Source: an uncultured Acidobacteriota bacterium
Lineage (GTDB): Bacteria; Acidobacteriota; Terriglobia; Bryobacterales; Bryobacteraceae
Assembly (NCBI GenBank): GCA_900696665.1
Contig: CAADGY010000231.1
Location: 1-64,000 of the forward strand
DNA length: 64,000 bases
Reading direction: 5' to 3'
A model generated the notes under the pieces. That model made no database searches. It saw only the letters and a program-made list of their open reading frames with translations, and had not been told where the DNA came from. Position 1 is the stretch's first letter. The number at the start of each line of letters is the position of its first letter. A program made the position numbers and the translations under genes. Below, in pieces: positions 1 to 64,000 of the stretch.

Positions 1-714
1 CTCGCACCGGGGAAAATAGCCGTCCCCGGTAAGGATTTCTCCGGACGCCTCCACCCAGTTTTCGGCGAACGTAGATTGCAGGCCCATCACCACTTCACCT
101 TGAACGCGAAACATCGTATCGCGCCACCGCAGATGATTTCCCTTCTTTTTCAGCCAGCGATCCGCGAACCCCGCGCCGCCGATGAACCCCACCGAGCCGT
201 CGACAACGATTAATTCGCGATGTGTCCTGTTATTGAACCGTACGATATGGTGCCAGCGCAGCGGGTTATAGTAGACAACACGCCCGCCTGCCTCCCGGAG
301 TTCTTTGAAATAGCTGCGCCACGTGGTCATGCTCCCGATCGAATCCAGGATTACATTAACCTTGACGCCCGCCCGCGCACGCTCCGCCAGCGCCTCGACA
401 AAGCGCCGGGTCACCTCGCCTCTCTGGAAAATGTAGGCCTCCAGATTGACGGTGCGCTGAGCGGCACGAATGGTTTCCAACTCCGCCTTGTAAAAAACCT
501 CACCGTTCGTCAAAACCTCGATCTTGTTCCCACTAAAAATGTGCGCGTCCGTCAAAACCTGGATCATGCGCCCAAACTCGTCGGAATCCAGGCGTACGGA
601 CGGCGATCTGCGGATTTTGTAGGCTATTCCCGGTTCGAAGAAGAACAGAAACAATAAGAAGCCCTGAACGACAATGGCGAGTACAGCAATGATCTGGAAT
701 GCCGTTGAATCCAT
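1..714 (-). CDS. Phospholipase D-like / cardiolipin synthase-like protein (3' end cut by window edge)
   Basis: The first 238 codons of a larger gene, reading leftward off the window from the ATG at 714. A hydrophobic N-terminal segment (about residues 6-26) suggests a membrane anchor. The next part matches the first phospholipase D repeat of cardiolipin synthases, with a conserved run around residues 160-173 (FNNRTHRELIVVDG). The family signature is HxKxxxxD; here the histidine (H165) and aspartate (D172) are present but the lysine position is glutamate (E167). The second repeat lies outside the window. In the family, cardiolipin synthases join two phosphatidylglycerols at the inner membrane, and other members are phosphodiesterases. 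The fold is secure; the activity is not, given the changed residue and missing half. Confidence 0.85.
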   Translation of the reverse strand, partial: MDSTAFQIIAVLAIVVQGFLLFLFFFEPGIAYKIRRSPSVRLDSDEFGRMIQVLTDAHIFSGNKIEVLTNGEVFYKAELETIRAAQRTVNLEAYIFQRGEVTRRFVEALAERARAGVKVNVILDSIGSMTTWRSYFKELREAGGRVVYYNPLRWHHIVRFNNRTHRELIVVDGSVGFIGGAGFADRWLKKKGNHLRWRDTMFRVQGEVVMGLQSTFAENWVEASGEILTGDGYFPRCE

Positions 715-738
715 CTGGGCAGGCTGTCACTACTTATT

Positions 739-770
739 GTAGATACAGACCGCATCCTCAAGGTATCTAC
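739..770. repeat. 8-bp inverted repeat between the cyclase and PLD genes
   Basis: GTAGATAC (739-746) and GTATCTAC (763-770) form a perfect inverted repeat with a 16-base loop. It lies in the 86-base gap downstream of the cyclase gene (ends 801) and upstream of the phospholipase D-like gene (starts 714), both on the minus strand. No U-rich tract follows, so it is more likely an operator or weak attenuator than a terminator. Confidence 0.35.
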
Positions 771-800
771 GCGCTTGGGAATCAGCGCCCGTGGAACCGC

Positions 801-1574
801 TCAGGGCAGAATCGCCAGGATGCGAACCGGCGCCCCTGAACCGCCTTTAATCTTCATTGGCAATGCGAAAACGGAGGTGCCTGTGGGCGGTAGTTGTTCG
901 AGATTGGCGACATTCTCCAACGCGTAGATTCCAGCTCCATTCAGAATGCGGTGAACCGGAAAATCGGTGGAGGGTCCGTGATCGATGCTCGCCGTATCGA
1001 TCCCGACTCCATGGATCTTCCTCTCCGCAAGAATCGAAGCGGCCTCCGCGGAAATGCCTGGAAAATGGAGGTTGGCCGTATCCCCATCCTTATCGCTTCC
1101 GAGGTAGCGTTTGCGATCCGGCCAGAATTTCGACCAGCCCGTCCGGACGAAGACGATCGCTCCGTCCGGTATGCGTCCATGCTGGTCTTCCCATGTGCGA
1201 ATGTCTGAACTTGTCAGGCGGTAATCCGCATCCCGGCTGCAGGCACCGGTCACGTCCAATACCACCGCTTTTCCAACCAGTTTCGATAGCGGAATCTGGT
1301 CCACTGTGAGTTGGTCTTTTCCGAAATGGATCGGGCTGTCCAGGTGCGTGCCCAGGTGCTCGCTTGCGGAGAAGTTGGCGGCGGCGTACCAGTAGCCCTC
1401 CGCCGTCATTCCCCATTCTTCTTTTCGCCATTCGAACGGTTTTCCCGTGGGCCAGTAAACGGTGTTCTCGTCCAGAGCGTAGGTGAGATCTACCAGCTTC
1501 GATGCCTCTATCACTGTTTCAGAATACAGTGGTGTACCCGCCAGCAATACGGCCACAAGATAGAGCAGGCCCAT
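801..1574 (-). CDS. Exported cyclase-family (kynurenine formamidase-like) metal-dependent hydrolase
   Basis: A 257-residue protein of the cyclase family (PF04199), whose known members are metal-dependent amidohydrolases such as kynurenine formamidase. The metal-binding signature HLGTHLDSPIHF is intact about 90 residues in. The reading frame stays open upstream to 1775, but the ATG at 1574 is preferred because it starts a clean signal peptide (MGLLYLVAVLLAGTPLYSE), so the enzyme is probably periplasmic. It is divergent from the cyclophilin lipoprotein gene at 1622, only 47 bases away, so the two likely share a promoter region. The substrate cannot be told from sequence; no kynurenine genes are nearby. 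Confidence 0.85.
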   Translation of the reverse strand: MGLLYLVAVLLAGTPLYSETVIEASKLVDLTYALDENTVYWPTGKPFEWRKEEWGMTAEGYWYAAANFSASEHLGTHLDSPIHFGKDQLTVDQIPLSKLVGKAVVLDVTGACSRDADYRLTSSDIRTWEDQHGRIPDGAIVFVRTGWSKFWPDRKRYLGSDKDGDTANLHFPGISAEAASILAERKIHGVGIDTASIDHGPSTDFPVHRILNGAGIYALENVANLEQLPPTGTSVFALPMKIKGGSGAPVRILAILP

Positions 1575-1621
1575 CCGCCACCCCCAACTTGGATGGTAAA
1601 GTAATTCCGGGAGACACACAA

Positions 1622-2272
1622 TTGATTCGCGGCCGCGGCATTTCTGGAACATTGTTTCTGTTGATGGGCCTTGCGTTGACGGGCTGCTCGGATTCCACAC
1701 GCGACAAAGCGGAGGCGACGAAGGCCAAGACTCCCGTGAAGCCGCCGGACCAGTACAAAGCGGCGTTCGAGACATCGAAAGGCAACTTCGTTATCGAGGT
1801 GCATCGCGAATGGGCGCCGCGCGGCGCAGACCGTTTCTACGAGTTGATTCGGGACGGCTTTTACAACGAATCCCGCTTTCACCGCGTTGTGCGTAACTTT
1901 GTTGTCCAGTGGGGCATCAACAAAGATCCCGCCGTTTCGCGGCTCTGGAGCAATCTCCGGATTCTGGACGATCCTCCGAAACAGAGCAACCGCAAAGGTA
2001 CGGTGGCGTTTGCGGCAGCGGGACCGGCATCGCGCACGACGCAGGTCTTTATCAACCTGCGGGACAACAAGCAACTGGACAAGAACCTCTTCGCGCCTTT
2101 TGGCGAAGTTGTTTCCGGAATGGATGTCGTCGAGAGCCTCTACAACTCGTACGGCGAGATGCCGCCGCGGGGCAACGGCCCGGACCCGAGCCTCATTGAG
2201 ACCCGCGGCAACGAGTATCTGGAAACGAAGTTCCCCCGGCTCGACTACATCAAGCGGGTATCCGTCAACTGA
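1622..2272 (+). CDS. Peptidyl-prolyl cis-trans isomerase (cyclophilin) lipoprotein
   Basis: A 216-residue cyclophilin-type prolyl isomerase preceded by a lipoprotein signal with lipobox LTGC (cysteine about residue 22), so it is expected to be lipid-anchored and to help fold exported proteins. Active-site positions are recognisable in [13 protein letters not shown] (Arg, Phe, Gln) and in the TQVFINL strand. The start is taken as TTG at 1622 because a GGGAG ribosome-binding site ends about 8 bases upstream and the signal peptide begins there; an in-frame ATG at 1502 would add a hydrophilic extension lying inside the divergent cyclase gene. The 3' end overlaps the convergent transporter gene by 8 bases. 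A second, cytosolic cyclophilin is at 62729. Confidence 0.88.
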
Positions 2273-3563
2273 CACTGGATGGCTGTGGTCCCCGCCGGAC
2301 CAGCAGAAACACAAAAGCCGTTGCAACCAGGGGCACCATGCTCGCCACCACCAGGATTGGGCCGAACGAGTAGCGGTCTGAGACCCACCCGATCAGGAAC
2401 GTCGAAATGATGGTACCGATGCCGGCGCCTGTTCCGCTCATTCCACTGACGGAAGCGACAGTACTGCTGGGATACAGATCGGCCGGAAGAGCCAGACACA
2501 TTGTCGAGAAGGCCGCATAGCTGAACGTGGAGAGTGCGAACAGGCCAATAAGGGCAGCGAAATTAGAAGTGAATGCCGCCGGCGCAAGCAGCGCCATTCC
2601 GAGCCCCGTTATCAGGATGACGAACTTCCTTGCATCGACCACGTTCCAGCCTCGCTTAATCAGATAGCTGGAGAACCCACCGCCGAAGAAATTTCCGAGA
2701 TCCGCGGCAAGGAACGGAACCCAGAATCCAATGAGCGTGTTTTCCAGGCGGAATCCTTTGGAAACAAGGTAAATCGCAAACCAGTCTGTAATGAAGTACC
2801 ACACGGGGTCGGTCAACGACTTGCCGAAGATGATTCCCCACGTAGTGCGCAAAGAGAGCAATCGGCCGATACTGGGCTTGTCCTGGCCGGAGTTCTGCTC
2901 GGGCGTTTGGATCGCCTGCATTTCGGTCCGGCGCTCTTCTTCGTGCATAACGGCGATAGCGGATCGCTCTTGCGGGGTCAGCCAGGGATGCGTGGCGGGG
3001 GGATAATAGAGGCGGCTCCAGGCGAGCAGCCAGATGAGCCCGAGAGATCCGACGATGAGAAAAGCCGGCCGCCAGCTATCGAACGTCTGGTGCAGCCATA
3101 TAACCAGAATCGGCGCAATCGCGCCTCCCACCGACGATCCGCTGTCGTAGATCGCGACGGCCCACCCCCGCTCATTTTTGGGAAACCACTCCGAGACCGC
3201 TTTCGCGGCGCCGGGCCAGTTGGCGGATTCACCCAATCCCAGAAGGAGCCGGAAAACCGCAAAACTCTTCAGCCCGACCGCCATCGAGGTGATCATCGAG
3301 GCCACCGAATACCACGTGACCGAAAGCAGAAGTCCCCTCCTTGTCCCGAGCTTATCGATAGCGCGCCCGGACGCCGTCTGGCCGAACGCATAGGCGATTC
3401 GAAAGGCGATTACGATCAGGGCGAAATCGGTATTGGTCCAATTGAACTCGACTTTCAGATAAGGCGCGAGCACGCTCAGAGTCTGGCGGTCGATATAGTT
3501 GATGACGGTGGAGAGGAACAGTAGACCGCAGATCCACCACCTCAGGCGGGGTAAAGGAGTCAT
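2265..3563 (-). CDS. MFS transporter, anion:cation symporter (hexuronate/glucarate-like) type
   Basis: A 432-residue inner-membrane protein with about 12 predicted transmembrane helices and the large central loop (about residues 195-235) typical of the major facilitator superfamily. The N-terminal pattern [13 protein letters not shown] and the following [12 protein letters not shown] loop resemble the anion:cation symporter group, whose members import hexuronates, glucarate/galactarate or similar organic anions. The ATG at 3563 has an AAAGGAG ribosome-binding site a few bases upstream. It stands alone and convergent with the cyclophilin gene. The substrate is inferred only from family likeness; sugar-acid uptake would fit the carbohydrate-degrading gene content. 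Confidence 0.85.
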
Positions 3564-3639
3564 GAAGTAACTTAGGATGGCAAGAGATCACGGCCCGGCG
3601 CAAGCGCGTGTTACAATGAGTGCGTCCCACCCAAACTAC

Positions 3640-3715
<76 letters not shown>

Positions 3716-3802
3716 TTCAAAGTAAAGGGCTTACCGGAACGGTCCTAGCTCGCCAGCGACCTTTGTCAGCAGGACCAGAACCTGCCAGTCAGGCGGAAAT
3801 GG

Positions 3803-4116
3803 CTACGAACCGATCGGCAGACGCCGCAAGCGATAAGCCGTGGTCCTCGACGATCACAAACGCGCCGGCAAGGAGTTGTTCTTCGCATTCTGGATCACCT
3901 GTAAGAGCCGGGGTGTCACCACGCGTGGCGTCTGATTTTTCATGCGGAACAGGATGACGGAGAGGCTTGCATGGCCGGACAGCGCCATGATTTCACCGAA
4001 GTTCAGATCGAAGGTCAGAACGATGCGCTTCTCGCTGCCGGCCAACGCGTGCAGGAGGACCCACCCGATCTGACGCGTAATCTCCAGCTTGAGCCTTACC
4101 CATGAAGGATCTTCAC
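3803..4116 (-). pseudogene. Decayed DUF5615 (PIN-like toxin-type) gene
   Basis: Pieces of a DUF5615-family protein are spread over three minus-strand frames. GTG at 4116 begins VKILHG, like the family N-terminus, then hits a stop; the middle of the N-terminal half is missing. About 4080-3860 encodes the core, including GSEKRIVLTFDLNFGEIMAL and LSVILFRM, which match the family's VTFDLDFGE and SVILFR signatures. The next piece, GAFVIVED, is in a second frame, and the terminal YRLRRLPIGS with its stop at 3803 is in a third. DUF5615 proteins are small PIN-fold relatives often found in toxin-antitoxin pairs; no partner was seen. Nothing else recognisable lies in 3716-3802 or 4117-4172. Confidence 0.6.
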
Positions 4117-4172
4117 AAGCGGCTCAAATTCGGGGACGGCCGAAGCCGCCCCCATTCCCGCGGCACACGCCA

Positions 4173-5669
4173 TCAGCGGTAGATCCGGAACGCGTCGAAG
4201 TCGAACGTATTTCCGGTTGATGCGGCATTCCTGGTGCCGGTGAGCCGGATTCTTAGAGTGTGAGTACCCTTAGCCAGATCCCGCTTGGAGTACAGAAGTT
4301 GCCCGGAGACGGGTGTCGGATTATACAAATCCACCATGGCATCCACCGTCCCATCCAGGCTGATTTCGATAATCCCTTTGGTGCCGCTCTTGTATCCGAC
4401 CAGGTCGATCCCGGTGCCCGAGAAGGTTATCGTAGCTGTAGCGTTCGTAGCGCTGGAGAAAATAGCATACCCCTGGTCGTACACGCTAAACCACCCGGAA
4501 CTGTTCCATGTTCCACTGAACGCCACCAGCGAGCTGTTTTCCTGGCAGGAACTCATCGCTGTGCCGGTGGATCCCATGTCTTGATGCCCGTAGTCGAATA
4601 GGGAATACACATCGGTATATCGGCTTGTCGAGTTCATCACTACGGCGATCAGGTTCGTGGTGCCCACTGTGTTGGTGGCAACCAGCACTTCCCCCGCTTC
4701 GGGCGTGGTGCCGGTTTTTACGCCGGTGGTTCCGGGATATGCGCACAGCGCTTCATTGGTCTGAATCCACTTGTGGTAGTTCGGTGAACCGCCGACGGTT
4801 CCCTGGCCGCGGTACGTGTTGTCGCTGACAATCGCCGCCAGTTCCGGACGATCGATGAACTCCGACGCGAGTTTCGCCAAATCATAAGCACTCGAGTAAT
4901 GGCCGGCGGCGTCCAAACCGCTCGCGTTAGCAAAGTGCGTGTGGGATAGTCCCAGTTCAACCGCACGGCTATTCATCCGATTGATAAAGTTGCTGATGCC
5001 CGTCGACGTATCCCCACCCAGATACGTGCGGCCAACGTGGTCCGCAATCGCGGCAGCCGCGTCATTGCCGGACGGAAGCAGCAACCCGCGCAGCATTTCC
5101 GACATCACCATTTTTTCCCCGGACACCAGTCCCGCGGTAGTGCCTCCGATCAGGTGGGAGGCTGCCACGGTGATCAGATCGTCCAGTTCGGGATCGTACT
5201 CTACAGCCAGCAAGGCGGTCATCATCTTGGTTGTACTGGCGTGTGCACGCTCTGCGCTTTCTTCTTTGCCCCAGATAACCCGTCCCGTGTCCCGATCCAT
5301 GACAACCGCATTCGTAGCGGATATCTGGAGGGACGGCGCCGGGTTACTGATGAGGAAAGGAAACCAGGTGTTCGCACTCGTGCACAGATAGATGCTTTGC
5401 TGGCTGGGACGCAGGTACAACTGTCCTGCGGTGCAGTTGGCCGGGGGCGCCGCGTCGCCGAAACTGACGCCGCCGCCCCCGCCCCCACCGCTACACGGCA
5501 CAAATCGTTTGTTGGCGCCGTCACGGCACCACGTCTGTCCCGCCGTGGGTGTTCCCACAAGCGGCCAGCCTTTTATATGAGTAGCGTTGGTGCTGCTGGA
5601 CCGCTGGGCGGCCAGCGGCGAGCACAGCAGCGCCAGAAACAGGAAGAGATGCACTGGATTGGTTTTCAT
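4173..5669 (-). CDS. Exported D-alanyl-D-alanine carboxypeptidase with phage-tail-like N-terminal module
   Basis: A 498-residue exported protein with all penicillin-binding motifs of the DacA/PBP5-type peptidase S11 family: STTK at 145-148, SGN at 200-202 and KTG at 318-320. Such enzymes trim the terminal D-Ala from peptidoglycan side chains in the periplasm. It is atypical at both ends. After the signal peptide, residues 30-110 contain a glycine run and a segment (CTAGQLYLRPSQQSIYLCTSANTW) like modules in phage tail-fibre and collar proteins. Residues about 370-498 are a Ser/Thr/Gly-rich beta domain resembling a carbohydrate-binding module rather than the usual PBP5 C-terminal domain with membrane anchor. 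Its ATG overlaps the preceding gene's stop by four bases (ATGA). Confidence 0.85.
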   Translation of the reverse strand: MKTNPVHLFLFLALLCSPLAAQRSSSTNATHIKGWPLVGTPTAGQTWCRDGANKRFVPCSGGGGGGGVSFGDAAPPANCTAGQLYLRPSQQSIYLCTSANTWFPFLISNPAPSLQISATNAVVMDRDTGRVIWGKEESAERAHASTTKMMTALLAVEYDPELDDLITVAASHLIGGTTAGLVSGEKMVMSEMLRGLLLPSGNDAAAAIADHVGRTYLGGDTSTGISNFINRMNSRAVELGLSHTHFANASGLDAAGHYSSAYDLAKLASEFIDRPELAAIVSDNTYRGQGTVGGSPNYHKWIQTNEALCAYPGTTGVKTGTTPEAGEVLVATNTVGTTNLIAVVMNSTSRYTDVYSLFDYGHQDMGSTGTAMSSCQENSSLVAFSGTWNSSGWFSVYDQGYAIFSSATNATATITFSGTGIDLVGYKSGTKGIIEISLDGTVDAMVDLYNPTPVSGQLLYSKRDLAKGTHTLRIRLTGTRNAASTGNTFDFDAFRIYR

Positions 5670-5977
5670 CGGACGAACGCCGCCCCCAATACACTGTCTG
5701 TGGCCTCACCGGCTGCGTCCCGCAGAACAAAGAGCGATGGGATGCTGACGACGTTTCCATACGTCTCATCCCCGATCCATTCCGTAGCCCCGGGAGTCAA
5801 CTCTGCGATTGCCGTGTCCTTGGTCATGTTCGCGGAAGTGCCGAGCCAAATACTGCCGGCATTGGACGAATGCGCCTGAATACGCACTTTGTTGGCCGTC
5901 TGCCGGCCATCCACGCAGGACAATGCAGTGGCGACCCCAGTGCCGGCGGTGGTCTTTACCAATGGGTAAATAGTCAT
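5666..5977 (-). CDS. Small phage-structural-like protein of unknown function
   Basis: A 103-residue protein starting at the ATG at 5977, with a purine-rich AAAGGGA element about 12 bases upstream; the frame stays open further upstream but without a better start. It has no signal peptide and is rich in Thr, Ala and Gly. The pattern of short beta strands ending in a segment like TPGATEWIGDETYGNVVSIP resembles small decoration or minor structural proteins of tailed phages, but this is only a resemblance. It is translationally coupled (ATGA) to the D,D-carboxypeptidase with a phage-tail-like N-terminus, which supports a phage- or tailocin-derived pair. Function unknown. Confidence 0.6.
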   Translation of the reverse strand: MTIYPLVKTTAGTGVATALSCVDGRQTANKVRIQAHSSNAGSIWLGTSANMTKDTAIAELTPGATEWIGDETYGNVVSIPSLFVLRDAAGEATDSVLGAAFVR

Positions 5978-6385
5978 TTGCTTGATTTCCCTTTGTTGCT
6001 CCGATATGCCCGGGATTTTCCGGGCAGGTGACTCTGCCCACACTCCGCCCGTAACAAAACAAACGGAGTTTGTCAGGCAGGCGGGCGGTTGCTCAGGCTT
6101 GTTCAGCCGCACCGGATGGTTCCGGCGCCATCGCGCTTCTGATGATACCCGCACGATATGCCGGATCAGGCCAAATGGAGAGCCTTCAAGCGGTGTCTTG
6201 ACGCAGTCAATAACAAATGTAAGTAATTGAAGCCAACCCGCTTACCCTAACATCGATGGGCTGGAATAGTTCCGTTCCAAAGTTTGGTGACCGGCATCGG
6301 GCGAAGGGCGGCAATTCCATCCGGAAGGGCGGATGCGCCCTCTTGGCAAAAGAGTGAGAATCAAGTGGATAGAAAGGATTGTTTC
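5978..6385. other. Non-coding gap between divergent genes
   Basis: About 400 bases separate the phage-like small gene (minus) from malic enzyme (plus). No convincing gene was found. GCCCGG/CCGGGC (6008-6013, 6020-6025) forms a short hairpin upstream of the small gene. The malic enzyme ribosome-binding site AGAAAGGA lies at 6371-6378. No clear -35/-10 pair was recognised. Confidence 0.5.
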
Positions 6386-8692
6386 ATGAGCATTCGTAAC
6401 GAGGATGCACTCGAATACCATTCCTCTGCACCCGCCGGGAAGATCGCTGTTCATCCTACTAAACCCTGCCGCACTCAGCGCGATTTGAGTCTCGCCTACA
6501 CACCGGGCGTTGCCGTTCCCTGCCTCGAGATCCAGCGAGATCCGTCCCTTGCCTATAAATACACAGCGAAAGGCAATTTGGTGGCCGTGGTCACCAACGG
6601 CACCGCTGTCCTGGGTCTGGGAAATATCGGTCCAGCCGCCGGCAAGCCGGTGATGGAAGGCAAGGGCGTGCTCTTCAAACGGTTCGCAGATATCGATGTC
6701 TTCGATATCGAGCTGAATACAAGCGATCCGAAAGAGATCATCCGCGTCTGCCAGCTTCTGGAGCCCACTTTCGGCGGCATCAATCTCGAAGACATCAAAG
6801 CGCCGGAGTGCTTCGAAATCGAAGAAGAGCTAAAGCGCACGATGCAGATACCGGTCTTCCATGACGATCAGCACGGCACCGCCATTATTTCGGGCGCCGC
6901 CCTGCTGAACGCGCTGGAACTCACGGGCAAACGCATCGACGAGGTGAAGGTTGTATTCAACGGCGCCGGCGCAAGCGGACTGGCCTGTGCGGAACACTAT
7001 ATCCGGCTCGGAATCCGCCGCGAAAATATCGTCATGTGCGACACGAACGGCGTCGTTTATAAAGGCCGCACCAAAGGCATGAATCCATACAAGGAGAGAT
7101 TCGCCCGGGAAACCGGCCTGCGAACCCTCGCCGAGGCCATGGAAGGCGCGGATGTGTTTTTCGGCCTCTCCGCGGCGAACTGCGTCAGCCCTGAAATGCT
7201 GCTCTCCATGGCGCCGGACCCGATCGTTTTCGCCCTGGCGAATCCCGATCCCGAGATCGCCTACGATGTCGCCATCGCCACCCGGAAGGACTTGATCATG
7301 GCGACGGGGCGGTCGGATTTTCCGAACCAGGTAAACAACGTGCTTGGTTTCCCGTTCATCTTCCGCGGGGCCTTGGATGTGCGTGCCACGGCGATCAATG
7401 ACGAAATGAAACTCGCGGCCACACGAGCGCTGGCCTCGCTTGCAAAGGAAGATGTTCCCGACGCCGTACGCAGCGCCTACGGCGTGGAGAGCATGCACTT
7501 CGGACGCAATTACATTATTCCGACGCCGTTTGATTCCCGGGTGCTCATCTGGGTAGCCTCCGCCGTCGCGCAGGCCGCCATGGATAGCGGGGTAGCGCAG
7601 TCGCCTATCGATATCGGGGAATACAAGGATCAACTGGAACGGCGGCTCGGAAAAGCGGTGGAGGTGATGCGCGTGATGATTCACAAAGCGCAGCGGCATC
7701 CCCAGCGCGTAGTATTTCCGGAGGGGCAGGAGGCAAAAATCCTGCGTGCTTCACAGATTCTTCTGGATGAGAAAATCGCTACACCGGTTCTGATCGGGCG
7801 CGAGGATAAGATCCGCCAGCAAATCGAATCGCTGCGGCTTCATCTACAGGGCGTCACCATTGTCGATCTGCGAACATTCCCGCGTATGAGCGCCTACAGC
7901 GAAGAGCTTTACCGGCTGCGCCGGCGCAAGGGAGTGACGAGAAACGAAGCCGCTGTCCTGATTCAGAACAGAACGGCGTTCGGAGCTATGATGCTGCACA
8001 TGGGCGATGCGGACGCGCTGATCGCTGGGCTGACGCAGCACTACCCAGATACCATCCGGCCCGCATTGCAGGTGATTCCCCCGCGCGTAGGCCTGAAACG
8101 CGTTGCGGGTGTGTACATGATGATTACCCCGCAGGGCAAAATCTACTTCTTTGCCGATGCTACGGTGAACATAGAGCCGTCTTCGGAAGATCTCGCGGAG
8201 ATTGCTCTCGAAGCTGCTTACATGGCGAAAAGTTTCGATATCGAGCCTCGCGTAGCGATGCTCTCGTTTTCCAATTTCGGCAGCACGCGCCATCCGTTAT
8301 CCGAGAGAGTCAGGCGGGCAGTCGACATCGTAAAGCAACGCGCCCCGGAGATCATGGTTGATGGCGAGATGCAGGCCGATACCGCCGTAGTCCCGGAAAT
8401 CATCGACCAGACTTATCCCTTCAGTACTCTCAAGGGCGGTGCAAACGTTTTGATTTTTCCCAGCCTGGAAGCGGGAAACATCGCCTATAAGCTGTTGATG
8501 CGGATTGGAGGCGCCGAGGCGATCGGCCCGATTCTGATGGGCCTCTCCAAACCGGTACACGTGCTTCAGCGAGGCGCCGAGGTGAACGACATCGTCAATA
8601 TGGCAGCCATCGCAGTTGTGGATGCGCAAGCCGCCATGGGGCTGGGCGGTTCAGAAACGGAGCCGCGAGCGTCAGCAAGCGGGATCGGATAG
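6386..8692 (+). CDS. maeB: NADP-dependent malic enzyme fused to phosphotransacetylase-like domain
   Basis: A 768-residue MaeB-type malic enzyme, which oxidatively decarboxylates malate to pyruvate. The N-terminal half (about 1-410) is the catalytic region: YTPGVAVPC near the substrate site, DDQHGTAI, and the nucleotide-binding GAGASGLA. After a linker, about 440-768 is a phosphate acetyl/butyryltransferase-like domain, which in characterised MaeB proteins is regulatory and binds acetyl-CoA rather than catalysing transfer. The ATG at 6386 is chosen over an earlier in-frame ATG (6284) because AGAAAGGA sits 7 bases upstream and the protein then aligns with family N-termini. The last codons run through a short dispersed repeat (8659-8682), so the C-terminal tail is probably repeat-derived. 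Confidence 0.93.
8659..8682. repeat. Dispersed repeat family A, copy 1
   Basis: A 24-base segment beginning GGAGCCGC and ending AAGCGG, inside the final codons of the malic enzyme gene. It matches the reverse complement of 43303-43326 at 19 of 24 positions, with identical ends. A looser relative lies at 23466-23500. Confidence 0.5.
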
Positions 8693-8693
8693 G

Positions 8694-10349
8694 TCACCGG
8701 CTGTCAGCCGTTATCATCTGCAATTGAACGGACTCCCGGCCGTTCTCCGCCACGGTAATGGCCTTTCCGCGGGACTCGAACGGTTTCAGAAATTCCGGAT
8801 CCTGATACGCGCCAGGTTCAATCTCCTCCCAGGCGAATAACTTGTATTCGCCTGGAACGAGCCCCTTGAGGGTGAACTGGCCGCTTTGATCCGAGGCAAC
8901 CGGCTTGTACAGCCGTGATTCGTTGCGGCGGGATTCCGCAGGAATCGCGACCACGGTTACGCCCAGGGCAGGGCTGTTTTCTGGATTGATTACCATGCCG
9001 GACACCTGACCCGCGCCGGCATGCAGCACCAGTTCCAGCGGGGCGGCAGCGGCGCCGGAGCTAAGATCGAGTTCTCCGCCCGCTATTTGCTGGTTCCCCA
9101 TCCGCACCGACTTCAGATAGAACTCGTCTGAATGGTGGATGACATACACTTGATACCGGCCGGGAACGACGTTCTCCACCGCAAACAAGCCGTCGGATCT
9201 TACTTCACCCGTTCCTGCGCCTCCCAGGCGAGCCGGCTCGAGAGGTTGGAGATACACGCGAATCCGGCTCAGGTCGATGGCGCCTCCCCCCTCCGTGCGG
9301 ATGTACCCGCTAAGGGACACTGGCGAGGCCAGCGTCAGGACAATATCATCCAGGTCGGCGGTGCCGGCTTGGATGACACGCCTCGCACTCCGCCGTTTGC
9401 CCTGCTCGAAGACTTCCGCCGCTAACGTATAATCACCCGGGACCACGCCGCGAATCTCAAAATTGCCTTGGGAATCGGCCCTGACATTTGTCCGGTTTGC
9501 AAAGTTTACGACAAGCTCCTCACGCGGTACCAGGGTGATCATCGCCTGTCCCCTCATCTCTGTGGGAAGGCCGTCGATCCGCCCGCGCAGCCTTACCGTG
9601 CTGGTTGGAAGCAAACGGAAATCGGTGCCGCGTGCTTCGCTGCCCGGCGTTACCTGGATTTGAGCCGCCTGGCGGACGTCGAGAGCATTGGGATAAAACA
9701 GTGGTGGATAGCCGCTTTCCGGCGGAGCAGCCATACGGCCGCTGGCCGCCGCGCCCTGTCCGAAAACCATGCCCGCGGTATTCTGCGAGCTCACGGCGCT
9801 CACGTAATAGCTTCCCGGCTGGAGACCGAAAAGCCGGTATTCTCCCAAATCGTTGGTCAGCGCCATTCCTACCGGCATGAGCTGCCGCCTGCCCTGTACA
9901 TACGCACGGCGATAGCCCTGAATGCGGACGAGGGGCGCAGGTTCACCGTCTTCGTTCATCACCCGTCCGCTGATAACACCCGAACGGATCAGTTGGAAAT
10001 CGGCGTTCTTCAAGTCCTGGCCCGCGGTCAGGACGACCGGGACACCGGACCGTTCAGTGGTCTTCTGGCCATACTCCTGCCGCACGAATCCATCGCGTTG
10101 CGCATGCAAACGGTATCGCCCCGGCTCGACGCCCGGAATGACATACCGCCCTAATGGGCCCGTTCTGGCGGAGTAAGGGTTCACCCGGCCCTCCGTTGTC
10201 CGCAGAATCACTGTAGCCCGCCGAAGGGGTTCGCCCGTGGCGGCGTCCATCACCCGTCCCTCCACCGAGCACTTCTGCTCCTGGGCGGCAAGCTGGCCAG
10301 GCGCCGCCCCGAGCATAGGCAACAATACGATAATGAAAGTTCCCCGCAT
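8694..10349 (-). CDS. Exported multi-domain carboxypeptidase-regulatory-like protein
   Basis: A 551-residue exported protein built of repeated carboxypeptidase-regulatory-like (transthyretin-type beta sandwich) domains, seen as recurring GxVxD/N...P...V and GxYxxxGLxPGxY patterns near residues 30-110, 120-190, 270-330, 355-420 and 455-520. Such proteins are numerous in Solibacter-type Acidobacteria and are thought to be cell-surface or periplasmic binding/structural proteins; no enzymatic domain is present. The ATG at 10349 starts a good signal peptide (MRGTFIIVLLPMLGAAPG) and is preferred to the in-frame ATG at 10511, which would overlap the divergent nuclease-like gene. It ends two bases from the malic enzyme stop, tail to tail. 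Confidence 0.82.
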   Translation of the reverse strand: MRGTFIIVLLPMLGAAPGQLAAQEQKCSVEGRVMDAATGEPLRRATVILRTTEGRVNPYSARTGPLGRYVIPGVEPGRYRLHAQRDGFVRQEYGQKTTERSGVPVVLTAGQDLKNADFQLIRSGVISGRVMNEDGEPAPLVRIQGYRRAYVQGRRQLMPVGMALTNDLGEYRLFGLQPGSYYVSAVSSQNTAGMVFGQGAAASGRMAAPPESGYPPLFYPNALDVRQAAQIQVTPGSEARGTDFRLLPTSTVRLRGRIDGLPTEMRGQAMITLVPREELVVNFANRTNVRADSQGNFEIRGVVPGDYTLAAEVFEQGKRRSARRVIQAGTADLDDIVLTLASPVSLSGYIRTEGGGAIDLSRIRVYLQPLEPARLGGAGTGEVRSDGLFAVENVVPGRYQVYVIHHSDEFYLKSVRMGNQQIAGGELDLSSGAAAAPLELVLHAGAGQVSGMVINPENSPALGVTVVAIPAESRRNESRLYKPVASDQSGQFTLKGLVPGEYKLFAWEEIEPGAYQDPEFLKPFESRGKAITVAENGRESVQLQMITADSR

Positions 10350-10406
10350 CTGGTTCCTGAAACAGATTAGACACCGCTTGGGCCCGCGGGGTTTTGACAC
10401 ACTGCG

Positions 10407-11579
10407 ATGCTTGCCGAAGTAAGCGATCTCCATGAATTCGTCCGGGGCAGGCTTGCACCTCATTTTGCGGAGTTGGCCAAGTGTGAGTCCACGAAGGAAC
10501 TCCTTGCTCATCCGCTCTACCGCAAACTGCTACCATCCATCGAAACCGTACTTTCCACCCTCGGCACCGGTGACTTCAGTAAGCATACGGCAGAGGCACA
10601 ACCCTCCTACCGGTTTGTCGCCTGGAATCTGGAGCGGGGAACAGAAGTGGAACGGCAGATCGAAGCGCTTCAGTGCGACCCCTACTTGAGCAAAGCGGAT
10701 GTGCTGCTGCTGACCGAGCTCGATATCGGTATGGCGCGTTCCGCGAATCGGGACATCCCTCGCTTGCTGGCACGGGAATTGGGTATGCAATACGTGTTCG
10801 CGCCCTGTTACCTGAATCTGACGAAAGGCGCAGGCGCTGAATACGAAGCGCAGGGAGAAAACAAGCTCGGCCTGCACGGGAACGCCATCCTGAGCCGCTA
10901 TCCGATCGAAAACGTGCGGGCCGTTTTATTCCCGAATGGGCGGGACAAAATGCGTGGGCGCGAAAAACGGCTCGGATCTCAAACAGCGGTGCTGGCGGAA
11001 ATCCGGTTCCCCGATTCCAGCGTCACGGCCGCCGCGGTTCATCTGGACGCGCAGTCCACGCAGCGGCACCGGTACGAACAGATGCGGCTGCTGCTCGATG
11101 CCATCCCGCCGGAAGGTCCGGCCATCATCGGGGGAGACTGGAATACGAGCACCTACAACTCCTCGCGGGCGCTTCACGCGATTATCGGATTCGCGATCCG
11201 CGTATTGATGGGCGTCGGCAACGTGATCCGGAACCACTACCTGCATCCGTATCACCGGTTCGAGCGGGACCTGTTTCAGCTCCTGGAGAATCGTGGATTC
11301 GATTACCGCTCTTCAAACCTGCTGGGTGTTCGCACCGCCGGCTTCTGCATCGCCGATGAGCGGGCGAACAAGAACCTGGGCGAGTGGGTTCCGGCGTGGT
11401 GCTTTCACTTTATTCGATGGGCTCTTCGAAACCACGGCGGCAAGTGCCCGTTAAAGCTCGACTGGTTCGCGGCGCGCGGACTCCAGTGCAAAAACCCCAC
11501 CGTTCTGCACGCCTTCCGGGAGGAGCGTGCGGTTCCACTGTCGGATCACGATCCGATCGGCGTTGACGTCGTGGTGTGA
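10407..11579 (+). CDS. Endonuclease/exonuclease/phosphatase-family protein
   Basis: A 390-residue protein with the EEP superfamily metal and catalytic motifs in order: WNLERG (Asn/Glu of site 1, about residue 74), LLTELD (catalytic Glu), AAVHLDA (His), GGDWNTS (Asp/Asn) and the C-terminal SDHDPI (Asp-His pair). Members hydrolyse phosphodiesters in DNA, RNA, phosphoinositides or sphingolipids; this one has no specificity signature I can name. The 70 residues before the first motif and an insertion near 270-360 are unlike exonuclease III. No signal peptide is seen. It is divergent from the exported regulatory-like protein, 57 bases away. Confidence 0.83.
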   Translation: MLAEVSDLHEFVRGRLAPHFAELAKCESTKELLAHPLYRKLLPSIETVLSTLGTGDFSKHTAEAQPSYRFVAWNLERGTEVERQIEALQCDPYLSKADVLLLTELDIGMARSANRDIPRLLARELGMQYVFAPCYLNLTKGAGAEYEAQGENKLGLHGNAILSRYPIENVRAVLFPNGRDKMRGREKRLGSQTAVLAEIRFPDSSVTAAAVHLDAQSTQRHRYEQMRLLLDAIPPEGPAIIGGDWNTSTYNSSRALHAIIGFAIRVLMGVGNVIRNHYLHPYHRFERDLFQLLENRGFDYRSSNLLGVRTAGFCIADERANKNLGEWVPAWCFHFIRWALRNHGGKCPLKLDWFAARGLQCKNPTVLHAFREERAVPLSDHDPIGVDVVV

Positions 11580-11581
11580 GA

Positions 11582-12562
11582 TCAGCCGGCAGCAGCGCGT
11601 TTTTGTTCGAACTCCCACGCGCTGCGCACGATGGTTTCGAGACTGCTCGAACGTGGCGACCAGCCAAGACTTCGCTGTAGCCGGTCCGGGTTGGCGACCA
11701 GCACGGGAGGATCTCCCTCACGCCGCGCCCCGACGGTATAGGGTACCCGCTTGCCGACGATTTTTTCTACCGTTCGGAGAACTTCCATCACCGAATAGCC
11801 GGAGCCGGTGCCCACATTGAACACATCGGATTCCCCGCCGGAAAGGAGGGATTCGAGAGCAAGCACATGTGCTTCCGCCAGATCGCGAACGTGGATGTAA
11901 TCACGGATGCACGTGCCGTCGGGAGTATCGTAGTCGTCCCCAAAAATCGTGATAGGCGTCCCGGCCCTGATGGCTCGAAGCAGCAGAGGAATCAAATGCG
12001 TTTCGGGGTCATGCTCCTCACCCAATCCCGCGGCGGGGTCCGCTCCGCAGGCGTTGAAGTATCGCAGGCAGACGCTTTTCAGGCCGCGCAAGTCGCTCAA
12101 CCACCTCAATACCTTCTCCACCATCACCTTGGATTCCCCATACGGGCTGACCGGCGCGAACGGCGCGTCCTCGCTAATGGGTACCGACATGGGATTGCCG
12201 TACACCGCCGCGGTGGAAGAGAACACCAGCCGTTTCACACCGGCGCGTTGCATGGCGGTAAGCAGCGACAGAGATCCGGAAAGGTTGTTGTTGAAATACA
12301 ATTCCGGCTCCCTTGTGGATTCACCAACGGCAATGTAGGCGGCGAAGTGGATCACGGCTTCCACGCGCCCGGTGGTCATCAACTCCGTCAAGGCGGCTGT
12401 GTCCTGCATGCTTACAACGTGCAGGCGTTCGGGTGCGACATTGTGCCTGTGCCCCCGGGAGAGATCATCCGCGACAACCACGTCAAAGCCGTGTTCCATC
12501 AGCACGTGCGCGGTATGCGATCCGATATAACCTGCGCCGCCGGTAACCAGAATTCGGGACAT
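11582..12562 (-). CDS. galE: UDP-glucose 4-epimerase
   Basis: A 326-residue extended short-chain dehydrogenase of full GalE length. The N-terminal GGAGYIGSH motif binds NAD, SSTAAVYG and the YGESK (YxxxK) pair form the catalytic site, and the downstream CLRYFNACGADP and GTCIRDYIHVRDLAEAH are highly characteristic of GalE. It interconverts UDP-glucose and UDP-galactose for galactose use and for envelope polysaccharides. It ends two bases from the nuclease-like gene, tail to tail, and is divergent from purM (46 bases), so its promoter lies in or near that short gap. Confidence 0.95.
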   Translation of the reverse strand: MSRILVTGGAGYIGSHTAHVLMEHGFDVVVADDLSRGHRHNVAPERLHVVSMQDTAALTELMTTGRVEAVIHFAAYIAVGESTREPELYFNNNLSGSLSLLTAMQRAGVKRLVFSSTAAVYGNPMSVPISEDAPFAPVSPYGESKVMVEKVLRWLSDLRGLKSVCLRYFNACGADPAAGLGEEHDPETHLIPLLLRAIRAGTPITIFGDDYDTPDGTCIRDYIHVRDLAEAHVLALESLLSGGESDVFNVGTGSGYSVMEVLRTVEKIVGKRVPYTVGARREGDPPVLVANPDRLQRSLGWSPRSSSLETIVRSAWEFEQKRAAAG

Positions 12563-12608
12563 AGGAGAAAAGCGCCAGAAGAGACTGAATATACTAGGAT
12601 ATCAGTCC

Positions 12609-13652
12609 ATGCCCAAAAAACAGGTCCGCTACCGGGACGCCGGAGTGAATATCGACGAGGCCGATCAAGCCGTTTCCCGCATCAAAAAGCTCGCACGCGC
12701 GACGTTCACCAGGGGAGTTTTAACCGACATCGGCTCTTTCGGGGCCGGATTTCAGCTCGATGGTTGGAAAAAGCCTGTGCTGGTCAGCTCGGCGGATGGA
12801 GTTGGAACAAAACTGAAGGTGGCGTTTCTCACCGGTCAGCACGACACCGTCGGTGAAGATCTTGTCAATCACTGCGTGAACGATATTCTGGTGCAGGGCG
12901 CGCGGCCCCTGTTCTTCCTCGACTATTTCGCCGTCGGTAAGCTGGATGCCGCGGTGGCCGAACAGGTGGTAACGGGCATTTCGCGTGGCTGCCGGCTGAA
13001 CGGTTGCGCGCTGATCGGCGGTGAAACCGCCGAGATGCCGGGATTTTACGCGCCGGGCGAATACGACCTCGCGGGATTTATCGTCGGTGCGGTGGAGCGC
13101 CGCGCGCTGATCACCGGCGGCAACATCAAGCACGGAGATGTCTTGATCGGGCTGCCTTCGAATGGTCTGCATACAAACGGATACTCCCTCGCCAGAAAGC
13201 TTTTGTTCGACGTCGCCGGTTATAGCCCGAAGACCTTTCTACCGGAGCTCAAATGTAGCGTGGGGGAGGAGCTTCTCAAGGTTCATCGCAGCTACCGGAA
13301 ACCGATGCTCGCGCTGCTGGAGGCGGGATTGTTGAAGGGCGCGGCGCACGTCACCGGGGGCGGTATCACCGACAACCTGCCCCGCGTGCTGCCGAAGGGA
13401 TTGGTTGCGCGCATCAAGGCGGCTTCCTGGCCGGTCCTGCCGGTCTTCGAGGTATTGAAGCGCGTCGGCAATATGCCGGAGGAGGATTATCGCCGGACGT
13501 TCAATCTCGGCTTGGGTATGATTCTGGTAGTCGGCTCGCAGAAACTCCGGGCCGTCCTGCGCCTTCTCGACGCCCTCAAGGAGCCTTATCACCAGATCGG
13601 AGCCATTATCCGCCAACCGCGCGCGGTGAAGGCGAGAGTGGTGTACGAATGA
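12609..13652 (+). CDS. purM: Phosphoribosylformylglycinamidine cyclo-ligase (AIR synthetase)
   Basis: A 347-residue PurM, normal length. It performs the fifth step of de novo purine synthesis, the ATP-dependent cyclisation of FGAM to aminoimidazole ribonucleotide. Diagnostic segments are YRDAGVNIDEAD at the start, SSADGVGTKLKVA, the NHCVNDILVQGARPLFFLDYFA block, GGETAEMPGFY and the C-terminal HVTGGGITDNLPR. It starts with ATG at 12609 and shares ATGA with purN, so the two are translationally coupled. Confidence 0.96.
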   Translation: MPKKQVRYRDAGVNIDEADQAVSRIKKLARATFTRGVLTDIGSFGAGFQLDGWKKPVLVSSADGVGTKLKVAFLTGQHDTVGEDLVNHCVNDILVQGARPLFFLDYFAVGKLDAAVAEQVVTGISRGCRLNGCALIGGETAEMPGFYAPGEYDLAGFIVGAVERRALITGGNIKHGDVLIGLPSNGLHTNGYSLARKLLFDVAGYSPKTFLPELKCSVGEELLKVHRSYRKPMLALLEAGLLKGAAHVTGGGITDNLPRVLPKGLVARIKAASWPVLPVFEVLKRVGNMPEEDYRRTFNLGLGMILVVGSQKLRAVLRLLDALKEPYHQIGAIIRQPRAVKARVVYE

Positions 13653-14257
13653 AGCGTCTCGGGATTCTGCTGTCGGGACGAGGCTCGAATTTTGAAGCCA
13701 TTGCGGACAGCGTGGAGGCGGGAAAAATCGATGCCTCCATCGGTCTTGTCATTTCGAACCGGGCGGAAGCGCGCGGCCTGGAGCGGGCGCGGGAACGGGG
13801 ACTTAAAGCCCTGTGCATCCCCTCCCGCGGACTCGACCGCGAAGTCTACGACCGCCTGTTGATCGAGGAGTTGCGCCGGGAAAATATCGACCTGGTCTGC
13901 CTGGCAGGTTATATGCGCCTGTTGAGCGCGGCGTTCATTCGCGAATACCCGTTGAGGATTCTCAACATTCATCCCTCGCTGCTGCCGGCGTTTCCGGGAC
14001 TGGACGCGCAACACCAGGCAGTGGACTACGGCGTCAAGATCAGCGGCTGCACCGTGCATTTCGTGGACGAACACCTCGATGCTGGTCCCATCATCCTGCA
14101 AGCCGCCGTGCCGGTCCTGGATTCCGACACAGCCGGCACATTGTCGGAGCGTATCTTAAAAGAAGAGCACCGGATCTATCCGGAGGCGATACAAATCGTG
14201 CTTTCCGGCAACTTTGAAATTCGGGGAAGACAGGTAATTTTGGAGCGGTCTTTATGA
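13649..14257 (+). CDS. purN: Phosphoribosylglycinamide formyltransferase
   Basis: A 202-residue PurN, the folate-dependent GAR formyltransferase (third step of purine synthesis). Signatures are LLSGRGSNFEAI at the N-terminus, LAGYMRLLS, the catalytic-site NIHPSLLPAFPGLDA and GCTVHFVDEHLDAGPII. It overlaps purM and the following oxidoreductase gene by four bases each (ATGA both times), placing all three in one transcript. The purM-purN pairing is common; the attached exported oxidoreductase is not an obvious purine gene. Confidence 0.95.
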   Translation: MKRLGILLSGRGSNFEAIADSVEAGKIDASIGLVISNRAEARGLERARERGLKALCIPSRGLDREVYDRLLIEELRRENIDLVCLAGYMRLLSAAFIREYPLRILNIHPSLLPAFPGLDAQHQAVDYGVKISGCTVHFVDEHLDAGPIILQAAVPVLDSDTAGTLSERILKEEHRIYPEAIQIVLSGNFEIRGRQVILERSL

Positions 14258-15432
14258 ATCGGCGCAACTTTATTGCAGCAACGGCTATATCGAGCTCACG
14301 CGTGCTCGCTGCCAACGAGGCTATCCGCGGCGCGATCATCGGCTCGGGGGGACGGGGACGCTATCTGACGGCCAATTTTAAGGAGCTCGGCGTGGAGATG
14401 GCCGCCGTGTGCGACGTCTACGAGCCGAACCTTCAGGCTGGGCTGAAAATCGCGTCATCGGGGGCCAAACCGTACGGCGATTACCGGAGAATGCTGGAAG
14501 ACAAATCGATCGATGCCGTTGTCATCGCTACGCCGGACCATTGGCATGCGCAAATGACAATCGATGCGGTCGAAGCCGGGAAAGACGTATATGTCGAAAA
14601 ACCGATGGCGCACAGCATCGAAGAGGGCTTTCGAATGGTGGACGCCGTCCGCCGCACGAACCGCATCGTGCAGGTGGGCATGCAGAGACGCAGCTTCGAC
14701 CTGTTTCTGGAGGGAAAGCAGATCGTCGATTCCGGCACGCTCGGCGAAGTTCGCCTGGTGAATTCCTGGTGGTTGAACCACTGGACTTCTCTACGCACGC
14801 CGCCCCTTCAAGGCAAACTCGATTGGGAGCAGTTTTTGGGACCCGCGCCAAAACGTCCCTTCGATCCGGTGCGCTACTTCAACTGGCTCCACTTCTGGGA
14901 TTATTCCGGAGGCATTATGGTGGGCCAGGCGGCACATGTGGTCGATGCTATCCAGTGGTTTATGAATTCCACCTATCCCACTGCCGTGACCTGTGCCGCC
15001 GGCAAGCCCAATGTCGAAGGCGCCGAGATTCCGGAAACCGTCTCCATGGCCGCCGAGTTTCCAGAGAATTACCTGGCGGTGTTTACGCTTGGATATAAAG
15101 CGATGCGGTACAACATGTTCAACGACCAGTTGAAACAGTTCCACGGCTCAAAAGCCCGCCTGGACATGGGCCGCGAATGGTATGAGGTGTATCCGGAAAG
15201 CAGCGCCGTCGACATGAAGCCCAGTGCCACCAAGAGACTGCCGGGAAGCTTCGAGCCCGCCAGCCGCGCGCACATGCGGAATTTTCTGGACTGTGTGCGG
15301 TCTCGAAAGGAGCCCACTGCACCCGTCGAAGCGGGACAGGCCACCAATGTCACGCTATGCATGGCGATGGAAGCTCAGAAGACAGGAAGGCGCGTCCGCT
15401 TTAATCCTGCAACTAAAAAAATGGAAGTCTGA
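14254..15432 (+). CDS. Gfo/Idh/MocA-family oxidoreductase, exported
   Basis: A 392-residue NAD(P)-dependent oxidoreductase. Residues 1-20 (MNRRNFIAATAISSSRVLAA) look like a short twin-arginine signal, followed by the dinucleotide-binding GSGGRGRYL. The family EKP motif is in YVEKPMAHS (about residue 115), and the C-terminal domain carries the substrate-pocket residues, including the GQAAHVVDAIQW segment. Such Tat-exported Gfo/Idh proteins are abundant in Acidobacteria and Planctomycetes and are thought to oxidise or epimerise sugars and glycosides. Its ATG overlaps the purN stop by four bases, so it is co-transcribed with purine genes although the functional link is unclear. Confidence 0.88.
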   Translation: MNRRNFIAATAISSSRVLAANEAIRGAIIGSGGRGRYLTANFKELGVEMAAVCDVYEPNLQAGLKIASSGAKPYGDYRRMLEDKSIDAVVIATPDHWHAQMTIDAVEAGKDVYVEKPMAHSIEEGFRMVDAVRRTNRIVQVGMQRRSFDLFLEGKQIVDSGTLGEVRLVNSWWLNHWTSLRTPPLQGKLDWEQFLGPAPKRPFDPVRYFNWLHFWDYSGGIMVGQAAHVVDAIQWFMNSTYPTAVTCAAGKPNVEGAEIPETVSMAAEFPENYLAVFTLGYKAMRYNMFNDQLKQFHGSKARLDMGREWYEVYPESSAVDMKPSATKRLPGSFEPASRAHMRNFLDCVRSRKEPTAPVEAGQATNVTLCMAMEAQKTGRRVRFNPATKKMEV

Positions 15433-16362
15433 TCAGGACACTTCAAGAACTTCCACCTGTGTGTAGTCCCGCCGCGCCTGCTCCAGGGACGCGAAGTTGA
15501 GCCCGGGTAGCCGGGCGGACGCGGTTCCGGCCGCGACACCCCAGCGTACGGCATCGGCGAAGTCGCTGCCGTTTGCCATGGCCCAGGTGAGAGCCGCCGC
15601 AAGGGCATCCCCGGCGCCGATGGGACACACCACATCGATGCGCGGCGGAATCACCTCGAACATTTTTCCGTCTGCCGCTGCCACCGCCCCCCGGCTTCCG
15701 AGCGAAAGCACGACAGCCTTGGACCCCATTCCCAGAAGGCGGCGGGCAGCATCGAAGAAGTGGTTTCGCGTCAGGAGCGCCGTGCCCAACAAGCGCTCGG
15801 CTTCCTGCTGATTCGGCGTCACCACCGAGGGTTTCGCGGTCACTCCTTCGTACAGAGGATCCCCGTCTGTATCGAGCAACGTTCTAACGCCCACCTCGTT
15901 CGCCTTCTGAATCAGCTTGCTGTAGAAGCCCGGCTCTACCCCGGGAGGCACGCTGCCGCAGATCATGAACCATTGCGCCCCCGCAAGCGCCTCCATCACG
16001 GCTTCCTCAACTTGCTTCAGTTCCTCCTCGGTCATCAGCGCCCCGCGTTGGTTGAGCTTGACGGTCAGTCCCCGCTCGTCCGTGATCGTCAGGTTCGTTC
16101 GAATTTCATGCTGAATCGGAACTGGACGGAAAGGGTATCCGCAGCAACTCAGCAGACTTTCAAACCGCCTTCCGGACGCACCCCCCGAGGGAGCGATCGC
16201 CAGAGTCTCGCCCTTAAACGAGTGGATAACCCGGGAAGCGTTAATACCGCGGCCTCCGGCGGATTCCTGCGTCGACAGGATGTAACCCCGGTCATCAAAC
16301 ACCAGGCGGTCTGTCAGAACATTGTGGTCAATCGCCGGGTTGAGCGTTAGGGTGACGATCAA
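15433..16362 (-). CDS. PfkB-family sugar-phosphate kinase (1-phosphofructokinase/tagatose-6-phosphate kinase type)
   Basis: A 309-residue ribokinase-fold kinase. NPAIDHN at the N-terminus and GGRGINASRV near residue 36 match the 1-phosphofructokinase/LacC group, and the ATP-site signature PIGAGDALAAAL near 250 holds the catalytic aspartate. The group phosphorylates fructose-1-phosphate or tagatose-6-phosphate; the exact substrate is not resolvable. The start is TTG at 16362, with GGAGAA about 8 bases upstream. It follows the cation exchanger gene by 33 bases on the same strand and is likely the last gene of a nadB-exchanger-pfkB transcript. Its stop abuts that of the convergent oxidoreductase. 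Confidence 0.85.
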   Translation of the reverse strand: MIVTLTLNPAIDHNVLTDRLVFDDRGYILSTQESAGGRGINASRVIHSFKGETLAIAPSGGASGRRFESLLSCCGYPFRPVPIQHEIRTNLTITDERGLTVKLNQRGALMTEEELKQVEEAVMEALAGAQWFMICGSVPPGVEPGFYSKLIQKANEVGVRTLLDTDGDPLYEGVTAKPSVVTPNQQEAERLLGTALLTRNHFFDAARRLLGMGSKAVVLSLGSRGAVAAADGKMFEVIPPRIDVVCPIGAGDALAAALTWAMANGSDFADAVRWGVAAGTASARLPGLNFASLEQARRDYTQVEVLEVS

Positions 16363-16395
16363 AATTGGTTCTCCAAATGAGCCGTTGCACGGTCA

Positions 16396-17688
16396 TTATT
16401 CGATGGCGGCCTTGCCGCCCCGGACGTGTCTCCTCCACATCATCGCAAACAGCCGGAAGGCAAGCGGCATCTCTCTGCGAACTACCATGCGCACAACCTC
16501 AACCGCCGCCCAAAGGAAGTACACATAGGTAACCCACTCGTGAATGCGCCCGGCGATGAAACCCCACAGTCCCGGTCCGGTCTCGACGGGGGAGAAAGCG
16601 AACTGGATTCCCCACAGGAAAAACAACGCTCCAGCCTCCCACCAGAGCAGTTGCATGTTTAGAAGAAACACCATGCCCAGTAGTTGTTGTCCCAGGGTCA
16701 TGACGATCTCCAGTTCCTGCCGTCCGTCGAAGGGAATGCTGGAAGGCTCACCGCGGCTGATCGAGAAGACGATCGGCAACATCGCGGCCAAAAGGGTCCA
16801 TTGGTTGATGTTGCTCGACACCATATTCATCAGCGCCATCGATGCGCGCTCGACCGTGCGGGCCCAGTAAAACGCCGACACTTTCTCCGGAAACTCAGAC
16901 ACGAACGGCGCGATCCACTGGACAAATACGAAACTGGGAATTCCCAGCATCGCTGAGAGCGCCAGCAGGCTGCCAAGGAACGGTTCCGCTGTGAAATAGA
17001 TCAGTAATCCGCCGATGGTGAAGAGTCCGAGGATGAGAAGGCGGCGGATATTTTTCGGCGAAAGCACGATCTTTCGCGGAATCAGTTCCAGGTCTTCGAT
17101 GCTTTCCTCGCGCTGTGGCGGCAGCTTGCTCAACAACAACAGGTAGGCGGCGTAAATCAATATCAGCACCAGCGCATCGATCAGGCCCAGGGACGCTTTC
17201 CACCAGATGAAAGCAAAGTAGGCCAGTGGTACAAGAAGGGCACACACTTCGACGGAATGTTCATCTTCGAGTTGAATACGGCCCAGTGCACGCCTCGTCC
17301 GCCGGCGATAGAACATCGCTGCGGTAAAGTAGATCAACGGCCATGCCAGACCGGTTAAGAGCCGAAGTGCCCCTGTAAGATTCGCGAGCAGCAGCGGGAT
17401 CTGTTGTTTCCAGGCGAGAATAGCTTCCACGGCGAACTCGGGCAGCGTCTGCAGCCAGGCCAGTATGGCGAGCGCGAAACCTTGCGCCACGAAGAACTGG
17501 GCCGATTCCGCCGCCCAGGCAATCAGCATGGCCGCGCCCAGAATGGCGGGAGTGGCCCACAGTGCGGTTTCCGGCCCCACCTGTACAATTTCAAGCGATG
17601 CGAGGATCGCCAATGCAAACACCGGAGGTGCCACCTGGCGGGACCTTATCGGTATCCGCGATGTGAATTCAGACGAATTCGACTTCAT
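16396..17688 (-). CDS. Sodium/calcium exchanger-family membrane protein
   Basis: A 430-residue integral membrane protein with about 10-11 hydrophobic helices. Two inverted signature regions resemble the alpha repeats of Ca2+/cation antiporters: ESAQFFVAQGFALAILAWLQ followed by TLPEFAVEAILAW near residues 61-95, and FVQWIAPFVSEFPEK to NMVSSNINQWTLLA near 258-300, each with an acidic residue after a proline-containing turn. The cation pair is not predictable. The ATG at 17688 lies 20 bases inside the end of nadB, so the genes overlap and are probably co-transcribed; no metabolic link is obvious. Confidence 0.72.
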   Translation of the reverse strand: MKSNSSEFTSRIPIRSRQVAPPVFALAILASLEIVQVGPETALWATPAILGAAMLIAWAAESAQFFVAQGFALAILAWLQTLPEFAVEAILAWKQQIPLLLANLTGALRLLTGLAWPLIYFTAAMFYRRRTRRALGRIQLEDEHSVEVCALLVPLAYFAFIWWKASLGLIDALVLILIYAAYLLLLSKLPPQREESIEDLELIPRKIVLSPKNIRRLLILGLFTIGGLLIYFTAEPFLGSLLALSAMLGIPSFVFVQWIAPFVSEFPEKVSAFYWARTVERASMALMNMVSSNINQWTLLAAMLPIVFSISRGEPSSIPFDGRQELEIVMTLGQQLLGMVFLLNMQLLWWEAGALFFLWGIQFAFSPVETGPGLWGFIAGRIHEWVTYVYFLWAAVEVVRMVVRREMPLAFRLFAMMWRRHVRGGKAAIE

Positions 17689-19237
17689 TTTTGTTGTTTG
17701 TTATAAGAGAGTGCCGCTGAAACGCGGTATCTTTTGTGGGGAAATCGCCCCTGAAATGCGCGCCCCGGCTCTCCTGCCGCGCCAGCGCGCAGCGGGCGAT
17801 GAGAAGCGTCACAGTCTGCATATTTCTGGTCTCGTAATGGGCACGCACGGCGTCCTTCCGGGGGACACTGCCGGCGGCCAAAAGTTCAGCGCAAGCCTGC
17901 TCCAGTCCTCTGCGGCAGCGGATAATACCGCAGCGCTCCGAAGCAATGCCACGCAGCCTGTCTTCACTCAGAGCCGGGAAACTGCACTCCTCCGGAATTT
18001 CACCCATCCGGATCTCTTCATCCGCCAGAGCGCGCATTGTCTTGCCCGCGCGCGCGCCAAAAACCAGGCCTTCCAGAAGAGAGTTGCTGGCCAGCCGGTT
18101 GGCGCCGTGAACACCCGTACAGGCGACTTCCCCCGCCGCGAACAGTCTGCGTAAACTGGTCTGTCCATTCAGATCCGTGCGTACTCCGCCCATGGCGTAA
18201 TGCGCCGCGGGATGCACCGGCGCCGGCTCTTTCGAGATGTCGACACCGTGGTGCAGGCACGTTTCGTAGATGCGTGGAAAGCGCTTGCGCACAAACGCGG
18301 CATCCAGATGAGTTAAATCCAAAAAGACGTGCGGCGCGCCCGTTTTTCCGATTACGGAGATGATGGAGCGCGATACAACGTCGCGCGGCGCAAGCTCGGC
18401 CATAGGATGATACTGTTCCATGAACCGTTCACCTGCCGCGTTCCGCAAATATGCGCCTTCACCGCGCAGCGCTTCGGACAGAAGAAATCTCGGCGCGCCC
18501 TCGACGTGCAGAGCCGTGGGGTGAAACTGAACGAATTCGATGTCGCTGATCTCCGCACCCGCGCGGTAGGCGGTTGCCACGCCGTCTCCCGTGGCGACAT
18601 CGGGATTTGTCGTGTCGCGGTAGAGCCGCCCCAACCCGCCGGTGGCCAGCAGAACCGCCCGCGCCGCGATTGCAACGGACTGTTTCGCGGCTTGATCACA
18701 GGCTACGGCGCCTACCACCTCCCGGTCTCGAACCAGCAGATCGGTAATGGCGGAGAAGCTGCGGAACGTGATGTTCTCGAGAGAGGCTGCCTTCTGGTAT
18801 AACGTCCGGGATATCTCGCGCCCCGTGGAATCTCCGTGCGCATGCAGCACGCGGCTGCGGCTGTGAGCCCCCTCGCGGGCGAACGCCAGCCGCGAACCTT
18901 CGCGGTCAAACTCAGCACCCCATTCGATCAGGCGTTGGATGGAAGCGGGTCCTTCCTCCACCAGGATTCGCACCGCACTGCGGTCGCACAGGCCATCTCC
19001 AGCAGCGATGGTGTCCTGCTCGTGTAGTTCCACCTCGTCATCGTCGCTTAAGGCCGCGGCGATACCACCTTGCGCATATTCCGATGAAGATTCCCGAAGG
19101 CTGTCCTTGGCGACGACGAGCACCTTGCCCACCGGTGCCAGTTCAATCGCCGCCATGAGTCCGGCGACACCCGCTCCAACCACCAGGAAATCGTATGTAA
19201 TGTGTTCGACTGTCGGTCCGATGTTCCCATGGTACAA
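17669..19237 (-). CDS. nadB: L-aspartate oxidase
   Basis: A 522-residue flavoprotein of full NadB length that oxidises L-aspartate to iminoaspartate, the first step of de novo NAD synthesis. The FAD-binding VVGAGVAGLMAA is at the start, followed by the succinate-dehydrogenase-like SSSEYAQGGIAAAL, HAHGDSTGREI, EFVQFHPTAL and HPAAHYAMGG, and the C-terminal GEVACTGVHGANRLASNSL. No ATG is in frame near the N-terminus: the only start before an upstream stop is TTG at 19237, with GGAAGG about 11 bases upstream. It is divergent from aroB, whose ATG is 7 bases away. nadA and nadC are not in the window. Confidence 0.94.
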   Translation of the reverse strand: MYHGNIGPTVEHITYDFLVVGAGVAGLMAAIELAPVGKVLVVAKDSLRESSSEYAQGGIAAALSDDDEVELHEQDTIAAGDGLCDRSAVRILVEEGPASIQRLIEWGAEFDREGSRLAFAREGAHSRSRVLHAHGDSTGREISRTLYQKAASLENITFRSFSAITDLLVRDREVVGAVACDQAAKQSVAIAARAVLLATGGLGRLYRDTTNPDVATGDGVATAYRAGAEISDIEFVQFHPTALHVEGAPRFLLSEALRGEGAYLRNAAGERFMEQYHPMAELAPRDVVSRSIISVIGKTGAPHVFLDLTHLDAAFVRKRFPRIYETCLHHGVDISKEPAPVHPAAHYAMGGVRTDLNGQTSLRRLFAAGEVACTGVHGANRLASNSLLEGLVFGARAGKTMRALADEEIRMGEIPEECSFPALSEDRLRGIASERCGIIRCRRGLEQACAELLAAGSVPRKDAVRAHYETRNMQTVTLLIARCALARQESRGAHFRGDFPTKDTAFQRHSLITNNKNEVEFV

Positions 19238-19244
19238 CTTTCAT

Positions 19245-20318
19245 ATGCCTTCCTATGTTGTTGAGACCCCTCAGCAGCGATACTTTGCCAAAGTCGAGCG
19301 TGGCATTCTTTCCCGGGTGCCGTATTACGTGCCGGATTCCGCGGGGAGAATTTTCATCATCACTACGCGCGACGTGTGGGACTTGTATGGCGGAAGGCTG
19401 CGCCGTGGATTGACAGACCGGGCGCATGAGGTTCTGTTCTTTCCCGGTGGAGAACAGAATAAGCGCCTTGCCGCCGTCGAGACGCTCGCCGAAGAGATGA
19501 TCGCCGCCGGCGGCGACCGCTCCAGCATCGTGGTGGCGTTTGGCGGCGGTATCGTGAATGACGTTGGCGGTTTTGTCGCGTCGATCTTCATGCGCGGCAT
19601 ACCGGTGATTCAGGTGCCAACAACACTCCTGGCCCAGGTGGATGCCGCGGTCGGTGGAAAAACCGGTGTCAACCTCGCCTCGGGAAAAAATCTGGTTGGC
19701 CGGTTCCATCAACCGCACTGTGTTCTGATCGATCCCGACGTGCTCGCCAGCCTGCCGGAACGCGAGTATCGCGCCGGTATCTACGAAGTGATCAAGTGCG
19801 GTGTGATACGCAGTTCCTGGCTGTTCAACCTGATGTCCGAAGAGGCGAAATCCATTCTGGCGCACGAGCCGCGGGTTGTGGAATCGATGATTGCCGAATG
19901 TGTCCGCATCAAAGCCGAAGTGGTGTCGGCCGACGAGAAAGAAGGCGACCTGCGACGCATCCTGAACTTTGGACACACGGTCGGCCATGCCCTTGAGGCG
20001 GAGACAGGCTATACGCAATTCCTGCACGGGGAGGCTGTGGCCTTCGGCATGAACGCGGCCGTTCATCTGGCCAACCTGCTGGATATGCTTTCCCCGGACG
20101 AATGTCTGTCGGTATTGGAGACGGTGCGCCTCTACGGACCGATTCCGTCCCTTCGTGGAATCTCTGCCGATGCCCTGGTTGCACGTTTGCAGCAGGACAA
20201 GAAGACGGTGAAAGGGAGAGTTCATTTTGTGTTGCCGGAAAAGATCGGCAGAGTGCGGGTGGTGAGCGGCGTCGATGAGGAATTGGTGCTTTCCGCCGTG
20301 CAGTCCGCTCTGAAATGA
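19245..20318 (+). CDS. aroB: 3-dehydroquinate synthase
   Basis: A 357-residue AroB, which converts DAHP to 3-dehydroquinate in the shikimate pathway. The NAD-binding region FGGGIVNDVGGFVASIFMRG, the VPTTLLAQVDAAVGGKTGVN block and the metal ligands in EVIKCGVI and LNFGHTVGHALE are all present. ATG at 19245 matches usual AroB N-termini; an in-frame ATG at 19221 would extend it eight residues into the divergent nadB gene. No strong ribosome-binding site precedes either, so the start is a little uncertain. The stop shares ATGA with the downstream methyltransferase gene. Confidence 0.95.
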   Translation: MPSYVVETPQQRYFAKVERGILSRVPYYVPDSAGRIFIITTRDVWDLYGGRLRRGLTDRAHEVLFFPGGEQNKRLAAVETLAEEMIAAGGDRSSIVVAFGGGIVNDVGGFVASIFMRGIPVIQVPTTLLAQVDAAVGGKTGVNLASGKNLVGRFHQPHCVLIDPDVLASLPEREYRAGIYEVIKCGVIRSSWLFNLMSEEAKSILAHEPRVVESMIAECVRIKAEVVSADEKEGDLRRILNFGHTVGHALEAETGYTQFLHGEAVAFGMNAAVHLANLLDMLSPDECLSVLETVRLYGPIPSLRGISADALVARLQQDKKTVKGRVHFVLPEKIGRVRVVSGVDEELVLSAVQSALK

Positions 20319-21106
20319 ACCGTGGAACCACACCTCCCGGTGTCTCCGGAGAGGAACAGGCGGCGAGCTGGGTTCGCGGTATGTTCAACCGTGTCGCGCC
20401 CCGTTACGATCTTCTCAACCACCTGCTCTCGTTTCAGATGGACCGTTGGTGGCGCGCGCAAACCGTGAACCGGCTGCACCCGCCGCTCCGCCGCCCGAAC
20501 GTGCGCGTACTGGATATTTGCTGTGGCACCGGAGATCTCACCATCGCCCTCGCCAACAAACATCGCGGCGAAGTGTTTGGCAGCGATTTTTCCTTCCCGA
20601 TGCTGTCGGAAGCCGCGCGCAAAGTGAAGCGGACAGGGACGCGGGCGGCGCTCTTCGAGGCGGACGCGTTGTCGCTTCCGCTACGCGATGCCTCGCTCGA
20701 CGTGATTGCCGTGGCCTTCGGTTTTCGCAATCTGGCCAATTACCAGCGCGGGCTTGCCGAAATGCGGCGGGTGCTGAAGCCGGGCGGAGTGGCCGCGATT
20801 CTCGAATTCTCAACTCCGCCGAATGCAGTGTTCCGCGCCTTCTACAACTTGTATTCGCGGAAGATTCTGCCGGCTGTGGGAGGCCTGATTTCCGGATCCA
20901 GGGACGCCTACCGTTACTTGCCGGAATCGGTCCGGAAGTTCCCCGGCGCGGAAACGCTGGCGCGGCAAATGGAGGAAGCGGGTTTTGATTCCGTTCAGTT
21001 CCTGCGCCTGACGGGAGGCATTGTCGCGCTGCACACCGGAGTTCGATCAGCCACTTCCGATCATTCCGGCGGCCAGCTCACGCAGCCGGTCGAGAGTTTG
21101 GGTTAG
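20315..21106 (+). CDS. ubiE: Demethylmenaquinone/ubiquinone C-methyltransferase
   Basis: A 263-residue UbiE/MenG methyltransferase. The start of the fold (MFNRVAPRYDLLNHLLSF) is the family signature 1, VLDICCGTGDLTIALA binds SAM, and AFGFRNLANYQRGLAEM plus RVLKPGG follow as expected. It adds the final ring methyl of menaquinone, or ubiquinone in organisms that make it; menaquinone is more likely in Acidobacteria. It is coupled to aroB by a four-base overlap, a sensible pairing because chorismate feeds quinone synthesis. The last 20 residues run past the usual family end and overlap the convergent decarboxylase gene by 60 bases. Confidence 0.93.
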   Translation: MNRGTTPPGVSGEEQAASWVRGMFNRVAPRYDLLNHLLSFQMDRWWRAQTVNRLHPPLRRPNVRVLDICCGTGDLTIALANKHRGEVFGSDFSFPMLSEAARKVKRTGTRAALFEADALSLPLRDASLDVIAVAFGFRNLANYQRGLAEMRRVLKPGGVAAILEFSTPPNAVFRAFYNLYSRKILPAVGGLISGSRDAYRYLPESVRKFPGAETLARQMEEAGFDSVQFLRLTGGIVALHTGVRSATSDHSGGQLTQPVESLG

Positions 21107-22459
21107 ATCCGCTTCGCACGTCCTGGGATTGATCGTGCAGAGCCGGAGCACGGTTTCGCCACGCAGCACCGTAGACGTCAGAAACGCCAGCCCGCCGGCC
21201 GCCATTCCATCCACCAGCCGGCGGTAGAACTCCTGGTCAGCCGCACGGCTGTGCCGGAACGTGACAACTCCCATTTGTGCGGGAGTGACAATCTCGAAAT
21301 CGTGCGTCTTTCGTATTTCCGCTTCAGCCGCCTCGGCCAGTTCAAAGCCTCTGACGACGGCCTTGCGCATTGCCTCCAGCCCGAAATACTTGATCGTCAT
21401 CCACAGCTTCAGCGCGCGAAAACCGCGTGTAAGCTGAATGCCACGATCGCCGAAATTTACATCCTCGGCGCCGCGGTGGATGTCGGCGAGGTATTCCGGC
21501 AGAACGCGAAACGTGCCGGCCAACAAGGCCCCCTGGCGAACAAGCACGCAACCGCTTTCAAAGGGCTGGAAAAGCCATTTGTGAGGATCGAGCGAGAGCG
21601 AATCGGCGCTCTCCAGCCCCTCGAGCAGCGCGCGTCCCCGTTCGCAAAGAACCGCCGCCGCGCCGTATGCTCCATCGACATGCAGCCAGAGATTTTCGTC
21701 CCGGCAGAAACGGGAAAGCTCCGCCAGCGGATCGACAGCACCCGTATTGGTTGTGCCGGCGTTCGCGATCACACAAAACGGGCGTTTGCCAGCGCTACGG
21801 TCACGGGCGGCGGCCGCCGCGAGATCCTCTACACGCAGGCGAAATCTGCCATCCGTTGCCAGCTCAGAGATCTGGCAAGGAAGAAAGCCGAGAACGCGAA
21901 GTGCCCTCCGCACCGAAGCGTGTGTTTGATCACTCAGGTATGCGACTGCGCCGCCGGTGCGATCGTCGAGCATGGCGTGGCGGGCAAGGGCAAGCCCGGT
22001 CAGGTTGGCCATGGAACCACCGCTTACGAAAATTCCGCCGGCGGACTCGGGCATTCCGCAAAGCTGCCGCATCCAATCGATCGTGACCAGCTCCAGCGCG
22101 GCCGCGCCGGCGCCGCTGATCCACGATCCCGCAAAGATGTTGAATCCCGACGCCAGCGCGTCCGCCATGGCGCCGATAAAATTCGAGGGCGATGGCACAA
22201 AGCCGAAGAAGCGCGGGTGGTCCAGCCGCGAGCAGTTTGAAAAAACATCGTCCAGCACCTGTTGGAGAATCGCGTCCATCGAACAGCCGCACTCCGGCAG
22301 CGGCTCGTGAAGCCGGCGCGACAGCTCCGGCGGTGATTCTTTGTGGGTAGCAGGCTGATCCGGCAGCGTACGGTGCCGCTCGACAATCAGATCGATGATG
22401 CGGTAGCCGATAGCGCGCATCTCTTCCGAATCAAGCTGGAGGTGGCGGTTTGCCGTCAC
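21047..22459 (-). CDS. Pyridoxal-phosphate-dependent decarboxylase (aromatic amino acid/glutamate group II type)
   Basis: A 470-residue group II PLP decarboxylase. FVSGGSMANLTGL near 145 is the phosphate-binding loop, HVDGAYGAAA holds the cofactor-ring aspartate, and SLDPHKWLFQP near 305 carries the Schiff-base lysine. The family includes aromatic-L-amino-acid, tyrosine, histidine and glutamate decarboxylases; the N-terminal domain (DHPRFFGFVPS) is closer to the aromatic amino acid type. The start is GTG at 22459, overlapping the upstream DUF2103 gene by four bases (GTGA). A related but clearly different paralogue is at 47243. The 3' end overlaps the convergent methyltransferase gene by 60 bases. 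Confidence 0.88.
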   Translation of the reverse strand: MTANRHLQLDSEEMRAIGYRIIDLIVERHRTLPDQPATHKESPPELSRRLHEPLPECGCSMDAILQQVLDDVFSNCSRLDHPRFFGFVPSPSNFIGAMADALASGFNIFAGSWISGAGAAALELVTIDWMRQLCGMPESAGGIFVSGGSMANLTGLALARHAMLDDRTGGAVAYLSDQTHASVRRALRVLGFLPCQISELATDGRFRLRVEDLAAAAARDRSAGKRPFCVIANAGTTNTGAVDPLAELSRFCRDENLWLHVDGAYGAAAVLCERGRALLEGLESADSLSLDPHKWLFQPFESGCVLVRQGALLAGTFRVLPEYLADIHRGAEDVNFGDRGIQLTRGFRALKLWMTIKYFGLEAMRKAVVRGFELAEAAEAEIRKTHDFEIVTPAQMGVVTFRHSRAADQEFYRRLVDGMAAGGLAFLTSTVLRGETVLRLCTINPRTCEADLTQTLDRLRELAAGMIGSG

Positions 22460-22752
22460 GGCCGCCTCGCCCGTTCCAGCGCCGCTTCGAGTTCGGACTT
22501 GTCGAGGGCCGTGCTAATAAACAGTTCCTGCCGCGCTCCCGCGCTGAACGCGATGGCTTTCCATCCGTTTTGAACGGGCACGGTGATGTGCACCTGCACT
22601 TCGCCTTTGGCATCCCGGACTTTCCGGATCACGCCCGGAATCACCGCACGCACACCGGGGTTTTCCGCGAGCAGCCGTTCCAGCATCGCACGCACGCCGT
22701 CGATGATGCTGTGCTCTACTTTCAGCTTTCCCTGCGCTTTTCGAAGTCGCAC
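22456..22752 (-). CDS. DUF2103-like small protein
   Basis: A 98-residue soluble protein starting at GTG 22752. The succession VEHSIIDGV, then VRAVIPGVIRKV, VQVHITVPVQNGWKAIAFSAG and RQELFIST fits the DUF2103 family (annotated as putative metal-binding, function unknown), where HS...G, IIPGRI, a G-W/L-KAIAR segment and QE(V/L)FI recur. Assignment is by memory of the pattern, so moderate. It is the first gene of a two-gene transcript with the PLP decarboxylase (four-base overlap) and is divergent from the HAD hydrolase, 29 bases away. Confidence 0.6.
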   Translation of the reverse strand: MRLRKAQGKLKVEHSIIDGVRAMLERLLAENPGVRAVIPGVIRKVRDAKGEVQVHITVPVQNGWKAIAFSAGARQELFISTALDKSELEAALERARRP

Positions 22753-22781
22753 GGCTTTAGTGTACTTTGGGATTTTGTGGC

Positions 22782-23465
22782 ATGCGACAGTCCCTCATCA
22801 TCGATGCGGATGACACGCTCTGGGAAAACAACATCTACTTCGAACGGGCATTTGACGAGTTCGTCGCTTATTTGGACCACTCGAAGCTCAAAGCGGAAGA
22901 GATTCGCACCATCTTTGACGAGATGGAGGCGGTGAACAACAAGACGCGCGGCTACGGATCGCTGAACTTCGGCCGCAATCTGCAACAGTGTTATGAGCAC
23001 TTGTGCGAGCGTGAGTTCTCCGACATCGATCTGGAGAAGGTGATGGATTTCGCGCGTGCGATTATCGACCAGCCGGTGGAGCTGATCGACGGCGTCAAGG
23101 ATACGCTCGATTACCTTGTGACGCGGCACGACCTGACACTATTCACCAAAGGCCATCCCGAGGAACAGAAGCTCAAAATCGACCGTTCGGGGCTGGGAGT
23201 TTACTTCGGCCACACGGCCATTGTGAAGGAGAAGGACAGCGCGTCTTACCGGCGGCTTGTGGCCGAACGCCAGTTGGATCCCGGCGTTACCTGGATGATC
23301 GGGAATTCGCCACGCTCCGACATCAACGCCGCGCTGGAAGCGGGGCTGAACGCCGTCTTTGTGCCCCATGCACGCACCTGGATCCTGGAGAAACAGGCGC
23401 TGCTCGAAGGCCCGGGAAAGCTGCTGAAGCTCGAAAGCTTCCGCGATTTAACACGCCATTTCTAG
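22782..23465 (+). CDS. HAD-family hydrolase
   Basis: A 227-residue haloacid dehalogenase-fold hydrolase with the motifs in order: DADDTLW (nucleophile Asp8 and acid/base Asp10), LTLFTKGHPEEQ (motif II Thr), KEKDSASY (motif III Lys) and IGNSPRSDINAALEAG (motif IV acidic residue). The helical cap between motif I and II is the YjjG/phosphoglycolate phosphatase-like type, so it is probably a small-molecule phosphatase in the cytosol. ATG at 22782 places the motif near the N-terminus as usual. It is divergent from the DUF2103 gene. Confidence 0.85.
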   Translation: MRQSLIIDADDTLWENNIYFERAFDEFVAYLDHSKLKAEEIRTIFDEMEAVNNKTRGYGSLNFGRNLQQCYEHLCEREFSDIDLEKVMDFARAIIDQPVELIDGVKDTLDYLVTRHDLTLFTKGHPEEQKLKIDRSGLGVYFGHTAIVKEKDSASYRRLVAERQLDPGVTWMIGNSPRSDINAALEAGLNAVFVPHARTWILEKQALLEGPGKLLKLESFRDLTRHF

Positions 23466-23733
23466 CGGTCACGGCTCTGAACGGAGCCACGGGCGCGCGC
23501 ACGTGAAAAGCTTCCAGCATTCGGAGAGTCTTAGTGACCGTCGGGATCTGATTTTTCATCCTGTTCGCCCACCTGGTTGGGGCGCATCGTAACACGTCTT
23601 CACCCCCGAGAAACTAATTGTTGCTGGCAATGTTGCCAGCCTCGGGGATCGGCGATAACATTGCACAACTGGGCATGAATTGTTATTACAACTACCGCGA
23701 ATTAGAGGACAGTTCCGTTTTGAGGGTGCTTCA
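23466..23733. other. Non-coding region with dispersed-repeat relative and palindrome
   Basis: The first 40 bases contain a hairpin (GGCTC/GAGCC around 23473-23488) related to dispersed repeat family A. The second half contains the palindrome described separately (23604-23647), and a GAGGG ribosome-binding site sits at 23722-23726 before the GTG start at 23734. No gene was found. Confidence 0.45.
23604..23647. promoter_or_regulatory. Nested palindrome, candidate operator or RNA hairpin upstream of the exported hydrolase gene
   Basis: CCCCGAG (23604-23610) pairs with CTCGGGG (23641-23647), and within it GCTGGCAA (23623-23630) pairs with TTGCCAGC (23633-23640). The inner 18 bases form an almost uninterrupted palindrome of the size used by LacI- or GntR-type repressors. 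It lies 86 bases before the GTG at 23734. No matching regulator gene is adjacent. Confidence 0.45.
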
Positions 23734-25779
23734 GTGAACCGATATCTGGGTATTCCGGTCCTCGCTTTGTCAGTCTGTGTTCCTTTGCTTAACGGCGCGG
23801 TAGCCCGGGTGGAACTCGTGTCGAAAACTCCGGTGCTCAACGGCAAACCTTTCGGCCGCACCGGGCCGTATCAGTGCCTTTCGGGAAGAATCTACTTCAC
23901 AGCCGATCCCGGACTAAGCGCAAACCGCCGCATCACCGATATCGATTACGCCCCTCGAAACAAGGCAGGTTTGGTTGAGTACTCGGCAGATTTTTACGCT
24001 CTGGTTCCGGAAGACCCGGCAAAGGGGAATGGCACTCTCCTGTATGAGGTGCCCAATCGAGGGCGCAAGACGCTGCTCAACTTCTTCAATCGCGGTAAGG
24101 GTTCCATTTCGCTTCATCCCCGCAAACCGCTACACTACGGCGACGGCCTTCTGATGGAGCAAGGCTTTTCACTCTTCTGGATGGGCTGGCAATGGGACGT
24201 GCCGGCTGAGGAAGATCTGCTTCGCTTTTTCGTTCCCATCGCCCGGAAGGGCGGACAGCCCATTACTGGAATTGTGCGTTCGGATTTCGTACCCGAAGAG
24301 CGTGTAACCACAATTCATCTGGCGGACCGCACGCACACTGCTTACAAGGTATTGGACCCGTCCGATCCTTCGAACCAGCTAACGGTTCGCGATGCCGCTT
24401 ATGGTCCTCGCCAGGTGATTCCGCGCGCGCGCTGGCAGTTTGCGACGGAAGAGAACGGACGTGCCGTGCCCTCTCGGACGCACGTGTACATGAAGGACTG
24501 CTTCGAGGCGGGAAGGATTTACGAAATCGTGTACCGCTCTCAGGATCCGCCGCTTGCCGGTCTGGGTCTGGCCGCCACGCGCGACCTGATTTCCTTTCTG
24601 AAGTACGGTGGCGCTTCCACGGACGGTCCACTCGATGGGTTTCACCGCCATATCAAGCGCTCCATAGGTTTCGGCTCCTCACAGTCGGGGCGCTTCCTGC
24701 GCAAGTTCCTTTACGATGGCTTCAATAGCGATGAGCAGGACCGGCAGGTGTTTGACGGGGTATGGGCGCACGTTGCCGGGGGCGGGCGCGGCAGTTTCAA
24801 CCACCGGTTTGCACAGCCTTCGCGAGATGCCCGTCCTTACTTCAACTTCCTTTATCCCACCGACATTTTTCCCTTTAGCGACACCGATCAGCTCGATCGC
24901 GAAACTCAGATTACGGATGGCATCCTGAAGCGCGCACGCGCTCAGAATGCAGTGCCGAGGATCTTCTACACAAACAGTTCTTACGAGTACTACGGGCGGT
25001 CCGCCTCTCTCATTCACACCAGCCTTGACGGTACTGAGGACATTCCTCCTTCACCCCTGACTCGAATCTATCTGATCGCCGGCGCACAGCATGGCCCCGG
25101 CGCTTTTCCTCCGGGGCGGGCAAAGACGAGCTACCCGCACAACGCGAATGACTTTAGTTGGTCGATGCGTGCGCTCTTAATCGCCATGAATCGCTGGATC
25201 AGCACCGAAGAAGAGCCGCCGCCGTCGCGTTACCCCACGGTTCGAGCCGGGCAACTGGTTCCGCTCGAATCGCTGAGGTTCCCGGCTATTCCCGGCGTTC
25301 GCCCACCGCTTCGGATACAGATCCCAAGACGCTTCGACTACGGTCCTGATTTCCGGGAGAAGGGGGTTGTCTCAATCGAGCCGCCGAAAGCCGGAAAAGC
25401 GTATGGAATGCGTCTTCCACAAGTAGATTCCGACGGAAACGAGACATCCGGAATACGGCTGCCGGCAATCGAAGTCCCGTTGGCGACCTACACCGGCTGG
25501 AACTTCCGCTCCGCGGCTATCGGAGCGCCAGACGAGTTGTTCAGCATGATTGGTTCTACGTTCGTATTCCCACGAACAGCCGCGGAACGCAAGGCCAGCG
25601 GCGACCCCCGGCTCTCCATTGCCGAGCGATATCCGAATCGCGCCGGCTTCCTCCACAAGATCTCCCAGTCCGCGAAAAAGCTTGCTGCCGGGCGGCTGGT
25701 GCTTGAAGCGGACATTCCCCTGATTGCACAGGAGGCCGGTAAGCAGTGGGATTACTGGATGACACCGGCACATCCTTGA
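23734..25779 (+). CDS. Exported alpha/beta hydrolase domain-containing protein (Abhydrolase_10 type)
   Basis: A 681-residue exported protein with a signal peptide at 1-26. The segment RTGPYQCLSGRIYFTADP and the following NRRITDIDYAPRNKAGLVEY and LLYEVPNRGRKTLL match the large alpha/beta-hydrolase-domain family PF20091. A nucleophile-elbow-like GSSQSGRFLRKF lies near residue 315. Substrate and role are unknown for the family. GTG at 23734 is chosen because GAGGG lies 7 bases upstream and the signal peptide begins there. A Tat-type protein gene follows 33 bases downstream, probably in the same transcript. Confidence 0.82.
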   Translation: MNRYLGIPVLALSVCVPLLNGAVARVELVSKTPVLNGKPFGRTGPYQCLSGRIYFTADPGLSANRRITDIDYAPRNKAGLVEYSADFYALVPEDPAKGNGTLLYEVPNRGRKTLLNFFNRGKGSISLHPRKPLHYGDGLLMEQGFSLFWMGWQWDVPAEEDLLRFFVPIARKGGQPITGIVRSDFVPEERVTTIHLADRTHTAYKVLDPSDPSNQLTVRDAAYGPRQVIPRARWQFATEENGRAVPSRTHVYMKDCFEAGRIYEIVYRSQDPPLAGLGLAATRDLISFLKYGGASTDGPLDGFHRHIKRSIGFGSSQSGRFLRKFLYDGFNSDEQDRQVFDGVWAHVAGGGRGSFNHRFAQPSRDARPYFNFLYPTDIFPFSDTDQLDRETQITDGILKRARAQNAVPRIFYTNSSYEYYGRSASLIHTSLDGTEDIPPSPLTRIYLIAGAQHGPGAFPPGRAKTSYPHNANDFSWSMRALLIAMNRWISTEEEPPPSRYPTVRAGQLVPLESLRFPAIPGVRPPLRIQIPRRFDYGPDFREKGVVSIEPPKAGKAYGMRLPQVDSDGNETSGIRLPAIEVPLATYTGWNFRSAAIGAPDELFSMIGSTFVFPRTAAERKASGDPRLSIAERYPNRAGFLHKISQSAKKLAAGRLVLEADIPLIAQEAGKQWDYWMTPAHP

Positions 25780-25812
25780 AAAGAAGTGTCTAACAGAAGA
25801 TTTGGGTAGCCC

Positions 25813-27027
25813 GTGAAACGACGTTCCTTTCTGAATTTGCCAGTTCTGGGCTCTGCCGGAGTGCTTGCGTCCGCGCAATTGCCCGCTCCAAAGCGGATGA
25901 AGGTGGCGGCGGTTGTCACCGAATACCGCTGGTATGCTCACGCGGACGTGATCTGTGGCCGGCTGCTAGGCGGCTACTCGGCCAATAACATCTGGACGCC
26001 GCCGCGAACGCAACTCGTCTCGGTCTACCGGGCGCAAACGCCCGCGAACGATATGGTCCCCGACCTGGCCGCCCGGCACAATTTGCGGGTGTGTCAGAGC
26101 ATCCCCGAGGCGCTCACACTCGGCGGAAAGAAGCTCGCTGTGGATGCCGTGCTTTTCATCGCCGAGCAGGGTCAGTATCCGTACAATGACGTGGGGCAGC
26201 ACCTCTATCCCCGCTTCGAAATGTTCAGCCAGATTCTCGATCTGTATGAGGCTTCGGGATCCAGCGTTCCCACGTATTTCGATAAACATTTCTCTTACGA
26301 CTGGATGAAAGCGAAAGCGATCTTTGACCGGTCGCGTAAACTTGGGTTCCCTTTGATGGCTGGTTCGAGCGTGCCGCTGTCGCTGCGCGCCCCGGATCTG
26401 GACATCCCTTTGGGGACACCGATCACAGAGGTAGGCTGCGTTGGTCACGGGCAGTTGGACGCATACGGATTCCACATGCTGGAAGCCATGCAGTGCCTGG
26501 TGGAACGCCGCAAAGGCGGGGAAACCGGAGTTCGAGAAGTGGAGATGATTGAGGGTAATTCCGTCTGGGCATGGCTTGGCGGCCAAGGCGCGTGGGCAAA
26601 GCCGTTGATCGAGTCCGCATACGCAACCGACCCCAACAGCAACACCATGAGCTTGAAAGAGCGGGCAAAAGATCCCGTGATCTTCCGTATCCAGTACATT
26701 GACGGACTCAAGGTCGCGGCGCTTATGCTCACACCCAGCCGCATCGGCCGGACCGTTGCGCTCCGCGTGCCCGGACGGCGGGAACCCCTGCGAACTCTGT
26801 TCGGTCCCAAGACAGTCCGGCCTCTGCCTCATTTCGACGGTCTCGTCCGCTCGATTGAAGAGATGTTTGTCACGGGAAAGGAGCAGTACCCTCCCGAGCG
26901 GACTTTGTTGACTACGGGAATCCTTTCGTACCTGTTCGAATCCCGCCGTGCGAAGGGTCCTGTCGCGGCACCAGGGCTGAATGTGTCATATCGCGCCCCT
27001 GACAATGTCTGGTATCAGAGGGCCTAA
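25813..27027 (+). CDS. Tat-exported Rossmann-like protein of unknown function
   Basis: A 404-residue protein starting at GTG 25813 with a twin-arginine signal (VKRRSFLNLPVLGSAGVLAS). From about residue 28, KRMKVAAVVTEYRW begins a Rossmann-like beta-alpha pattern, and VPTYFDKHFSYDWMKAKAIF plus LGFPLMAGSSVPLS is reminiscent of the substrate-handling part of Gfo/Idh oxidoreductases, but the GxGxxG and EKP motifs are absent. Similar proteins occur in Acidobacteria and Planctomycetes as hypothetical exported proteins. It follows the exported hydrolase by 33 bases and is probably co-expressed with it. I do not assign a function. Confidence 0.7.
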   Translation: MKRRSFLNLPVLGSAGVLASAQLPAPKRMKVAAVVTEYRWYAHADVICGRLLGGYSANNIWTPPRTQLVSVYRAQTPANDMVPDLAARHNLRVCQSIPEALTLGGKKLAVDAVLFIAEQGQYPYNDVGQHLYPRFEMFSQILDLYEASGSSVPTYFDKHFSYDWMKAKAIFDRSRKLGFPLMAGSSVPLSLRAPDLDIPLGTPITEVGCVGHGQLDAYGFHMLEAMQCLVERRKGGETGVREVEMIEGNSVWAWLGGQGAWAKPLIESAYATDPNSNTMSLKERAKDPVIFRIQYIDGLKVAALMLTPSRIGRTVALRVPGRREPLRTLFGPKTVRPLPHFDGLVRSIEEMFVTGKEQYPPERTLLTTGILSYLFESRRAKGPVAAPGLNVSYRAPDNVWYQRA

Positions 27028-27161
27028 CGGGGTTTCCGGGAAGTCGCCCAGGCGCGATTGTGAGAAGCGGCAAGGCCCAACAGGCCCCCTGTGAAGCTGC
27101 GGCGTGAGTGGATAACGCACACAATACCTTCTGGCGGCGCACACGGGCGGCAGCGCCTCGC

Positions 27162-27190
27162 TTGACGCAGCGCCGGAGGACTGATATGAA
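27162..27190 (+). promoter_or_regulatory. Sigma-70-type promoter for the CBS-domain/nitrilase genes
   Basis: TTGACG (27162-27167) and TATGAA (27185-27190) are separated by 17 bases, a good match to the housekeeping consensus. They lie 35 bases before the ATG at 27225, with an AAGGAG ribosome-binding site between. The rest of 27028-27161 shows nothing recognisable. Confidence 0.6.
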
Positions 27191-27224
27191 GAGTAACGAG
27201 TCTGGGTAAGGAGCAATTGGCAGA

Positions 27225-27668
27225 ATGGTGGAAACCGTATGCTCGATCCTGAGGCGCAAAGGCGGCGAGGCCTGGACGATTTCGCCGGAATCGACCGTCT
27301 ATGACGCGCTGCTTATGCTGGCCGACCGCGATATTGGCGCTTTGCTCGTTGTTGAATCCGGCCGCCTGGTAGGCATCATTTCCGAACGCGATTACGCGCG
27401 GAAGGTGATTCTGAAAGACAAAAAGTCGAAAGACACAACCGTACACGAGATCATGGCGACGGACCTGGTGACTGTGACGCCGGATCATACCGTCGATGAG
27501 TGCATGCGCATCATGACACGCCACCGCATTCGTCATCTGCCTGTCCTCGAAAAGGGCAAGCTGGCAGGGCTGGTATCGATCGGAGACCTGGTAAACTCGA
27601 TCATCTCAGCTCAGGCTGAGACCATCAATCAACTCAGCAACTACATCAAAGGAAAATACCCGGCTTGA
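27225..27668 (+). CDS. CBS-domain protein
   Basis: A 147-residue protein made almost entirely of two CBS domains (about 10-65 and 75-130), with the characteristic LLVVESGRLVGIISERDYARK and HLPVLEKGKLAGLVSIGDLV strands. Stand-alone CBS pairs bind adenine nucleotides and act as energy or redox sensors for partner proteins; the partner is unknown. A near-consensus promoter and AAGGAG precede it. The nitrilase-family gene starts 16 bases downstream and is probably co-transcribed. Confidence 0.9.
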   Translation: MVETVCSILRRKGGEAWTISPESTVYDALLMLADRDIGALLVVESGRLVGIISERDYARKVILKDKKSKDTTVHEIMATDLVTVTPDHTVDECMRIMTRHRIRHLPVLEKGKLAGLVSIGDLVNSIISAQAETINQLSNYIKGKYPA

Positions 27669-27684
27669 GCGGAGTGGAATATCG

Positions 27685-28647
27685 ATGAAAGAGATACGGG
27701 TAGGCGCCGGTCAGTTTGAAGTGCGCGACGCCGACAAAGCCTATAACCTGGAAAAAATCGCGGAACTATCCGGAAAGGCGGCCGAAGAGGGAGCGCAACT
27801 CGTCTCCTTCAACGAATGCTCGATTTCCGGCTATACGTTTCTCGAGAAGTTGTCCCGCGAGGAACTGTTTGCACTGGCAGAGTGCGTCCCCGGCGGACCC
27901 TCCACAGAAAAGCTGGTCGAGATTGCACGCTCGCTCGGCGTTGCGCTGGCCGCTGGTCTGGTGGAACGCGAAGACGACCGGATATACAACTGCTATGTCG
28001 TCGTCGACGAAAACGGGTTCGTGGCAAAGCACCGCAAGATCCATGCCTTTATCAGCCAATACCTGACGTGCGGAGACCGCTACACGGTCTTCGACCTGCT
28101 GGGCTGCCGGTTCGGCATTCTCATCTGCTACGACAACAACCTGCCGGAGAACGCACGGCTGACGGCCATGATGGGCGCGGAGATTATCCTGATGCCGCAC
28201 GTCACCGGATGTCTGCCTTCGCCAATGCCGGGACGAGGCACCGTCGACCCCGAACTCTGGCACAACCGCGAACGCGATCCGGTGCGGCTGCGGCAGGAGT
28301 TCGACGGGCCGAAAGGGCGCGGCTGGATCATGCGGTGGCTGCCCACGCGTGCATGGGAAAACGGCGTCTTTGCGGTCTATTCGAATCCGATCGGCGTGGA
28401 AGGCGGCACCATAAAGCCGGGCGGCTCCATGATTTTGGATCCGTTCGGTGAAGTTCTCGCCGAATGCCGCACGTTGGGCGACGACGTCGTGGTGGCAACC
28501 CTGGATCCCCAAAAACGGGAGCTTGCTTCGGGGCCATCCTACATCCGGGCGCGGCGGCCCGAGTTATATGGACTGATGACGGAGCCGAATCCGCATGTCG
28601 GGCCCGACGGGCGGCCCGAAGTCTGGTGGCAGAAACACCGCAAATAG
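27685..28647 (+). CDS. Carbon-nitrogen hydrolase (nitrilase superfamily)
   Basis: A 320-residue nitrilase-fold amidohydrolase. The Glu-Lys-Cys triad is visible: SFNECSISGY (Glu near 43), AKHRKIHAF (Lys near 118) and FGILICYDNNLPENAR (Cys near 152). Members hydrolyse linear amides, ureido compounds or nitriles; the closest general likeness is to the N-carbamoyl amino acid/putrescine amidohydrolase group, but an insertion near 175-215 is unusual and no substrate can be named. It lies 16 bases downstream of the CBS-domain gene and is convergent with the cysteine-cluster gene. Confidence 0.87.
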   Translation: MKEIRVGAGQFEVRDADKAYNLEKIAELSGKAAEEGAQLVSFNECSISGYTFLEKLSREELFALAECVPGGPSTEKLVEIARSLGVALAAGLVEREDDRIYNCYVVVDENGFVAKHRKIHAFISQYLTCGDRYTVFDLLGCRFGILICYDNNLPENARLTAMMGAEIILMPHVTGCLPSPMPGRGTVDPELWHNRERDPVRLRQEFDGPKGRGWIMRWLPTRAWENGVFAVYSNPIGVEGGTIKPGGSMILDPFGEVLAECRTLGDDVVVATLDPQKRELASGPSYIRARRPELYGLMTEPNPHVGPDGRPEVWWQKHRK

Positions 28648-28663
28648 CCACCCTCTCGCCTGG

Positions 28664-29389
28664 TCATTCCGCCACTTTCCGGACAAAATTGCGGAACATC
28701 TCGGGTGCGGGCAACTCCGGCTGTGTATCCGCCGCATGTGCAGCCGCCCATTCGAGCGCGAATACAAGAGGCAGAAATCGCGGCCGGTCCCCTCCTTTGC
28801 CGTCGCCGAAGCGGTAGAGGATAAGCGAAGGTTTGGCGTAGAGCGGAACGGTGTCGATGGTCTCCGGATGGGGGTCCGCGCAGTTGGCTGCGGGCGACGT
28901 CACCAGGTATTCACGGCATGCCATCGGCCGGTGCTCGTAAATCCCGCACGATTCCTCCTCCAGGAATGGGCAGGCGATCCCCAGGCGGAAATAGTCCATG
29001 CCGATTTCTCTGCGCGCGTCTTGCCCCTGATCTTCGAAATCGGCCAGCCGTTCACGCATGCCTGTTTCCCGCAATCGTTCCACCGCCACCCGGAACCGTT
29101 CGCGGATGATAGCGCGCCGTTCCGGAGGAAGGCTGTCGAGATGCGCGGCCAGGTAAAGAGCCTCCGGCCGGCTGATGGGAACCAGTTGACGGCAGCACGC
29201 TCCGCACCCGGCACGGCAGGAAATGTGTTTCCCTTCCTCCTCCACGTCGGCTGCGCTGGCATCGACGATCGCGCTGGCGAAGGGCAGCAGCACCGGGAGC
29301 AGGTCGAGGGTGCTGACGGGTATGTCGGGGAGGTTCACACCCGCGTCCATGGTGCGCTGGCCCATTCTGAGCTGGAATGAGACTTCCAT
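28664..29389 (-). CDS. YkgJ-family cysteine-cluster protein
   Basis: A 241-residue protein of the YkgJ/FliB-like zinc/iron-chelating domain family. The cysteine pattern is CRAGCGACCRQLVPIS near residue 57, then CPFLEEESCGIYEHRPMACREY near 140. Function in the family is not settled; metal or Fe-S binding is presumed. The ATG at 29389 directly abuts the stop codon of the upstream aminotransferase gene (29390), so it is the last gene of the thiolase/OB-fold/aminotransferase transcript. An in-frame ATG eight codons later is an alternative start. Confidence 0.82.
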   Translation of the reverse strand: MEVSFQLRMGQRTMDAGVNLPDIPVSTLDLLPVLLPFASAIVDASAADVEEEGKHISCRAGCGACCRQLVPISRPEALYLAAHLDSLPPERRAIIRERFRVAVERLRETGMRERLADFEDQGQDARREIGMDYFRLGIACPFLEEESCGIYEHRPMACREYLVTSPAANCADPHPETIDTVPLYAKPSLILYRFGDGKGGDRPRFLPLVFALEWAAAHAADTQPELPAPEMFRNFVRKVAE

Positions 29390-30553
29390 TCAGCGATTAT
29401 TCAGGAATTTGCGGATACGGTCCACAGCTTCCATCAAATTCTCGAGCGAATTCGCGTAACTGAATCGCAGATAACCCTCGCCGTACTCACCGAAAGAGGT
29501 GCCGCTCAAGGCCGCCACGCCGGTTTCGGCCAGCAGACTATCGGCGAGTTCGCGGGAACGCATTCCCGTGCCTTCGATGTTCGGAAAGGCATAGAAAGCG
29601 CCCTTTGGAATGGCGCACCGGAAGCCAGGCAGTGAATTGAGCCCCTGGCAAAAAGCATCGCGGCGGCGGCGGAACTCCGCCACCATTTTTTCGGATTCGT
29701 CCTGCGGTCCGTTCAGTGCCGCGAGCCCCGCGCGCTGCGTAAAGCTGGCGGTGCAGGAATTCGAATTGACCATCAGCTTGTTCACCGCTTCCACCAGCCA
29801 GGGTGGCATCACACCGTACCCCATGCGCCAACCTGTCATGGCATAGATCTTGGAGAAACCATCGAGCAGGATCGTCTTTTCCAGCATGCCCGGAAAACGG
29901 GTGATCGATACGGGCGGCTCATCGTAGTAGATCCGGGAATAGATCTCGTCGGAGAGCACCATGACGTCGCGGTCGCGCAACATCTCCGCGATGGCCTCAA
30001 GATCGCGCGCCGGAATCACTCCGCCGGTCGGGTTCTGTGGGGAATTCAGAATGACGAGCCGGGTCTTGCGGCTCAGACGCTGCCGGAACAGATCCAGATC
30101 GAAAGAGAAACCCAGTGATTCCACTAGCGGCATGGGCACGGGCACCGCATCAAGAAACCGGATCATCGACTCGTAAATGGGAAATCCCGGGTTGGGGTAA
30201 ATCACCTCATCGCCTGGCTCGAGCAGGGCAAGCATCGGAAAAAACAGGATGGGTTTACCTCCCGGCACAACGCAGATATGGGAGGGGTCCACGGGAATTC
30301 CGCGGCTGCGACAGATCGAAGACGCGATCGCTTCACGCAGTTCGGGATAGCCCTGCGTGGGTCCGTAGTGTGTCCAGCCTTCATCCAGGGCCTTTTTCGC
30401 AGCCTCGCGGATGTGCCGCGGAGTTTCGAAATCGGGCTCTCCAATTTCCAGGTGGATAATGCTGCGGCCTTGAGCTTCGAGCGCACGCGCGCGCACCAAT
30501 ACCTCAAACGCCGTCTCCGTGCCAAGGCGGGACATACGTTCTGCCAGTCTCAT
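29390..30553 (-). CDS. Aminotransferase class I/II (aspartate aminotransferase-like)
   Basis: A 387-residue fold-type I PLP aminotransferase. SPQNPTGGVI holds the Asn that contacts the cofactor, DEIYSRIYY the Asp/Tyr pair, and SKIYAMTGWRMGY the Schiff-base lysine (SK, about residue 236) and an active-site arginine. It belongs to the aspartate/aromatic/alanine-type subgroup; substrate not assigned. It overlaps the OB-fold gene by four bases upstream and abuts the YkgJ gene downstream. Confidence 0.9.
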   Translation of the reverse strand: MRLAERMSRLGTETAFEVLVRARALEAQGRSIIHLEIGEPDFETPRHIREAAKKALDEGWTHYGPTQGYPELREAIASSICRSRGIPVDPSHICVVPGGKPILFFPMLALLEPGDEVIYPNPGFPIYESMIRFLDAVPVPMPLVESLGFSFDLDLFRQRLSRKTRLVILNSPQNPTGGVIPARDLEAIAEMLRDRDVMVLSDEIYSRIYYDEPPVSITRFPGMLEKTILLDGFSKIYAMTGWRMGYGVMPPWLVEAVNKLMVNSNSCTASFTQRAGLAALNGPQDESEKMVAEFRRRRDAFCQGLNSLPGFRCAIPKGAFYAFPNIEGTGMRSRELADSLLAETGVAALSGTSFGEYGEGYLRFSYANSLENLMEAVDRIRKFLNNR

Positions 30554-30777
30554 GAGCTTTTCCTGAAAAATGGTACCTCGTTACGGAACCCGGAAAAAGA
30601 AACGCGGTCGCCGATGGACACGCGATCACCTTCGATGCGGCCCGTGACGCGCGAGCCGGAATCGAGTTCGACAATCGCGATTTGATACGGCGCTTCCTTG
30701 ACCAGGGGTTCCGGTGGGGAGTGCACTACCGTCTCCGTGTAGATTGTGCCTGCCGTGAGAGGAGGACGATCGCTCAT
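30550..30777 (-). CDS. Small OB-fold protein, DUF35-like thiolase partner
   Basis: A 75-residue protein corresponding to the OB-fold half of DUF35/ChsH2-like proteins: EAPYQIAIVELDSGSRVTGRI followed by SIGDRVSF is typical. The zinc-ribbon half usually found N-terminal to it is absent. DUF35 proteins form complexes with non-degradative thiolases and acyl-CoA hydratases and channel acyl-CoA intermediates. The neighbour supports this: the thiolase gene is immediately upstream with a four-base overlap. ATG at 30777 is chosen for that overlap; an upstream in-frame extension would lie inside the thiolase gene. Confidence 0.75.
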   Translation of the reverse strand: MSDRPPLTAGTIYTETVVHSPPEPLVKEAPYQIAIVELDSGSRVTGRIEGDRVSIGDRVSFSGFRNEVPFFRKSS

Positions 30778-31931
30778 ACGCTCAAAATGGTGACAACACT
30801 GGTGGCTCCGGACCCGCCGAGATTTTGCGCCAGGCCGATCGAATGCCGTTCCACCTGGTTTTCCCCCGCCTCTCCGCGAATTTGCAGGACCAGGTCGCAA
30901 AGCTGTCCGGTGCCGGTCGCGCCTACCGGATGCCCTTTGCTCTTCAACCCTCCGCTGGCGTTGACCGGCCGCGGCCCGTTGAGCGCGGTATAGCCGTCCT
31001 GAGTATAAGGGCCGCCTTCACCTTTGGCAACAAATCCAAGATCCTCCAGCGCGACGATCTCCGCGATGGTGAAGCAGTCATGGACTTCGGCGAACTCGAT
31101 GTCGCGCGCCGTGATGCCCGCCATGCGGTAAGCCTTTTCCGCGGCCTTTTGGGTTGCACGGAAGCGCGTGATGTCGTCTTTCAAATCCAGCGCGACGAAA
31201 TCCGACGCCTGGGCGATTCCGCGAACGCGAACCGGCCGCGCGGTGAATTCACCGGCGCGTTCGAGCGGCGCCACCACTACGGCGGCAGCGCCATCGCTCA
31301 CCAGGGAACAGTCGTACAGGTTTAACGGTTCGGCAACCAGCCGGCCGGCCATGGCCTGTTCCAGCGTAACCGGTTTTCGCATGTGTGCGTACGGATTGCG
31401 CGCTCCGTTGGCGTGGTTCTTCACCGCCACCAGCGACATCTGCTCGCGTGTGGTCCCATACTGATACATGTGCCGGCGGGCGATCATTGCGAACAGCGCC
31501 GGGAAAGTGGCGCCGGCCTTAACCTCTCCTTCCAGATCTCCGGCGGAGGCCAGAATCTCTGTAACCCGGGGAGTGGGCTGCGAGGTCATTTTCTCGACGC
31601 CTATGACCAATACCAAGTCATACAATCCCGCTCCAACCGTGGAGACGGCTTGAAAAAAGGCAGCACCGCTCGAAGCGCAGGCGGCCTCGCAGCGCACTGC
31701 CGGAATTCCGGTGAGCCCGAGAGAGGCCGCGATATACGGGGCGAGATGGCTTTGGCCAACAAAGGAAGGGCCGGCGAAGTTCCCCAGATAGAACGCTTCG
31801 ACCTCGGAAGGCTTGACGTTAGCATCCGTCAAGGCCTTGGAGCCGGCTTCCGTGGCCAGGGACCGCAGGTCACGATCGGGAAAGGCTCCAAACGGTGTTT
31901 TGCCGATGCCGATAATCGCAACATCCCGCAT
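30774..31931 (-). CDS. Thiolase-family acyltransferase (SCP-x/lipid-transfer type)
   Basis: A 385-residue thiolase. The nucleophile is Cys85 in EAACASSGAAFF; HDCFTIAE and GGLKSKGHPVGATG supply the histidines. The second catalytic cysteine of ordinary thiolases is replaced by NLGGSGA, as in the SCP-x/non-degradative group that usually works with a DUF35 partner. It is first in a minus-strand operon with the OB-fold protein, an aminotransferase and a cysteine-cluster protein. A role in acyl-CoA condensation or cleavage is likely; pathway unknown. Confidence 0.88.
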   Translation of the reverse strand: MRDVAIIGIGKTPFGAFPDRDLRSLATEAGSKALTDANVKPSEVEAFYLGNFAGPSFVGQSHLAPYIAASLGLTGIPAVRCEAACASSGAAFFQAVSTVGAGLYDLVLVIGVEKMTSQPTPRVTEILASAGDLEGEVKAGATFPALFAMIARRHMYQYGTTREQMSLVAVKNHANGARNPYAHMRKPVTLEQAMAGRLVAEPLNLYDCSLVSDGAAAVVVAPLERAGEFTARPVRVRGIAQASDFVALDLKDDITRFRATQKAAEKAYRMAGITARDIEFAEVHDCFTIAEIVALEDLGFVAKGEGGPYTQDGYTALNGPRPVNASGGLKSKGHPVGATGTGQLCDLVLQIRGEAGENQVERHSIGLAQNLGGSGATSVVTILSV

Positions 31932-32002
31932 AATACAATTAGGATAGCGCCGACAATCCCTGCACGTTTTCCGAATTCGCTCGTCATCCTTTTTGTAGGC
32001 GC

Positions 32003-32665
32003 ATGGTCAGGCTTTTAGATACTTCCGCGACGGAGCATTCCCAACCCGGCCCGCACGCGCCGGTCCGGGGAGCCTGCGGCCCGGCAGGGGCCATGGAAGG
32101 ATTGAACCGAATGATGAGAGAGGCCGCGCGCCCCCCCCTCGAAAGGTCCCTCAACAAATCCCAGCAACGGCGGGACCAGTTCGTTCAAGAGCACATGCGA
32201 AGGATTTTCCTGCAAATTTATCGCATGGTTGGCAATATCGATGACGCACAGGACTTGACACAGGAAGCTTTCATCAAGGCCCTGCAGCGCGAAGATCAGC
32301 TCAAAGATCTGGACAAGGCGGCGCATTGGCTGTCGCGCATCGCCAGTAATACGGCCATCGACTTTCTGCGCCGCCACGGCAAGATCCCTTTCTGTGATCT
32401 GGACGATGTACCCGAACCCCGGTCGTCTCCGCCGTATGAAAACCCGGAGGAGATCCTGCTTCGCTCCGAGCAACGGGCTTATCTCGATCATGGCCTGCGC
32501 CTGCTGAGCGGCCGGGAGCGGGCAGCGTTACTGCTGCGCGATGTAGAGGGGCTCCCGGCCGAAGAAGTGGCCCGGCAACTGAATTGTTCCAAGGCGACGG
32601 TACGCTCTCATATCGCGAACGCACGTATCAAGTTCCGGCGTTACATCGAGAGGAGAAAGCCATGA
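32003..32665 (+). CDS. ECF-type RNA polymerase sigma factor
   Basis: A 220-residue sigma-70 family protein with region 2 (MVGNIDDAQDLTQEAFIKAL, then HWLSRIASNTAIDFLRR) and region 4 (LSGRERAALLLRDVEGLPAEE followed by LNCSKATVRSHIANARIKFRR). It lacks regions 1 and 3, as in ECF sigma factors. The first 36 residues are probably not translated: ATG at 32093 or 32111 would give a more typical N-terminus. The stop overlaps the zinc-finger anti-sigma gene by four bases (ATGA), the standard arrangement for an ECF factor and its inhibitor. Confidence 0.92.
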   Translation: MVRLLDTSATEHSQPGPHAPVRGACGPAGAMEGLNRMMREAARPPLERSLNKSQQRRDQFVQEHMRRIFLQIYRMVGNIDDAQDLTQEAFIKALQREDQLKDLDKAAHWLSRIASNTAIDFLRRHGKIPFCDLDDVPEPRSSPPYENPEEILLRSEQRAYLDHGLRLLSGRERAALLLRDVEGLPAEEVARQLNCSKATVRSHIANARIKFRRYIERRKP

Positions 32666-33234
32666 CGCACCCTGCACTGGCCGAGTTGGCGCTTTTCGCG
32701 GGAAGCGACCACGGTATCTTTTCGGGCTGGAGGATCCGCCTGCACCTGAACCGGTGCGAACGCTGCCGGCAAGAGGTGAGAGCATTTCGCGAAGCTCAGG
32801 AAAAGGCGGTTGATCTGGCAGAAGCATTCCCGGAGGGACTGAACTGGCAGCGGCTGGCCGGTGAAATGACAGCCAACATCCGGGTGGGCCTCGCGGCCGC
32901 CGAGTGCGTGCCGGTGCGGCCGGCCCCCGAACGGAGACTCGGCTGGCGCCCCGTAACCGCTCTGGCTTCGGCAACCATGCTGGTGGCCATCGGTTGGTGG
33001 CTAACCATGCCGCGGCCGAACGTGGGCACAGCCGGCGTTGAAGTGAAGCCCGTGCCGGAGGCGGTCGTGAACGCATCCAGCGGTGGGATCGAACTGAACA
33101 GAAACGGCCGCACGCTGACGTTGTTGAACAGCGGAGAGGCTGTTTTTCTGGTAAATGCGCAGGGAACGGCCCGGTCCCGTTATGTCGACTCGGAAACCGG
33201 TCAGGTGACGATTAACCATGTCTACACGGAATAG
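32662..33234 (+). CDS. Membrane-anchored anti-sigma factor with zinc-finger
   Basis: A 190-residue protein. The N-terminal region has the ZAS motif Hx3Cx2C (H28, C32, C35; HLNRCERC), which binds ECF sigma factors. A single hydrophobic segment near residues 95-115 (ALASATMLVAIGWWLTM) suits an inner-membrane anchor, and the remainder is predicted periplasmic. ATG at 32662 overlaps the sigma gene stop. The 3' end overlaps the following secreted-protein gene by 17 bases, so the three are one transcript. The inducing signal is unknown. Confidence 0.85.
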   Translation: MTHPALAELALFAGSDHGIFSGWRIRLHLNRCERCRQEVRAFREAQEKAVDLAEAFPEGLNWQRLAGEMTANIRVGLAAAECVPVRPAPERRLGWRPVTALASATMLVAIGWWLTMPRPNVGTAGVEVKPVPEAVVNASSGGIELNRNGRTLTLLNSGEAVFLVNAQGTARSRYVDSETGQVTINHVYTE

Positions 33235-34354
33235 GCTGGCAGCGGTGCTGTTTGCCGGGGCGCTTGCGGCTTGGCCGCAGAGCGACGCTGTGGACCCTCG
33301 CAGTACTTTGCACATCACGCTACCGGAAGACTCGCCCATCAGCGTGGTGTCGGCCGATTGGGGAGAGTCCCGGGCTACCGCGCGGGGCGGAGCCATGGTG
33401 CTGGATCTTCGCACATCCCTGTCGCTGCGCAATTCGGGCCAGGCGAAGATTCGAGGCGTGACCCTGCTGGTGGAGGCGCAAGACGTGACGCCGGGGGGCA
33501 AAGCCTCTGTCGCTGTACCGAGCCTGGATGCCGGAGTGGGGGATGTTTTTCCGGTGCGCGTGGACATGCGCCTGATGCGCCCGTTGCAATCGGGCACGGG
33601 CCCGCTGGTCACCATCAAGCTCGACGGTGTATTGTTCGACGACTTGAGCTTTTACGGGCCGAATGAGCTGAACTCGCGGCGGTCGATGAGGGCGTGGGAA
33701 ATGGAAGCCCGCCGGGACCGCCAGTACTTCAAGGCAATTCTCGAATCCCGTGGCCCGGAGGGCTTGCGGGAGGCGTTTCTTTCGAGCGTCGCCGCACTAT
33801 CTTCACGGCCGCGGATGGATGTGCGGTTTGCGCGCGGCGGCCGCGCTACGAACTTCGAGGCGGAACACGAGTTACAGTTTGCCTTCCTGCGTTTTCCCGA
33901 CTCGCCGGTGGACCCCATTTCCGGTGTAGCGCGCGCCTCCGGCAGTGAAATCCGCGCGCCGCGCATCGATGTGAAAAACAGGTCGAAGCGCGGCGTCTCC
34001 TATGTGGAAATTGGATGGATCCTGAAGGACCGCAACGGCAGGCAATTCCTCGCCGGTTCGGTGCCCTCGTCAGACGGTCTGGACCTCGCTCCCGGGCAGA
34101 CCGGTAAGATTCTGGAGTCGACATCGCTCCGGTTTTCGTCCGCTTCCGGCCGCATCGTGGACATTCAGGGCGTCACCGGCTATGTCAGCCAGGTGGAGTT
34201 CGACAACGGAGAGATCTGGATTCCCAGCCGCAGTTCTTTGAACCAAAGCGGATTGCAGGGTGTAGCGGCTCCTTCTCCGGAAGAACAGCGGTTGACGAAT
34301 ATCTACGTCAAAAAGGGGCTGGAAGCCGTCATTCAGGAACTTCGGAAGTTTTAG
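33218..34354 (+). CDS. Exported protein of unknown function linked to the ECF sigma/anti-sigma pair
   Basis: A 378-residue protein with a signal peptide (MSTRNRLAAVLFAGALAAWP). No family motif was recognised. The body is beta-rich with two segments that resemble surface or periplasmic beta-sandwich domains (about 30-130 and 200-340); DVKNRSKRGVSYVEIGWILKD suggests an immunoglobulin-like strand pattern. It overlaps the anti-sigma gene by 17 bases, so it is probably either a third regulatory component or a direct target of the sigma factor. Function not assigned. Confidence 0.75.
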   Translation: MSTRNRLAAVLFAGALAAWPQSDAVDPRSTLHITLPEDSPISVVSADWGESRATARGGAMVLDLRTSLSLRNSGQAKIRGVTLLVEAQDVTPGGKASVAVPSLDAGVGDVFPVRVDMRLMRPLQSGTGPLVTIKLDGVLFDDLSFYGPNELNSRRSMRAWEMEARRDRQYFKAILESRGPEGLREAFLSSVAALSSRPRMDVRFARGGRATNFEAEHELQFAFLRFPDSPVDPISGVARASGSEIRAPRIDVKNRSKRGVSYVEIGWILKDRNGRQFLAGSVPSSDGLDLAPGQTGKILESTSLRFSSASGRIVDIQGVTGYVSQVEFDNGEIWIPSRSSLNQSGLQGVAAPSPEEQRLTNIYVKKGLEAVIQELRKF

Positions 34355-34433
34355 ACTCTGGCCCGCGAAATCTGAGAATTGGTCTTGCAGACTTGCCGTT
34401 GTGAGCGCATAGCTGCGAGGGCGCCAAGCTGCC

Positions 34434-34615
34434 AGCGATCAGCGCTCAGCCATCAGCCTTAGCAGTCAGCTTGCAGGCTGGCAGTGTGGGAGAGTGGCGT
34501 GGTAGCTGTCAGACGCGCTCCATGCCGCGAGGGGATAGCTGGCTCAGCGCACCATCGAGTTCAAACGCATGCTCACCGCACTCATTCAAAAGCTGAATGC
34601 TGAGCGCTGAAAGCT
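34434..34615. repeat. Long-spaced imperfect inverted repeat in a gene-free region
   Basis: Two 24-base arms (34434-34457 and 34592-34615) match as inverted repeats at 20 of 24 positions around the shared core TCAGCGCTCAGC. The surrounding gap (34355-34650) is full of short GCTGA/TCAGC words, for example CATCAGC, GTCAGC and GCTGAATGC, and contains no gene. Such words recur in intergenic DNA of related Acidobacteria by my recollection, which would need checking. Confidence 0.5.
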
Positions 34616-34650
34616 CCCGCTCTCAAGATTTCAAGTATCCTTGGCCATAT

Positions 34651-35493
34651 TTAGAAACGGATGTTCTCGAGATAACGTAGCGTTTTCGGGATCTGCTTCA
34701 CCGCGTCCGGGTGTTCTTCTTCGATATAGTAGCGGCGGACACCGGTTTTCCGCGCCGCGCTCAGCACGCTGGGCCAATCGATTTCGCCCGTGCCAAGCGG
34801 GACGCTGGCCTCCTCCACCACGTCACCGGGATTGCCCGTCTTCGCTTCCCCTTTGCGGATGTCTTTCAGATGCATCAGCGGGAACCGGCCAGCGTAGCGC
34901 TCCAGAAGCTTTGCGGGATCTTCCTTGCCGAAGGCAATCCAGAACACATCCATCTGGAAATTAGCCACCGCCGGGTCCATGCGCTTCGCCAGAGTATCGA
35001 ACAAAGTGCCGTCGGGACTGCTTCCGAATTCGAAGCCGTGTGCGTGATAGCAGAATTGGAGGCCGGCGCTCTTCAACGCTTCCCCCCACTTGTTGAAATG
35101 ATCGGCAGCGCGATGAGCGTCGTTCAGGGAGAAGGGCTTCTTGTGGGGGATGGACCCGCAGACGACGTATCCGGACCCGAGGGTACGCGCTTCTTCCGCC
35201 ACCTTGGCAGTGGAGTTGGAAAGCTGGTCCCACCCCGCCATCATCGATGTGGCCGCCAGCCCATTGGCTGCCAGCATGCGTTTGAACTCCGAAACCGTGC
35301 GCCCGTAATATCCCCCGACCTCCAACTCCTTAAAGCCCATCTGACGAATCATCGCGAGCGTGCCAGGCAGATCCTTCTGCGCCTGGCGCCGGAGGCTGTA
35401 GATTTCGAGGCCAAGCGGCCCGGAGAACTTCTGTTTGGCGGCCAGGGGAAGTGCCGAGCCAGCTACGGATAAAAATGCCCTTCGAGATGTCAT
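34651..35493 (-). CDS. Exported sugar phosphate isomerase/epimerase-family protein
   Basis: A 280-residue xylose-isomerase-like TIM barrel. The N-terminus MTSRRAFLSVAGSALPLAAK is a short twin-arginine-type signal. GLEIYSLRRQAQKDL, FKELEVGGYYG and YHAHGFEF, then the acidic FQMDVFWI, MHLKDIRKGEA and YIEEEHP, follow the family order of metal- and substrate-binding residues. The family interconverts sugars or inosose-like compounds; substrates of the exported acidobacterial members are mostly unknown. A second, more divergent member is at 58009. It stands alone on the minus strand, facing away from the small gene at 35579. Confidence 0.85.
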   Translation of the reverse strand: MTSRRAFLSVAGSALPLAAKQKFSGPLGLEIYSLRRQAQKDLPGTLAMIRQMGFKELEVGGYYGRTVSEFKRMLAANGLAATSMMAGWDQLSNSTAKVAEEARTLGSGYVVCGSIPHKKPFSLNDAHRAADHFNKWGEALKSAGLQFCYHAHGFEFGSSPDGTLFDTLAKRMDPAVANFQMDVFWIAFGKEDPAKLLERYAGRFPLMHLKDIRKGEAKTGNPGDVVEEASVPLGTGEIDWPSVLSAARKTGVRRYYIEEEHPDAVKQIPKTLRYLENIRF

Positions 35494-35578
35494 GAGTACG
35501 GTTCCAGCTTAGCAGTCCCCGCAATTTCCGTAACAGACTCCGAGTGGCGGGCGTCAGCGCTCCTGGGGGAGAATCACC

Positions 35579-35920
35579 ATGAAACGGACATTCATAGTCT
35601 GCGTGATATTGCTGGTTGGCCTGCTACCATTCCGCCCTGCGGTATCGCAGCAGCAGCAGTCCAAAGTGAAACCGGCCAAGCTCGAGTTTTTGCAGAACAT
35701 GGGCGTGAACCGGAGCGAATCCGGCCGGCCCGCATTCCTGCCGCGGGAATGGGGGCGGCTGGTGAGCGTTCAGCAAATCGAGGGCGACCGGTATGTGCTC
35801 TTTCTGCAGGGCGACGATGGTGCGATTTATCTCGTCAGGTTGCTGCAACAGGGCCAGTACCTGTACCTGGACACGTACGATCAGGGCGGTGTGGCGCTGG
35901 TGATCCGGCGCGAGCGCTGA
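35579..35920 (+). CDS. Small exported protein of unknown function
   Basis: A 113-residue protein with a signal peptide (about residues 1-23) followed by a Gln-rich linker. No family recognised. The mature part, with RLVSVQQIEGDRYVLFLQG and AIYLVRLLQQGQYLYLDTYD, is a short beta-rich domain. A strong GGGGGAG ribosome-binding site sits 8 bases before the ATG, which supports it being real. It ends 6 bases before the convergent lyase gene. Confidence 0.7.
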   Translation: MKRTFIVCVILLVGLLPFRPAVSQQQQSKVKPAKLEFLQNMGVNRSESGRPAFLPREWGRLVSVQQIEGDRYVLFLQGDDGAIYLVRLLQQGQYLYLDTYDQGGVALVIRRER

Positions 35921-35926
35921 AGGGCG

Positions 35927-38245
35927 CTACTCCGGCAGTGCGATCGTCCACCGCCGATCGCCTTTGCGCGCCACAATGCGCCGCTGTTCGAACTCTGCTT
36001 CAACATCGCCCGCCACGATTCGCAGCGCGGCCCCGTCTCTGGAGACGTGCAGCGGCGATTCCGGGATCTGTCCGCGCCGGAAGATGCGTAACACGGTAAC
36101 AGTGAACACATCGCCAGCGGGCTTGTCCGGCGCGGCCTCCACGTGCCACTGCGGCGGAATAGGTGGCCGTTTAACGGATGCCAGATACTCGGCGTCGGGT
36201 TCCGGGTCATAGCCCGTCCATTGCCGCAGTTTGAGTGGCTGCGGCGCCACATATTCAACGACGACTCCGGCGGCGCCCCGGTCCAGCACAAGCCGCTGTC
36301 GCGATTCATCCATCTGGAAAGCCTGTGGCGCGTGGAGCATCCATTGGTATGTGCTAGGTTTCGCTGCCTGGATCTCGTCGGCAACAAACGCCACGTCCGG
36401 TTTTACGAACACCATGTGCCGCCGCGCGCGCTTCAGATCCTGGTCATAAGCCGGCGCCGCTTCGCCTGATACATAGTCCATACCCGGCTGGAATTCGGCT
36501 TTCACGATGCGGCCGTCGTGAGCGGGCGAGCGAGGCCGCTGCCCCTCGCCATTAATAAGCACGGCGTTCTGCGCGCGTGTGCTCCAGACCCACTTGGAAT
36601 GAAACGGACTGCCGTACAGATCGCGATACACATTGTTCACCAGCAATGCAGACCCGTAGGCATTCAGCGTGAAACTGTTTTGCGGGTCCAGTCCGTGACT
36701 CCACCGGCCCATGGGACTGGATTTGAATCGAAGCTGCACGTTCTCACGACCGTCGAGCAGGTTCGAGTTCAGGACCGCGACGCCGGTTCCCTCGAATAGT
36801 TTAGACGGCGGCAGTCCGGAGGGCGCCTGGGGGATGGGTCTGGGCGCTGCGCTCCAGAGAAAATCGAGCACGGGCTCCTCATTGGTCTCGCCGACATCCC
36901 ACTGCTCTAACCACCACGCCCAATGCGCATTGCCGGTGTTGCGGACGTAGTAATGCAGAAACGACCATCCGCGCGAGACCGGTCCGCTAGCCAGATCGCC
37001 AAAACCCAGGTTGGGTGTACCGGGAGGGGCCGAGTACATTGCATAATCACCGATGCGCGTAAAGAACGGCTTTTGAAAGGTGTCGATGTTCATCGCGGTT
37101 CGAGCAATGTCGATCCACCAGCGTGTTTTCGACATGTAGCCGCCGAGATAGTTCAGGCCTTCGTGCCAGCCGCCGTCGTCGTCTGACCAGACGGGATAGG
37201 CGCCGAAGAACTTGGCCATTGCGTATTCGAGGAACTCCTCCGACTCCGGCGTTTCGCCGAGCGTAGCGATGGCATTTTCCGCCAGCTTGTGCCAGGTCCG
37301 GTTGCCGTGGCTGCTGTAGGGTTCGGCGAGATGTCCACCGCCCTGCTTCACTTCGCCACTGTTCCATGCATCTTTGGCGCGTCGCAGCAGCACGGCGCGG
37401 ATTTTCGAGCGCTCCCCGGGAGTGAAAAGCGGCCAGGCCCAGTCATAGGCCCGTGCAAGCCGGTGAATCAGCGGTTTGGCGGCTTCACAATTCAAAGAGA
37501 ACCGGGTGGGTCCATCCGGATCCCATTCCGCCAGTTTCAACGTGAAGCGCTTGGCCCGCTCGCCGTATTTCGAATTCCCGGTCAGCAGCCAGGCGAAGGC
37601 GAGAATCTCCGCTTCCTGGAGCGCCTCGATGGTTTGCACGCGATTCGACCACCAATATTGGCGCGTCGCCGGGTCGTACGGATTCGCGCGAACGGTGGGT
37701 TCCGGCGTGGGCTCGGCCCGCAACAGCGCCTCGGCGCGTGCCAGCAACCTGCCGTAAGGCTCTTTTCCTCCGCCCGCCGCCCATTGTTTCCATTTCGGCA
37801 ACTCTTCCGCGCGCACAAACAGACGGGGGTGTCCGGCGGGAATCCGCCGGCGCAGGTCCTCCATCGTGGGTTTGGGAAAGACGGCGGCGCCGGCAGGAAT
37901 GGTGAACTGCCGCGCGCGGCTCCATGACGATTGGCGTCCTTCTCCAGAGGTGATGCGGTAGCGCCACCACCAGGCGCCGGGCTTCAGCGGCTGATGGTGC
38001 GTGTAAACGGTCCAGCGCAGATCCTCTACCGTTGTGGCATCCGCGAATTCCGGATTGTTTGCCCACTGGACCGTATAGCCCGACGCTCCCTTTTCCGGTA
38101 CCCACGAAAGCGCAGGGGGGTTCAGCGGCACGGTAGCATCATCCGCGGGGCGGTAGCCCCACTCCTGCGGCAGCGCTTCGCGATCAGGAGACTGGCATAG
38201 CGCTACTGCCAGCACCAGCGGGAAAACCGGAATAGGTCGATACAT
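35927..38245 (-). CDS. Exported DUF4962/heparinase II-III-like polysaccharide lyase candidate
   Basis: A 772-residue exported protein. After a signal peptide, about 25-115 is a fibronectin-like beta domain (LSWVPEKGASGYTVQWA), about 120-470 an alpha-helical toroid typical of DUF4962 and alginate/heparin lyases, and about 480-770 the heparinase II/III-like beta-sandwich. Candidate catalytic residues are in WHEGLNYLGG and in NDFT-like positions such as SHGNRTWHKL (Asn/His). The whole architecture matches heparin/heparan or alginate lyase-type enzymes that cleave uronic-acid polysaccharides in the periplasm. ATG at 38245 begins the signal peptide; a GTG three codons upstream is possible. Exact substrate unassigned. 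Confidence 0.8.
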   Translation of the reverse strand: MYRPIPVFPLVLAVALCQSPDREALPQEWGYRPADDATVPLNPPALSWVPEKGASGYTVQWANNPEFADATTVEDLRWTVYTHHQPLKPGAWWWRYRITSGEGRQSSWSRARQFTIPAGAAVFPKPTMEDLRRRIPAGHPRLFVRAEELPKWKQWAAGGGKEPYGRLLARAEALLRAEPTPEPTVRANPYDPATRQYWWSNRVQTIEALQEAEILAFAWLLTGNSKYGERAKRFTLKLAEWDPDGPTRFSLNCEAAKPLIHRLARAYDWAWPLFTPGERSKIRAVLLRRAKDAWNSGEVKQGGGHLAEPYSSHGNRTWHKLAENAIATLGETPESEEFLEYAMAKFFGAYPVWSDDDGGWHEGLNYLGGYMSKTRWWIDIARTAMNIDTFQKPFFTRIGDYAMYSAPPGTPNLGFGDLASGPVSRGWSFLHYYVRNTGNAHWAWWLEQWDVGETNEEPVLDFLWSAAPRPIPQAPSGLPPSKLFEGTGVAVLNSNLLDGRENVQLRFKSSPMGRWSHGLDPQNSFTLNAYGSALLVNNVYRDLYGSPFHSKWVWSTRAQNAVLINGEGQRPRSPAHDGRIVKAEFQPGMDYVSGEAAPAYDQDLKRARRHMVFVKPDVAFVADEIQAAKPSTYQWMLHAPQAFQMDESRQRLVLDRGAAGVVVEYVAPQPLKLRQWTGYDPEPDAEYLASVKRPPIPPQWHVEAAPDKPAGDVFTVTVLRIFRRGQIPESPLHVSRDGAALRIVAGDVEAEFEQRRIVARKGDRRWTIALPE

Positions 38246-38284
38246 GTAGCACACTATACAGCGGGCGCTATCCCTCGCGGGCCA

Positions 38285-40453
38285 TTAAAGCATCGTTGGA
38301 ACATGTGGCGCCACCTGCTGCAAAACGACCAGTGTCTGCGGCGCGAGTCTGACGGGCTCGCCAGCTTGGATGCAGTGATTCTGGTAGAACTTCGGCTGAA
38401 TGGTGTTGACGATCATTTCCCAGTGTGTTTGCTCGTCGGGTTTGGGTAAATAAAAATCGATCGGTTCGTGATGCGGGTTGAGCAGCAGCATGAAGGTATC
38501 GTCGTGTAGTGGAGCGCCCTTGGAATCGGAATCATTGAGTGTCTCGCCGTTCAAGCGCACGCCGATGCATCGGACCCACCCGGCGGACCACTCCTCGTCC
38601 GTCATCTCTTCGCCGTCGGGCCGGAACCAGCCTACGTCCTTCTCGACCGTTCCGCGAATCTCACGGTCCTGGAAAAATTTGCGCCGGTGCAGGTTGGGAT
38701 GTTCCAGCCGGAGGCGTATGAGGTCGCGGGTGAATTCAAACAGCGCCCGCTTGCCGGCCTCCGGCGTCCAGTCCAGCCAACTGATTTCGTTGTCCTGGCA
38801 ATAGGCGTTGTTGTTGCCGCGTTGCGTGCGGCCGATCTCGTCCCCCCCCAAGATCATCGGCACACCCTGAGACAACATGAGCGTGGCGAGCAGATTCCGT
38901 TTCTGCCGGTCGCGCAGCTCGATAATCCCGGGATCGCTGGTCGGGCCCTCCACCCCCATGTTCCACGAATGGTTATCGTTTGATCCGTCGCGATTCTCTT
39001 CGCCGTTGGCCTCGTTGTGCTTTTCGTTGTAGCTGACCAGATCGTTGAGAGTGAAACCATCGTGCGCGGTAATGAAATTGACGCTCGCCGACGGTCTTCT
39101 CCCGTCTCTTTGGTAAAGATCGCTGCTTCCGGTCAGCCTGTAGCCCAATTCGGCCAGCGTACCGTCCTCACTCTTCCAATAGCGGCGAACCACGTCGCGA
39201 TACTTCCCATTCCACTCGGCCCAAAGAATCGGGAAGTTCCCAACCTGGTAGCCTCCTTCGCCCACATCCCATGGCTCGGCGATCAGTTTCACCTGCGACA
39301 GGACGGGATCCTGGTGGATGATGTCGAAGAACGCCGACAGGCGGTCTACATCGTGCAGTTCCCGCGCCAGAGTGGCGGCGAGATCGAAACGGAAACCATC
39401 GATGTGCATGTCCTCCACCCAATACCGCAGGCTGTCCATGATGAGTTTCAAAACCTGTGGATGATGCACGTTCAGACTATTTCCTGTTCCCGTGTAATCC
39501 ATGTAGTAGCGCGCATCGTCGTTCATCGTCCGGTAGTAAGTGAGGTTGTCGATACCGCGAAAACTTAGTGTAGGGCCTAAATGATTTCCTTCGGACGTGT
39601 GGTTGTACACGACGTCCAGGATCACCTCGATACCTTCGCGATGCAGAGCTTTCACCATCGACTTGAACTCGGCCACCTGACCACCTTTGTCGCCTGCGCT
39701 GGCATAGCGGGCCGCCGGGGAGAAGAAATTGGTGGTGTTGTATCCCCAATAGTTCTTCAGTCCCCGGTCAATCAGGCGCTTATCGTCCAGCATGTCGTGT
39801 ATCGGCATCAACTCGACGGCCGTGATCCCAAGTTTTTTCAGGTATTGAACCGCGGGCGGCGATCCCAGGCCGGCATAAGTCCCGCGCAGTTCCGGAGCAA
39901 TATCGGGATGCTGAATGGTGAATCCCCTTACGTGCATCTCATAGATCACCGAGTCGTTTAATGGGGTCCGAAGAGGCCGGTCGTTCTCCCAATCGAAAAA
40001 CGGGCTGACAATGATTCCTTTGGGCATGCCCCAGGCGCTATCACCGGAATCGCAAGAGAGATCAGCGTCCGGGTGACCCAGTTGGTAGCCGAAGAGTGGC
40101 GCTTTCCAATTGACTTCTCCCGAAACGGCCCTGGCGTAGGGATCAAGCAGCAGCTTTGCGGGATTGAATCGCATGCCGCGTTTCGGCTCATAAGGTCCAT
40201 GCACGCGGTAGCCGTAGAGTTGTCCGGGTAGAGCGGCCGGCAGGTAACAGTGCCAGACGAAGTTCGTCTGTTCCTGAAGCGGGATTCGCTCCTCATGGCC
40301 TTGCTCGTCGAACAGGCAGAGATCGACGGCGGTACCGCTATGGGAATACAACGCGAAGTTGGTGCCCGCGCCGTCCCAGGTGGCGCCTAACGGATAAGGT
40401 CTTCCCGGCAGCACCGTCCGCGGCAACCGCTGGTTCTTATCGGAGTCAGACAT
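38285..40453 (-). CDS. glgX: Glycogen debranching enzyme (isoamylase type)
   Basis: A 722-residue GH13 enzyme of GlgX type. The N-terminal CBM48-like domain ([17 protein letters not shown]) precedes the catalytic barrel with conserved regions [18 protein letters not shown] (nucleophile Asp), KLIAEPWD (acid/base Glu) and [13 protein letters not shown]. It hydrolyses alpha-1,6 branches of glycogen during breakdown in the cytosol. ATG at 40453 is preferred; an in-frame ATG at 40492 adds 13 unmatched residues. No other glycogen genes are in the window. It is convergent in orientation with nothing; the gene upstream on the plus strand starts at 40673. Confidence 0.94.
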
Positions 40454-40539
40454 ATTGTTGGATGATAATCTGCGCCCTTGCATGGGCGCCATAGGGTGGC
40501 CATGAAATTGTTTCTGTTGCGTTGAAACGCTCGCGCAAG

Positions 40540-40559
40540 ACCTCCGCTATGGCGGAGGT
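40540..40559. promoter_or_regulatory. 8-bp perfect hairpin between glgX and the class III aminotransferase gene
   Basis: ACCTCCGC (40540-40547) and GCGGAGGT (40552-40559) flank a four-base loop, in the 219-base divergent gap between glgX and the aminotransferase. It is not followed by a U-tract in either direction, so an operator is more likely than a terminator. Confidence 0.35.
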
Positions 40560-40672
40560 TGGTGCGGCATTTCGGCTTCCAGCCGGATCTCTTTGAAAAA
40601 TCGATGTGATTCCGGGCCGCACTCCGGTAAAAAATACCTACGCGCCTGAAGCTTGTGGGACAATTGCAAGAA

Positions 40673-42061
40673 ATGGCAAGAGAATACGAGCTGACCCCGC
40701 GCAGGGTCCCCAGAATAGAGACCGCCCTAAGGCGAATTGTGACCGAGTTGCCGGCGCCCGCATCAGTTCCGGTGCTTGAGAAACTGCACCGGTATGAGCC
40801 GGTAGCGATGCGAGGCCAGCCGCCCATCGTGTGGGACCGCGCCGAAGGATTTCAGGTGTTCGATGCGTATGGGAACTGCTGGATTGATTGGTCGTCGGGC
40901 GTTTTGATCACGAACGCCGGACACGGACGCCGGGAGATTATCGAAGCCGTGTCGGGGCAGGCTGCCTCGAAGCTTTTGACGAACTACTGCTTTCCTAGCG
41001 AAATCCGCGCGCGCCTGGTGGAAAAGATCGCATCGCTTTTGCCGGAGCCATTGAAAAAGGTGTTTCTGCTCACCACCGGATCGGAAGCGGTGGAATGTGC
41101 CATCAAGCTCTGCCGCACGAATGGAATCAAAGTTGGCGGACGTTCGAAGAACGTCATCGTTTCCTACGACAAGGCCTTCCACGGACGGACCCTCGGCTCG
41201 CAGCAGGCCGGCGGCATTCCCGCGCTGAAGGATTGGATCGTAAACCTCGATCCCGGCTTCGTTCAGATTCCTTTCCCCGACGGCTTCCGCACCGGGAACA
41301 CGTCTTTCGAATTTTTCGAAGAATGCCTTTCCAAGACAGGCATCAAACCAGTGGACGTGGCCGGTGTCGTCCTCGAAACGTATCAGGGTGGCAGTGCTTC
41401 GTTCGCTCCGCCCGAATATATGAAACGGCTCCGGAAGTGGTGCGACGTCAACGGAGCGCTGTTGGTCTGCGATGAAGTACAGGCGGGCTTCGGGCGCACC
41501 GGAACCATGTGGGGCTTTGAGCACTATGGAATCGTGCCGGACCTGGCCACCTTCGGCAAGGGCATTTCCAGTTCGCTGCCCATCTCAGCGGTGGCGGGAA
41601 GGCCGGACATCATGGATTTGCACCCGCCGGGCAGTATGACCTCCACGCACACCGGAAATCCCGTTTGCTGCGCCGCCGCACTGGCCTCCATTGAAATCGT
41701 CGAAAAAGAGAACCTGGCTGAGAATGCGAGGAAGCAGGGCGCGCTGCTTCTCTCACTGCTGAACGATCTAAAGGCCAAACATCCCGAGATCGGGTGTGTG
41801 GATGGAAAGGGGTTGGTCGCGGGACTGAGTTGCGTAAAACCGGGTACAAAGGAGCCCGATGGCGACCTTGCGTGGGACATTGTCGAGCGGTCCATCACCA
41901 AGGGTGTTCTCATGTTCTCACCTGTCGGGTTCGGTGGGGGCACAGTGAAAATCTGCCCGCCGCTGGTCATCACCGAAGAGGCCATCCGGGAGAGCGCCGA
42001 GGCATTTAGCGAAGCGTTCTCCGAAGCGCTGGCCGCGCGCAAGCAGGAGGCCGCCGTCTGA
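40673..42061 (+). CDS. Class III pyridoxal-phosphate aminotransferase
   Basis: A 462-residue fold-type I aminotransferase of the GABA/ornithine/acetylornithine group. YGNCWIDWSSGVLITNAGH, TTGSEAVECAIKLCR, DKAFHGRTLGS, VCDEVQAGFGRTGTMWG (Asp contacting the pyridine nitrogen) and FGKGISSSLPISAVAG (Schiff-base Lys) are all intact. The amino donor is not predictable. ATG at 40673 is chosen; GTG at 40655 is an alternative with equally poor ribosome-binding signals. The stop shares one base with the start of the next gene (TGATG), so the two are coupled and probably act on related metabolites. Confidence 0.88.
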   Translation: MAREYELTPRRVPRIETALRRIVTELPAPASVPVLEKLHRYEPVAMRGQPPIVWDRAEGFQVFDAYGNCWIDWSSGVLITNAGHGRREIIEAVSGQAASKLLTNYCFPSEIRARLVEKIASLLPEPLKKVFLLTTGSEAVECAIKLCRTNGIKVGGRSKNVIVSYDKAFHGRTLGSQQAGGIPALKDWIVNLDPGFVQIPFPDGFRTGNTSFEFFEECLSKTGIKPVDVAGVVLETYQGGSASFAPPEYMKRLRKWCDVNGALLVCDEVQAGFGRTGTMWGFEHYGIVPDLATFGKGISSSLPISAVAGRPDIMDLHPPGSMTSTHTGNPVCCAAALASIEIVEKENLAENARKQGALLLSLLNDLKAKHPEIGCVDGKGLVAGLSCVKPGTKEPDGDLAWDIVERSITKGVLMFSPVGFGGGTVKICPPLVITEEAIRESAEAFSEAFSEALAARKQEAAV

Positions 42062-43296
42062 TGGCTCCGCTCCAGGCCGCTCTCATCGGTGGAGGTATGA
42101 TCGCGCACGATCAGATTCTGCCGTCTCTTTATCAGCTACAGCGTCAGGGCGTGATTGGAGAAATCAGTGTCTGCGCGACGGAAGCGAGATTTCTCAAGTC
42201 TCTGCTGGATTCGGAAAACATCAGCAAGGCTTTTCCGGGCCAGTCGTTCCGGCCGTTCCCCAACCTCTCCGATACCGGAGTTTACCTGGATCTCTACAAG
42301 CAGGTCATCGCCGGCCTTCCGCCGCGAAACATTGTAGCTGTAGCCGTGCCGGACCAGTTGCACTATGCCGTCATCATGGAGGCGCTCCGGCACGACCAGC
42401 ATGTCCTGACGGTGAAACCGCTGGTGCTGACCGCGGCGGAGGCGGCCGAAATCGAGCAGGAAGCGTCGCGCCGCGGCCTGCTGGTGGGAATCGAGTATCA
42501 CAAGCGATTTGACGACCGCAGCCTGATGGCCCGCCGCCGTTATCGCGAGGGTTGGTTCGGTGAATTCCGGCTCGGCACAGCGTGCCTGCTGGAAAAGTGG
42601 TATTACCGCCATTCGAATTTTCAGAACTGGTGTACCGTCGAGAACTCCGATGCGTTCACTTACATCGGCTGTCATTACGTCGATTTGGTGCACTTCATCA
42701 CCGGATTGCTTCCTGTTTCGGTCAGTGTATATGGCATTAAGGACCGCTATCCAAACGGAAACGAAGGATTCCTGTGGACAGACGCGCGGGTGCTGTGGAA
42801 CAACGGCGCCAGTCTGAATGTGCAGAACGCGCTGGGATTCCCGGACGACGCTCCCGGCTCCAACACACAGGGCATGGTGCTGTATTGCTCCGGCCAACAG
42901 AAGGGCGGGTTGCTGGCTCACTCGGATCAATACCGCGGGCTCGAATATAGCTACGTACGTCCGCCGGAAGGTCCGGGCGCCACGGTCTACGCTGAACCGA
43001 GTCCCGACTATTTCCAGTATGTCGATCTGGGCGGAGGCGGGCTGGTGCCGGTGGGTTATGGATATCGTTCGGTCGATTTCATTATCCGGGCTGCCGTGCG
43101 CCTCGAATCCCAAGCGGGCACTCTGGAAGAGCGCCGGCAAATGCTGCGGCAGTTCGATGAGGAAGGCGTGATGGCCACACCCGCCAACAGCCGCTACAAC
43201 GAACTGGTGATCGAGGCAGGCCGCCTGTCCATTCTGAACGGCGGCCGGGAAGTACGCATACAGTACGAAGGCGAGCCGGCGGTCGCGCTGGCATAG
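42061..43296 (+). CDS. Gfo/Idh/MocA-family oxidoreductase, cytosolic
   Basis: A 411-residue NAD(P)-dependent oxidoreductase without a signal peptide. The N-terminal ALIGGGMIAHDQIL is the nucleotide-binding turn, LTVKPLVLTAAEA replaces the usual EKP with VKP (Lys retained), and GIEYHKRFDDRS and the YIGCHYVDLVHFITG segment carry the substrate pocket. It is coupled to the class III aminotransferase, which suggests oxidation of a sugar or cyclitol to a keto compound followed or preceded by transamination. Substrate unknown. Confidence 0.85.
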   Translation: MAPLQAALIGGGMIAHDQILPSLYQLQRQGVIGEISVCATEARFLKSLLDSENISKAFPGQSFRPFPNLSDTGVYLDLYKQVIAGLPPRNIVAVAVPDQLHYAVIMEALRHDQHVLTVKPLVLTAAEAAEIEQEASRRGLLVGIEYHKRFDDRSLMARRRYREGWFGEFRLGTACLLEKWYYRHSNFQNWCTVENSDAFTYIGCHYVDLVHFITGLLPVSVSVYGIKDRYPNGNEGFLWTDARVLWNNGASLNVQNALGFPDDAPGSNTQGMVLYCSGQQKGGLLAHSDQYRGLEYSYVRPPEGPGATVYAEPSPDYFQYVDLGGGGLVPVGYGYRSVDFIIRAAVRLESQAGTLEERRQMLRQFDEEGVMATPANSRYNELVIEAGRLSILNGGREVRIQYEGEPAVALA

Positions 43297-43302
43297 TAAT
43301 AA

Positions 43303-43326
43303 CCGCTTCCTCGCGGTAGCGGCTCC
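43303..43326. repeat. Dispersed repeat family A, copy 2
   Basis: Reverse complement matches 8659-8682 at 19 of 24 bases, with the same outer blocks (GGAGCCGC ... AAGCGG on the minus strand). It lies in the 44-base gap between two convergent oxidoreductase genes, and its flanks (CCGCTTC/GAAGC, TCG/CGA) can fold into a hairpin, so it may also act as a bidirectional terminator. Confidence 0.5.
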
Positions 43327-43340
43327 GAGAAGCAATAATC

Positions 43341-44531
43341 CTACGCCGGCGTTCCGTAATCACGGATCTTCATCGGCTCACCGCCGCGCAAGGCGGACTG
43401 GTGCGCGATAATACCGGGCAGCGTGTAGGCTATCGCCTCCCAGATGTTCACCGCCGGGTGCCGGTCTTCCACGATGGCGCGGATGAACTCGTGCGTGATG
43501 AACGCGTGCGAGTTGCCGTGGCCTGACTTGACGCGCATCGAAGGCGGCAACTTTTCCAGGTGATCCGGCTGCTTGAACGCCTCGATTTTCACGTCGCCCT
43601 CGGGATATCCGTTCGCGTCGATCACTGTCTTGCCGTCCTTCGATATTTTGATTAATGTATTCGGCGATCCCTCGGGCCTCTGCATGATGTACGACAGGCG
43701 ATCCCCGTAGAATTGAGCGCGTTCGGTTCCACCCGCCGCGACGTGCCAGAAGACGCTGATGCGTGAAGAGTGGCCCTTGGATGTCTGAAAGAACCCCGTT
43801 GTATTCCAGAATGGGTTCGTGTACATGTTCGTTTGTAGAACTTCGTGACCGTCGCCCCAGCCAACGGCCTGAACGCTTGTCAGACGCTCACCCGTGACGG
43901 GAACTACCATTCCGGTACAGTGTGTCGGGTAGAGCATGGGTGGAAAGCCATAGCGCCATGTGGGGTTCCCGATCTTATCGAACATGAGGGAAGTCAGGCC
44001 TTCGTGGTGATACTCGGCCTCGGAGTAAAAAATCGTGCCGAATTCACCCCTGCGCTGCATCTCCATGCACGTCATGATCTCCGACCGGTAGTAACTGGTC
44101 TCCGCCATCATGTAGCGCATTCCGGTGGAACGAACGGTTTCAAGGATTCGCTCCAGTTCTTCTACCGTTATCCCAGCGGGTACCGCGCTGATCACGTGTT
44201 TTCCCGCTTTCATGCTCTCCATGGCCATCCAGGCGTGCAGCGGCGCGGGTGTAAATACTCCCACTGCGTCCAGCTTGGCTTTTGCCAGCATTTCCCGGAA
44301 GTTCGTAAAGGTGGCGCCACAGCGGTAGACTTCCGACAGGCGTTGCAGCCGGTCGGGCCTGATGTCGCACACTGCTTCCACTTTGCAGTCCGGCTGCAAA
44401 TGCCATTGAAAGCTGGACCCGAAGCGGCCGCCGACCACGCCGATGCGGACCGGCCGGGGTGATGAGGTCTGTGCGCCGGCCGAAGCCGCTCCTGCGCATC
44501 CGGCGACAAAGAGCCGGCGTGAGATGTCCAT
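43341..44531 (-). CDS. Gfo/Idh/MocA-family oxidoreductase, exported
   Basis: A 396-residue protein with an RR-containing signal (MDISRRLFVAGCAGAASAGA) that fits the Tat pathway. GVVGGRFGSSFQWHL is the nucleotide-binding region; the usual EKP-like motif is changed to SAVPAG (residue about 125), so catalysis may differ. A perfect AAGGAGG lies 7 bases before the ATG at 44531; an upstream in-frame ATG (44639) has no such signal. It is divergent from the DHDPS-like operon, with 131 bases between the starts, and is probably co-regulated with it. Confidence 0.84.
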   Translation of the reverse strand: MDISRRLFVAGCAGAASAGAQTSSPRPVRIGVVGGRFGSSFQWHLQPDCKVEAVCDIRPDRLQRLSEVYRCGATFTNFREMLAKAKLDAVGVFTPAPLHAWMAMESMKAGKHVISAVPAGITVEELERILETVRSTGMRYMMAETSYYRSEIMTCMEMQRRGEFGTIFYSEAEYHHEGLTSLMFDKIGNPTWRYGFPPMLYPTHCTGMVVPVTGERLTSVQAVGWGDGHEVLQTNMYTNPFWNTTGFFQTSKGHSSRISVFWHVAAGGTERAQFYGDRLSYIMQRPEGSPNTLIKISKDGKTVIDANGYPEGDVKIEAFKQPDHLEKLPPSMRVKSGHGNSHAFITHEFIRAIVEDRHPAVNIWEAIAYTLPGIIAHQSALRGGEPMKIRDYGTPA

Positions 44532-44662
44532 AAATTTTCCTCCTTGTCTGAAGTGCTCTGGTCCCGACCAGCATATCGAACTTCGATCCGGGACCTTCCC
44601 ATTCGGGAAGGGCGGCGCTACAGTTGATAAGCTATCCAAGACAGTGTTATCCCAAATGGTAC

Positions 44663-45553
44663 ATGGTCTCGTTTCAGGGGATCTACGCCGCTCCCGTTAC
44701 TCCCCGGCGCGCGAGTGGCCATGAGATCGATCTCGCGGCCCTGCTCGAAATCGTGGATTATCTCGGCAAAAGCGGTGTGGATGGAATCGCATTGCTCAGC
44801 CCGGCGAGTGAATTCGTGCATTTTAACCCCGAGGAACGGGTACGTGTAATCACGCTGGCGACAAAGCGAAGCCGCCTTCCGGTACTTGCAAATTGCTCGC
44901 ATTCCACTCTTGATGGCGCCGTTTTTATCGCGCAGGAAATCAGCGGAGCCGGCGTTGCCGGACTGCTGCTGATGCCGCCCTATTTCTTCCGCTACGAACA
45001 ACCGGAGATCGAACGGTTTTATCTTGAATTCATGGAGCTGTGCGGCGCGTCCCCGCCGGTTTATCTCTCGACCGTGCCTTCTTTCACCAGTGAAATCGAT
45101 CCCGCGACGGCTGCTCGGCTGCTCGCGACCGGCCGGTTCGCAGGCATCCACGACGCAAGCGAGCACTGGGGTGCATTCGATTCAAACGCCGGGTTCCCCT
45201 GTGTTGCGGGATGCGACGCCGCATATGCCGGCGCACGCTCGAAGGGAGCCGCCGGCGCTATCTCGGAGGTTGCGTGTGCCGTGCCCGAGTTGATGGTGGC
45301 GCTGGACCGTGCCATCGCGGCAGGAGCGCCGGATGCCGCCGCTCGTCTGGAAGCCCGGCTTAATGAACTCTTAGGATGGATCGATTCGTTCCCATCACCG
45401 GTTGGCATTCGGGAAGCCGCCGTGGCGCGGGGCTTGAAAGCCGGTCCTCCAGCGGTCCCGCTTGGCCCGGAAAATGTACGCCGGACCGGAGAATTCCGCG
45501 CCTGGTTTCAGGCATGGCTGCCTGCTGTTCAAAAGGAGTGTAAGGATGTTTAG
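44663..45553 (+). CDS. DHDPS-family TIM-barrel protein lacking the usual catalytic residues
   Basis: A 296-residue protein of the dihydrodipicolinate synthase/N-acetylneuraminate lyase fold: FQGIYAAPVTP, GKSGVDGIALLSPASEF and AGVAGLLLMPPYFFRYEQ align well with DapA. However, the positions used for catalysis in DapA differ: the Thr-Thr pair (GTTGE) is LSPASE, the Tyr of YNVPS is Ser (LSTVP), and the Schiff-base lysine of GIKEATG is His (AGIHDASEH). It therefore probably does not work as a Schiff-base aldolase. ATG at 44663 aligns with family starts; no clear ribosome-binding site precedes it. It is the first gene of a four-gene overlapping operon. Confidence 0.85.
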   Translation: MVSFQGIYAAPVTPRRASGHEIDLAALLEIVDYLGKSGVDGIALLSPASEFVHFNPEERVRVITLATKRSRLPVLANCSHSTLDGAVFIAQEISGAGVAGLLLMPPYFFRYEQPEIERFYLEFMELCGASPPVYLSTVPSFTSEIDPATAARLLATGRFAGIHDASEHWGAFDSNAGFPCVAGCDAAYAGARSKGAAGAISEVACAVPELMVALDRAIAAGAPDAAARLEARLNELLGWIDSFPSPVGIREAAVARGLKAGPPAVPLGPENVRRTGEFRAWFQAWLPAVQKECKDV

Positions 45554-47246
45554 TATTGGAACCGCCTGCTCGCGGTCTGTCAAGCTATCTCTTATTCTAT
45601 TCTGCGCGCTGGCTCTACGCGCGCAAGTGTACTCTGCCGGACCGCAGGTGCTCACGTTCTTTTCGGGGATTGACGATTCCGATCAACCCTACGCCTTATA
45701 TCTGCCGAAAGGCTTTGACGCGGCGAAGAAGTATCCGCTGGTAATCAGTCTCCACGGAGCATGGTCCAACCACCGCCTGAACTTGCGGCGCGTGTTTGGC
45801 AAAGGGAACCGGGCCGGCGAGTCGGACCCTGAGGCCACCCGTTACTTTCCCGTGCTCCGGGATGTCGATTTCCTTGTTGCGTCTCCATATTCGCGCGGCA
45901 CCATGGGTTATCAAGGCATCCCGGAGCAGGATGTCTACGATGTGCTGGCCGACGTGAAAAGGCGTTTTTCGATTGATGAAGACCGGATTTACCTGACGGG
46001 TCTTTCGATGGGCGGCGGTGGAACATTCTGGCTCGCGCTGACCCGTCCCGATATCTGGGCCGCCATCGCGCCGGTCTGCGCCGCCGTCCCGGAAGGCTCG
46101 CTCGACCTCGCGCCAAACCTGCTGAACATACCCGTCCACTTGTTTCATGGGGATGCCGACCCGGCGGTTCCCGTGGAGCAGTCTCGCAAGTGGAACCATG
46201 AACTGCTGCGCATCGGCGCAAACGTGCAATACACGGAATATCCCGGAGTGCGGCACAACTCCTGGGATCTGGCGTATAAAGATGGCGCTATCTTCGACTG
46301 GTTCTCAAAATTCCGCCGCAATCGCTTCCCTGAGGAAGTCCGGTTTGCGACCCGCAATTACAAGTACAACTCCGCTTACTGGGTACAGCTCGACGGCCTC
46401 ACACCCGGAGATCTCGCGAAGATCTCCGCGCGTTTCAAGAACCGCAACGAGCTTGTTGTTGAAACCAGCGGCGTGAAGGGTTTCACGATTACTCCTGCCG
46501 GGCATTCCTCTTTCGCGGCGGGGCGCGCCGTGTCGGTCGCGATTGACGGCGCCGTCCTGAAAGTGAAAGGAACGGAGAAGCTGTCGTTCCGGAAAGCGGG
46601 AAAGGGGTGGCAGCCGGGCAGGTATATTCCAGCGCCTGGAGAGAAGCGGCCCGGCTCGGAAGGTCCAATCGGCGAGGCGGTCGCGGCGCGGCACGTCTAT
46701 GTTTACGGCACCGCGGATTCTCCCTCACCGGAAGAGTTGAATCAGCGCCGGCGGCAGGCAGAAGAGGCTGCCGAATGGTCCACGCCGCGGCTGAAACTCC
46801 TGGTGAACTTTCGCACCATGGCGGACAAGGACGTTCGGGAGTCCGACCTCAAGGGCTCGAACCTCGTGCTGTTCGGCACGCGTGAAACGAATAGCCTGAT
46901 CGCGCGCCTTGCCGGCGATGCTCCCGTGGCTCTCAACGCCGGAGCCGCCGATTTCGGTCTGGTGTTTGTCATGCCGCTCGGTGAACACTACGCACTTGTG
47001 AATTCGGGACTGCCCTGGTGGACGGGTGCGGACCGTGCTCAAAGGGCCGGATTCCGATTTATGCCTCCACCGTATCGCTTGTTACTAAGTTTCGGAGACT
47101 ACATTTTGTTTAAGGGTTCACTTGATAACGTTATTGTAGAAGGCCGGTTCACCCCACAGTGGACCGTGCCGCCGCAGGAAGCGGAGAAGATGAAAGCCAC
47201 CGCGGCTGTGACACTGCGCGCCGCCCACCGGGAGCCTGCCAAGTGA
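45546..47246 (+). CDS. Exported alpha/beta-hydrolase esterase (poly-3-hydroxybutyrate depolymerase/feruloyl esterase-like) with extra C-terminal domains
   Basis: A 566-residue exported protein; signal peptide about 1-26. Residues 45-270 are an esterase domain of the CE1/LpqC group: LHGAWSNH (oxyanion), GLSMGGGGTFWLA (Ser nucleophile), HGDADPAVPVEQSR (Asp) and YPGVRHNSWDLAY (His). The remaining 290 residues form beta-rich segments, possibly binding domains. The likely activity is hydrolysis of ester side chains of plant polysaccharides. ATG at 45546 has AAGGAG 8 bases upstream and overlaps the DHDPS-like gene by 8 bases; the stop overlaps the next gene's GTG by four bases. Confidence 0.82.
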   Translation: MFSIGTACSRSVKLSLILFCALALRAQVYSAGPQVLTFFSGIDDSDQPYALYLPKGFDAAKKYPLVISLHGAWSNHRLNLRRVFGKGNRAGESDPEATRYFPVLRDVDFLVASPYSRGTMGYQGIPEQDVYDVLADVKRRFSIDEDRIYLTGLSMGGGGTFWLALTRPDIWAAIAPVCAAVPEGSLDLAPNLLNIPVHLFHGDADPAVPVEQSRKWNHELLRIGANVQYTEYPGVRHNSWDLAYKDGAIFDWFSKFRRNRFPEEVRFATRNYKYNSAYWVQLDGLTPGDLAKISARFKNRNELVVETSGVKGFTITPAGHSSFAAGRAVSVAIDGAVLKVKGTEKLSFRKAGKGWQPGRYIPAPGEKRPGSEGPIGEAVAARHVYVYGTADSPSPEELNQRRRQAEEAAEWSTPRLKLLVNFRTMADKDVRESDLKGSNLVLFGTRETNSLIARLAGDAPVALNAGAADFGLVFVMPLGEHYALVNSGLPWWTGADRAQRAGFRFMPPPYRLLLSFGDYILFKGSLDNVIVEGRFTPQWTVPPQEAEKMKATAAVTLRAAHREPAK

Positions 47247-48637
47247 GTTTCGATATGCCCGCAGAGGAGTTTCGCAAGTCCGCGCATGAAGTAGTGGATT
47301 GGATCGCCGATTATCTCGAGGGCATTCGGAACTACCGCGTAATGCCCATGATGGAGCCGGGCAGCCTGGTGCGTTCGCTTCCAAAGTCCGGTCCGGAACA
47401 GGGAGAACCCGCTGCCCGGATCCTTGAAGATTTTCGAGATCTTGTAATTCCCGCCGTTAATCATTGGAATCATCCGCGTTTCTTCGGGTATTTTTCCGTT
47501 TCCGCGTCGCACCCCGGTATTCTCGGCGAAATGCTGATGTCCGCGTTGAACGTGAACGGCATGCTCTGGAAGTCCTGCCCGGCCGCGACGGAGTTGGAGC
47601 AGGTGACGCTGGGCTGGCTCCGGCAATGGCTCGGGCTGCCGGAGGAGTTTTTCGGAATCATCTACGACACCGCGTCGATCAGCACCATGCACGCCATCGC
47701 CGCGGCGCGCGAAATGGCGGATCCGGAAGCGCGCCAGCGCGGCGGGGCGCAGAATCTGGTACTGTATTGCTCCGAACAGGCGCATTCATCAGTGGAGAAG
47801 GGAGCGATCACGATCGGCGTCGGACAAAGGAACGTTCGAAAGATTGCGGCGGACGATCAGTTTCGACTGCGAACGGATCTGCTGAAAACCGCCATCGAGG
47901 AAGATGCCCGCGCCGGCAAAAAACCGTTCTGCATTGTCGCGACCGTGGGCACTACCTCGATAACCAGCGTGGATCCGGTTTCGGAAATTGTGCCCCTCGC
48001 CGAAAAACATGGCATGTGGCTGCACATCGACGGCGCTTATGGTGGTACCGCGGCGCTGGTTCCGGAACACCGGCACATCCTGGACGGCGCCACCCGTGCC
48101 CATTCCCTGGTCATCAACCCGCACAAATGGCTCTTCACACCCCAGGACGCGAGCGTCTTCTACACGCGGAAGCCGGATATTCTGCGGCGTGCGTTCTCCC
48201 TGGTGGCGGAATACTTGCGCACAGCGGAAGACGAGCGCGTGGTGAACTACATGGATTACGGCGTTCAACTGGGGCGCCGCTTCCGGTCCTTGAAGTTGTG
48301 GTTCGTGCTCCGCTATTTCGGGCGCGAGGGTATTATCAAGATCCTCCGGAATCATATCGCGTGGGCGAAAGAACTGGCCTGTGTCATCGATGCCGACTCG
48401 CGTTTCGAGGTTGCCGCTCCCGCACGGTTTTCCTTGGTGTGCTTCCGGTTCAGGGGAAGCGATGAACAAAATCGCCTGCTGCTCGACCGCATCAATGCTG
48501 ACGGGCAAGCGTTTCTATCGCACACTGTTCTGAACGGCCGGTTCGTGCTGCGGCTCGCCATTGGAGATATCAAGACCACTCGGGAAGACGTAATGGAGAC
48601 ATGGAAGTGCATTTCGAAACTTGCAGATACATTGTAG
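47243..48637 (+). CDS. Pyridoxal-phosphate-dependent decarboxylase (aromatic L-amino acid type)
   Basis: A 464-residue group II decarboxylase. EEFRKSAHEVVDWIADYLE and NHPRFFGYF match aromatic amino acid decarboxylases at the N-terminus; HSSVEKGAITIG, HIDGAYGGTAAL and VINPHKWLFTPQD (Schiff-base Lys about residue 300) follow. GTG at 47243 has GGGAG upstream and overlaps the esterase stop by four bases. It differs clearly from the paralogue at 21047 (DPHKW, different N-terminus). The 3' end overlaps the nucleoside hydrolase gene by 37 bases. Substrate (Trp, Tyr, Phe, DOPA or other) not resolvable. Confidence 0.9.
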   Translation: MSFDMPAEEFRKSAHEVVDWIADYLEGIRNYRVMPMMEPGSLVRSLPKSGPEQGEPAARILEDFRDLVIPAVNHWNHPRFFGYFSVSASHPGILGEMLMSALNVNGMLWKSCPAATELEQVTLGWLRQWLGLPEEFFGIIYDTASISTMHAIAAAREMADPEARQRGGAQNLVLYCSEQAHSSVEKGAITIGVGQRNVRKIAADDQFRLRTDLLKTAIEEDARAGKKPFCIVATVGTTSITSVDPVSEIVPLAEKHGMWLHIDGAYGGTAALVPEHRHILDGATRAHSLVINPHKWLFTPQDASVFYTRKPDILRRAFSLVAEYLRTAEDERVVNYMDYGVQLGRRFRSLKLWFVLRYFGREGIIKILRNHIAWAKELACVIDADSRFEVAAPARFSLVCFRFRGSDEQNRLLLDRINADGQAFLSHTVLNGRFVLRLAIGDIKTTREDVMETWKCISKLADTL

Positions 48638-49659
48638 GCCGGCTTGTGTTTTGCCTCTGGTTGTGCTCGATGCCAACTCCCGCGGCGGCGGAACCTGTCC
48701 GGCTGATCTTCGATACGGACATGGGCAACGACGTGGACGATGCAATGGCGCTCAGCATGATCCACGCTCTCCAGAACCGGGGCGAATGCGAATTGCTGGC
48801 CGTGACCGTGACGAAGGACAATCCATATGCCGCGCCTTTTGTGGACCTCATGAATACGTTTTACGGCCGTGGCGGCATTCCCATCGGCGTTGTCCGGAAG
48901 GGCGTGACGCCGGAGGATGGTAAGTACAATCGTGCGGTGGTAACAGCGACGGCATCCGGTGGAGGTCAGCGGTATCCGCATGACCTCAAGAGCGGCAAAG
49001 ATGCTCCGGACGCGGTGGCCGTACTTCGGAAGACGCTGGCGGCACAGCCGGACAATTCGGTTGTCATCGCGATGGTCGGCTTCTCTACCAACATGGCGCG
49101 GTTGCTGGCCTCCGGGCCTGATGCGGTGTCACCGCTGCCGGGAACGGAACTGGTGCGCCGGAAGGTGCGGTTGCTTTCGGCGATGGCAGGCGGCTACACC
49201 GAGGATCTCACCAAGAAGCGATACAAAGAATACAATATCGTTCGCGATATCCGTTCGGCGCAGAAAGTATTTGCGGAGTGGCCGGCCCCCATCGTGGCGA
49301 GCGGATGGGAAATCGGGAACGCGATCCTTCATCCGGCCGTGAGCATGAGAGAGGACTACGGCTACGCCGGTCATCACCCGCTGGTGGAAGCCTACCAATA
49401 CTATCGTGGACTCTCGAATGATCAGCCGACCTACGACCTCACCAGCGTGTTGTACGCCGTTCGTCCCAACCGCGATTACTTCGCACTATCCGGCCCCGGG
49501 CGCATCATCGTGGAGCCGGACGGCTTTACTCGTTTCGAGAGCGCGAGTGGAGGACAGCACCGCTACCTGCGGGTGGGAAACGATCAGATCATCCGCGTGC
49601 GCGAGGCGCAGGCGTTGCTTTGCAGCGAACCACCGCGAACGCTAAAGTTAAAGCAGTAA
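48601..49659 (+). CDS. Exported inosine-uridine preferring nucleoside hydrolase-family protein
   Basis: A 352-residue protein with a predicted signal peptide (residues 1-30, ending PTPAAAE). FDTDMGNDVDDAMALSM near 37 is the Ca2+-binding aspartate cluster of the IUNH family, which hydrolyses the N-glycosidic bond of ribonucleosides. Downstream family motifs are altered (HHPLVEAYQYYR), as in several exported homologues. It is last in the four-gene operon, overlapping the decarboxylase by 37 bases. The start is ATG 48601; GTG 48607 is nearly equivalent. Confidence 0.85.
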   Translation: MEVHFETCRYIVGRLVFCLWLCSMPTPAAAEPVRLIFDTDMGNDVDDAMALSMIHALQNRGECELLAVTVTKDNPYAAPFVDLMNTFYGRGGIPIGVVRKGVTPEDGKYNRAVVTATASGGGQRYPHDLKSGKDAPDAVAVLRKTLAAQPDNSVVIAMVGFSTNMARLLASGPDAVSPLPGTELVRRKVRLLSAMAGGYTEDLTKKRYKEYNIVRDIRSAQKVFAEWPAPIVASGWEIGNAILHPAVSMREDYGYAGHHPLVEAYQYYRGLSNDQPTYDLTSVLYAVRPNRDYFALSGPGRIIVEPDGFTRFESASGGQHRYLRVGNDQIIRVREAQALLCSEPPRTLKLKQ

Positions 49660-49663
49660 GCGC

Positions 49664-50455
49664 TCAGCGGGCGTTTCGAACCAGGGTATGCCGCAGGGAC
49701 CGCGGCAGCAGTCTCAGGAGCTTGACGAAGGAGTTGTACCGCCAGCCCGGAACGACGAACAGATCCCCACGCTCCAGGCCGCGCAGCGATGCGTCGACCA
49801 CGTCTTCCGACGTCATCCACCAGTTCTTGGGGACAACGCTACGATCCATCCCCATGGTGTCGTGAAATTCGGAGTGTGTGAAACCAGGGCACAACGCCTG
49901 TACTTTTATGGGCAGGCGGGCTCTGCGGAGTTCCAGATAAAGGCCTTCCGTGAAACTATTCATCCAGGCCTTCGTGGCGCAATAACTCACGTTGCTCGGC
50001 CCCTGTAGAAAGCCCGCGACGGAAGAGACGTTAACGATACCGCCGCTTCGCTGGATGGCCATTCGCCGGAGGGCGGCGTGACTGAGCCGCATGGTGGCGA
50101 TGACATGCAACCGGTGCATGAGCTCCTGCTTTTCGATCGAAATCGTGTGGAACAGTCCTCGCGAGCCGAAGCCGGCGTTGTTGATGACGAGTTGCAGATT
50201 TTCCGCGGAAGCGATCTTATCTTCAACGACGCAGATCCCCGCAGGCTGGGTAAGATCGACGGCAAGCACCTCGGCAGCGATATCGCCGCTGGATTCAAAC
50301 TCGCGCCGCAACTCGTCGAGACGGTCGCGGCGCCGCGCTACAAGGACCAGGTTGAACCCGCGGGCCGCGAGACGCCGGGCGAATGCTTCGCCGATGCCGC
50401 TGGAGGCTCCGGTAATCAGCGCGAGTGGATGAGAATGGTTTGAATTAGGGACCAT
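49664..50455 (-). CDS. Short-chain dehydrogenase/reductase
   Basis: A 263-residue classical SDR. ITGASSGIGEAFARRLAARG binds the dinucleotide; the catalytic triad is Ser in VNVSSVAGFLQ, and Tyr/Lys in SYCATKAWM. It belongs to the DltE-like group of NAD(P)-dependent oxidoreductases. Substrate unknown. It ends five bases from the nucleoside hydrolase gene, tail to tail, and is followed upstream by sixA on the same strand after 20 bases. Confidence 0.9.
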   Translation of the reverse strand: MVPNSNHSHPLALITGASSGIGEAFARRLAARGFNLVLVARRRDRLDELRREFESSGDIAAEVLAVDLTQPAGICVVEDKIASAENLQLVINNAGFGSRGLFHTISIEKQELMHRLHVIATMRLSHAALRRMAIQRSGGIVNVSSVAGFLQGPSNVSYCATKAWMNSFTEGLYLELRRARLPIKVQALCPGFTHSEFHDTMGMDRSVVPKNWWMTSEDVVDASLRGLERGDLFVVPGWRYNSFVKLLRLLPRSLRHTLVRNAR

Positions 50456-50475
50456 AAAAAATCAGGACCTGAACC

Positions 50476-50970
50476 TCACAAATTGTCGCGGGCAGCCAGT
50501 TTCGGCGTGAGCATCCATTTCAGGGTTCCCCGGGGATGCGGTCCAAACCGGTCGAGATCGACCCGGACGATAGCACCTTTTTTGAAATCAACGTCGATGG
50601 ATGGTGAGCCGAGCAGATACGCGGTCAGATACCCGAGCAGGGGCTCATGACCGGTGATTAGAAGCTGATCCGCATCCTTGTGCAGACGGATCTCATTCCA
50701 TGCCTGATCCGGGGTGCTGCCCGGAAGGAAGGCGTCCGAGACAAGCGGCTCAGCTTTATACTTGAGCCGTTCGGCGGCAATTCGCGCCGTCTCCACCGCG
50801 CGTTGGTACGGACTTGTAAGGATTAGCGAGGGCGCCAGTCCGGCGCGCCCGGCAACCGCGATGGTCTCACGGAGCTTGTCCTTACCTTCGGGCGTGAGAG
50901 CGCGATCGGCGTCGCGCGAGCCGGGCTTGCCGTTTTCGGCGATGCCGTGTCTCAACAGATAGACTTCCAT
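50476..50970 (-). CDS. sixA: Phosphohistidine phosphatase SixA-type
   Basis: A 164-residue histidine-phosphatase-superfamily protein. The N-terminal YLLRHGIAENG has the catalytic His (RHG), TSPYQRAVETARIAAE the second arginine, and LITGHEPLLGYLTAYLL the second His. SixA dephosphorylates phosphohistidine domains of phosphotransfer proteins. The start is ATG 50970; an ATG at 50991 seven residues upstream is also in frame. It is probably co-transcribed with the SDR gene downstream (20-base gap) and divergent from the O-antigen ligase-like gene. Confidence 0.85.
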   Translation of the reverse strand: MEVYLLRHGIAENGKPGSRDADRALTPEGKDKLRETIAVAGRAGLAPSLILTSPYQRAVETARIAAERLKYKAEPLVSDAFLPGSTPDQAWNEIRLHKDADQLLITGHEPLLGYLTAYLLGSPSIDVDFKKGAIVRVDLDRFGPHPRGTLKWMLTPKLAARDNL

Positions 50971-51014
50971 TGGTGGTTCTGAATAGTTCATTCTGTCATA
51001 CTGGGATTCGTCGA

Positions 51015-52247
51015 ATGCGCTCATCCGGGACCGCGTTAGAGCGAGTTGCCTTCTATTTCACCTGCGGCTCCGCTGTCGCCATCCTGTTTTCCATCGCGGC
51101 CAGCCACATCCTTCTGGCACTGGCGCTGGCGGCGCTGTTGATGTCCGGGGTGCCGCTGCGGTTTCCGCCTGTCAAACTGCCGCTCGCACTGTTTCTTGCG
51201 GGAACGGTCATCTCGATGGTGCTCTCGTCCGATCCGGCATCGGGGCGTCCGCAGATCCGCAAGTTTTTTGTCTTTCTTTTGCTGCTGCTAGTCTACAGCG
51301 TGTTTCGTCACGCAGGCCAGGCGCTGTGGCTGATCTGGCTGTGGATCGGGGTTGCGACGTTATCCTCTCTGCGAAGCCTGGTGCAATTTTCCGAGAAGGT
51401 TGCCGAAGCGGAGCGGCTCGGCCGGCCGTTTTATACCTTCTACATGGCCGAGCGGATTACCGGATTCATGAGCCATTGGATGACCTTCGGCGGGCAATTG
51501 ATGATTGTGCTGCTGATGATGTCGGCGCTGGTGTTCTTCGGCCGGGAAAGCACGCAGCGTTTGGTGTTATGGGTGATTTGTGGTGCGATCTGCTCGCTTG
51601 GCATCCTGCTGAGTTTTGGCCGGGGTGTATGGCTGGCGACGGCTCTTGCCGGCCTGTATCTGGTCTGGTACTGGCGCAAAGTGCTGGTTTTGGCTCTGCC
51701 GGTAGTGCTTGCGGTCCTGGTAATGGCCGGGCCGGATTTCATACGCGCGCGAGTGCGATCGTCGTTCCAGCCGCACGGGGATATCGATTCCAATCAACAC
51801 CGGGTGGTGACTTACCGCACGGGGGTGGAGATGATCAAAGCCCATCCGCTATTCGGCCTGGGGCCTGAACAGGTGAACGCGCAGTTCGAGAAGTACCTGC
51901 CCGGCGACATTCCTCGGCCCTTGCCGACAGGCTGGTACGGCCACCTGCACAACATCTATTTGCACTATGCGGCGGAGCGTGGAATCCCCACCCTGATGGC
52001 GCTGCTGTGGCTTCTTGGGAAGGTGATCCACGATTTCTGGCGCGCTCTGAAGAAAGTGCCGCCGGGGCCCGGCGTAGAGAAGGCGATTCTTCATGGCGCG
52101 ATCGCGGTGGTGCTCGCCATTCTCATCGAAGGTGTTTTCGAACTCAACCTGGGCGATACGGAGGTGTTGTCCATGTTCCTTACCGTCGTCGCTTTGGGAT
52201 ACGTGGTGCGGGATAACGTGCTCCAGCCCGGGAGCGCTCATGCCTGA
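51015..52247 (+). CDS. O-antigen ligase/polymerase-family membrane protein
   Basis: A 410-residue protein with about 10-12 hydrophobic helices and a large periplasmic loop near residues 255-320 (VVTYRTGVEMIKAHPLFGLG, then GHLHNIYLHYAAERG), the signature region of the Wzy/WaaL (O-antigen ligase) family. Such proteins join or polymerise lipid-linked glycans at the periplasmic face of the inner membrane. ATG at 51015 gives a normal N-terminus. The 3' end overlaps the following SDR gene by 8 bases. Confidence 0.85.
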   Translation: MRSSGTALERVAFYFTCGSAVAILFSIAASHILLALALAALLMSGVPLRFPPVKLPLALFLAGTVISMVLSSDPASGRPQIRKFFVFLLLLLVYSVFRHAGQALWLIWLWIGVATLSSLRSLVQFSEKVAEAERLGRPFYTFYMAERITGFMSHWMTFGGQLMIVLLMMSALVFFGRESTQRLVLWVICGAICSLGILLSFGRGVWLATALAGLYLVWYWRKVLVLALPVVLAVLVMAGPDFIRARVRSSFQPHGDIDSNQHRVVTYRTGVEMIKAHPLFGLGPEQVNAQFEKYLPGDIPRPLPTGWYGHLHNIYLHYAAERGIPTLMALLWLLGKVIHDFWRALKKVPPGPGVEKAILHGAIAVVLAILIEGVFELNLGDTEVLSMFLTVVALGYVVRDNVLQPGSAHA

Positions 52248-52962
52248 CGGCCTCAAAGGCCGGCAGATTATTCTGGCAGGCGGTTCCGGCGGGTTGGGGA
52301 GCGCCACCGCCCGGCTTCTGGCGCGCGAGCCTGTCCGTTTGATTGTGAGTTATCGATCGAACCGGGACCGGGCCATTTCTCTGTCACCGTTGGCGGCGAT
52401 TACCCAGGCGGACCTTGCCTCCGCGGAAGACCGGAAACGTCTGCTCGATGAAGCGCCGGAGTTGTATGGGCTGGTTGTGTTCTCCGGCGACCCGGCGCGC
52501 GTATCCAATCCAGCGGAGTTGGAAGAGGCGATGCGGCGGTCTCACGAAGTGAACTACCTCGGTCCGGTGCTGCTGGCACGCGAGGCGGCCGGACGGATGA
52601 AGAACTCGGGCACGCCCGGCGCAATCGTGCTGGTAGCCACCATGCAGGCACTGGCGCTGTTTCCTGGTTCGACCGCCTATGCCGCTCAGAAAGCCGCCCT
52701 GGTTCAGGCGGCAAGAATTCTCGCCAAGGAATGCCGCGGACCGTCGAACATTCGCGTTAACGTGGTGTCGCCGGGCGTGATGCAGGCGGGTATGGCAGAA
52801 GCCAGCATCCGGTCAGGAAAATACGATAGCTACATTTCCGGAGGCGCGATTTCGCGCTTCGGCCGGGCGGAAGATATCGCGCGCGCGGTGCGCCTGTTGC
52901 TGGAGCCGGATAGCTACATCACCGGGCAAGTGCTCGCCGTGGACGGGGGTATGACGCTGTAA
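52240..52962 (+). CDS. Short-chain dehydrogenase/reductase
   Basis: A 240-residue classical SDR with the nucleotide motif AGGSGGLGSATARLLA and catalytic residues in LVATMQALALFPGSTAYAAQ (Ser replaced by Thr/Met region; Tyr-Lys of YAAQK present). The usual serine is not obvious in that stretch, so the triad may be incomplete. A GGGAG ribosome-binding site precedes ATG 52240. It overlaps the ligase-like gene by 8 bases. The following 85 bases to the mutase gene contain no feature. Confidence 0.82.
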   Translation: MPDGLKGRQIILAGGSGGLGSATARLLAREPVRLIVSYRSNRDRAISLSPLAAITQADLASAEDRKRLLDEAPELYGLVVFSGDPARVSNPAELEEAMRRSHEVNYLGPVLLAREAAGRMKNSGTPGAIVLVATMQALALFPGSTAYAAQKAALVQAARILAKECRGPSNIRVNVVSPGVMQAGMAEASIRSGKYDSYISGGAISRFGRAEDIARAVRLLLEPDSYITGQVLAVDGGMTL

Positions 52963-53047
52963 GGCCTTCTATTCCTCCTGGAGAGATTCCATCGGATTCA
53001 CGCGAACTCCCCGCCGGGCTGGGATTAGTTAGCGAAGCCAGCGGCTA

Positions 53048-54553
53048 TCAGACGCCGGTTTCGCGATAGATCCCGAACACCTGGCGCAGCGAGTCCGAAA
53101 TTTCTCCCACTGTGGCGTGAGCCTCGGCGGCATCAACGATGTGAGGCATAAGATTGTCTCCACTCCGTGCGGCGGCAGCCAGCGCTTCCAGGCGGCTACC
53201 TACTCTGGCGGCGTCGCGGGAAGCGCGCACCTGCCGGAGACTCTCGATCTGCTGGTTCTCGATAGTGGGGTCCAGCCGGAAGGTGGGAATCGGCGCCTCC
53301 TCTCCCATGCGGAAGCGATTCACTCCCACGACGATTGACTCGCCTTCCTCGATGGCTTTCTGGTATTCGTATGCCGCGTTCTGAATCTCGCCCTGGATGT
53401 AACCCTTCTCAATAGCGGCGAGCGTTCCACCGAGGGCATCGATTCGATCCAGATACTCGCGCGCGCCTGCTTCAATGGAATCCGTCAACTGCTCGATATA
53501 GTAGCTGCCTCCGGCGGGGTCGGCCGTAGAAGTGATGCCGGTTTCATAACCGATGATCTGCTGCGTCCGGAGCGCCAGCCGCGCGGATTCCTCGGTGGGC
53601 AGCGACAGCGCTTCGTCGCGGCTATTGGTGTGCAGCGACTGTGCCCCTCCTAAGACGGCGGCCAGCGCCTGCATCGTGACGCGAATCACGTTCACGTCCG
53701 GTTGTTGTGCCGTCAGGGTGGATCCGGCAGTTTGCGCATGAAACCGCAGCATCATGGAGCGCGGGTTCTTTGCACCGAAGCGTTCTTTCATCAGGCGGGC
53801 GTAGAGCCGCCGCACAGCCCGGTACTTCGCAATCTCTTCCAGGAAGTTGCTATGAGCGTTGAAGAAAAATGAGAGCCGTGGGGCGAAGGAATCGAGGTCG
53901 AGACCGGCATCGAGTGCCGCCTGGATGTAGGCGATCGCATTCGCCATGGTGAACGCCACTTCCTGCACGGCCGTCGAGCCGGCTTCGCGGATGTGATAGC
54001 CACTGATGGAGATCGTGTTCCACTCGGGAATCTCCCGGCCAGCCCAGGCGAACAGGTCCGTGATGATTCGCATGGCTGGCCGCGGCGGAAAAATGTACGT
54101 GCCGCGGGCGATGTATTCCTTGAGAATGTCGTTCTGAACCGTTCCCGACAACTTTCGCAGATCCGCACCCCGCGACTTCGCCACCAACACGTACATCGCA
54201 AGCAAAACGGCCGCGGTGGAGTTGATGGTCATCGAGGTGGTGATGCGCGCGAGGTCGATGCCCTCAAACAGCCGCTCCATATCGCGAAGCGAGCAGATGG
54301 CGACTCCGACACGCCCGACTTCGCCCTTTGCAAGCGGGTGGTCCGCGTCCATGCCCATTTGCGTTGGTAGATCGAAGGCGACCGACAATCCAGTGATGCC
54401 CTGGGAAAGAAGATACCGGTAGCGGCGGTTGCTCTCTTCCGCTGTGCCGAAGCCGGCATACTGGCGCATGGTCCAGAGGCGGCTTCGATACATGCCGGGG
54501 TAAACGCCGCGGGTAAACGGAAATTTGCCGGGCTCCCCGATGGAAGGGTTCAT
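53048..54553 (-). CDS. Methylmalonyl-CoA mutase-type acyl-CoA mutase, catalytic (large) subunit
   Basis: A 501-residue TIM-barrel acyl-CoA mutase subunit. [20 protein letters not shown] (active-site Tyr), [26 protein letters not shown] and [12 protein letters not shown]-type blocks identify it. It lacks the cobalamin-binding domain, so it must pair with a separate small B12-binding subunit, as in many Acidobacteria and Archaea; no such gene is in the window. The usual extra residues before the FPFTRG block are short here (start [10 protein letters not shown]). Substrate could be methylmalonyl-CoA or a related acyl-CoA (isobutyryl, ethylmalonyl, hydroxyisobutyryl). It overlaps the upstream small membrane protein gene by four bases. 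Confidence 0.88.
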
Positions 54554-54804
54554 GAACGGGAGATCTTGCGGGCGCGCAGGAAAGAGAAAACCCCGAAATA
54601 GGCCATGATCGCACCGAAGAATCCCGTCAGCACGACGCGGAACAGGCTTTCGGCATCGCCGTCATATTCCTTGACGGCCGTATAGATCGAGCGGCTGCTA
54701 AAGACCGCGAACGCCAGAAATACAAATCCAATGACTTGATTCCACAGCACGCGCAGAGGGCGAATCACGCCCGGGACGACATGTTGGAGAAACTTGCGAA
54801 CCAT
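54550..54804 (-). CDS. Small membrane protein of unknown function
   Basis: An 84-residue protein with two hydrophobic helices (about 24-44 and 55-75: [27 protein letters not shown]). No family recognised. The ATGA overlap with the acyl-CoA mutase gene and the 33-base spacing from the upstream gene place it in one transcript. Whether it functions with the mutase is unknown. Confidence 0.7.
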
Positions 54805-54837
54805 GCTGGATGCTTCTTCCTAAATCATATCTTCTTT

Positions 54838-55431
54838 TCACCGCTCGACGAAAAGATCGATCGACGTAATCGGAGCCGAGCGGACCTGCTGTTCGAGCTT
54901 GGTATACGCGAGCAGCCCGGCGCCTTGGCGCAGGCGGGACAATCCCGCCGGGCCGAGTTGAGCGCGATAAACATCGGCCCTTTCGCTATAGGAATATGCA
55001 ACGTAGGCGATCTGTTCGGAAGCCAGCACATCGAGCAACTGTTCCCAAAAAGAATGCCGGTGCAGCAACCGGCGCCTGGTGGCGGCCGAACGCGGAAGGT
55101 CAATGCGGGTACCAGTTCCGCGGAGCACGGCGCGTGCGCAGCGCTGCGGATCGAACGTACGCCCCGGTTCCGCATCCGGCAGGCGCGCCAGGGCGGATTC
55201 AATATCCTCCCGTGCGGGCGCCAATCCGGTCCACCGAAGGCGGGACCCACCGCTGACGTGCGACCCACGGGAAAGGATTTCGAAGACACGTTCCACGTCC
55301 TTGCCCGAGACCCCGAGAATCATCTCCAGCAATTCGCCTATTGGCATATCGCGGGTGACAACCGGGGTAATAGAAATCGACTCCGCGGCTTCGGAGCTGA
55401 TTTTGACGCGAATGGTATCTGGCAGCGGCAC
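54838..55431 (-). CDS. Protein of unknown function upstream of the mutase operon
   Basis: A 197-residue soluble, Arg/Leu-rich protein with no transmembrane segment. Starts at GTG 55431. It begins with a short beta-hairpin-like region (TIRVKISSEAAESISITPVV) and has a helical centre (PIGELLEMILGVSGKDVER), but I do not recognise a family. It is the first gene of the operon that ends with the small membrane protein and the mutase, 33 bases away from the former. Its 5' end lies about 60 bases from the IS110 left end. Confidence 0.6.
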   Translation of the reverse strand: MPLPDTIRVKISSEAAESISITPVVTRDMPIGELLEMILGVSGKDVERVFEILSRGSHVSGGSRLRWTGLAPAREDIESALARLPDAEPGRTFDPQRCARAVLRGTGTRIDLPRSAATRRRLLHRHSFWEQLLDVLASEQIAYVAYSYSERADVYRAQLGPAGLSRLRQGAGLLAYTKLEQQVRSAPITSIDLFVER

Positions 55432-55491
55432 CCTCTGACAAATTTAGCGCGTCCGGCCACCCTGTTGAAGCATAGAATCGACGGAAAGGAG

Positions 55492-55712
55492 ATGAGATGA
55501 ATGTCTCATGACCCTACGGCCGGCGGTAAGCTCCTGGAGGCGGCTTCCGGAGTAGACAGGCTGTATCGGCTTGTTGGAGCTCTGACCCCGTAAAGGAGAT
55601 TGGTCAGACCTGTGGATCGAAGGTCATCGTGAGGCGCGCGAGCGACCTCGAATAGGAGTATGGAGACCGCCGCAAAGTTAGTCTACTCGACCTGGAAGAA
55701 CGAACGACCAGG
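55492..55712 (+). ncRNA. Candidate bridge RNA (left-end non-coding RNA) of the IS110 element
   Basis: A run of hairpins, all in the plus-strand sense and ending just before the transposase start: ATGAGA/TCTCAT (55492-55497, 55504-55509); AGCTCC/GGAGCT (55529-55534, 55576-55581) enclosing about 41 bases; TCTGACC/GGTCAGA (55581-55587, 55602-55608); AGGTC/GACCT (55621-55625, 55644-55648); CCTGG/CCAGG (55691-55695, 55708-55712). In characterised IS110 elements, the non-coding end encodes a bridge RNA with a target-binding and a donor-binding loop. The location and hairpin series fit; loop sequences have not been matched to insertion sites. Confidence 0.55.
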
Positions 55713-55720
55713 AGAGAGGA

Positions 55721-56741
55721 ATGGAAAAACGATATATCGGCATCGATCTGCACCGCAACCGGTTCACCTGTTGCCTGCGGCTGGAGAACGCGTACGTACG
55801 TGACCGAGTGGGAGTTGGAGGATTTGGGGAAGTTCGTGAAGAAGCTGCGGCCCAGCGACGAAATCGCGGTGGAGATCACAGGCAACACGAGGTTGTTTTA
55901 CGACGCGGTGGTTCCGCACGTGGCGCGTGTGGTTGTGGTGAACAGGACCCAATTCAAGGTGATCCGGCAATCGGTGAAGAAGACCAAGCCGCACGGCGCG
56001 CGGGCGCTGGCGCTGTACTTGTCGAAGAACATGCTGCCGGAGGTGCGCATGAAGGATAAAGAGCACGGGCAGTTGGCATCGCTGACGCAGACACGCGACA
56101 CGCTGGTGAAACTGCGCAGGGCGCTGAAGAACAAGGTCAACAATATCCTGAGCGCGCGCGGGCTGAACCTGCCCAAGGAAGCGCTGGGGAGCGAAAAGGC
56201 GCTCAACGAAGTACTGGAGCTGCCCTTCGACGAGATCGTGCGGATCGAGTTGCGGGTGATCGTGGAGCAGATCCGCAGCCTGAACAAGAGCATTGCAGAG
56301 TTGGAGAAGACCATTGGCGAGGAAGGCTCCAAGTTGGAGGGACACAAGGGCCTGAGGAGCATCAAGGGGATCGGCAAGATCACGGGGGCGATTCTGTTGA
56401 GCGTGATCGGGGACGTGAACGACTTCGCCGGCGAGGGCCGCCTGGCGAGCTACTTCGGAATCGTGCCTCGGGTGTCGAACTCGAACGAAACCGAACACAG
56501 CGGCCGGATTCACAAACGCGGAACCAAACTGGGCCGGACGGCGCTGGTGCAATCGGCGCTGATTGCGGCCAACTACAGTCCGTACCTGAAGCGGTTCTAT
56601 GAGCAAGTCAAAGCGCGTTGCGGGGCCGGCAAGGCGATCATTGCACTGGCGCGGAAGTTCCTGGGCATCATCTATCGAACTTTGAAGAATAAGTGGGTCT
56701 TCCAGGATTTCCTGAATTTCGTTTTGGCGGAGGCTTCATGA
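55721..56741 (+). pseudogene. IS110-family transposase, frameshifted and missing catalytic residues
   Basis: Recognisable in two frames. 55721-55790 encodes the start (MEKRYIGIDLHRNRFTCCLR), with the first DEDD aspartate in GIDLH. From about 55791 a +1 frame continues (RTYVTEWELEDLGKFVKKLR) to the end at 56741, including the Glu motif VEIT, the region where TDxxDA is expected, and the C-terminal Tnp_20 domain with IKGIGKITGAILLSVIGDVN and HSGRIHKRGTKLG (conserved Ser). The expected D-x-x-D of the DEDD site is replaced by TKPHGA, so two catalytic aspartates are lost. GTG at 55800 could initiate the second frame, but without the first domain. The element is not expected to encode an active enzyme. 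Confidence 0.85.
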
Positions 56742-56773
56742 AGAAGCTCTGGGACCCACCAACGGAAATCCAG

Positions 56774-56940
56774 GCTTCTGGTTTCCGCTCCGCCGCCCGC
56801 CGGCTTGGGTGGATAGCAGAACGGTGCCCGGAGGCAAGGGTTCGCTACGCCGCGGCAAACACCGCCGCGCCCTTGCCGCCTGCGTGCCGTTCTGCAAGAG
56901 CGAGCGATTGCGACGGGCGGCTCCGACGGAAACCAGAAGC
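56774..56940. repeat. Large nested inverted repeat downstream of the IS110 transposase
   Basis: Outer arms 56774-56787 and 56927-56940 are a perfect 14-bp inverted repeat (GCTTCTGGTTTCCG on the left). Further in, GCAGAACGG...AAGGG near 56817-56841 pairs with CCCTTG...CCGTTCTGC near 56871-56895 almost completely, and CGCGGC/GCCGCG lies at the tip. The whole is a 167-base hairpin-like structure. It may be the right end of the IS element, or a separate repeat (MITE/REP-like) or structured RNA. Confidence 0.65.
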
Positions 56941-57011
56941 AGAGCAATTTCTTCGTCTTGCGAAAGACGAAAACCAGGTTGTAGTTGACAAAACATCATA
57001 GGAGTTTGCCG

Positions 57012-57119
57012 ATGGATATCGAAAACGCCAACCACCCCGTAGAGCGCCTGGTGCACAAGTACGCGCTTGTAGCCGGCATCCACGTCCGCGGGCGGATGCT
57101 CCCGAGGTATAAGGAATGA
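57012..57119 (+). CDS. Short open reading frame coupled to the alpha/beta hydrolase gene
   Basis: A 35-residue frame (MDIENANHPVERLVHKYALV...). GGAG lies 8 bases before the ATG, and the stop shares ATGA with the hydrolase gene at 57116, which suggests translation. However, the last third lies in a dispersed repeat (57071-57099), so it may be a chance frame. No similarity recognised. Confidence 0.35.
   Translation: MDIENANHPVERLVHKYALVAGIHVRGRMLPRYKE
57071..57099. repeat. Dispersed repeat family B, copy 1
   Basis: A 29-base partly palindromic segment (AGCCGGCATCC ... GCGGATGC) that matches 57999-58028 at about 27 of 30 positions, allowing one gap. The two copies flank the alpha/beta hydrolase gene in direct orientation. 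Confidence 0.5.
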
Positions 57120-57982
57120 CTCCCGTTGCGGCACTGGCCTGGTTGCTTCTGCAAACCACACAGCAGAACTCCGCGCAAGCTCCCAAGCCGGCGCCGCAAA
57201 ATCCTTCCCCGATGGTGGAGCATACGCGCTCTCACCCGCGGCTTCAGCGGGAAACACCGCCCGGCGAGCGGATACCGCTCGGAACGGGAACGCTCTATGT
57301 GCCGCCTGCGGCAGGCCGGCGATCCGGCGTGCCCCTCCTGATTTTTTTCCATGGCGGCAAGTGGCTTCCAGAGGTTGCGGCGCAGCGGACCCGCCAGGCA
57401 GCTATCGTTATTCAGCTTGGGGTCGGCTCCGGAACCTACGCCAGGGAATTCGAAGATCGGGAACGCTTTCCGGAACTGTTGGCGGAAGCGGAACAGAAAT
57501 CGGGTCTGCGCTTCGGTGCGATCACGCTGGGCGGCTGGAGCGCGGGTTGCGCCGCCGTTCGCGAGATTTTGCGGGGGGAGCGTGCCTATGAGCGTGTTTC
57601 GAATGTGCTCTGTATCGACGGCATTCATACGGGATACGTCGATGGAAAACCGGGACCGCTCGAATCCAACATTGAAACCGGCAACCTCACGACATGGCTG
57701 AAGGCCGGAAGAGACGCCATCGCCGGGCACAAGCGAGTAGTTGTGACACACTCCGAGATTTTTCCAGGCACGTTTGCCAGCACGACGGAAACGGCGGACT
57801 ACCTTGTGCGCGAGCTGGGAATCAAACGGCGGGCGGTGCTGCGCTGGGGCCCTATGGGAACGCAGCAACTGAGTGAAGCCCGCCAGGGAAAACTGCTGAT
57901 TGTGGGCTACGCGGGCAATTCGGCGCCGGACCACGTAGATCAGTTACACTCGTTGCCCGAGTACCTGCGATGGCTTGATTGA
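57116..57982 (+). CDS. Exported alpha/beta hydrolase
   Basis: A 288-residue alpha/beta-hydrolase-fold protein; the hydrophobic N-terminus (MTPVAALAWLLLQTTQQ) is a probable signal peptide. LIFFHGGKW is the oxyanion strand, GGWSAGCAAVREIL (about residue 139) the nucleophile elbow with Ser, and SAPDHVDQLHSLPEYL near the C-terminus gives a candidate catalytic His. No esterase subfamily assigned. Its ATG overlaps the short upstream frame by four bases. It is flanked by two copies of repeat family B and is convergent with the sugar isomerase gene. Confidence 0.8.
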   Translation: MTPVAALAWLLLQTTQQNSAQAPKPAPQNPSPMVEHTRSHPRLQRETPPGERIPLGTGTLYVPPAAGRRSGVPLLIFFHGGKWLPEVAAQRTRQAAIVIQLGVGSGTYAREFEDRERFPELLAEAEQKSGLRFGAITLGGWSAGCAAVREILRGERAYERVSNVLCIDGIHTGYVDGKPGPLESNIETGNLTTWLKAGRDAIAGHKRVVVTHSEIFPGTFASTTETADYLVRELGIKRRAVLRWGPMGTQQLSEARQGKLLIVGYAGNSAPDHVDQLHSLPEYLRWLD

Positions 57983-58032
57983 ATGCCGGCGCAGCTCGAG
58001 CCGGCATCCTACGTCCGCCAGCGGATGCCGGC
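57983..58032. terminator. Two mutually exclusive hairpins between convergent genes, including repeat family B copy 2
   Basis: ATGCCGGC (57983-57990) can pair with GCCGGCAT (58000-58007), while GCCGGCATCC (58000-58009) can pair with GGATGCCGGC (58023-58032). The middle arm is shared, so only one hairpin can form. No U-tract follows. The end of repeat family B (57999-58028) coincides. It probably serves as a bidirectional terminator or RNA end-protecting structure. Confidence 0.5.
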
Positions 58033-59094
58033 ATCCAGCGTTTTCCGGCAGTATTCGAGGCTGCGTTCGAGATCCACCATCTGCTGTTGTTTGAGCGCGG
58101 CCTGATACTCCGGGGGAACCTTCGTTCCGGCGTCGGCGATGATCATCATGCCGGCAAAGGGCCGCCCGCGTTTGGCAAGGGCGACGAATCGGGCGAATTC
58201 CGCGGCGTTCGTTTTGGGGAAGGCCGCCCAGAATTCAGATTCCAGGTAAGGCAGAACGCGCGGCGGACGGCCGGTAATAATCTCCAGTTGCATGGAAGCG
58301 GCGGGGCACAAACGGCGGTGCAATTCGAGGATGCGTTTGAAATCCAGAATGCCATCACCGACAGCGGTCCACTGCATCGCGGCGCCTCGCGGGTGCTCGT
58401 AGACGACCGAGTCACGGACATGGGTGGTGACGGTATAGGGGCCGAGCACCTCCATCGTAACGACCGGGTCTTCCACCACCGACATAGGGTTGCCGGTATC
58501 GAGGCATACGGCAACATAGTCCTTCCCGGCCTCTTCGATGAGAGCTTTGAGTTCGCGAGCCTGCAGGTCGGAATGATTCTCGATAGCGATCTTCACGCCC
58601 GCGCCGGCCGCATAGGAGCGGGCGGCCCGCAAGACTTCCACCGTCTTCTCAATATGCGCGTCGATGGGCAGCGGGCCGAGGCGGTCCGCTGAGCTTCCGA
58701 TGAAACACCGCATGGATGCCGCGCCGACAGCCTTCGCTACCCGAAGCCCGGTGCGGATGTATTCCACCGGGTCCCCGGTTTTCGGATTCCAGCTTTTCGT
58801 TGTCGGACAGATGCAGCCAATGCCCGCATCGATGGAGATGCCGTGCCTGGTGGCCGCGTCCTTCACCTTTTGGAGATAAGCAGGATCGAGGCTCTCATAG
58901 TCCCCGAGGCCGGAGAGTTGGATGGTGTCGAGCTTCTGGGCGGCTGCGAAGTCGAGGTGTTGAAGAGCTTTCCAGCGGAACGCGCGAAGAGAATACGTAT
59001 CGTAGCCGAGTTTGAGGAACCCGGTATTAGCGGCGGCGGCCGGACGGGACAGCGCGGCGGCAGCGGCGGTCTGGAGGAATAGGCGCCGGTTCAT
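58009..59094 (-). CDS. Exported sugar phosphate isomerase/epimerase-family protein
   Basis: A 361-residue TIM-barrel protein; N-terminus MNRRLFLQTAAAAALSRPAA is a short twin-arginine-like signal. GYDTYSLRAF, DTIQLSGLGDYESLDP, KIAIENHSDLQA (acidic metal ligand), VCLDTGNPMSVVEDP (Asp), TVTTHVRDSVVYEH and MQLEIITGRPP carry the expected series of metal-binding residues. The substrate is likely a sugar or cyclitol derivative. The stop lies in a repeat family B copy. The small gene at 59132 on the other strand starts 37 bases from its start. Confidence 0.85.
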   Translation of the reverse strand: MNRRLFLQTAAAAALSRPAAAANTGFLKLGYDTYSLRAFRWKALQHLDFAAAQKLDTIQLSGLGDYESLDPAYLQKVKDAATRHGISIDAGIGCICPTTKSWNPKTGDPVEYIRTGLRVAKAVGAASMRCFIGSSADRLGPLPIDAHIEKTVEVLRAARSYAAGAGVKIAIENHSDLQARELKALIEEAGKDYVAVCLDTGNPMSVVEDPVVTMEVLGPYTVTTHVRDSVVYEHPRGAAMQWTAVGDGILDFKRILELHRRLCPAASMQLEIITGRPPRVLPYLESEFWAAFPKTNAAEFARFVALAKRGRPFAGMMIIADAGTKVPPEYQAALKQQQMVDLERSLEYCRKTLDAGIRWRT

Positions 59095-59131
59095 TTGAAG
59101 AGCCCCAACTCACGAGTGTAATAATACAGCC

Positions 59132-59410
59132 TTGACGCCACTTGAGAAAGTCCAACACGAGATACGCCGGTACGAGCATACCCTACTGACGTCTTCGGTA
59201 CGAGGGAAGAAGGACGGCAGCGTCGAACCCGTCATCGAATTGAAGGAACCGGCTCCCGGAATGTACACCGATTATGCTTCGATACATCCGCGGGACATGG
59301 AGAACCCGCAAGTCCCCTGGACGTTCCAGCACTATCTGTACGATTGCCTGCGCGATTACCCGGTTGGGTTGTTCGTCAGGATGCCGCAGAGTTGTGAGGC
59401 GCAGCCGTGA
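59132..59410 (+). CDS. Small protein of unknown function coupled to MidA-type methyltransferase gene
   Basis: A 92-residue soluble protein starting at TTG 59132. The residues EKVQHEIRRYEHTLLTSSVR and DYASIHPRDMENPQVPWTF suggest a helical N-terminus. No family recognised. The stop overlaps the GTG of the methyltransferase gene by four bases, so the two are co-translated. Confidence 0.6.
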   Translation: MTPLEKVQHEIRRYEHTLLTSSVRGKKDGSVEPVIELKEPAPGMYTDYASIHPRDMENPQVPWTFQHYLYDCLRDYPVGLFVRMPQSCEAQP

Positions 59411-60405
59411 CGGACGCCGGACGCATTCTCGCGGAGGAAATTCAGCGTGAAGGGCCGATTCCGTTCCGCCGCTTCATGGAAGTGGCGCTCTATCATCCCA
59501 AATTCGGCTACTACACCAGGGGGAAAGACCCGTTCGGCCGGGCCGGCGACTTCTATACCGCTGAACAAATTCAGCCTGTCTTCGGAATTCTGATGGCACG
59601 ATACATCCGGTCTCTCTTCGACGAGATGGGTGGGGGGACGGGCGTGGTCGTGGAACTCGGAGCGGGACGTCAGGAGATGAAGCTTTTTTTGCCGGACCTG
59701 GAATACATTCCAATCGAAGCTGGAAAAGGAGCAATGCCAGTCCGCTTTTCAGGAGTCGTGTTCGCCAACGAGTTCTTCGATGCGCTACCTGTCGACGTCG
59801 CAGTGCTGCGGAAAGGGCAATACCGCCAGATGCTGGTGGACTTTGATGGCAGCGGGTTTGTCTGGCGGGACGGGAGTGTTGTAAAGCCCGAAGTGCGGGA
59901 GTATCTCCACCGGTTCGCCGCCGCCGAGGAAGAGGGATGCATTCGTGAGGTGCATCTCGAATCGCTCGCCTGGGTCGGAAAGATCTCCGCCGCACTCGAG
60001 CATGGATTTCTCATCGTGATCGACTACGGTTATACCCGCCGGGAACTGGTGCGGTTCCCACGCGGCACGCTGATGAGCTACCGGAGGCATGTTGCTTCCG
60101 AGGATGTGCTGCAGGATCCGGGCGAGAGAGATATCACCTCCCATGTGCTTTTTACCGCCATCGAGGAAGCGGCTGCGGCGAAAGGGTTCCATACCGCCGC
60201 GTTCGAATCGTTATCGCGCACGCTGTTGCGGGCGGGGGAAGCGGACCGGTTTGCCTCCGTGCTGGAGGGAGTCAGTGAGAGCGAGCAACTCCGGAGGAGA
60301 CTGCAGTTGAAAACGTTGCTTTTTGGGATGGGAGAGACGTTCCGGACTCTTGTACTCGGCAGGGCCCAAAATAAAAGCGGCCCCGACTCACCGGGGCCGC
60401 TCTAA
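59407..60405 (+). CDS. SAM-dependent methyltransferase, MidA/NDUFAF7-like (DUF185)
   Basis: A 332-residue protein of the MidA family: EGPIPFRRFMEVALYHPKFG and YYTRGKDPFGRAGDFYTA at the N-terminus are diagnostic, VVELGAGRQEMK is the SAM-binding site, and VFANEFFDALPVD and LIVIDYGYTRRE follow. Mitochondrial NDUFAF7 dimethylates an arginine of a complex I subunit; bacterial function is unclear. GTG 59407 overlaps the upstream small gene by four bases. The last residues are encoded by the hairpin of a convergent gene's terminator, so the C-terminal tail (GPDSPGPL) is probably an add-on. Confidence 0.87.
   Translation: MTDAGRILAEEIQREGPIPFRRFMEVALYHPKFGYYTRGKDPFGRAGDFYTAEQIQPVFGILMARYIRSLFDEMGGGTGVVVELGAGRQEMKLFLPDLEYIPIEAGKGAMPVRFSGVVFANEFFDALPVDVAVLRKGQYRQMLVDFDGSGFVWRDGSVVKPEVREYLHRFAAAEEEGCIREVHLESLAWVGKISAALEHGFLIVIDYGYTRRELVRFPRGTLMSYRRHVASEDVLQDPGERDITSHVLFTAIEEAAAAKGFHTAAFESLSRTLLRAGEADRFASVLEGVSESEQLRRRLQLKTLLFGMGETFRTLVLGRAQNKSGPDSPGPL
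60368..60401 (-). terminator. Intrinsic terminator of the small histone-like gene
   Basis: A perfect 10-bp stem (60376-60385 paired with 60392-60401, 6-base loop) followed on the minus strand by TTTATTTT. It ends transcription of the 24-residue peptide gene and lies inside the last codons of the convergent methyltransferase gene. Confidence 0.85.
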
Positions 60406-60438
60406 CTTTGACTGCCGTCCTCGTGGGCGGCTCGGGAA

Positions 60439-60513
60439 CTACTTCTTCCCTTTTTTCGCCGGGGCCTTCTTCTTTGCAGGGGCCTTCGCGGCTTTCTTGG
60501 TTGCGTTCTTCAT
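60439..60513 (-). CDS. 24-residue lysine/alanine-rich histone H1-tail-like peptide
   Basis: A very short gene: MKNATKKAAKAPAKKKAPAK followed by four more Lys/Gly residues and TAG. The repeated AKAPAKK/KKAPAKK pattern resembles histone H1-like tails and the Lys/Ala/Pro-rich ends of bacterial nucleoid proteins. GGGAGA lies 8 bases before the ATG, a near-consensus sigma-70 promoter lies about 60 bases upstream and a strong terminator follows about 40 bases after the stop. This complete, isolated transcription unit is good evidence that it is expressed. The probable role is binding DNA or RNA by charge. Confidence 0.7.
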   Translation of the reverse strand: MKNATKKAAKAPAKKKAPAKKGKK

Positions 60514-60545
60514 CGATTGATTCTCCCTAAACATCAAATTTGCGA

Positions 60546-60557
60546 TCTCACGTGAGA
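60546..60557. promoter_or_regulatory. 12-bp perfect palindrome in the leader of the histone-like gene
   Basis: TCTCACGTGAGA is a perfect palindrome located between the -10 box and the ribosome-binding site, a typical operator position. No adjacent regulator. Confidence 0.4.
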
Positions 60558-60572
60558 CCGCAGCGTGATTCA

Positions 60573-60601
60573 TATATAAATTTGTTTGCATCGAAAGTCA
60601 A
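60573..60601 (-). promoter_or_regulatory. Near-consensus sigma-70 promoter of the histone-like gene
   Basis: On the minus strand, TTGACT (60596-60601) and TATATA (60573-60578) are spaced by exactly 17 bases. This is the best promoter-like sequence seen in the window. Confidence 0.75.
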
Positions 60602-60734
60602 GAAAAAAGTGAACGTAACGTGCAAAGGGAACTGCTGAAACGTGACCTATAAGAATTGTTTTGGCCGAAATTCACGACAAGAAGGCGCCGAAACCCTTGC
60701 CGAAGGCTCTACGGGAGGGTTAGCATCACAGCAG

Positions 60735-61385
60735 ATGAGGTCGCGAGCGTTCCTGATGGGGGTGGCGGTTGTGCTGCTGCTGTCCGGTTGCGGAAAGAAG
60801 AAACCGCAGGCTGCGATTCCCCGGCCGGTTGGATGGCAGGAAAAGGGAATCGCAAGCTGGTACGGAAATCCTTATCACGGGCGGGCCGCCGCCAATGGTG
60901 AGATCTATGACATGGAGAAGCTGACCGCGGCGCACCGGACTCTGCCTTTCGATACGTGGGTCCGCGTTCGGAATCTCTCCAACGGAAAGACTGTGGATGT
61001 GCGCATTACGGATCGCGGTCCGTTCGTCGGGGATCGTATCATCGACCTCTCCCGCGCCGCCGCCAGAAATATCGACATGATCGGTCCCGGCATTGTGAAC
61101 GTGCGGTTGGAGGTGATTGCGCCGCCGAGGTATGTGCCTCCCGTGGATTATTTCGCCGTTCAGGTAGGTGCGTTCCAGGAACGGAAGCGGGCGGAGCGGC
61201 TGTGTCAGGAGATGGAAAAGCGGTACGGGCCGGCACGAGTCGTGATTCGCGACGGAAAACCGCCGCTGTGGCGGGTACTGGTAGGGAAGGCACCGACACT
61301 CGAAGCGGCTAACGGCATCGCCGAGCAACTTCGCGCTGTGCGGCACTCTGCCTTTGTGGTCCGCCTGGACGATCCCGCGATGTAG
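60735..61385 (+). CDS. rlpA: RlpA-family septal ring lytic transglycosylase lipoprotein with SPOR domain
   Basis: A 216-residue lipoprotein. Lipobox LLSGC (Cys about residue 19) ends the signal. GIASWYGNPYHGRAAANGEIYD is the RlpA double-psi beta-barrel with catalytic Glu/Asp, and KTVDVRITDRGPFVGDRIIDLS follows. The C-terminus (YFAVQVGAFQERKRAERLCQ) is a SPOR domain that binds denuded peptidoglycan at the division septum. ATG 60735 is chosen to start the lipoprotein signal; the longer in-frame start at 60642 has no signal. It is the likely outer-membrane factor for daughter-cell separation. Confidence 0.9.
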   Translation: MRSRAFLMGVAVVLLLSGCGKKKPQAAIPRPVGWQEKGIASWYGNPYHGRAAANGEIYDMEKLTAAHRTLPFDTWVRVRNLSNGKTVDVRITDRGPFVGDRIIDLSRAAARNIDMIGPGIVNVRLEVIAPPRYVPPVDYFAVQVGAFQERKRAERLCQEMEKRYGPARVVIRDGKPPLWRVLVGKAPTLEAANGIAEQLRAVRHSAFVVRLDDPAM

Positions 61386-61432
61386 ACGATTCGCCTCAAA
61401 ACCTTTAAGAATTTTCCGGGCGTCACTACACC

Positions 61433-62479
61433 ATGTCTTATATGGAAGTCTCCGGCTGCCCGGCTGTCTACCCTGACCACACGCTGGTTGGGGATCCGAT
61501 TGGGGTCAGGAACATGCTTGCTGAAATCGAGCGTGCTGGCCGCAACAGGCTTCCGGTGCTCCTGCTTGGCGAAACCGGAACGGGTAAGGGGATTATTGCT
61601 CGCCGGATTCATGCGGTTCGAGGGACCGGCCCGTTCGTCACCATCGATTGCTCCGCCCTGGTGGGTGAGTTGATGGAGAGCGAATTGTTCGGCCACGTGA
61701 AAGGATCGTTCACCGGGGCCGTCTCGGGAAAAATCGGATTGATCGAGATGGCCGATGGCGGGACGGCGTTTCTGGACGAGATTGGAGAGTTGCCGCTAGA
61801 ACTGCAAGCTAAACTCTTGCGGGTGATCCAGGAAAAAGAATTCCGTCCGGTCGGGTCCACGCAAATCCGCCGTTCGGATTTTCGGGTGATCGCCGCTACG
61901 CTGAGGGACCTTGCGGCGGACGTGGCGGAAAAGAAGTTCCGCAGCGACCTCTACTTCCGTCTGAAGGGACTGACCATCCGCCTGAAACCGCTTCGCGAGC
62001 GGAGAGAAGATATTCCTGTACTGGTGAATCATTTCCTGCGCCGGTATGGTAACAATCACTCCATCACGGCGGAAGTGATGGATGCCCTGGTAGCATACGA
62101 TTGGCCCGGCAACGTGCGGGAAGTGGAACTCTGTGTCCAACACATGATCGCCTTGAGTCCGGAGCCGCTGATCCACACCGCCGCGCTGACCTCGATGGTG
62201 CTGAACGATATTCGGCAAAAGAGGGCTGCCTACGCGGTTCGCAGTACTGCCGCGGGTGCGGAAACGGTACAGAGGGAATTCCTGCCGGCCACCCAGACGC
62301 CGGGTTCCACCGGCTCCGCCGTGTTTGGATCGGAAGTGATACCCATGCCTGAATTGGAGCGGAGGGCCATCATCCACGCGCTGGAGCACACCAAGGGTGA
62401 CCGTACGATGGCAGCACACCTGCTTCAAATCGGTCGCACCACGCTTTACAGGAAGATCAGGGATTACGGCCTGGACTGA
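61433..62479 (+). CDS. Sigma-54-dependent transcriptional activator without receiver domain
   Basis: A 348-residue NtrC-type AAA+ activator with no N-terminal sensory domain: the AAA+ region starts about residue 18. Walker A GETGTGKG, the sigma-54-contacting loop GSFTGA (usual GAFTGA, Ser for Ala), Walker B GGTAFLDEIGE and the R-finger region FRSDLYFRL are present. The C-terminus (about 305-345) is a Fis-type helix-turn-helix (GDRTMAAHLLQIGRTTLYRK). Lacking a receiver, it may be constitutive or controlled by a partner. Target genes unknown. Confidence 0.92.
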   Translation: MSYMEVSGCPAVYPDHTLVGDPIGVRNMLAEIERAGRNRLPVLLLGETGTGKGIIARRIHAVRGTGPFVTIDCSALVGELMESELFGHVKGSFTGAVSGKIGLIEMADGGTAFLDEIGELPLELQAKLLRVIQEKEFRPVGSTQIRRSDFRVIAATLRDLAADVAEKKFRSDLYFRLKGLTIRLKPLRERREDIPVLVNHFLRRYGNNHSITAEVMDALVAYDWPGNVREVELCVQHMIALSPEPLIHTAALTSMVLNDIRQKRAAYAVRSTAAGAETVQREFLPATQTPGSTGSAVFGSEVIPMPELERRAIIHALEHTKGDRTMAAHLLQIGRTTLYRKIRDYGLD

Positions 62480-62497
62480 TCTCGTCCGTTGACCCCC

Positions 62498-62707
62498 TTG
62501 CTTCAGAATTCGGACGCGGCCGTTCACCGTGCTGATGTTGAGTTGTCTTCCGCCGGAGCCGATGGCGCCTGTCAGTTTGTTTCCGGCGAAGCCGCTCACG
62601 GTAAGAGGAAAGCCGGACCCAATGCCTCCGTTCAAGGTGTTGGCAGTGACTGCTCCATTGGTGGCTTCATTCTTGAACTCGCGGGCCTCAAATGTTCCAG
62701 GTGCAGG
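62498..62707 (-). pseudogene. C-terminal fragment of a DUF4097-family protein
   Basis: About 70 codons in one minus-strand frame encode EATNGAVTANTLNGGIGSG, then FPLTVSGFAGNKLTGAIGSG and LNISTVNGRVRILKQ, which match the C-terminal beta-repeat of DUF4097 proteins. The frame has an in-frame stop at 62708-62710 and no start, so it is a remnant. The gap between the activator and cyclophilin genes contains little else. Confidence 0.55.
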
Positions 62708-62728
62708 TTAGTCCGTTAGACTGGTTGA

Positions 62729-63214
62729 ATGGCTAAGCAATATCCGTCCCCGCCGGCGATGGCGATCGAACCCGGCAAAAGTTACACAGCCGTCTTCGAA
62801 ACATCCAAAGGCAACATTGAATGTCAGTTGTTTGCGAAAGACGCTCCCGTTACCGTGAACAACTTCGTTTTCCTGGCGCGGGAGAAGTTCTATGACGGAA
62901 CGGTGTTTCACCGCGTCATCAACGATTTCATGATTCAGGGTGGCGACCCGACTGCGACGGGAACGGGAGGACCGGGGTACCGCTTCGCAGACGAGGTGAA
63001 GAACAATCCGCGTAAGCACCAGGTTGGGTCACTATCGATGGCGAATGCCGGCCCCAACACGAACGGCAGCCAGTTTTTTATCACGCATGTGGTAACCCAG
63101 TGGCTGGACGGGAAACACACGGTTTTCGGCCAGGTGACATCCGGACAGGATGTAGTCAACGCCATTCAACAGGGCGATCAGCTCAAGAGTGTCACGATTC
63201 AGGAATCCGCGTAG
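62729..63214 (+). CDS. Peptidyl-prolyl cis-trans isomerase (cyclophilin), cytosolic
   Basis: A 161-residue cyclophilin with no signal peptide. [39 protein letters not shown] and [14 protein letters not shown] are the standard active-site blocks (Arg, Phe, Gln, Trp region). It catalyses prolyl bond isomerisation during protein folding. Compare the lipoprotein paralogue at 1622. Confidence 0.93.
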
Positions 63215-63228
63215 GAAGCGGGGCGCCG

Positions 63229-64000
63229 TTACTGCTGGCGCCCGTCCTCCAGGTAGGTGTACCCCCGGAGCCCCTCTTCGTAAAACCGCAACAGGCGGGC
63301 GAGTTCCTGGTAGCCGATCCTGCCTTCGCGCAAAGCTGTTTCCGCGTCGCGCCGAAACTCCTCGAGGAGCGTCTGTGCGCTGAACTGCACGTAGTTGAGT
63401 ACCTCACGCACGGTGTCGCCCTGGATCACGGCGTCGAGCACCACCTCACCCGATGCGTCCAGACTTACGTGGACCGCGTTTGTGTCGCCGAACAGGTTGT
63501 GCAGATCGCCGAGAATCTCCTGGTAGGCGCCGACGAGAAATGCACCCAGGTAATAATGCTTCCCGTTGAAAGTATGCAGCGGCAGCGTTTTTTTGACGTC
63601 GCGGCGGTCGATGAACTGATCGATCTTGCCGTCCGAATCGCACGAAATATCACCCAGAATGGCGTTCCTTGTGGGCGGCTCCTCCAGACGGTGGATGGGC
63701 ATGATCGGGAAAAGCTGTTTGACGGCCCAACTGTCCGGCATGCTCTGAAACAGCGAGAAATTGCAGAAGTACGTATCGGAGAGCATCGCCTCCAGTCCCT
63801 CGAGTTCCTCCGGAACGTACTCCATATCCTTAATCATTTTCTGGATCTTGCGGCCGATACCCCAATAGAGGTTTTCCGCCAGGCTGCGCTGTTCGAGCGG
63901 CAGGTATCCCAGGCTAAAGAGATTGAGTGCCGCATCCAGGGCCTGCTGTGCGTCGTGGAAGCCTTCGAGCAGGTTCTTCATGCTGAGCGAGCGGTAGGTC
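63229..64000 (-). CDS. speA: Biosynthetic arginine decarboxylase, C-terminal part (cut by window edge)
   Basis: The last 257 codons of SpeA, which converts arginine to agmatine for polyamine synthesis. Matches are YFCNFSLFQSMPDSWAVKQL, FPIMPIHRL, ISCDSDGKIDQFID and YLGAFLVGAYQEILGDLHNL, typical of the C-terminal beta domain of the PLP alanine-racemase-fold enzymes. The PLP-binding barrel is outside the window; the frame is open to 64000 with no start. It is convergent with the cyclophilin gene, 14 bases apart. Confidence 0.93.
   Translation of the reverse strand, partial: TYRSLSMKNLLEGFHDAQQALDAALNLFSLGYLPLEQRSLAENLYWGIGRKIQKMIKDMEYVPEELEGLEAMLSDTYFCNFSLFQSMPDSWAVKQLFPIMPIHRLEEPPTRNAILGDISCDSDGKIDQFIDRRDVKKTLPLHTFNGKHYYLGAFLVGAYQEILGDLHNLFGDTNAVHVSLDASGEVVLDAVIQGDTVREVLNYVQFSAQTLLEEFRRDAETALREGRIGYQELARLLRFYEEGLRGYTYLEDGRQQ

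Follow-up and report, generated by a model that had tools for sequence, protein, structure and literature searches.

The window is a stretch of 64,000 nucleotides from a Bryobacteraceae genome, and it contains an IS110-family transposase pseudogene preceded by a series of possible hairpins. This locus raises the question of whether the DNA ahead of the pseudogene encodes a bridge RNA, as the initial annotation had proposed, and, if so, which sites the loops of that RNA would select. On comparison with related elements, the locus very probably represents a dead IS110-family copy with a bridge RNA in its left end, and the guides of its relatives would direct insertion at Shine-Dalgarno sites.

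We compared 55400–57100 with elements from other genomes. Similarity began at 55484–55487 and ended at 57004; these breakpoints were sharp despite the differing flanks of the relatives, and we therefore place the whole element between them. Its left boundary lies about 5 nt outside the interval first annotated (from 55492), with all of the proposed hairpins downstream of it. The element and its main parts, all on the + strand, are as follows.

55487..57004, +: complete element of the IS110 family (about 1518 bp); both ends carry AGGAG
55480..55491, +: left junction GACGGAAAGGAG, the captured Shine-Dalgarno sequence of the target, with the core
55721..56741, +: transposase pseudogene; the frame breaks near 55790, and 55800–56741 runs on in another frame
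56742..57004, +: right non-coding end, with the terminal motif TTGACAAAACATCATAGGAG at 56985–57004
56774..56940, +: long, imperfect palindrome within the right end, confined to group-1 copies and L021

The pseudogene product matched PF01548 and PF02371 of Pfam and NF033542 of NCBIfam above their cut-offs, that is, both IS110 domains. Its reading frames and a comparison with intact relatives showed a net frame loss near 55790. The DEDD residues D9, E52, D90, and D93 are invariant in the relatives, and two of the four are lost here: the invariant KTDxxDA motif (KTDPNDA) reads KTKPHGA in the window copy, so that two catalytic Asp residues are gone. With its frameshifted transposase, these two losses, and a target loop shortened by 7 nt (described below), the copy is inactive, as first annotated. 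The window's genome has five further copies or remnants of the element, one of which, C184, has an open frame, and the genome that carries the L017 element (G026) is a Bryobacteraceae bin, of the same family as the window's genome. The right-end palindrome showed compensated changes among L014–L019 and L021 (GGCAAGGG/CCCTTGCC versus GTCAAGGG/CCCTTGAC) and was missing from the 48–49-nt right ends of L041 and L042; we rejected it as a genome-wide repeat, since in the window's genome it occurs only inside copies of the element.

A covariance model (R1) was built from 15 relatives, leaving the window copy out, and matched the window copy at 55549–55689 with 108.5 bits (cmsearch; E about 3e-25, and 1.9e-23 in a search of its own genome). 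R1 also matched remote relatives, namely, L100 on an alphaproteobacterial plasmid, L117 and L118 on viral contigs, and the element of G271, a genome of the same phylum outside the window's class; it had no match in the IS621 and ISEc11 loci. A search of Rfam at gathering and relaxed thresholds returned no bridge-RNA family, only a tRNA elsewhere and one chance match. The structural features are listed below.

55529..55549, +: 5' stem-loop, pairing 55534–55538 with 55545–55549 (RNAalifold consensus, compensated pairs)
55549..55689, +: bridge-RNA core, comprising closing helix, target loop, and donor loop (cmsearch, model R1)
55550–55555 with 55683–55688, +: closing helix GAGTAG/CTACTC, surrounding both loops
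about 55556..55613, +: target-binding loop (alignment and mapped pairs)
about 55621..55658, +: donor loop

For the homologous left ends, RNAalifold gave a consensus of 40 pairs, 9 of them compensated, with 96% of cells paired; the covariation score was 0.222 versus 0.128 in shuffles (0/500) and was far above slid controls too. A wider set including the remote relatives gave 17 compensated pairs out of 41 and a score of 0.274 (0/500 shuffles; slid controls ≤0.08). The closing helix was changed on both sides at five of its nine pairs across relatives, with wholesale change in L100 and L118. Folded alone, the window copy (55497–55689) gave a z of −0.87, and 33 of 200 dinucleotide shuffles were equally stable. 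The RNA lies upstream of the transposase gene (tnp) in the window and in all the relatives examined. Judged by this conserved fold, the left end of this IS110-family element encodes a bridge RNA, in agreement with the initial annotation. The order of target loop and then donor loop was also anticipated correctly, but the hairpins to which these roles had been given were not the right ones. The two annotated stems pair as 55529–55534/55576–55581 and 55581–55587/55602–55608; the inverted segments are present, but they are best regarded as chance or alternative pairings because neither covaries across 17 homologues. The long hairpin (55529–55581), taken for the target loop, includes the 5' stem-loop at 55529–55549, which is outside that loop, and the short one (55581–55608), taken for the donor loop, cuts across the target loop.

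The target loop carries two guides, and their counterparts are found in the flanks of the element.

55564..55574, +: 5' target guide UAUCGGCUUGU, complementary to the target spacer and start codon
55592..55598, +: 3' target guide AAAGGAG, the same Shine-Dalgarno sequence as at the left junction
57005..57014, +: right half of the target, spacer TTTGCCG followed by the ATG (57012) that opens the frame downstream

On its 3' side the target loop has the sequence GUNNAGGAG, and the 3' target guide of the relatives is NNAGGAG. Guide and flank letters were read by hand from printed sequences and then tested by script; the sequences come mostly from metagenome bins, with some copies at contig ends. 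Across 21 non-redundant elements with two variable bases each, the variable bases of the 3' guide agreed with the left flank at 40 of 42 positions, compared with 23.4 in shuffles (p<1e-5), and 10 of the 12 guides other than AA matched the left flank exactly; this and the other permutation p values are approximate because the elements are related to one another. The natural variety before AGGAG comprised AA, TA, GA, CA, AG, and TC. A possible naturally reprogrammed relative (L088 in G773) has GACACGGAG as its 3' guide, ACCACAAAG as its left flank, and AAUGGGAG as its donor 3' guide; it keeps CAC and the AG core, and GG is not kept.

On the other side, an ATG or GTG lay 5–16 nt, mostly 5–8 nt, downstream of the right end CATCATAGGAG in those relatives whose transposase was validated, and in most cases it opens a long reading frame. 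For background, the window contains 97 AGGAG sites, of which only 9 have an ATG at 4–9 nt. Three related plasmids without the element at the L100 site have the empty site CGAAGGAG-ACAACCG-ATG of parB; their parB start, CTCGAAGGAGACAACCGATG, is exactly the two L100 flanks joined over one AGGAG, which shows that the left-junction stretch pre-existed the insertion at this site. In G271, one element occupies four sites, each (T/A)AAGGAG and each 5–8 nt before an ATG, and in G522 one element was found at three left and three right ends, that is, three insertions (counted from contig ends only, the whole-family search of G522 relatives being empty). These empty and occupied sites, together with the start codons past the right ends, identify by comparison the Shine-Dalgarno sequence with its start codon as the target, with the element and the gene in the same orientation. 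As read from the same junctions, no sequence is duplicated apart from the shared core, and the gene regains a Shine-Dalgarno sequence from the right end; the frame downstream of the window copy now has its Shine-Dalgarno sequence from the right end of the element. This frame, at 57012–57119, is of 35 codons, overlaps the ATG of the next gene (57116–57982), and could represent a leader or the remnant of a gene.

The 5' guide resembles the reverse complement of the spacer and start codon. It mostly starts with CAU, and it starts with CAC in both elements located before GTG (2/2); in the window, UAUCGGC faces GCCGATG (57008–57014) with six Watson–Crick pairs and one U·G. A permutation test gave p of about 0.1 with the register fixed at the core and 0.001–0.003 when a two-base register shift was allowed. 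Pairing of the 5' guide with the spacer and start codon, in a variable register, is thus moderately supported and likely. The main competing explanation is that guidance extends to AAGGAG only, the 5' guide contributing little and the start codons reflecting selection against insertions inside genes. The modest match and variable register of the 5' guide speak for this, but the coincidence of CAC-type guides with GTG starts, matches over 8 or more bases in some elements (L019 and L040), and the scarcity of following start codons at the AGGAG sites of the window do not, and we regard it as a possible but less probable account.

The donor loop likewise holds two guides, and it matches both ends of the element.

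55621..55628, +: 5' donor guide AGGUCAUC, in which UCAUC pairs with the left end (GATGA after GGA)
55652..55658, +: 3' donor guide AUAGGAG, with the same sequence as the right end CATCATAGGAG

The 5' donor guide co-varied with the left end (11 distinct pairs, p 0.014–0.022), for example, UCAUC for GATGA and CCAGC for GCTGG; CCACC also occurs, and group-2 donor guides have one constant mismatch. The expectation of the initial annotation that loop sequences would predict insertion specificity, to be seen by comparing them with the flanks of related copies, thus held for both loops, with the 3' target guide tracking the left flank and the donor loop tracking the element ends.

We propose that the RNA would fold into the 5' stem-loop followed by the target and donor loops inside the closing helix, and that NNAGGAG, on the 3' side of the target loop, would base-pair with a Shine-Dalgarno sequence on its bottom strand. 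The donor loop would recognize the joined ends of the element, AUAGGAG corresponding to the right end and UCAUC, CCACC, or CCAGC to the left end, and the transposase would exchange strands at the AG/CT core within AGGAG. The element would then insert in the orientation of the target gene, without target duplication, and its right end would re-supply the Shine-Dalgarno sequence. Transcription of the RNA, its binding by the transposase, and recombination are inferred here from sequence, and an RNA–protein complex, a circle intermediate, and catalysis are presumed by homology to IS621.

Three other explanations concern the RNA and its match to the flank. The window copy could still make a functional RNA that acts in trans with the transposase of another copy, since C184 encodes an uninterrupted relative with the catalytic motif and the window copy retains most of the consensus pairs and both 3' guides. 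However, compared with relatives its target loop has lost TCACAGG (7 nt) from the 5' strand and, through an A·C mismatch at 55578/55587, one inner-stem pair, and the C184 element has another left end (ATGGTATG) and donor guide; we consider trans action improbable, and the earlier suggestion that the RNA may outlive its transposase finds no support in this damaged loop. Still less probable is a structured leader, a riboregulator or attenuator that only regulates translation of the transposase, with the AAGGAG motifs as ordinary ribosome-binding-like sequences. The RNA does lie directly upstream of tnp and has purine-rich motifs, and small RNAs and the structure of the 5' UTR are known to regulate ISPpu9, but the guide bases differ between elements and track an external target, for which a leader has no reason, and the donor loop matches both element ends. 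That the NNAGGAG of the left junction belongs to the element, its match to the RNA being internal co-inheritance, would fit the AAAGGAG of most copies, constant as an element end would be, but it is contradicted at the L100 site by the pre-insertion sequence of the three uninterrupted plasmids and disagrees with the differing bases before AGGAG at the four G271 sites, and it is the least credible of all.

A bridge RNA that guides insertion at Shine-Dalgarno sites can be compared with known systems. The element shares with IS621 (PMC11208160, PMC11208158) a left-end RNA in which a 5' stem-loop precedes target and donor loops with two guides each, a G-U linker after the inner stem, a 7-nt (3+4) space for the 3' guide, a CT core (AG on the other strand), absence of target duplication, and the geometry of a junction promoter. 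In a circle, the terminal motif at 56985–57004 would supply the −35 box of this promoter: the right end (TTGACA or TAGACA) and the left end (xATGAA) are spaced by 17–18 nt, with only 8–9 of 12 matches, so that the parallel by itself is slight evidence. In the same left end (55487–55511) and in relatives, ATGAATG occurs 5–6 nt past the captured Shine-Dalgarno sequence and would open a very short frame (in the window, MNVS*); this may encode a leader peptide or be no more than the −10 box. The guide order differs from that of IS621: there the left flank is matched by the 5' side of the target loop, as confirmed in L102 (guide ATCGGGCCT, flank ATCAGGCCT), and here by the 3' side; in addition, the closing helix encloses both loops, and the transposase is about 24% identical.

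IS1111-type elements with a seekRNA (ISEc11 and others) are reported to have the guide order found here (PMC11187229), and they share with the present family a transposase of about 340 aa. In that group, however, the RNA is downstream of tnp, with a few exceptions reported upstream (PMC11187229), and subterminal inverted repeats of 11–13 bp have 7 and 3 bp extensions; by inspection, we saw no perfect 11–13 bp repeat, and what some copies have is short, imperfect, and similar to TATGA(A)TGTTT. A defining feature of each sub-group was absent: the guides do not follow the IS110 order, in which the 5' guide has the top-strand sequence of the left target and the 3' guide is complementary to the top strand of the right one, and the RNA is not placed as in IS1111. 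In an unrooted tree, the transposases formed a clade of their own, about 24% identical to IS621 and ISEc11. On balance we favor, with some reserve, a separate branch of the IS110 family that would combine a left-end bridge RNA with the IS1111 guide-strand order (ends inverted relative to RNA and transposase) and insertion in sense orientation at the Shine-Dalgarno sequence of the 5' untranslated region; a host promoter may read through the RNA and transposase, and the host gene would keep its ribosome-binding site. The guide order attributed to IS1111 can, on this evidence, be combined with a left-end RNA, a point of relevance to the origin of both groups.

IS900, the subject also of Doran et al. 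(1997), is a known precedent for the targeting of translation starts. In Mycobacterium avium subsp. paratuberculosis, IS900 inserts at translation-initiation signals with the target CATGNNNNNNTCTCCTT (PMC8141618), which is a start codon, spacer, and Shine-Dalgarno sequence read on the other strand. If CATGNNNNNNTCTCCTT is on the transposase strand, the IS900 transposase opposes its target gene, whereas the two are co-oriented here. In the literature examined, we found no analysis of guide–target co-variation for IS900, and the present results suggest a possible molecular basis for IS900-type targeting. The present elements would form a natural bridge-RNA family aimed at a signal that is universal in bacterial genes, and their guides show natural reprogramming; this bears on the design of recombinases for insertion upstream of open reading frames.

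The same type of element was found well beyond Acidobacteriota, in a Kiritimatiellota bin (L022), on the Tardibacter plasmid pHSL4 of Sphingomonadaceae (L100), and on the viral contigs of L117 and L118, a distribution that suggests wide horizontal spread. The L100 transposase (WP_072595607.1) is 50% identical; L100 has the same RNA fold (64 bits) and the same end CATCATAGGAG and is inserted at the parB Shine-Dalgarno sequence, but its right non-coding end is almost absent, and its outer stem, left end, and donor guide (CCAGC) are different. A scan of viral contigs with the window protein gave no match, and a scan with the alignment gave two remote relatives. Viral pattern hits L046–L048 were rejected as copies, as left-end and guide sequences were absent, and L030, L031, and L033, which share the end motif, were left uncounted, their relation to the transposase not being established. 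In three derivatives (L086 in G632, L070 in G011, and L099 in G540), everything between the target-guide AAGGA(G) in the RNA gene and the right end is lost; the guide sequence adjoins the spacer and ATG in L086 and L070 and right-end sequence in L099, and guide-coding DNA may have served the recombinase as a pseudo-site. On three further viral contigs (L049, L051, and L052), the right-end motif CATCATAGGAG stands directly before the ATG of genes.
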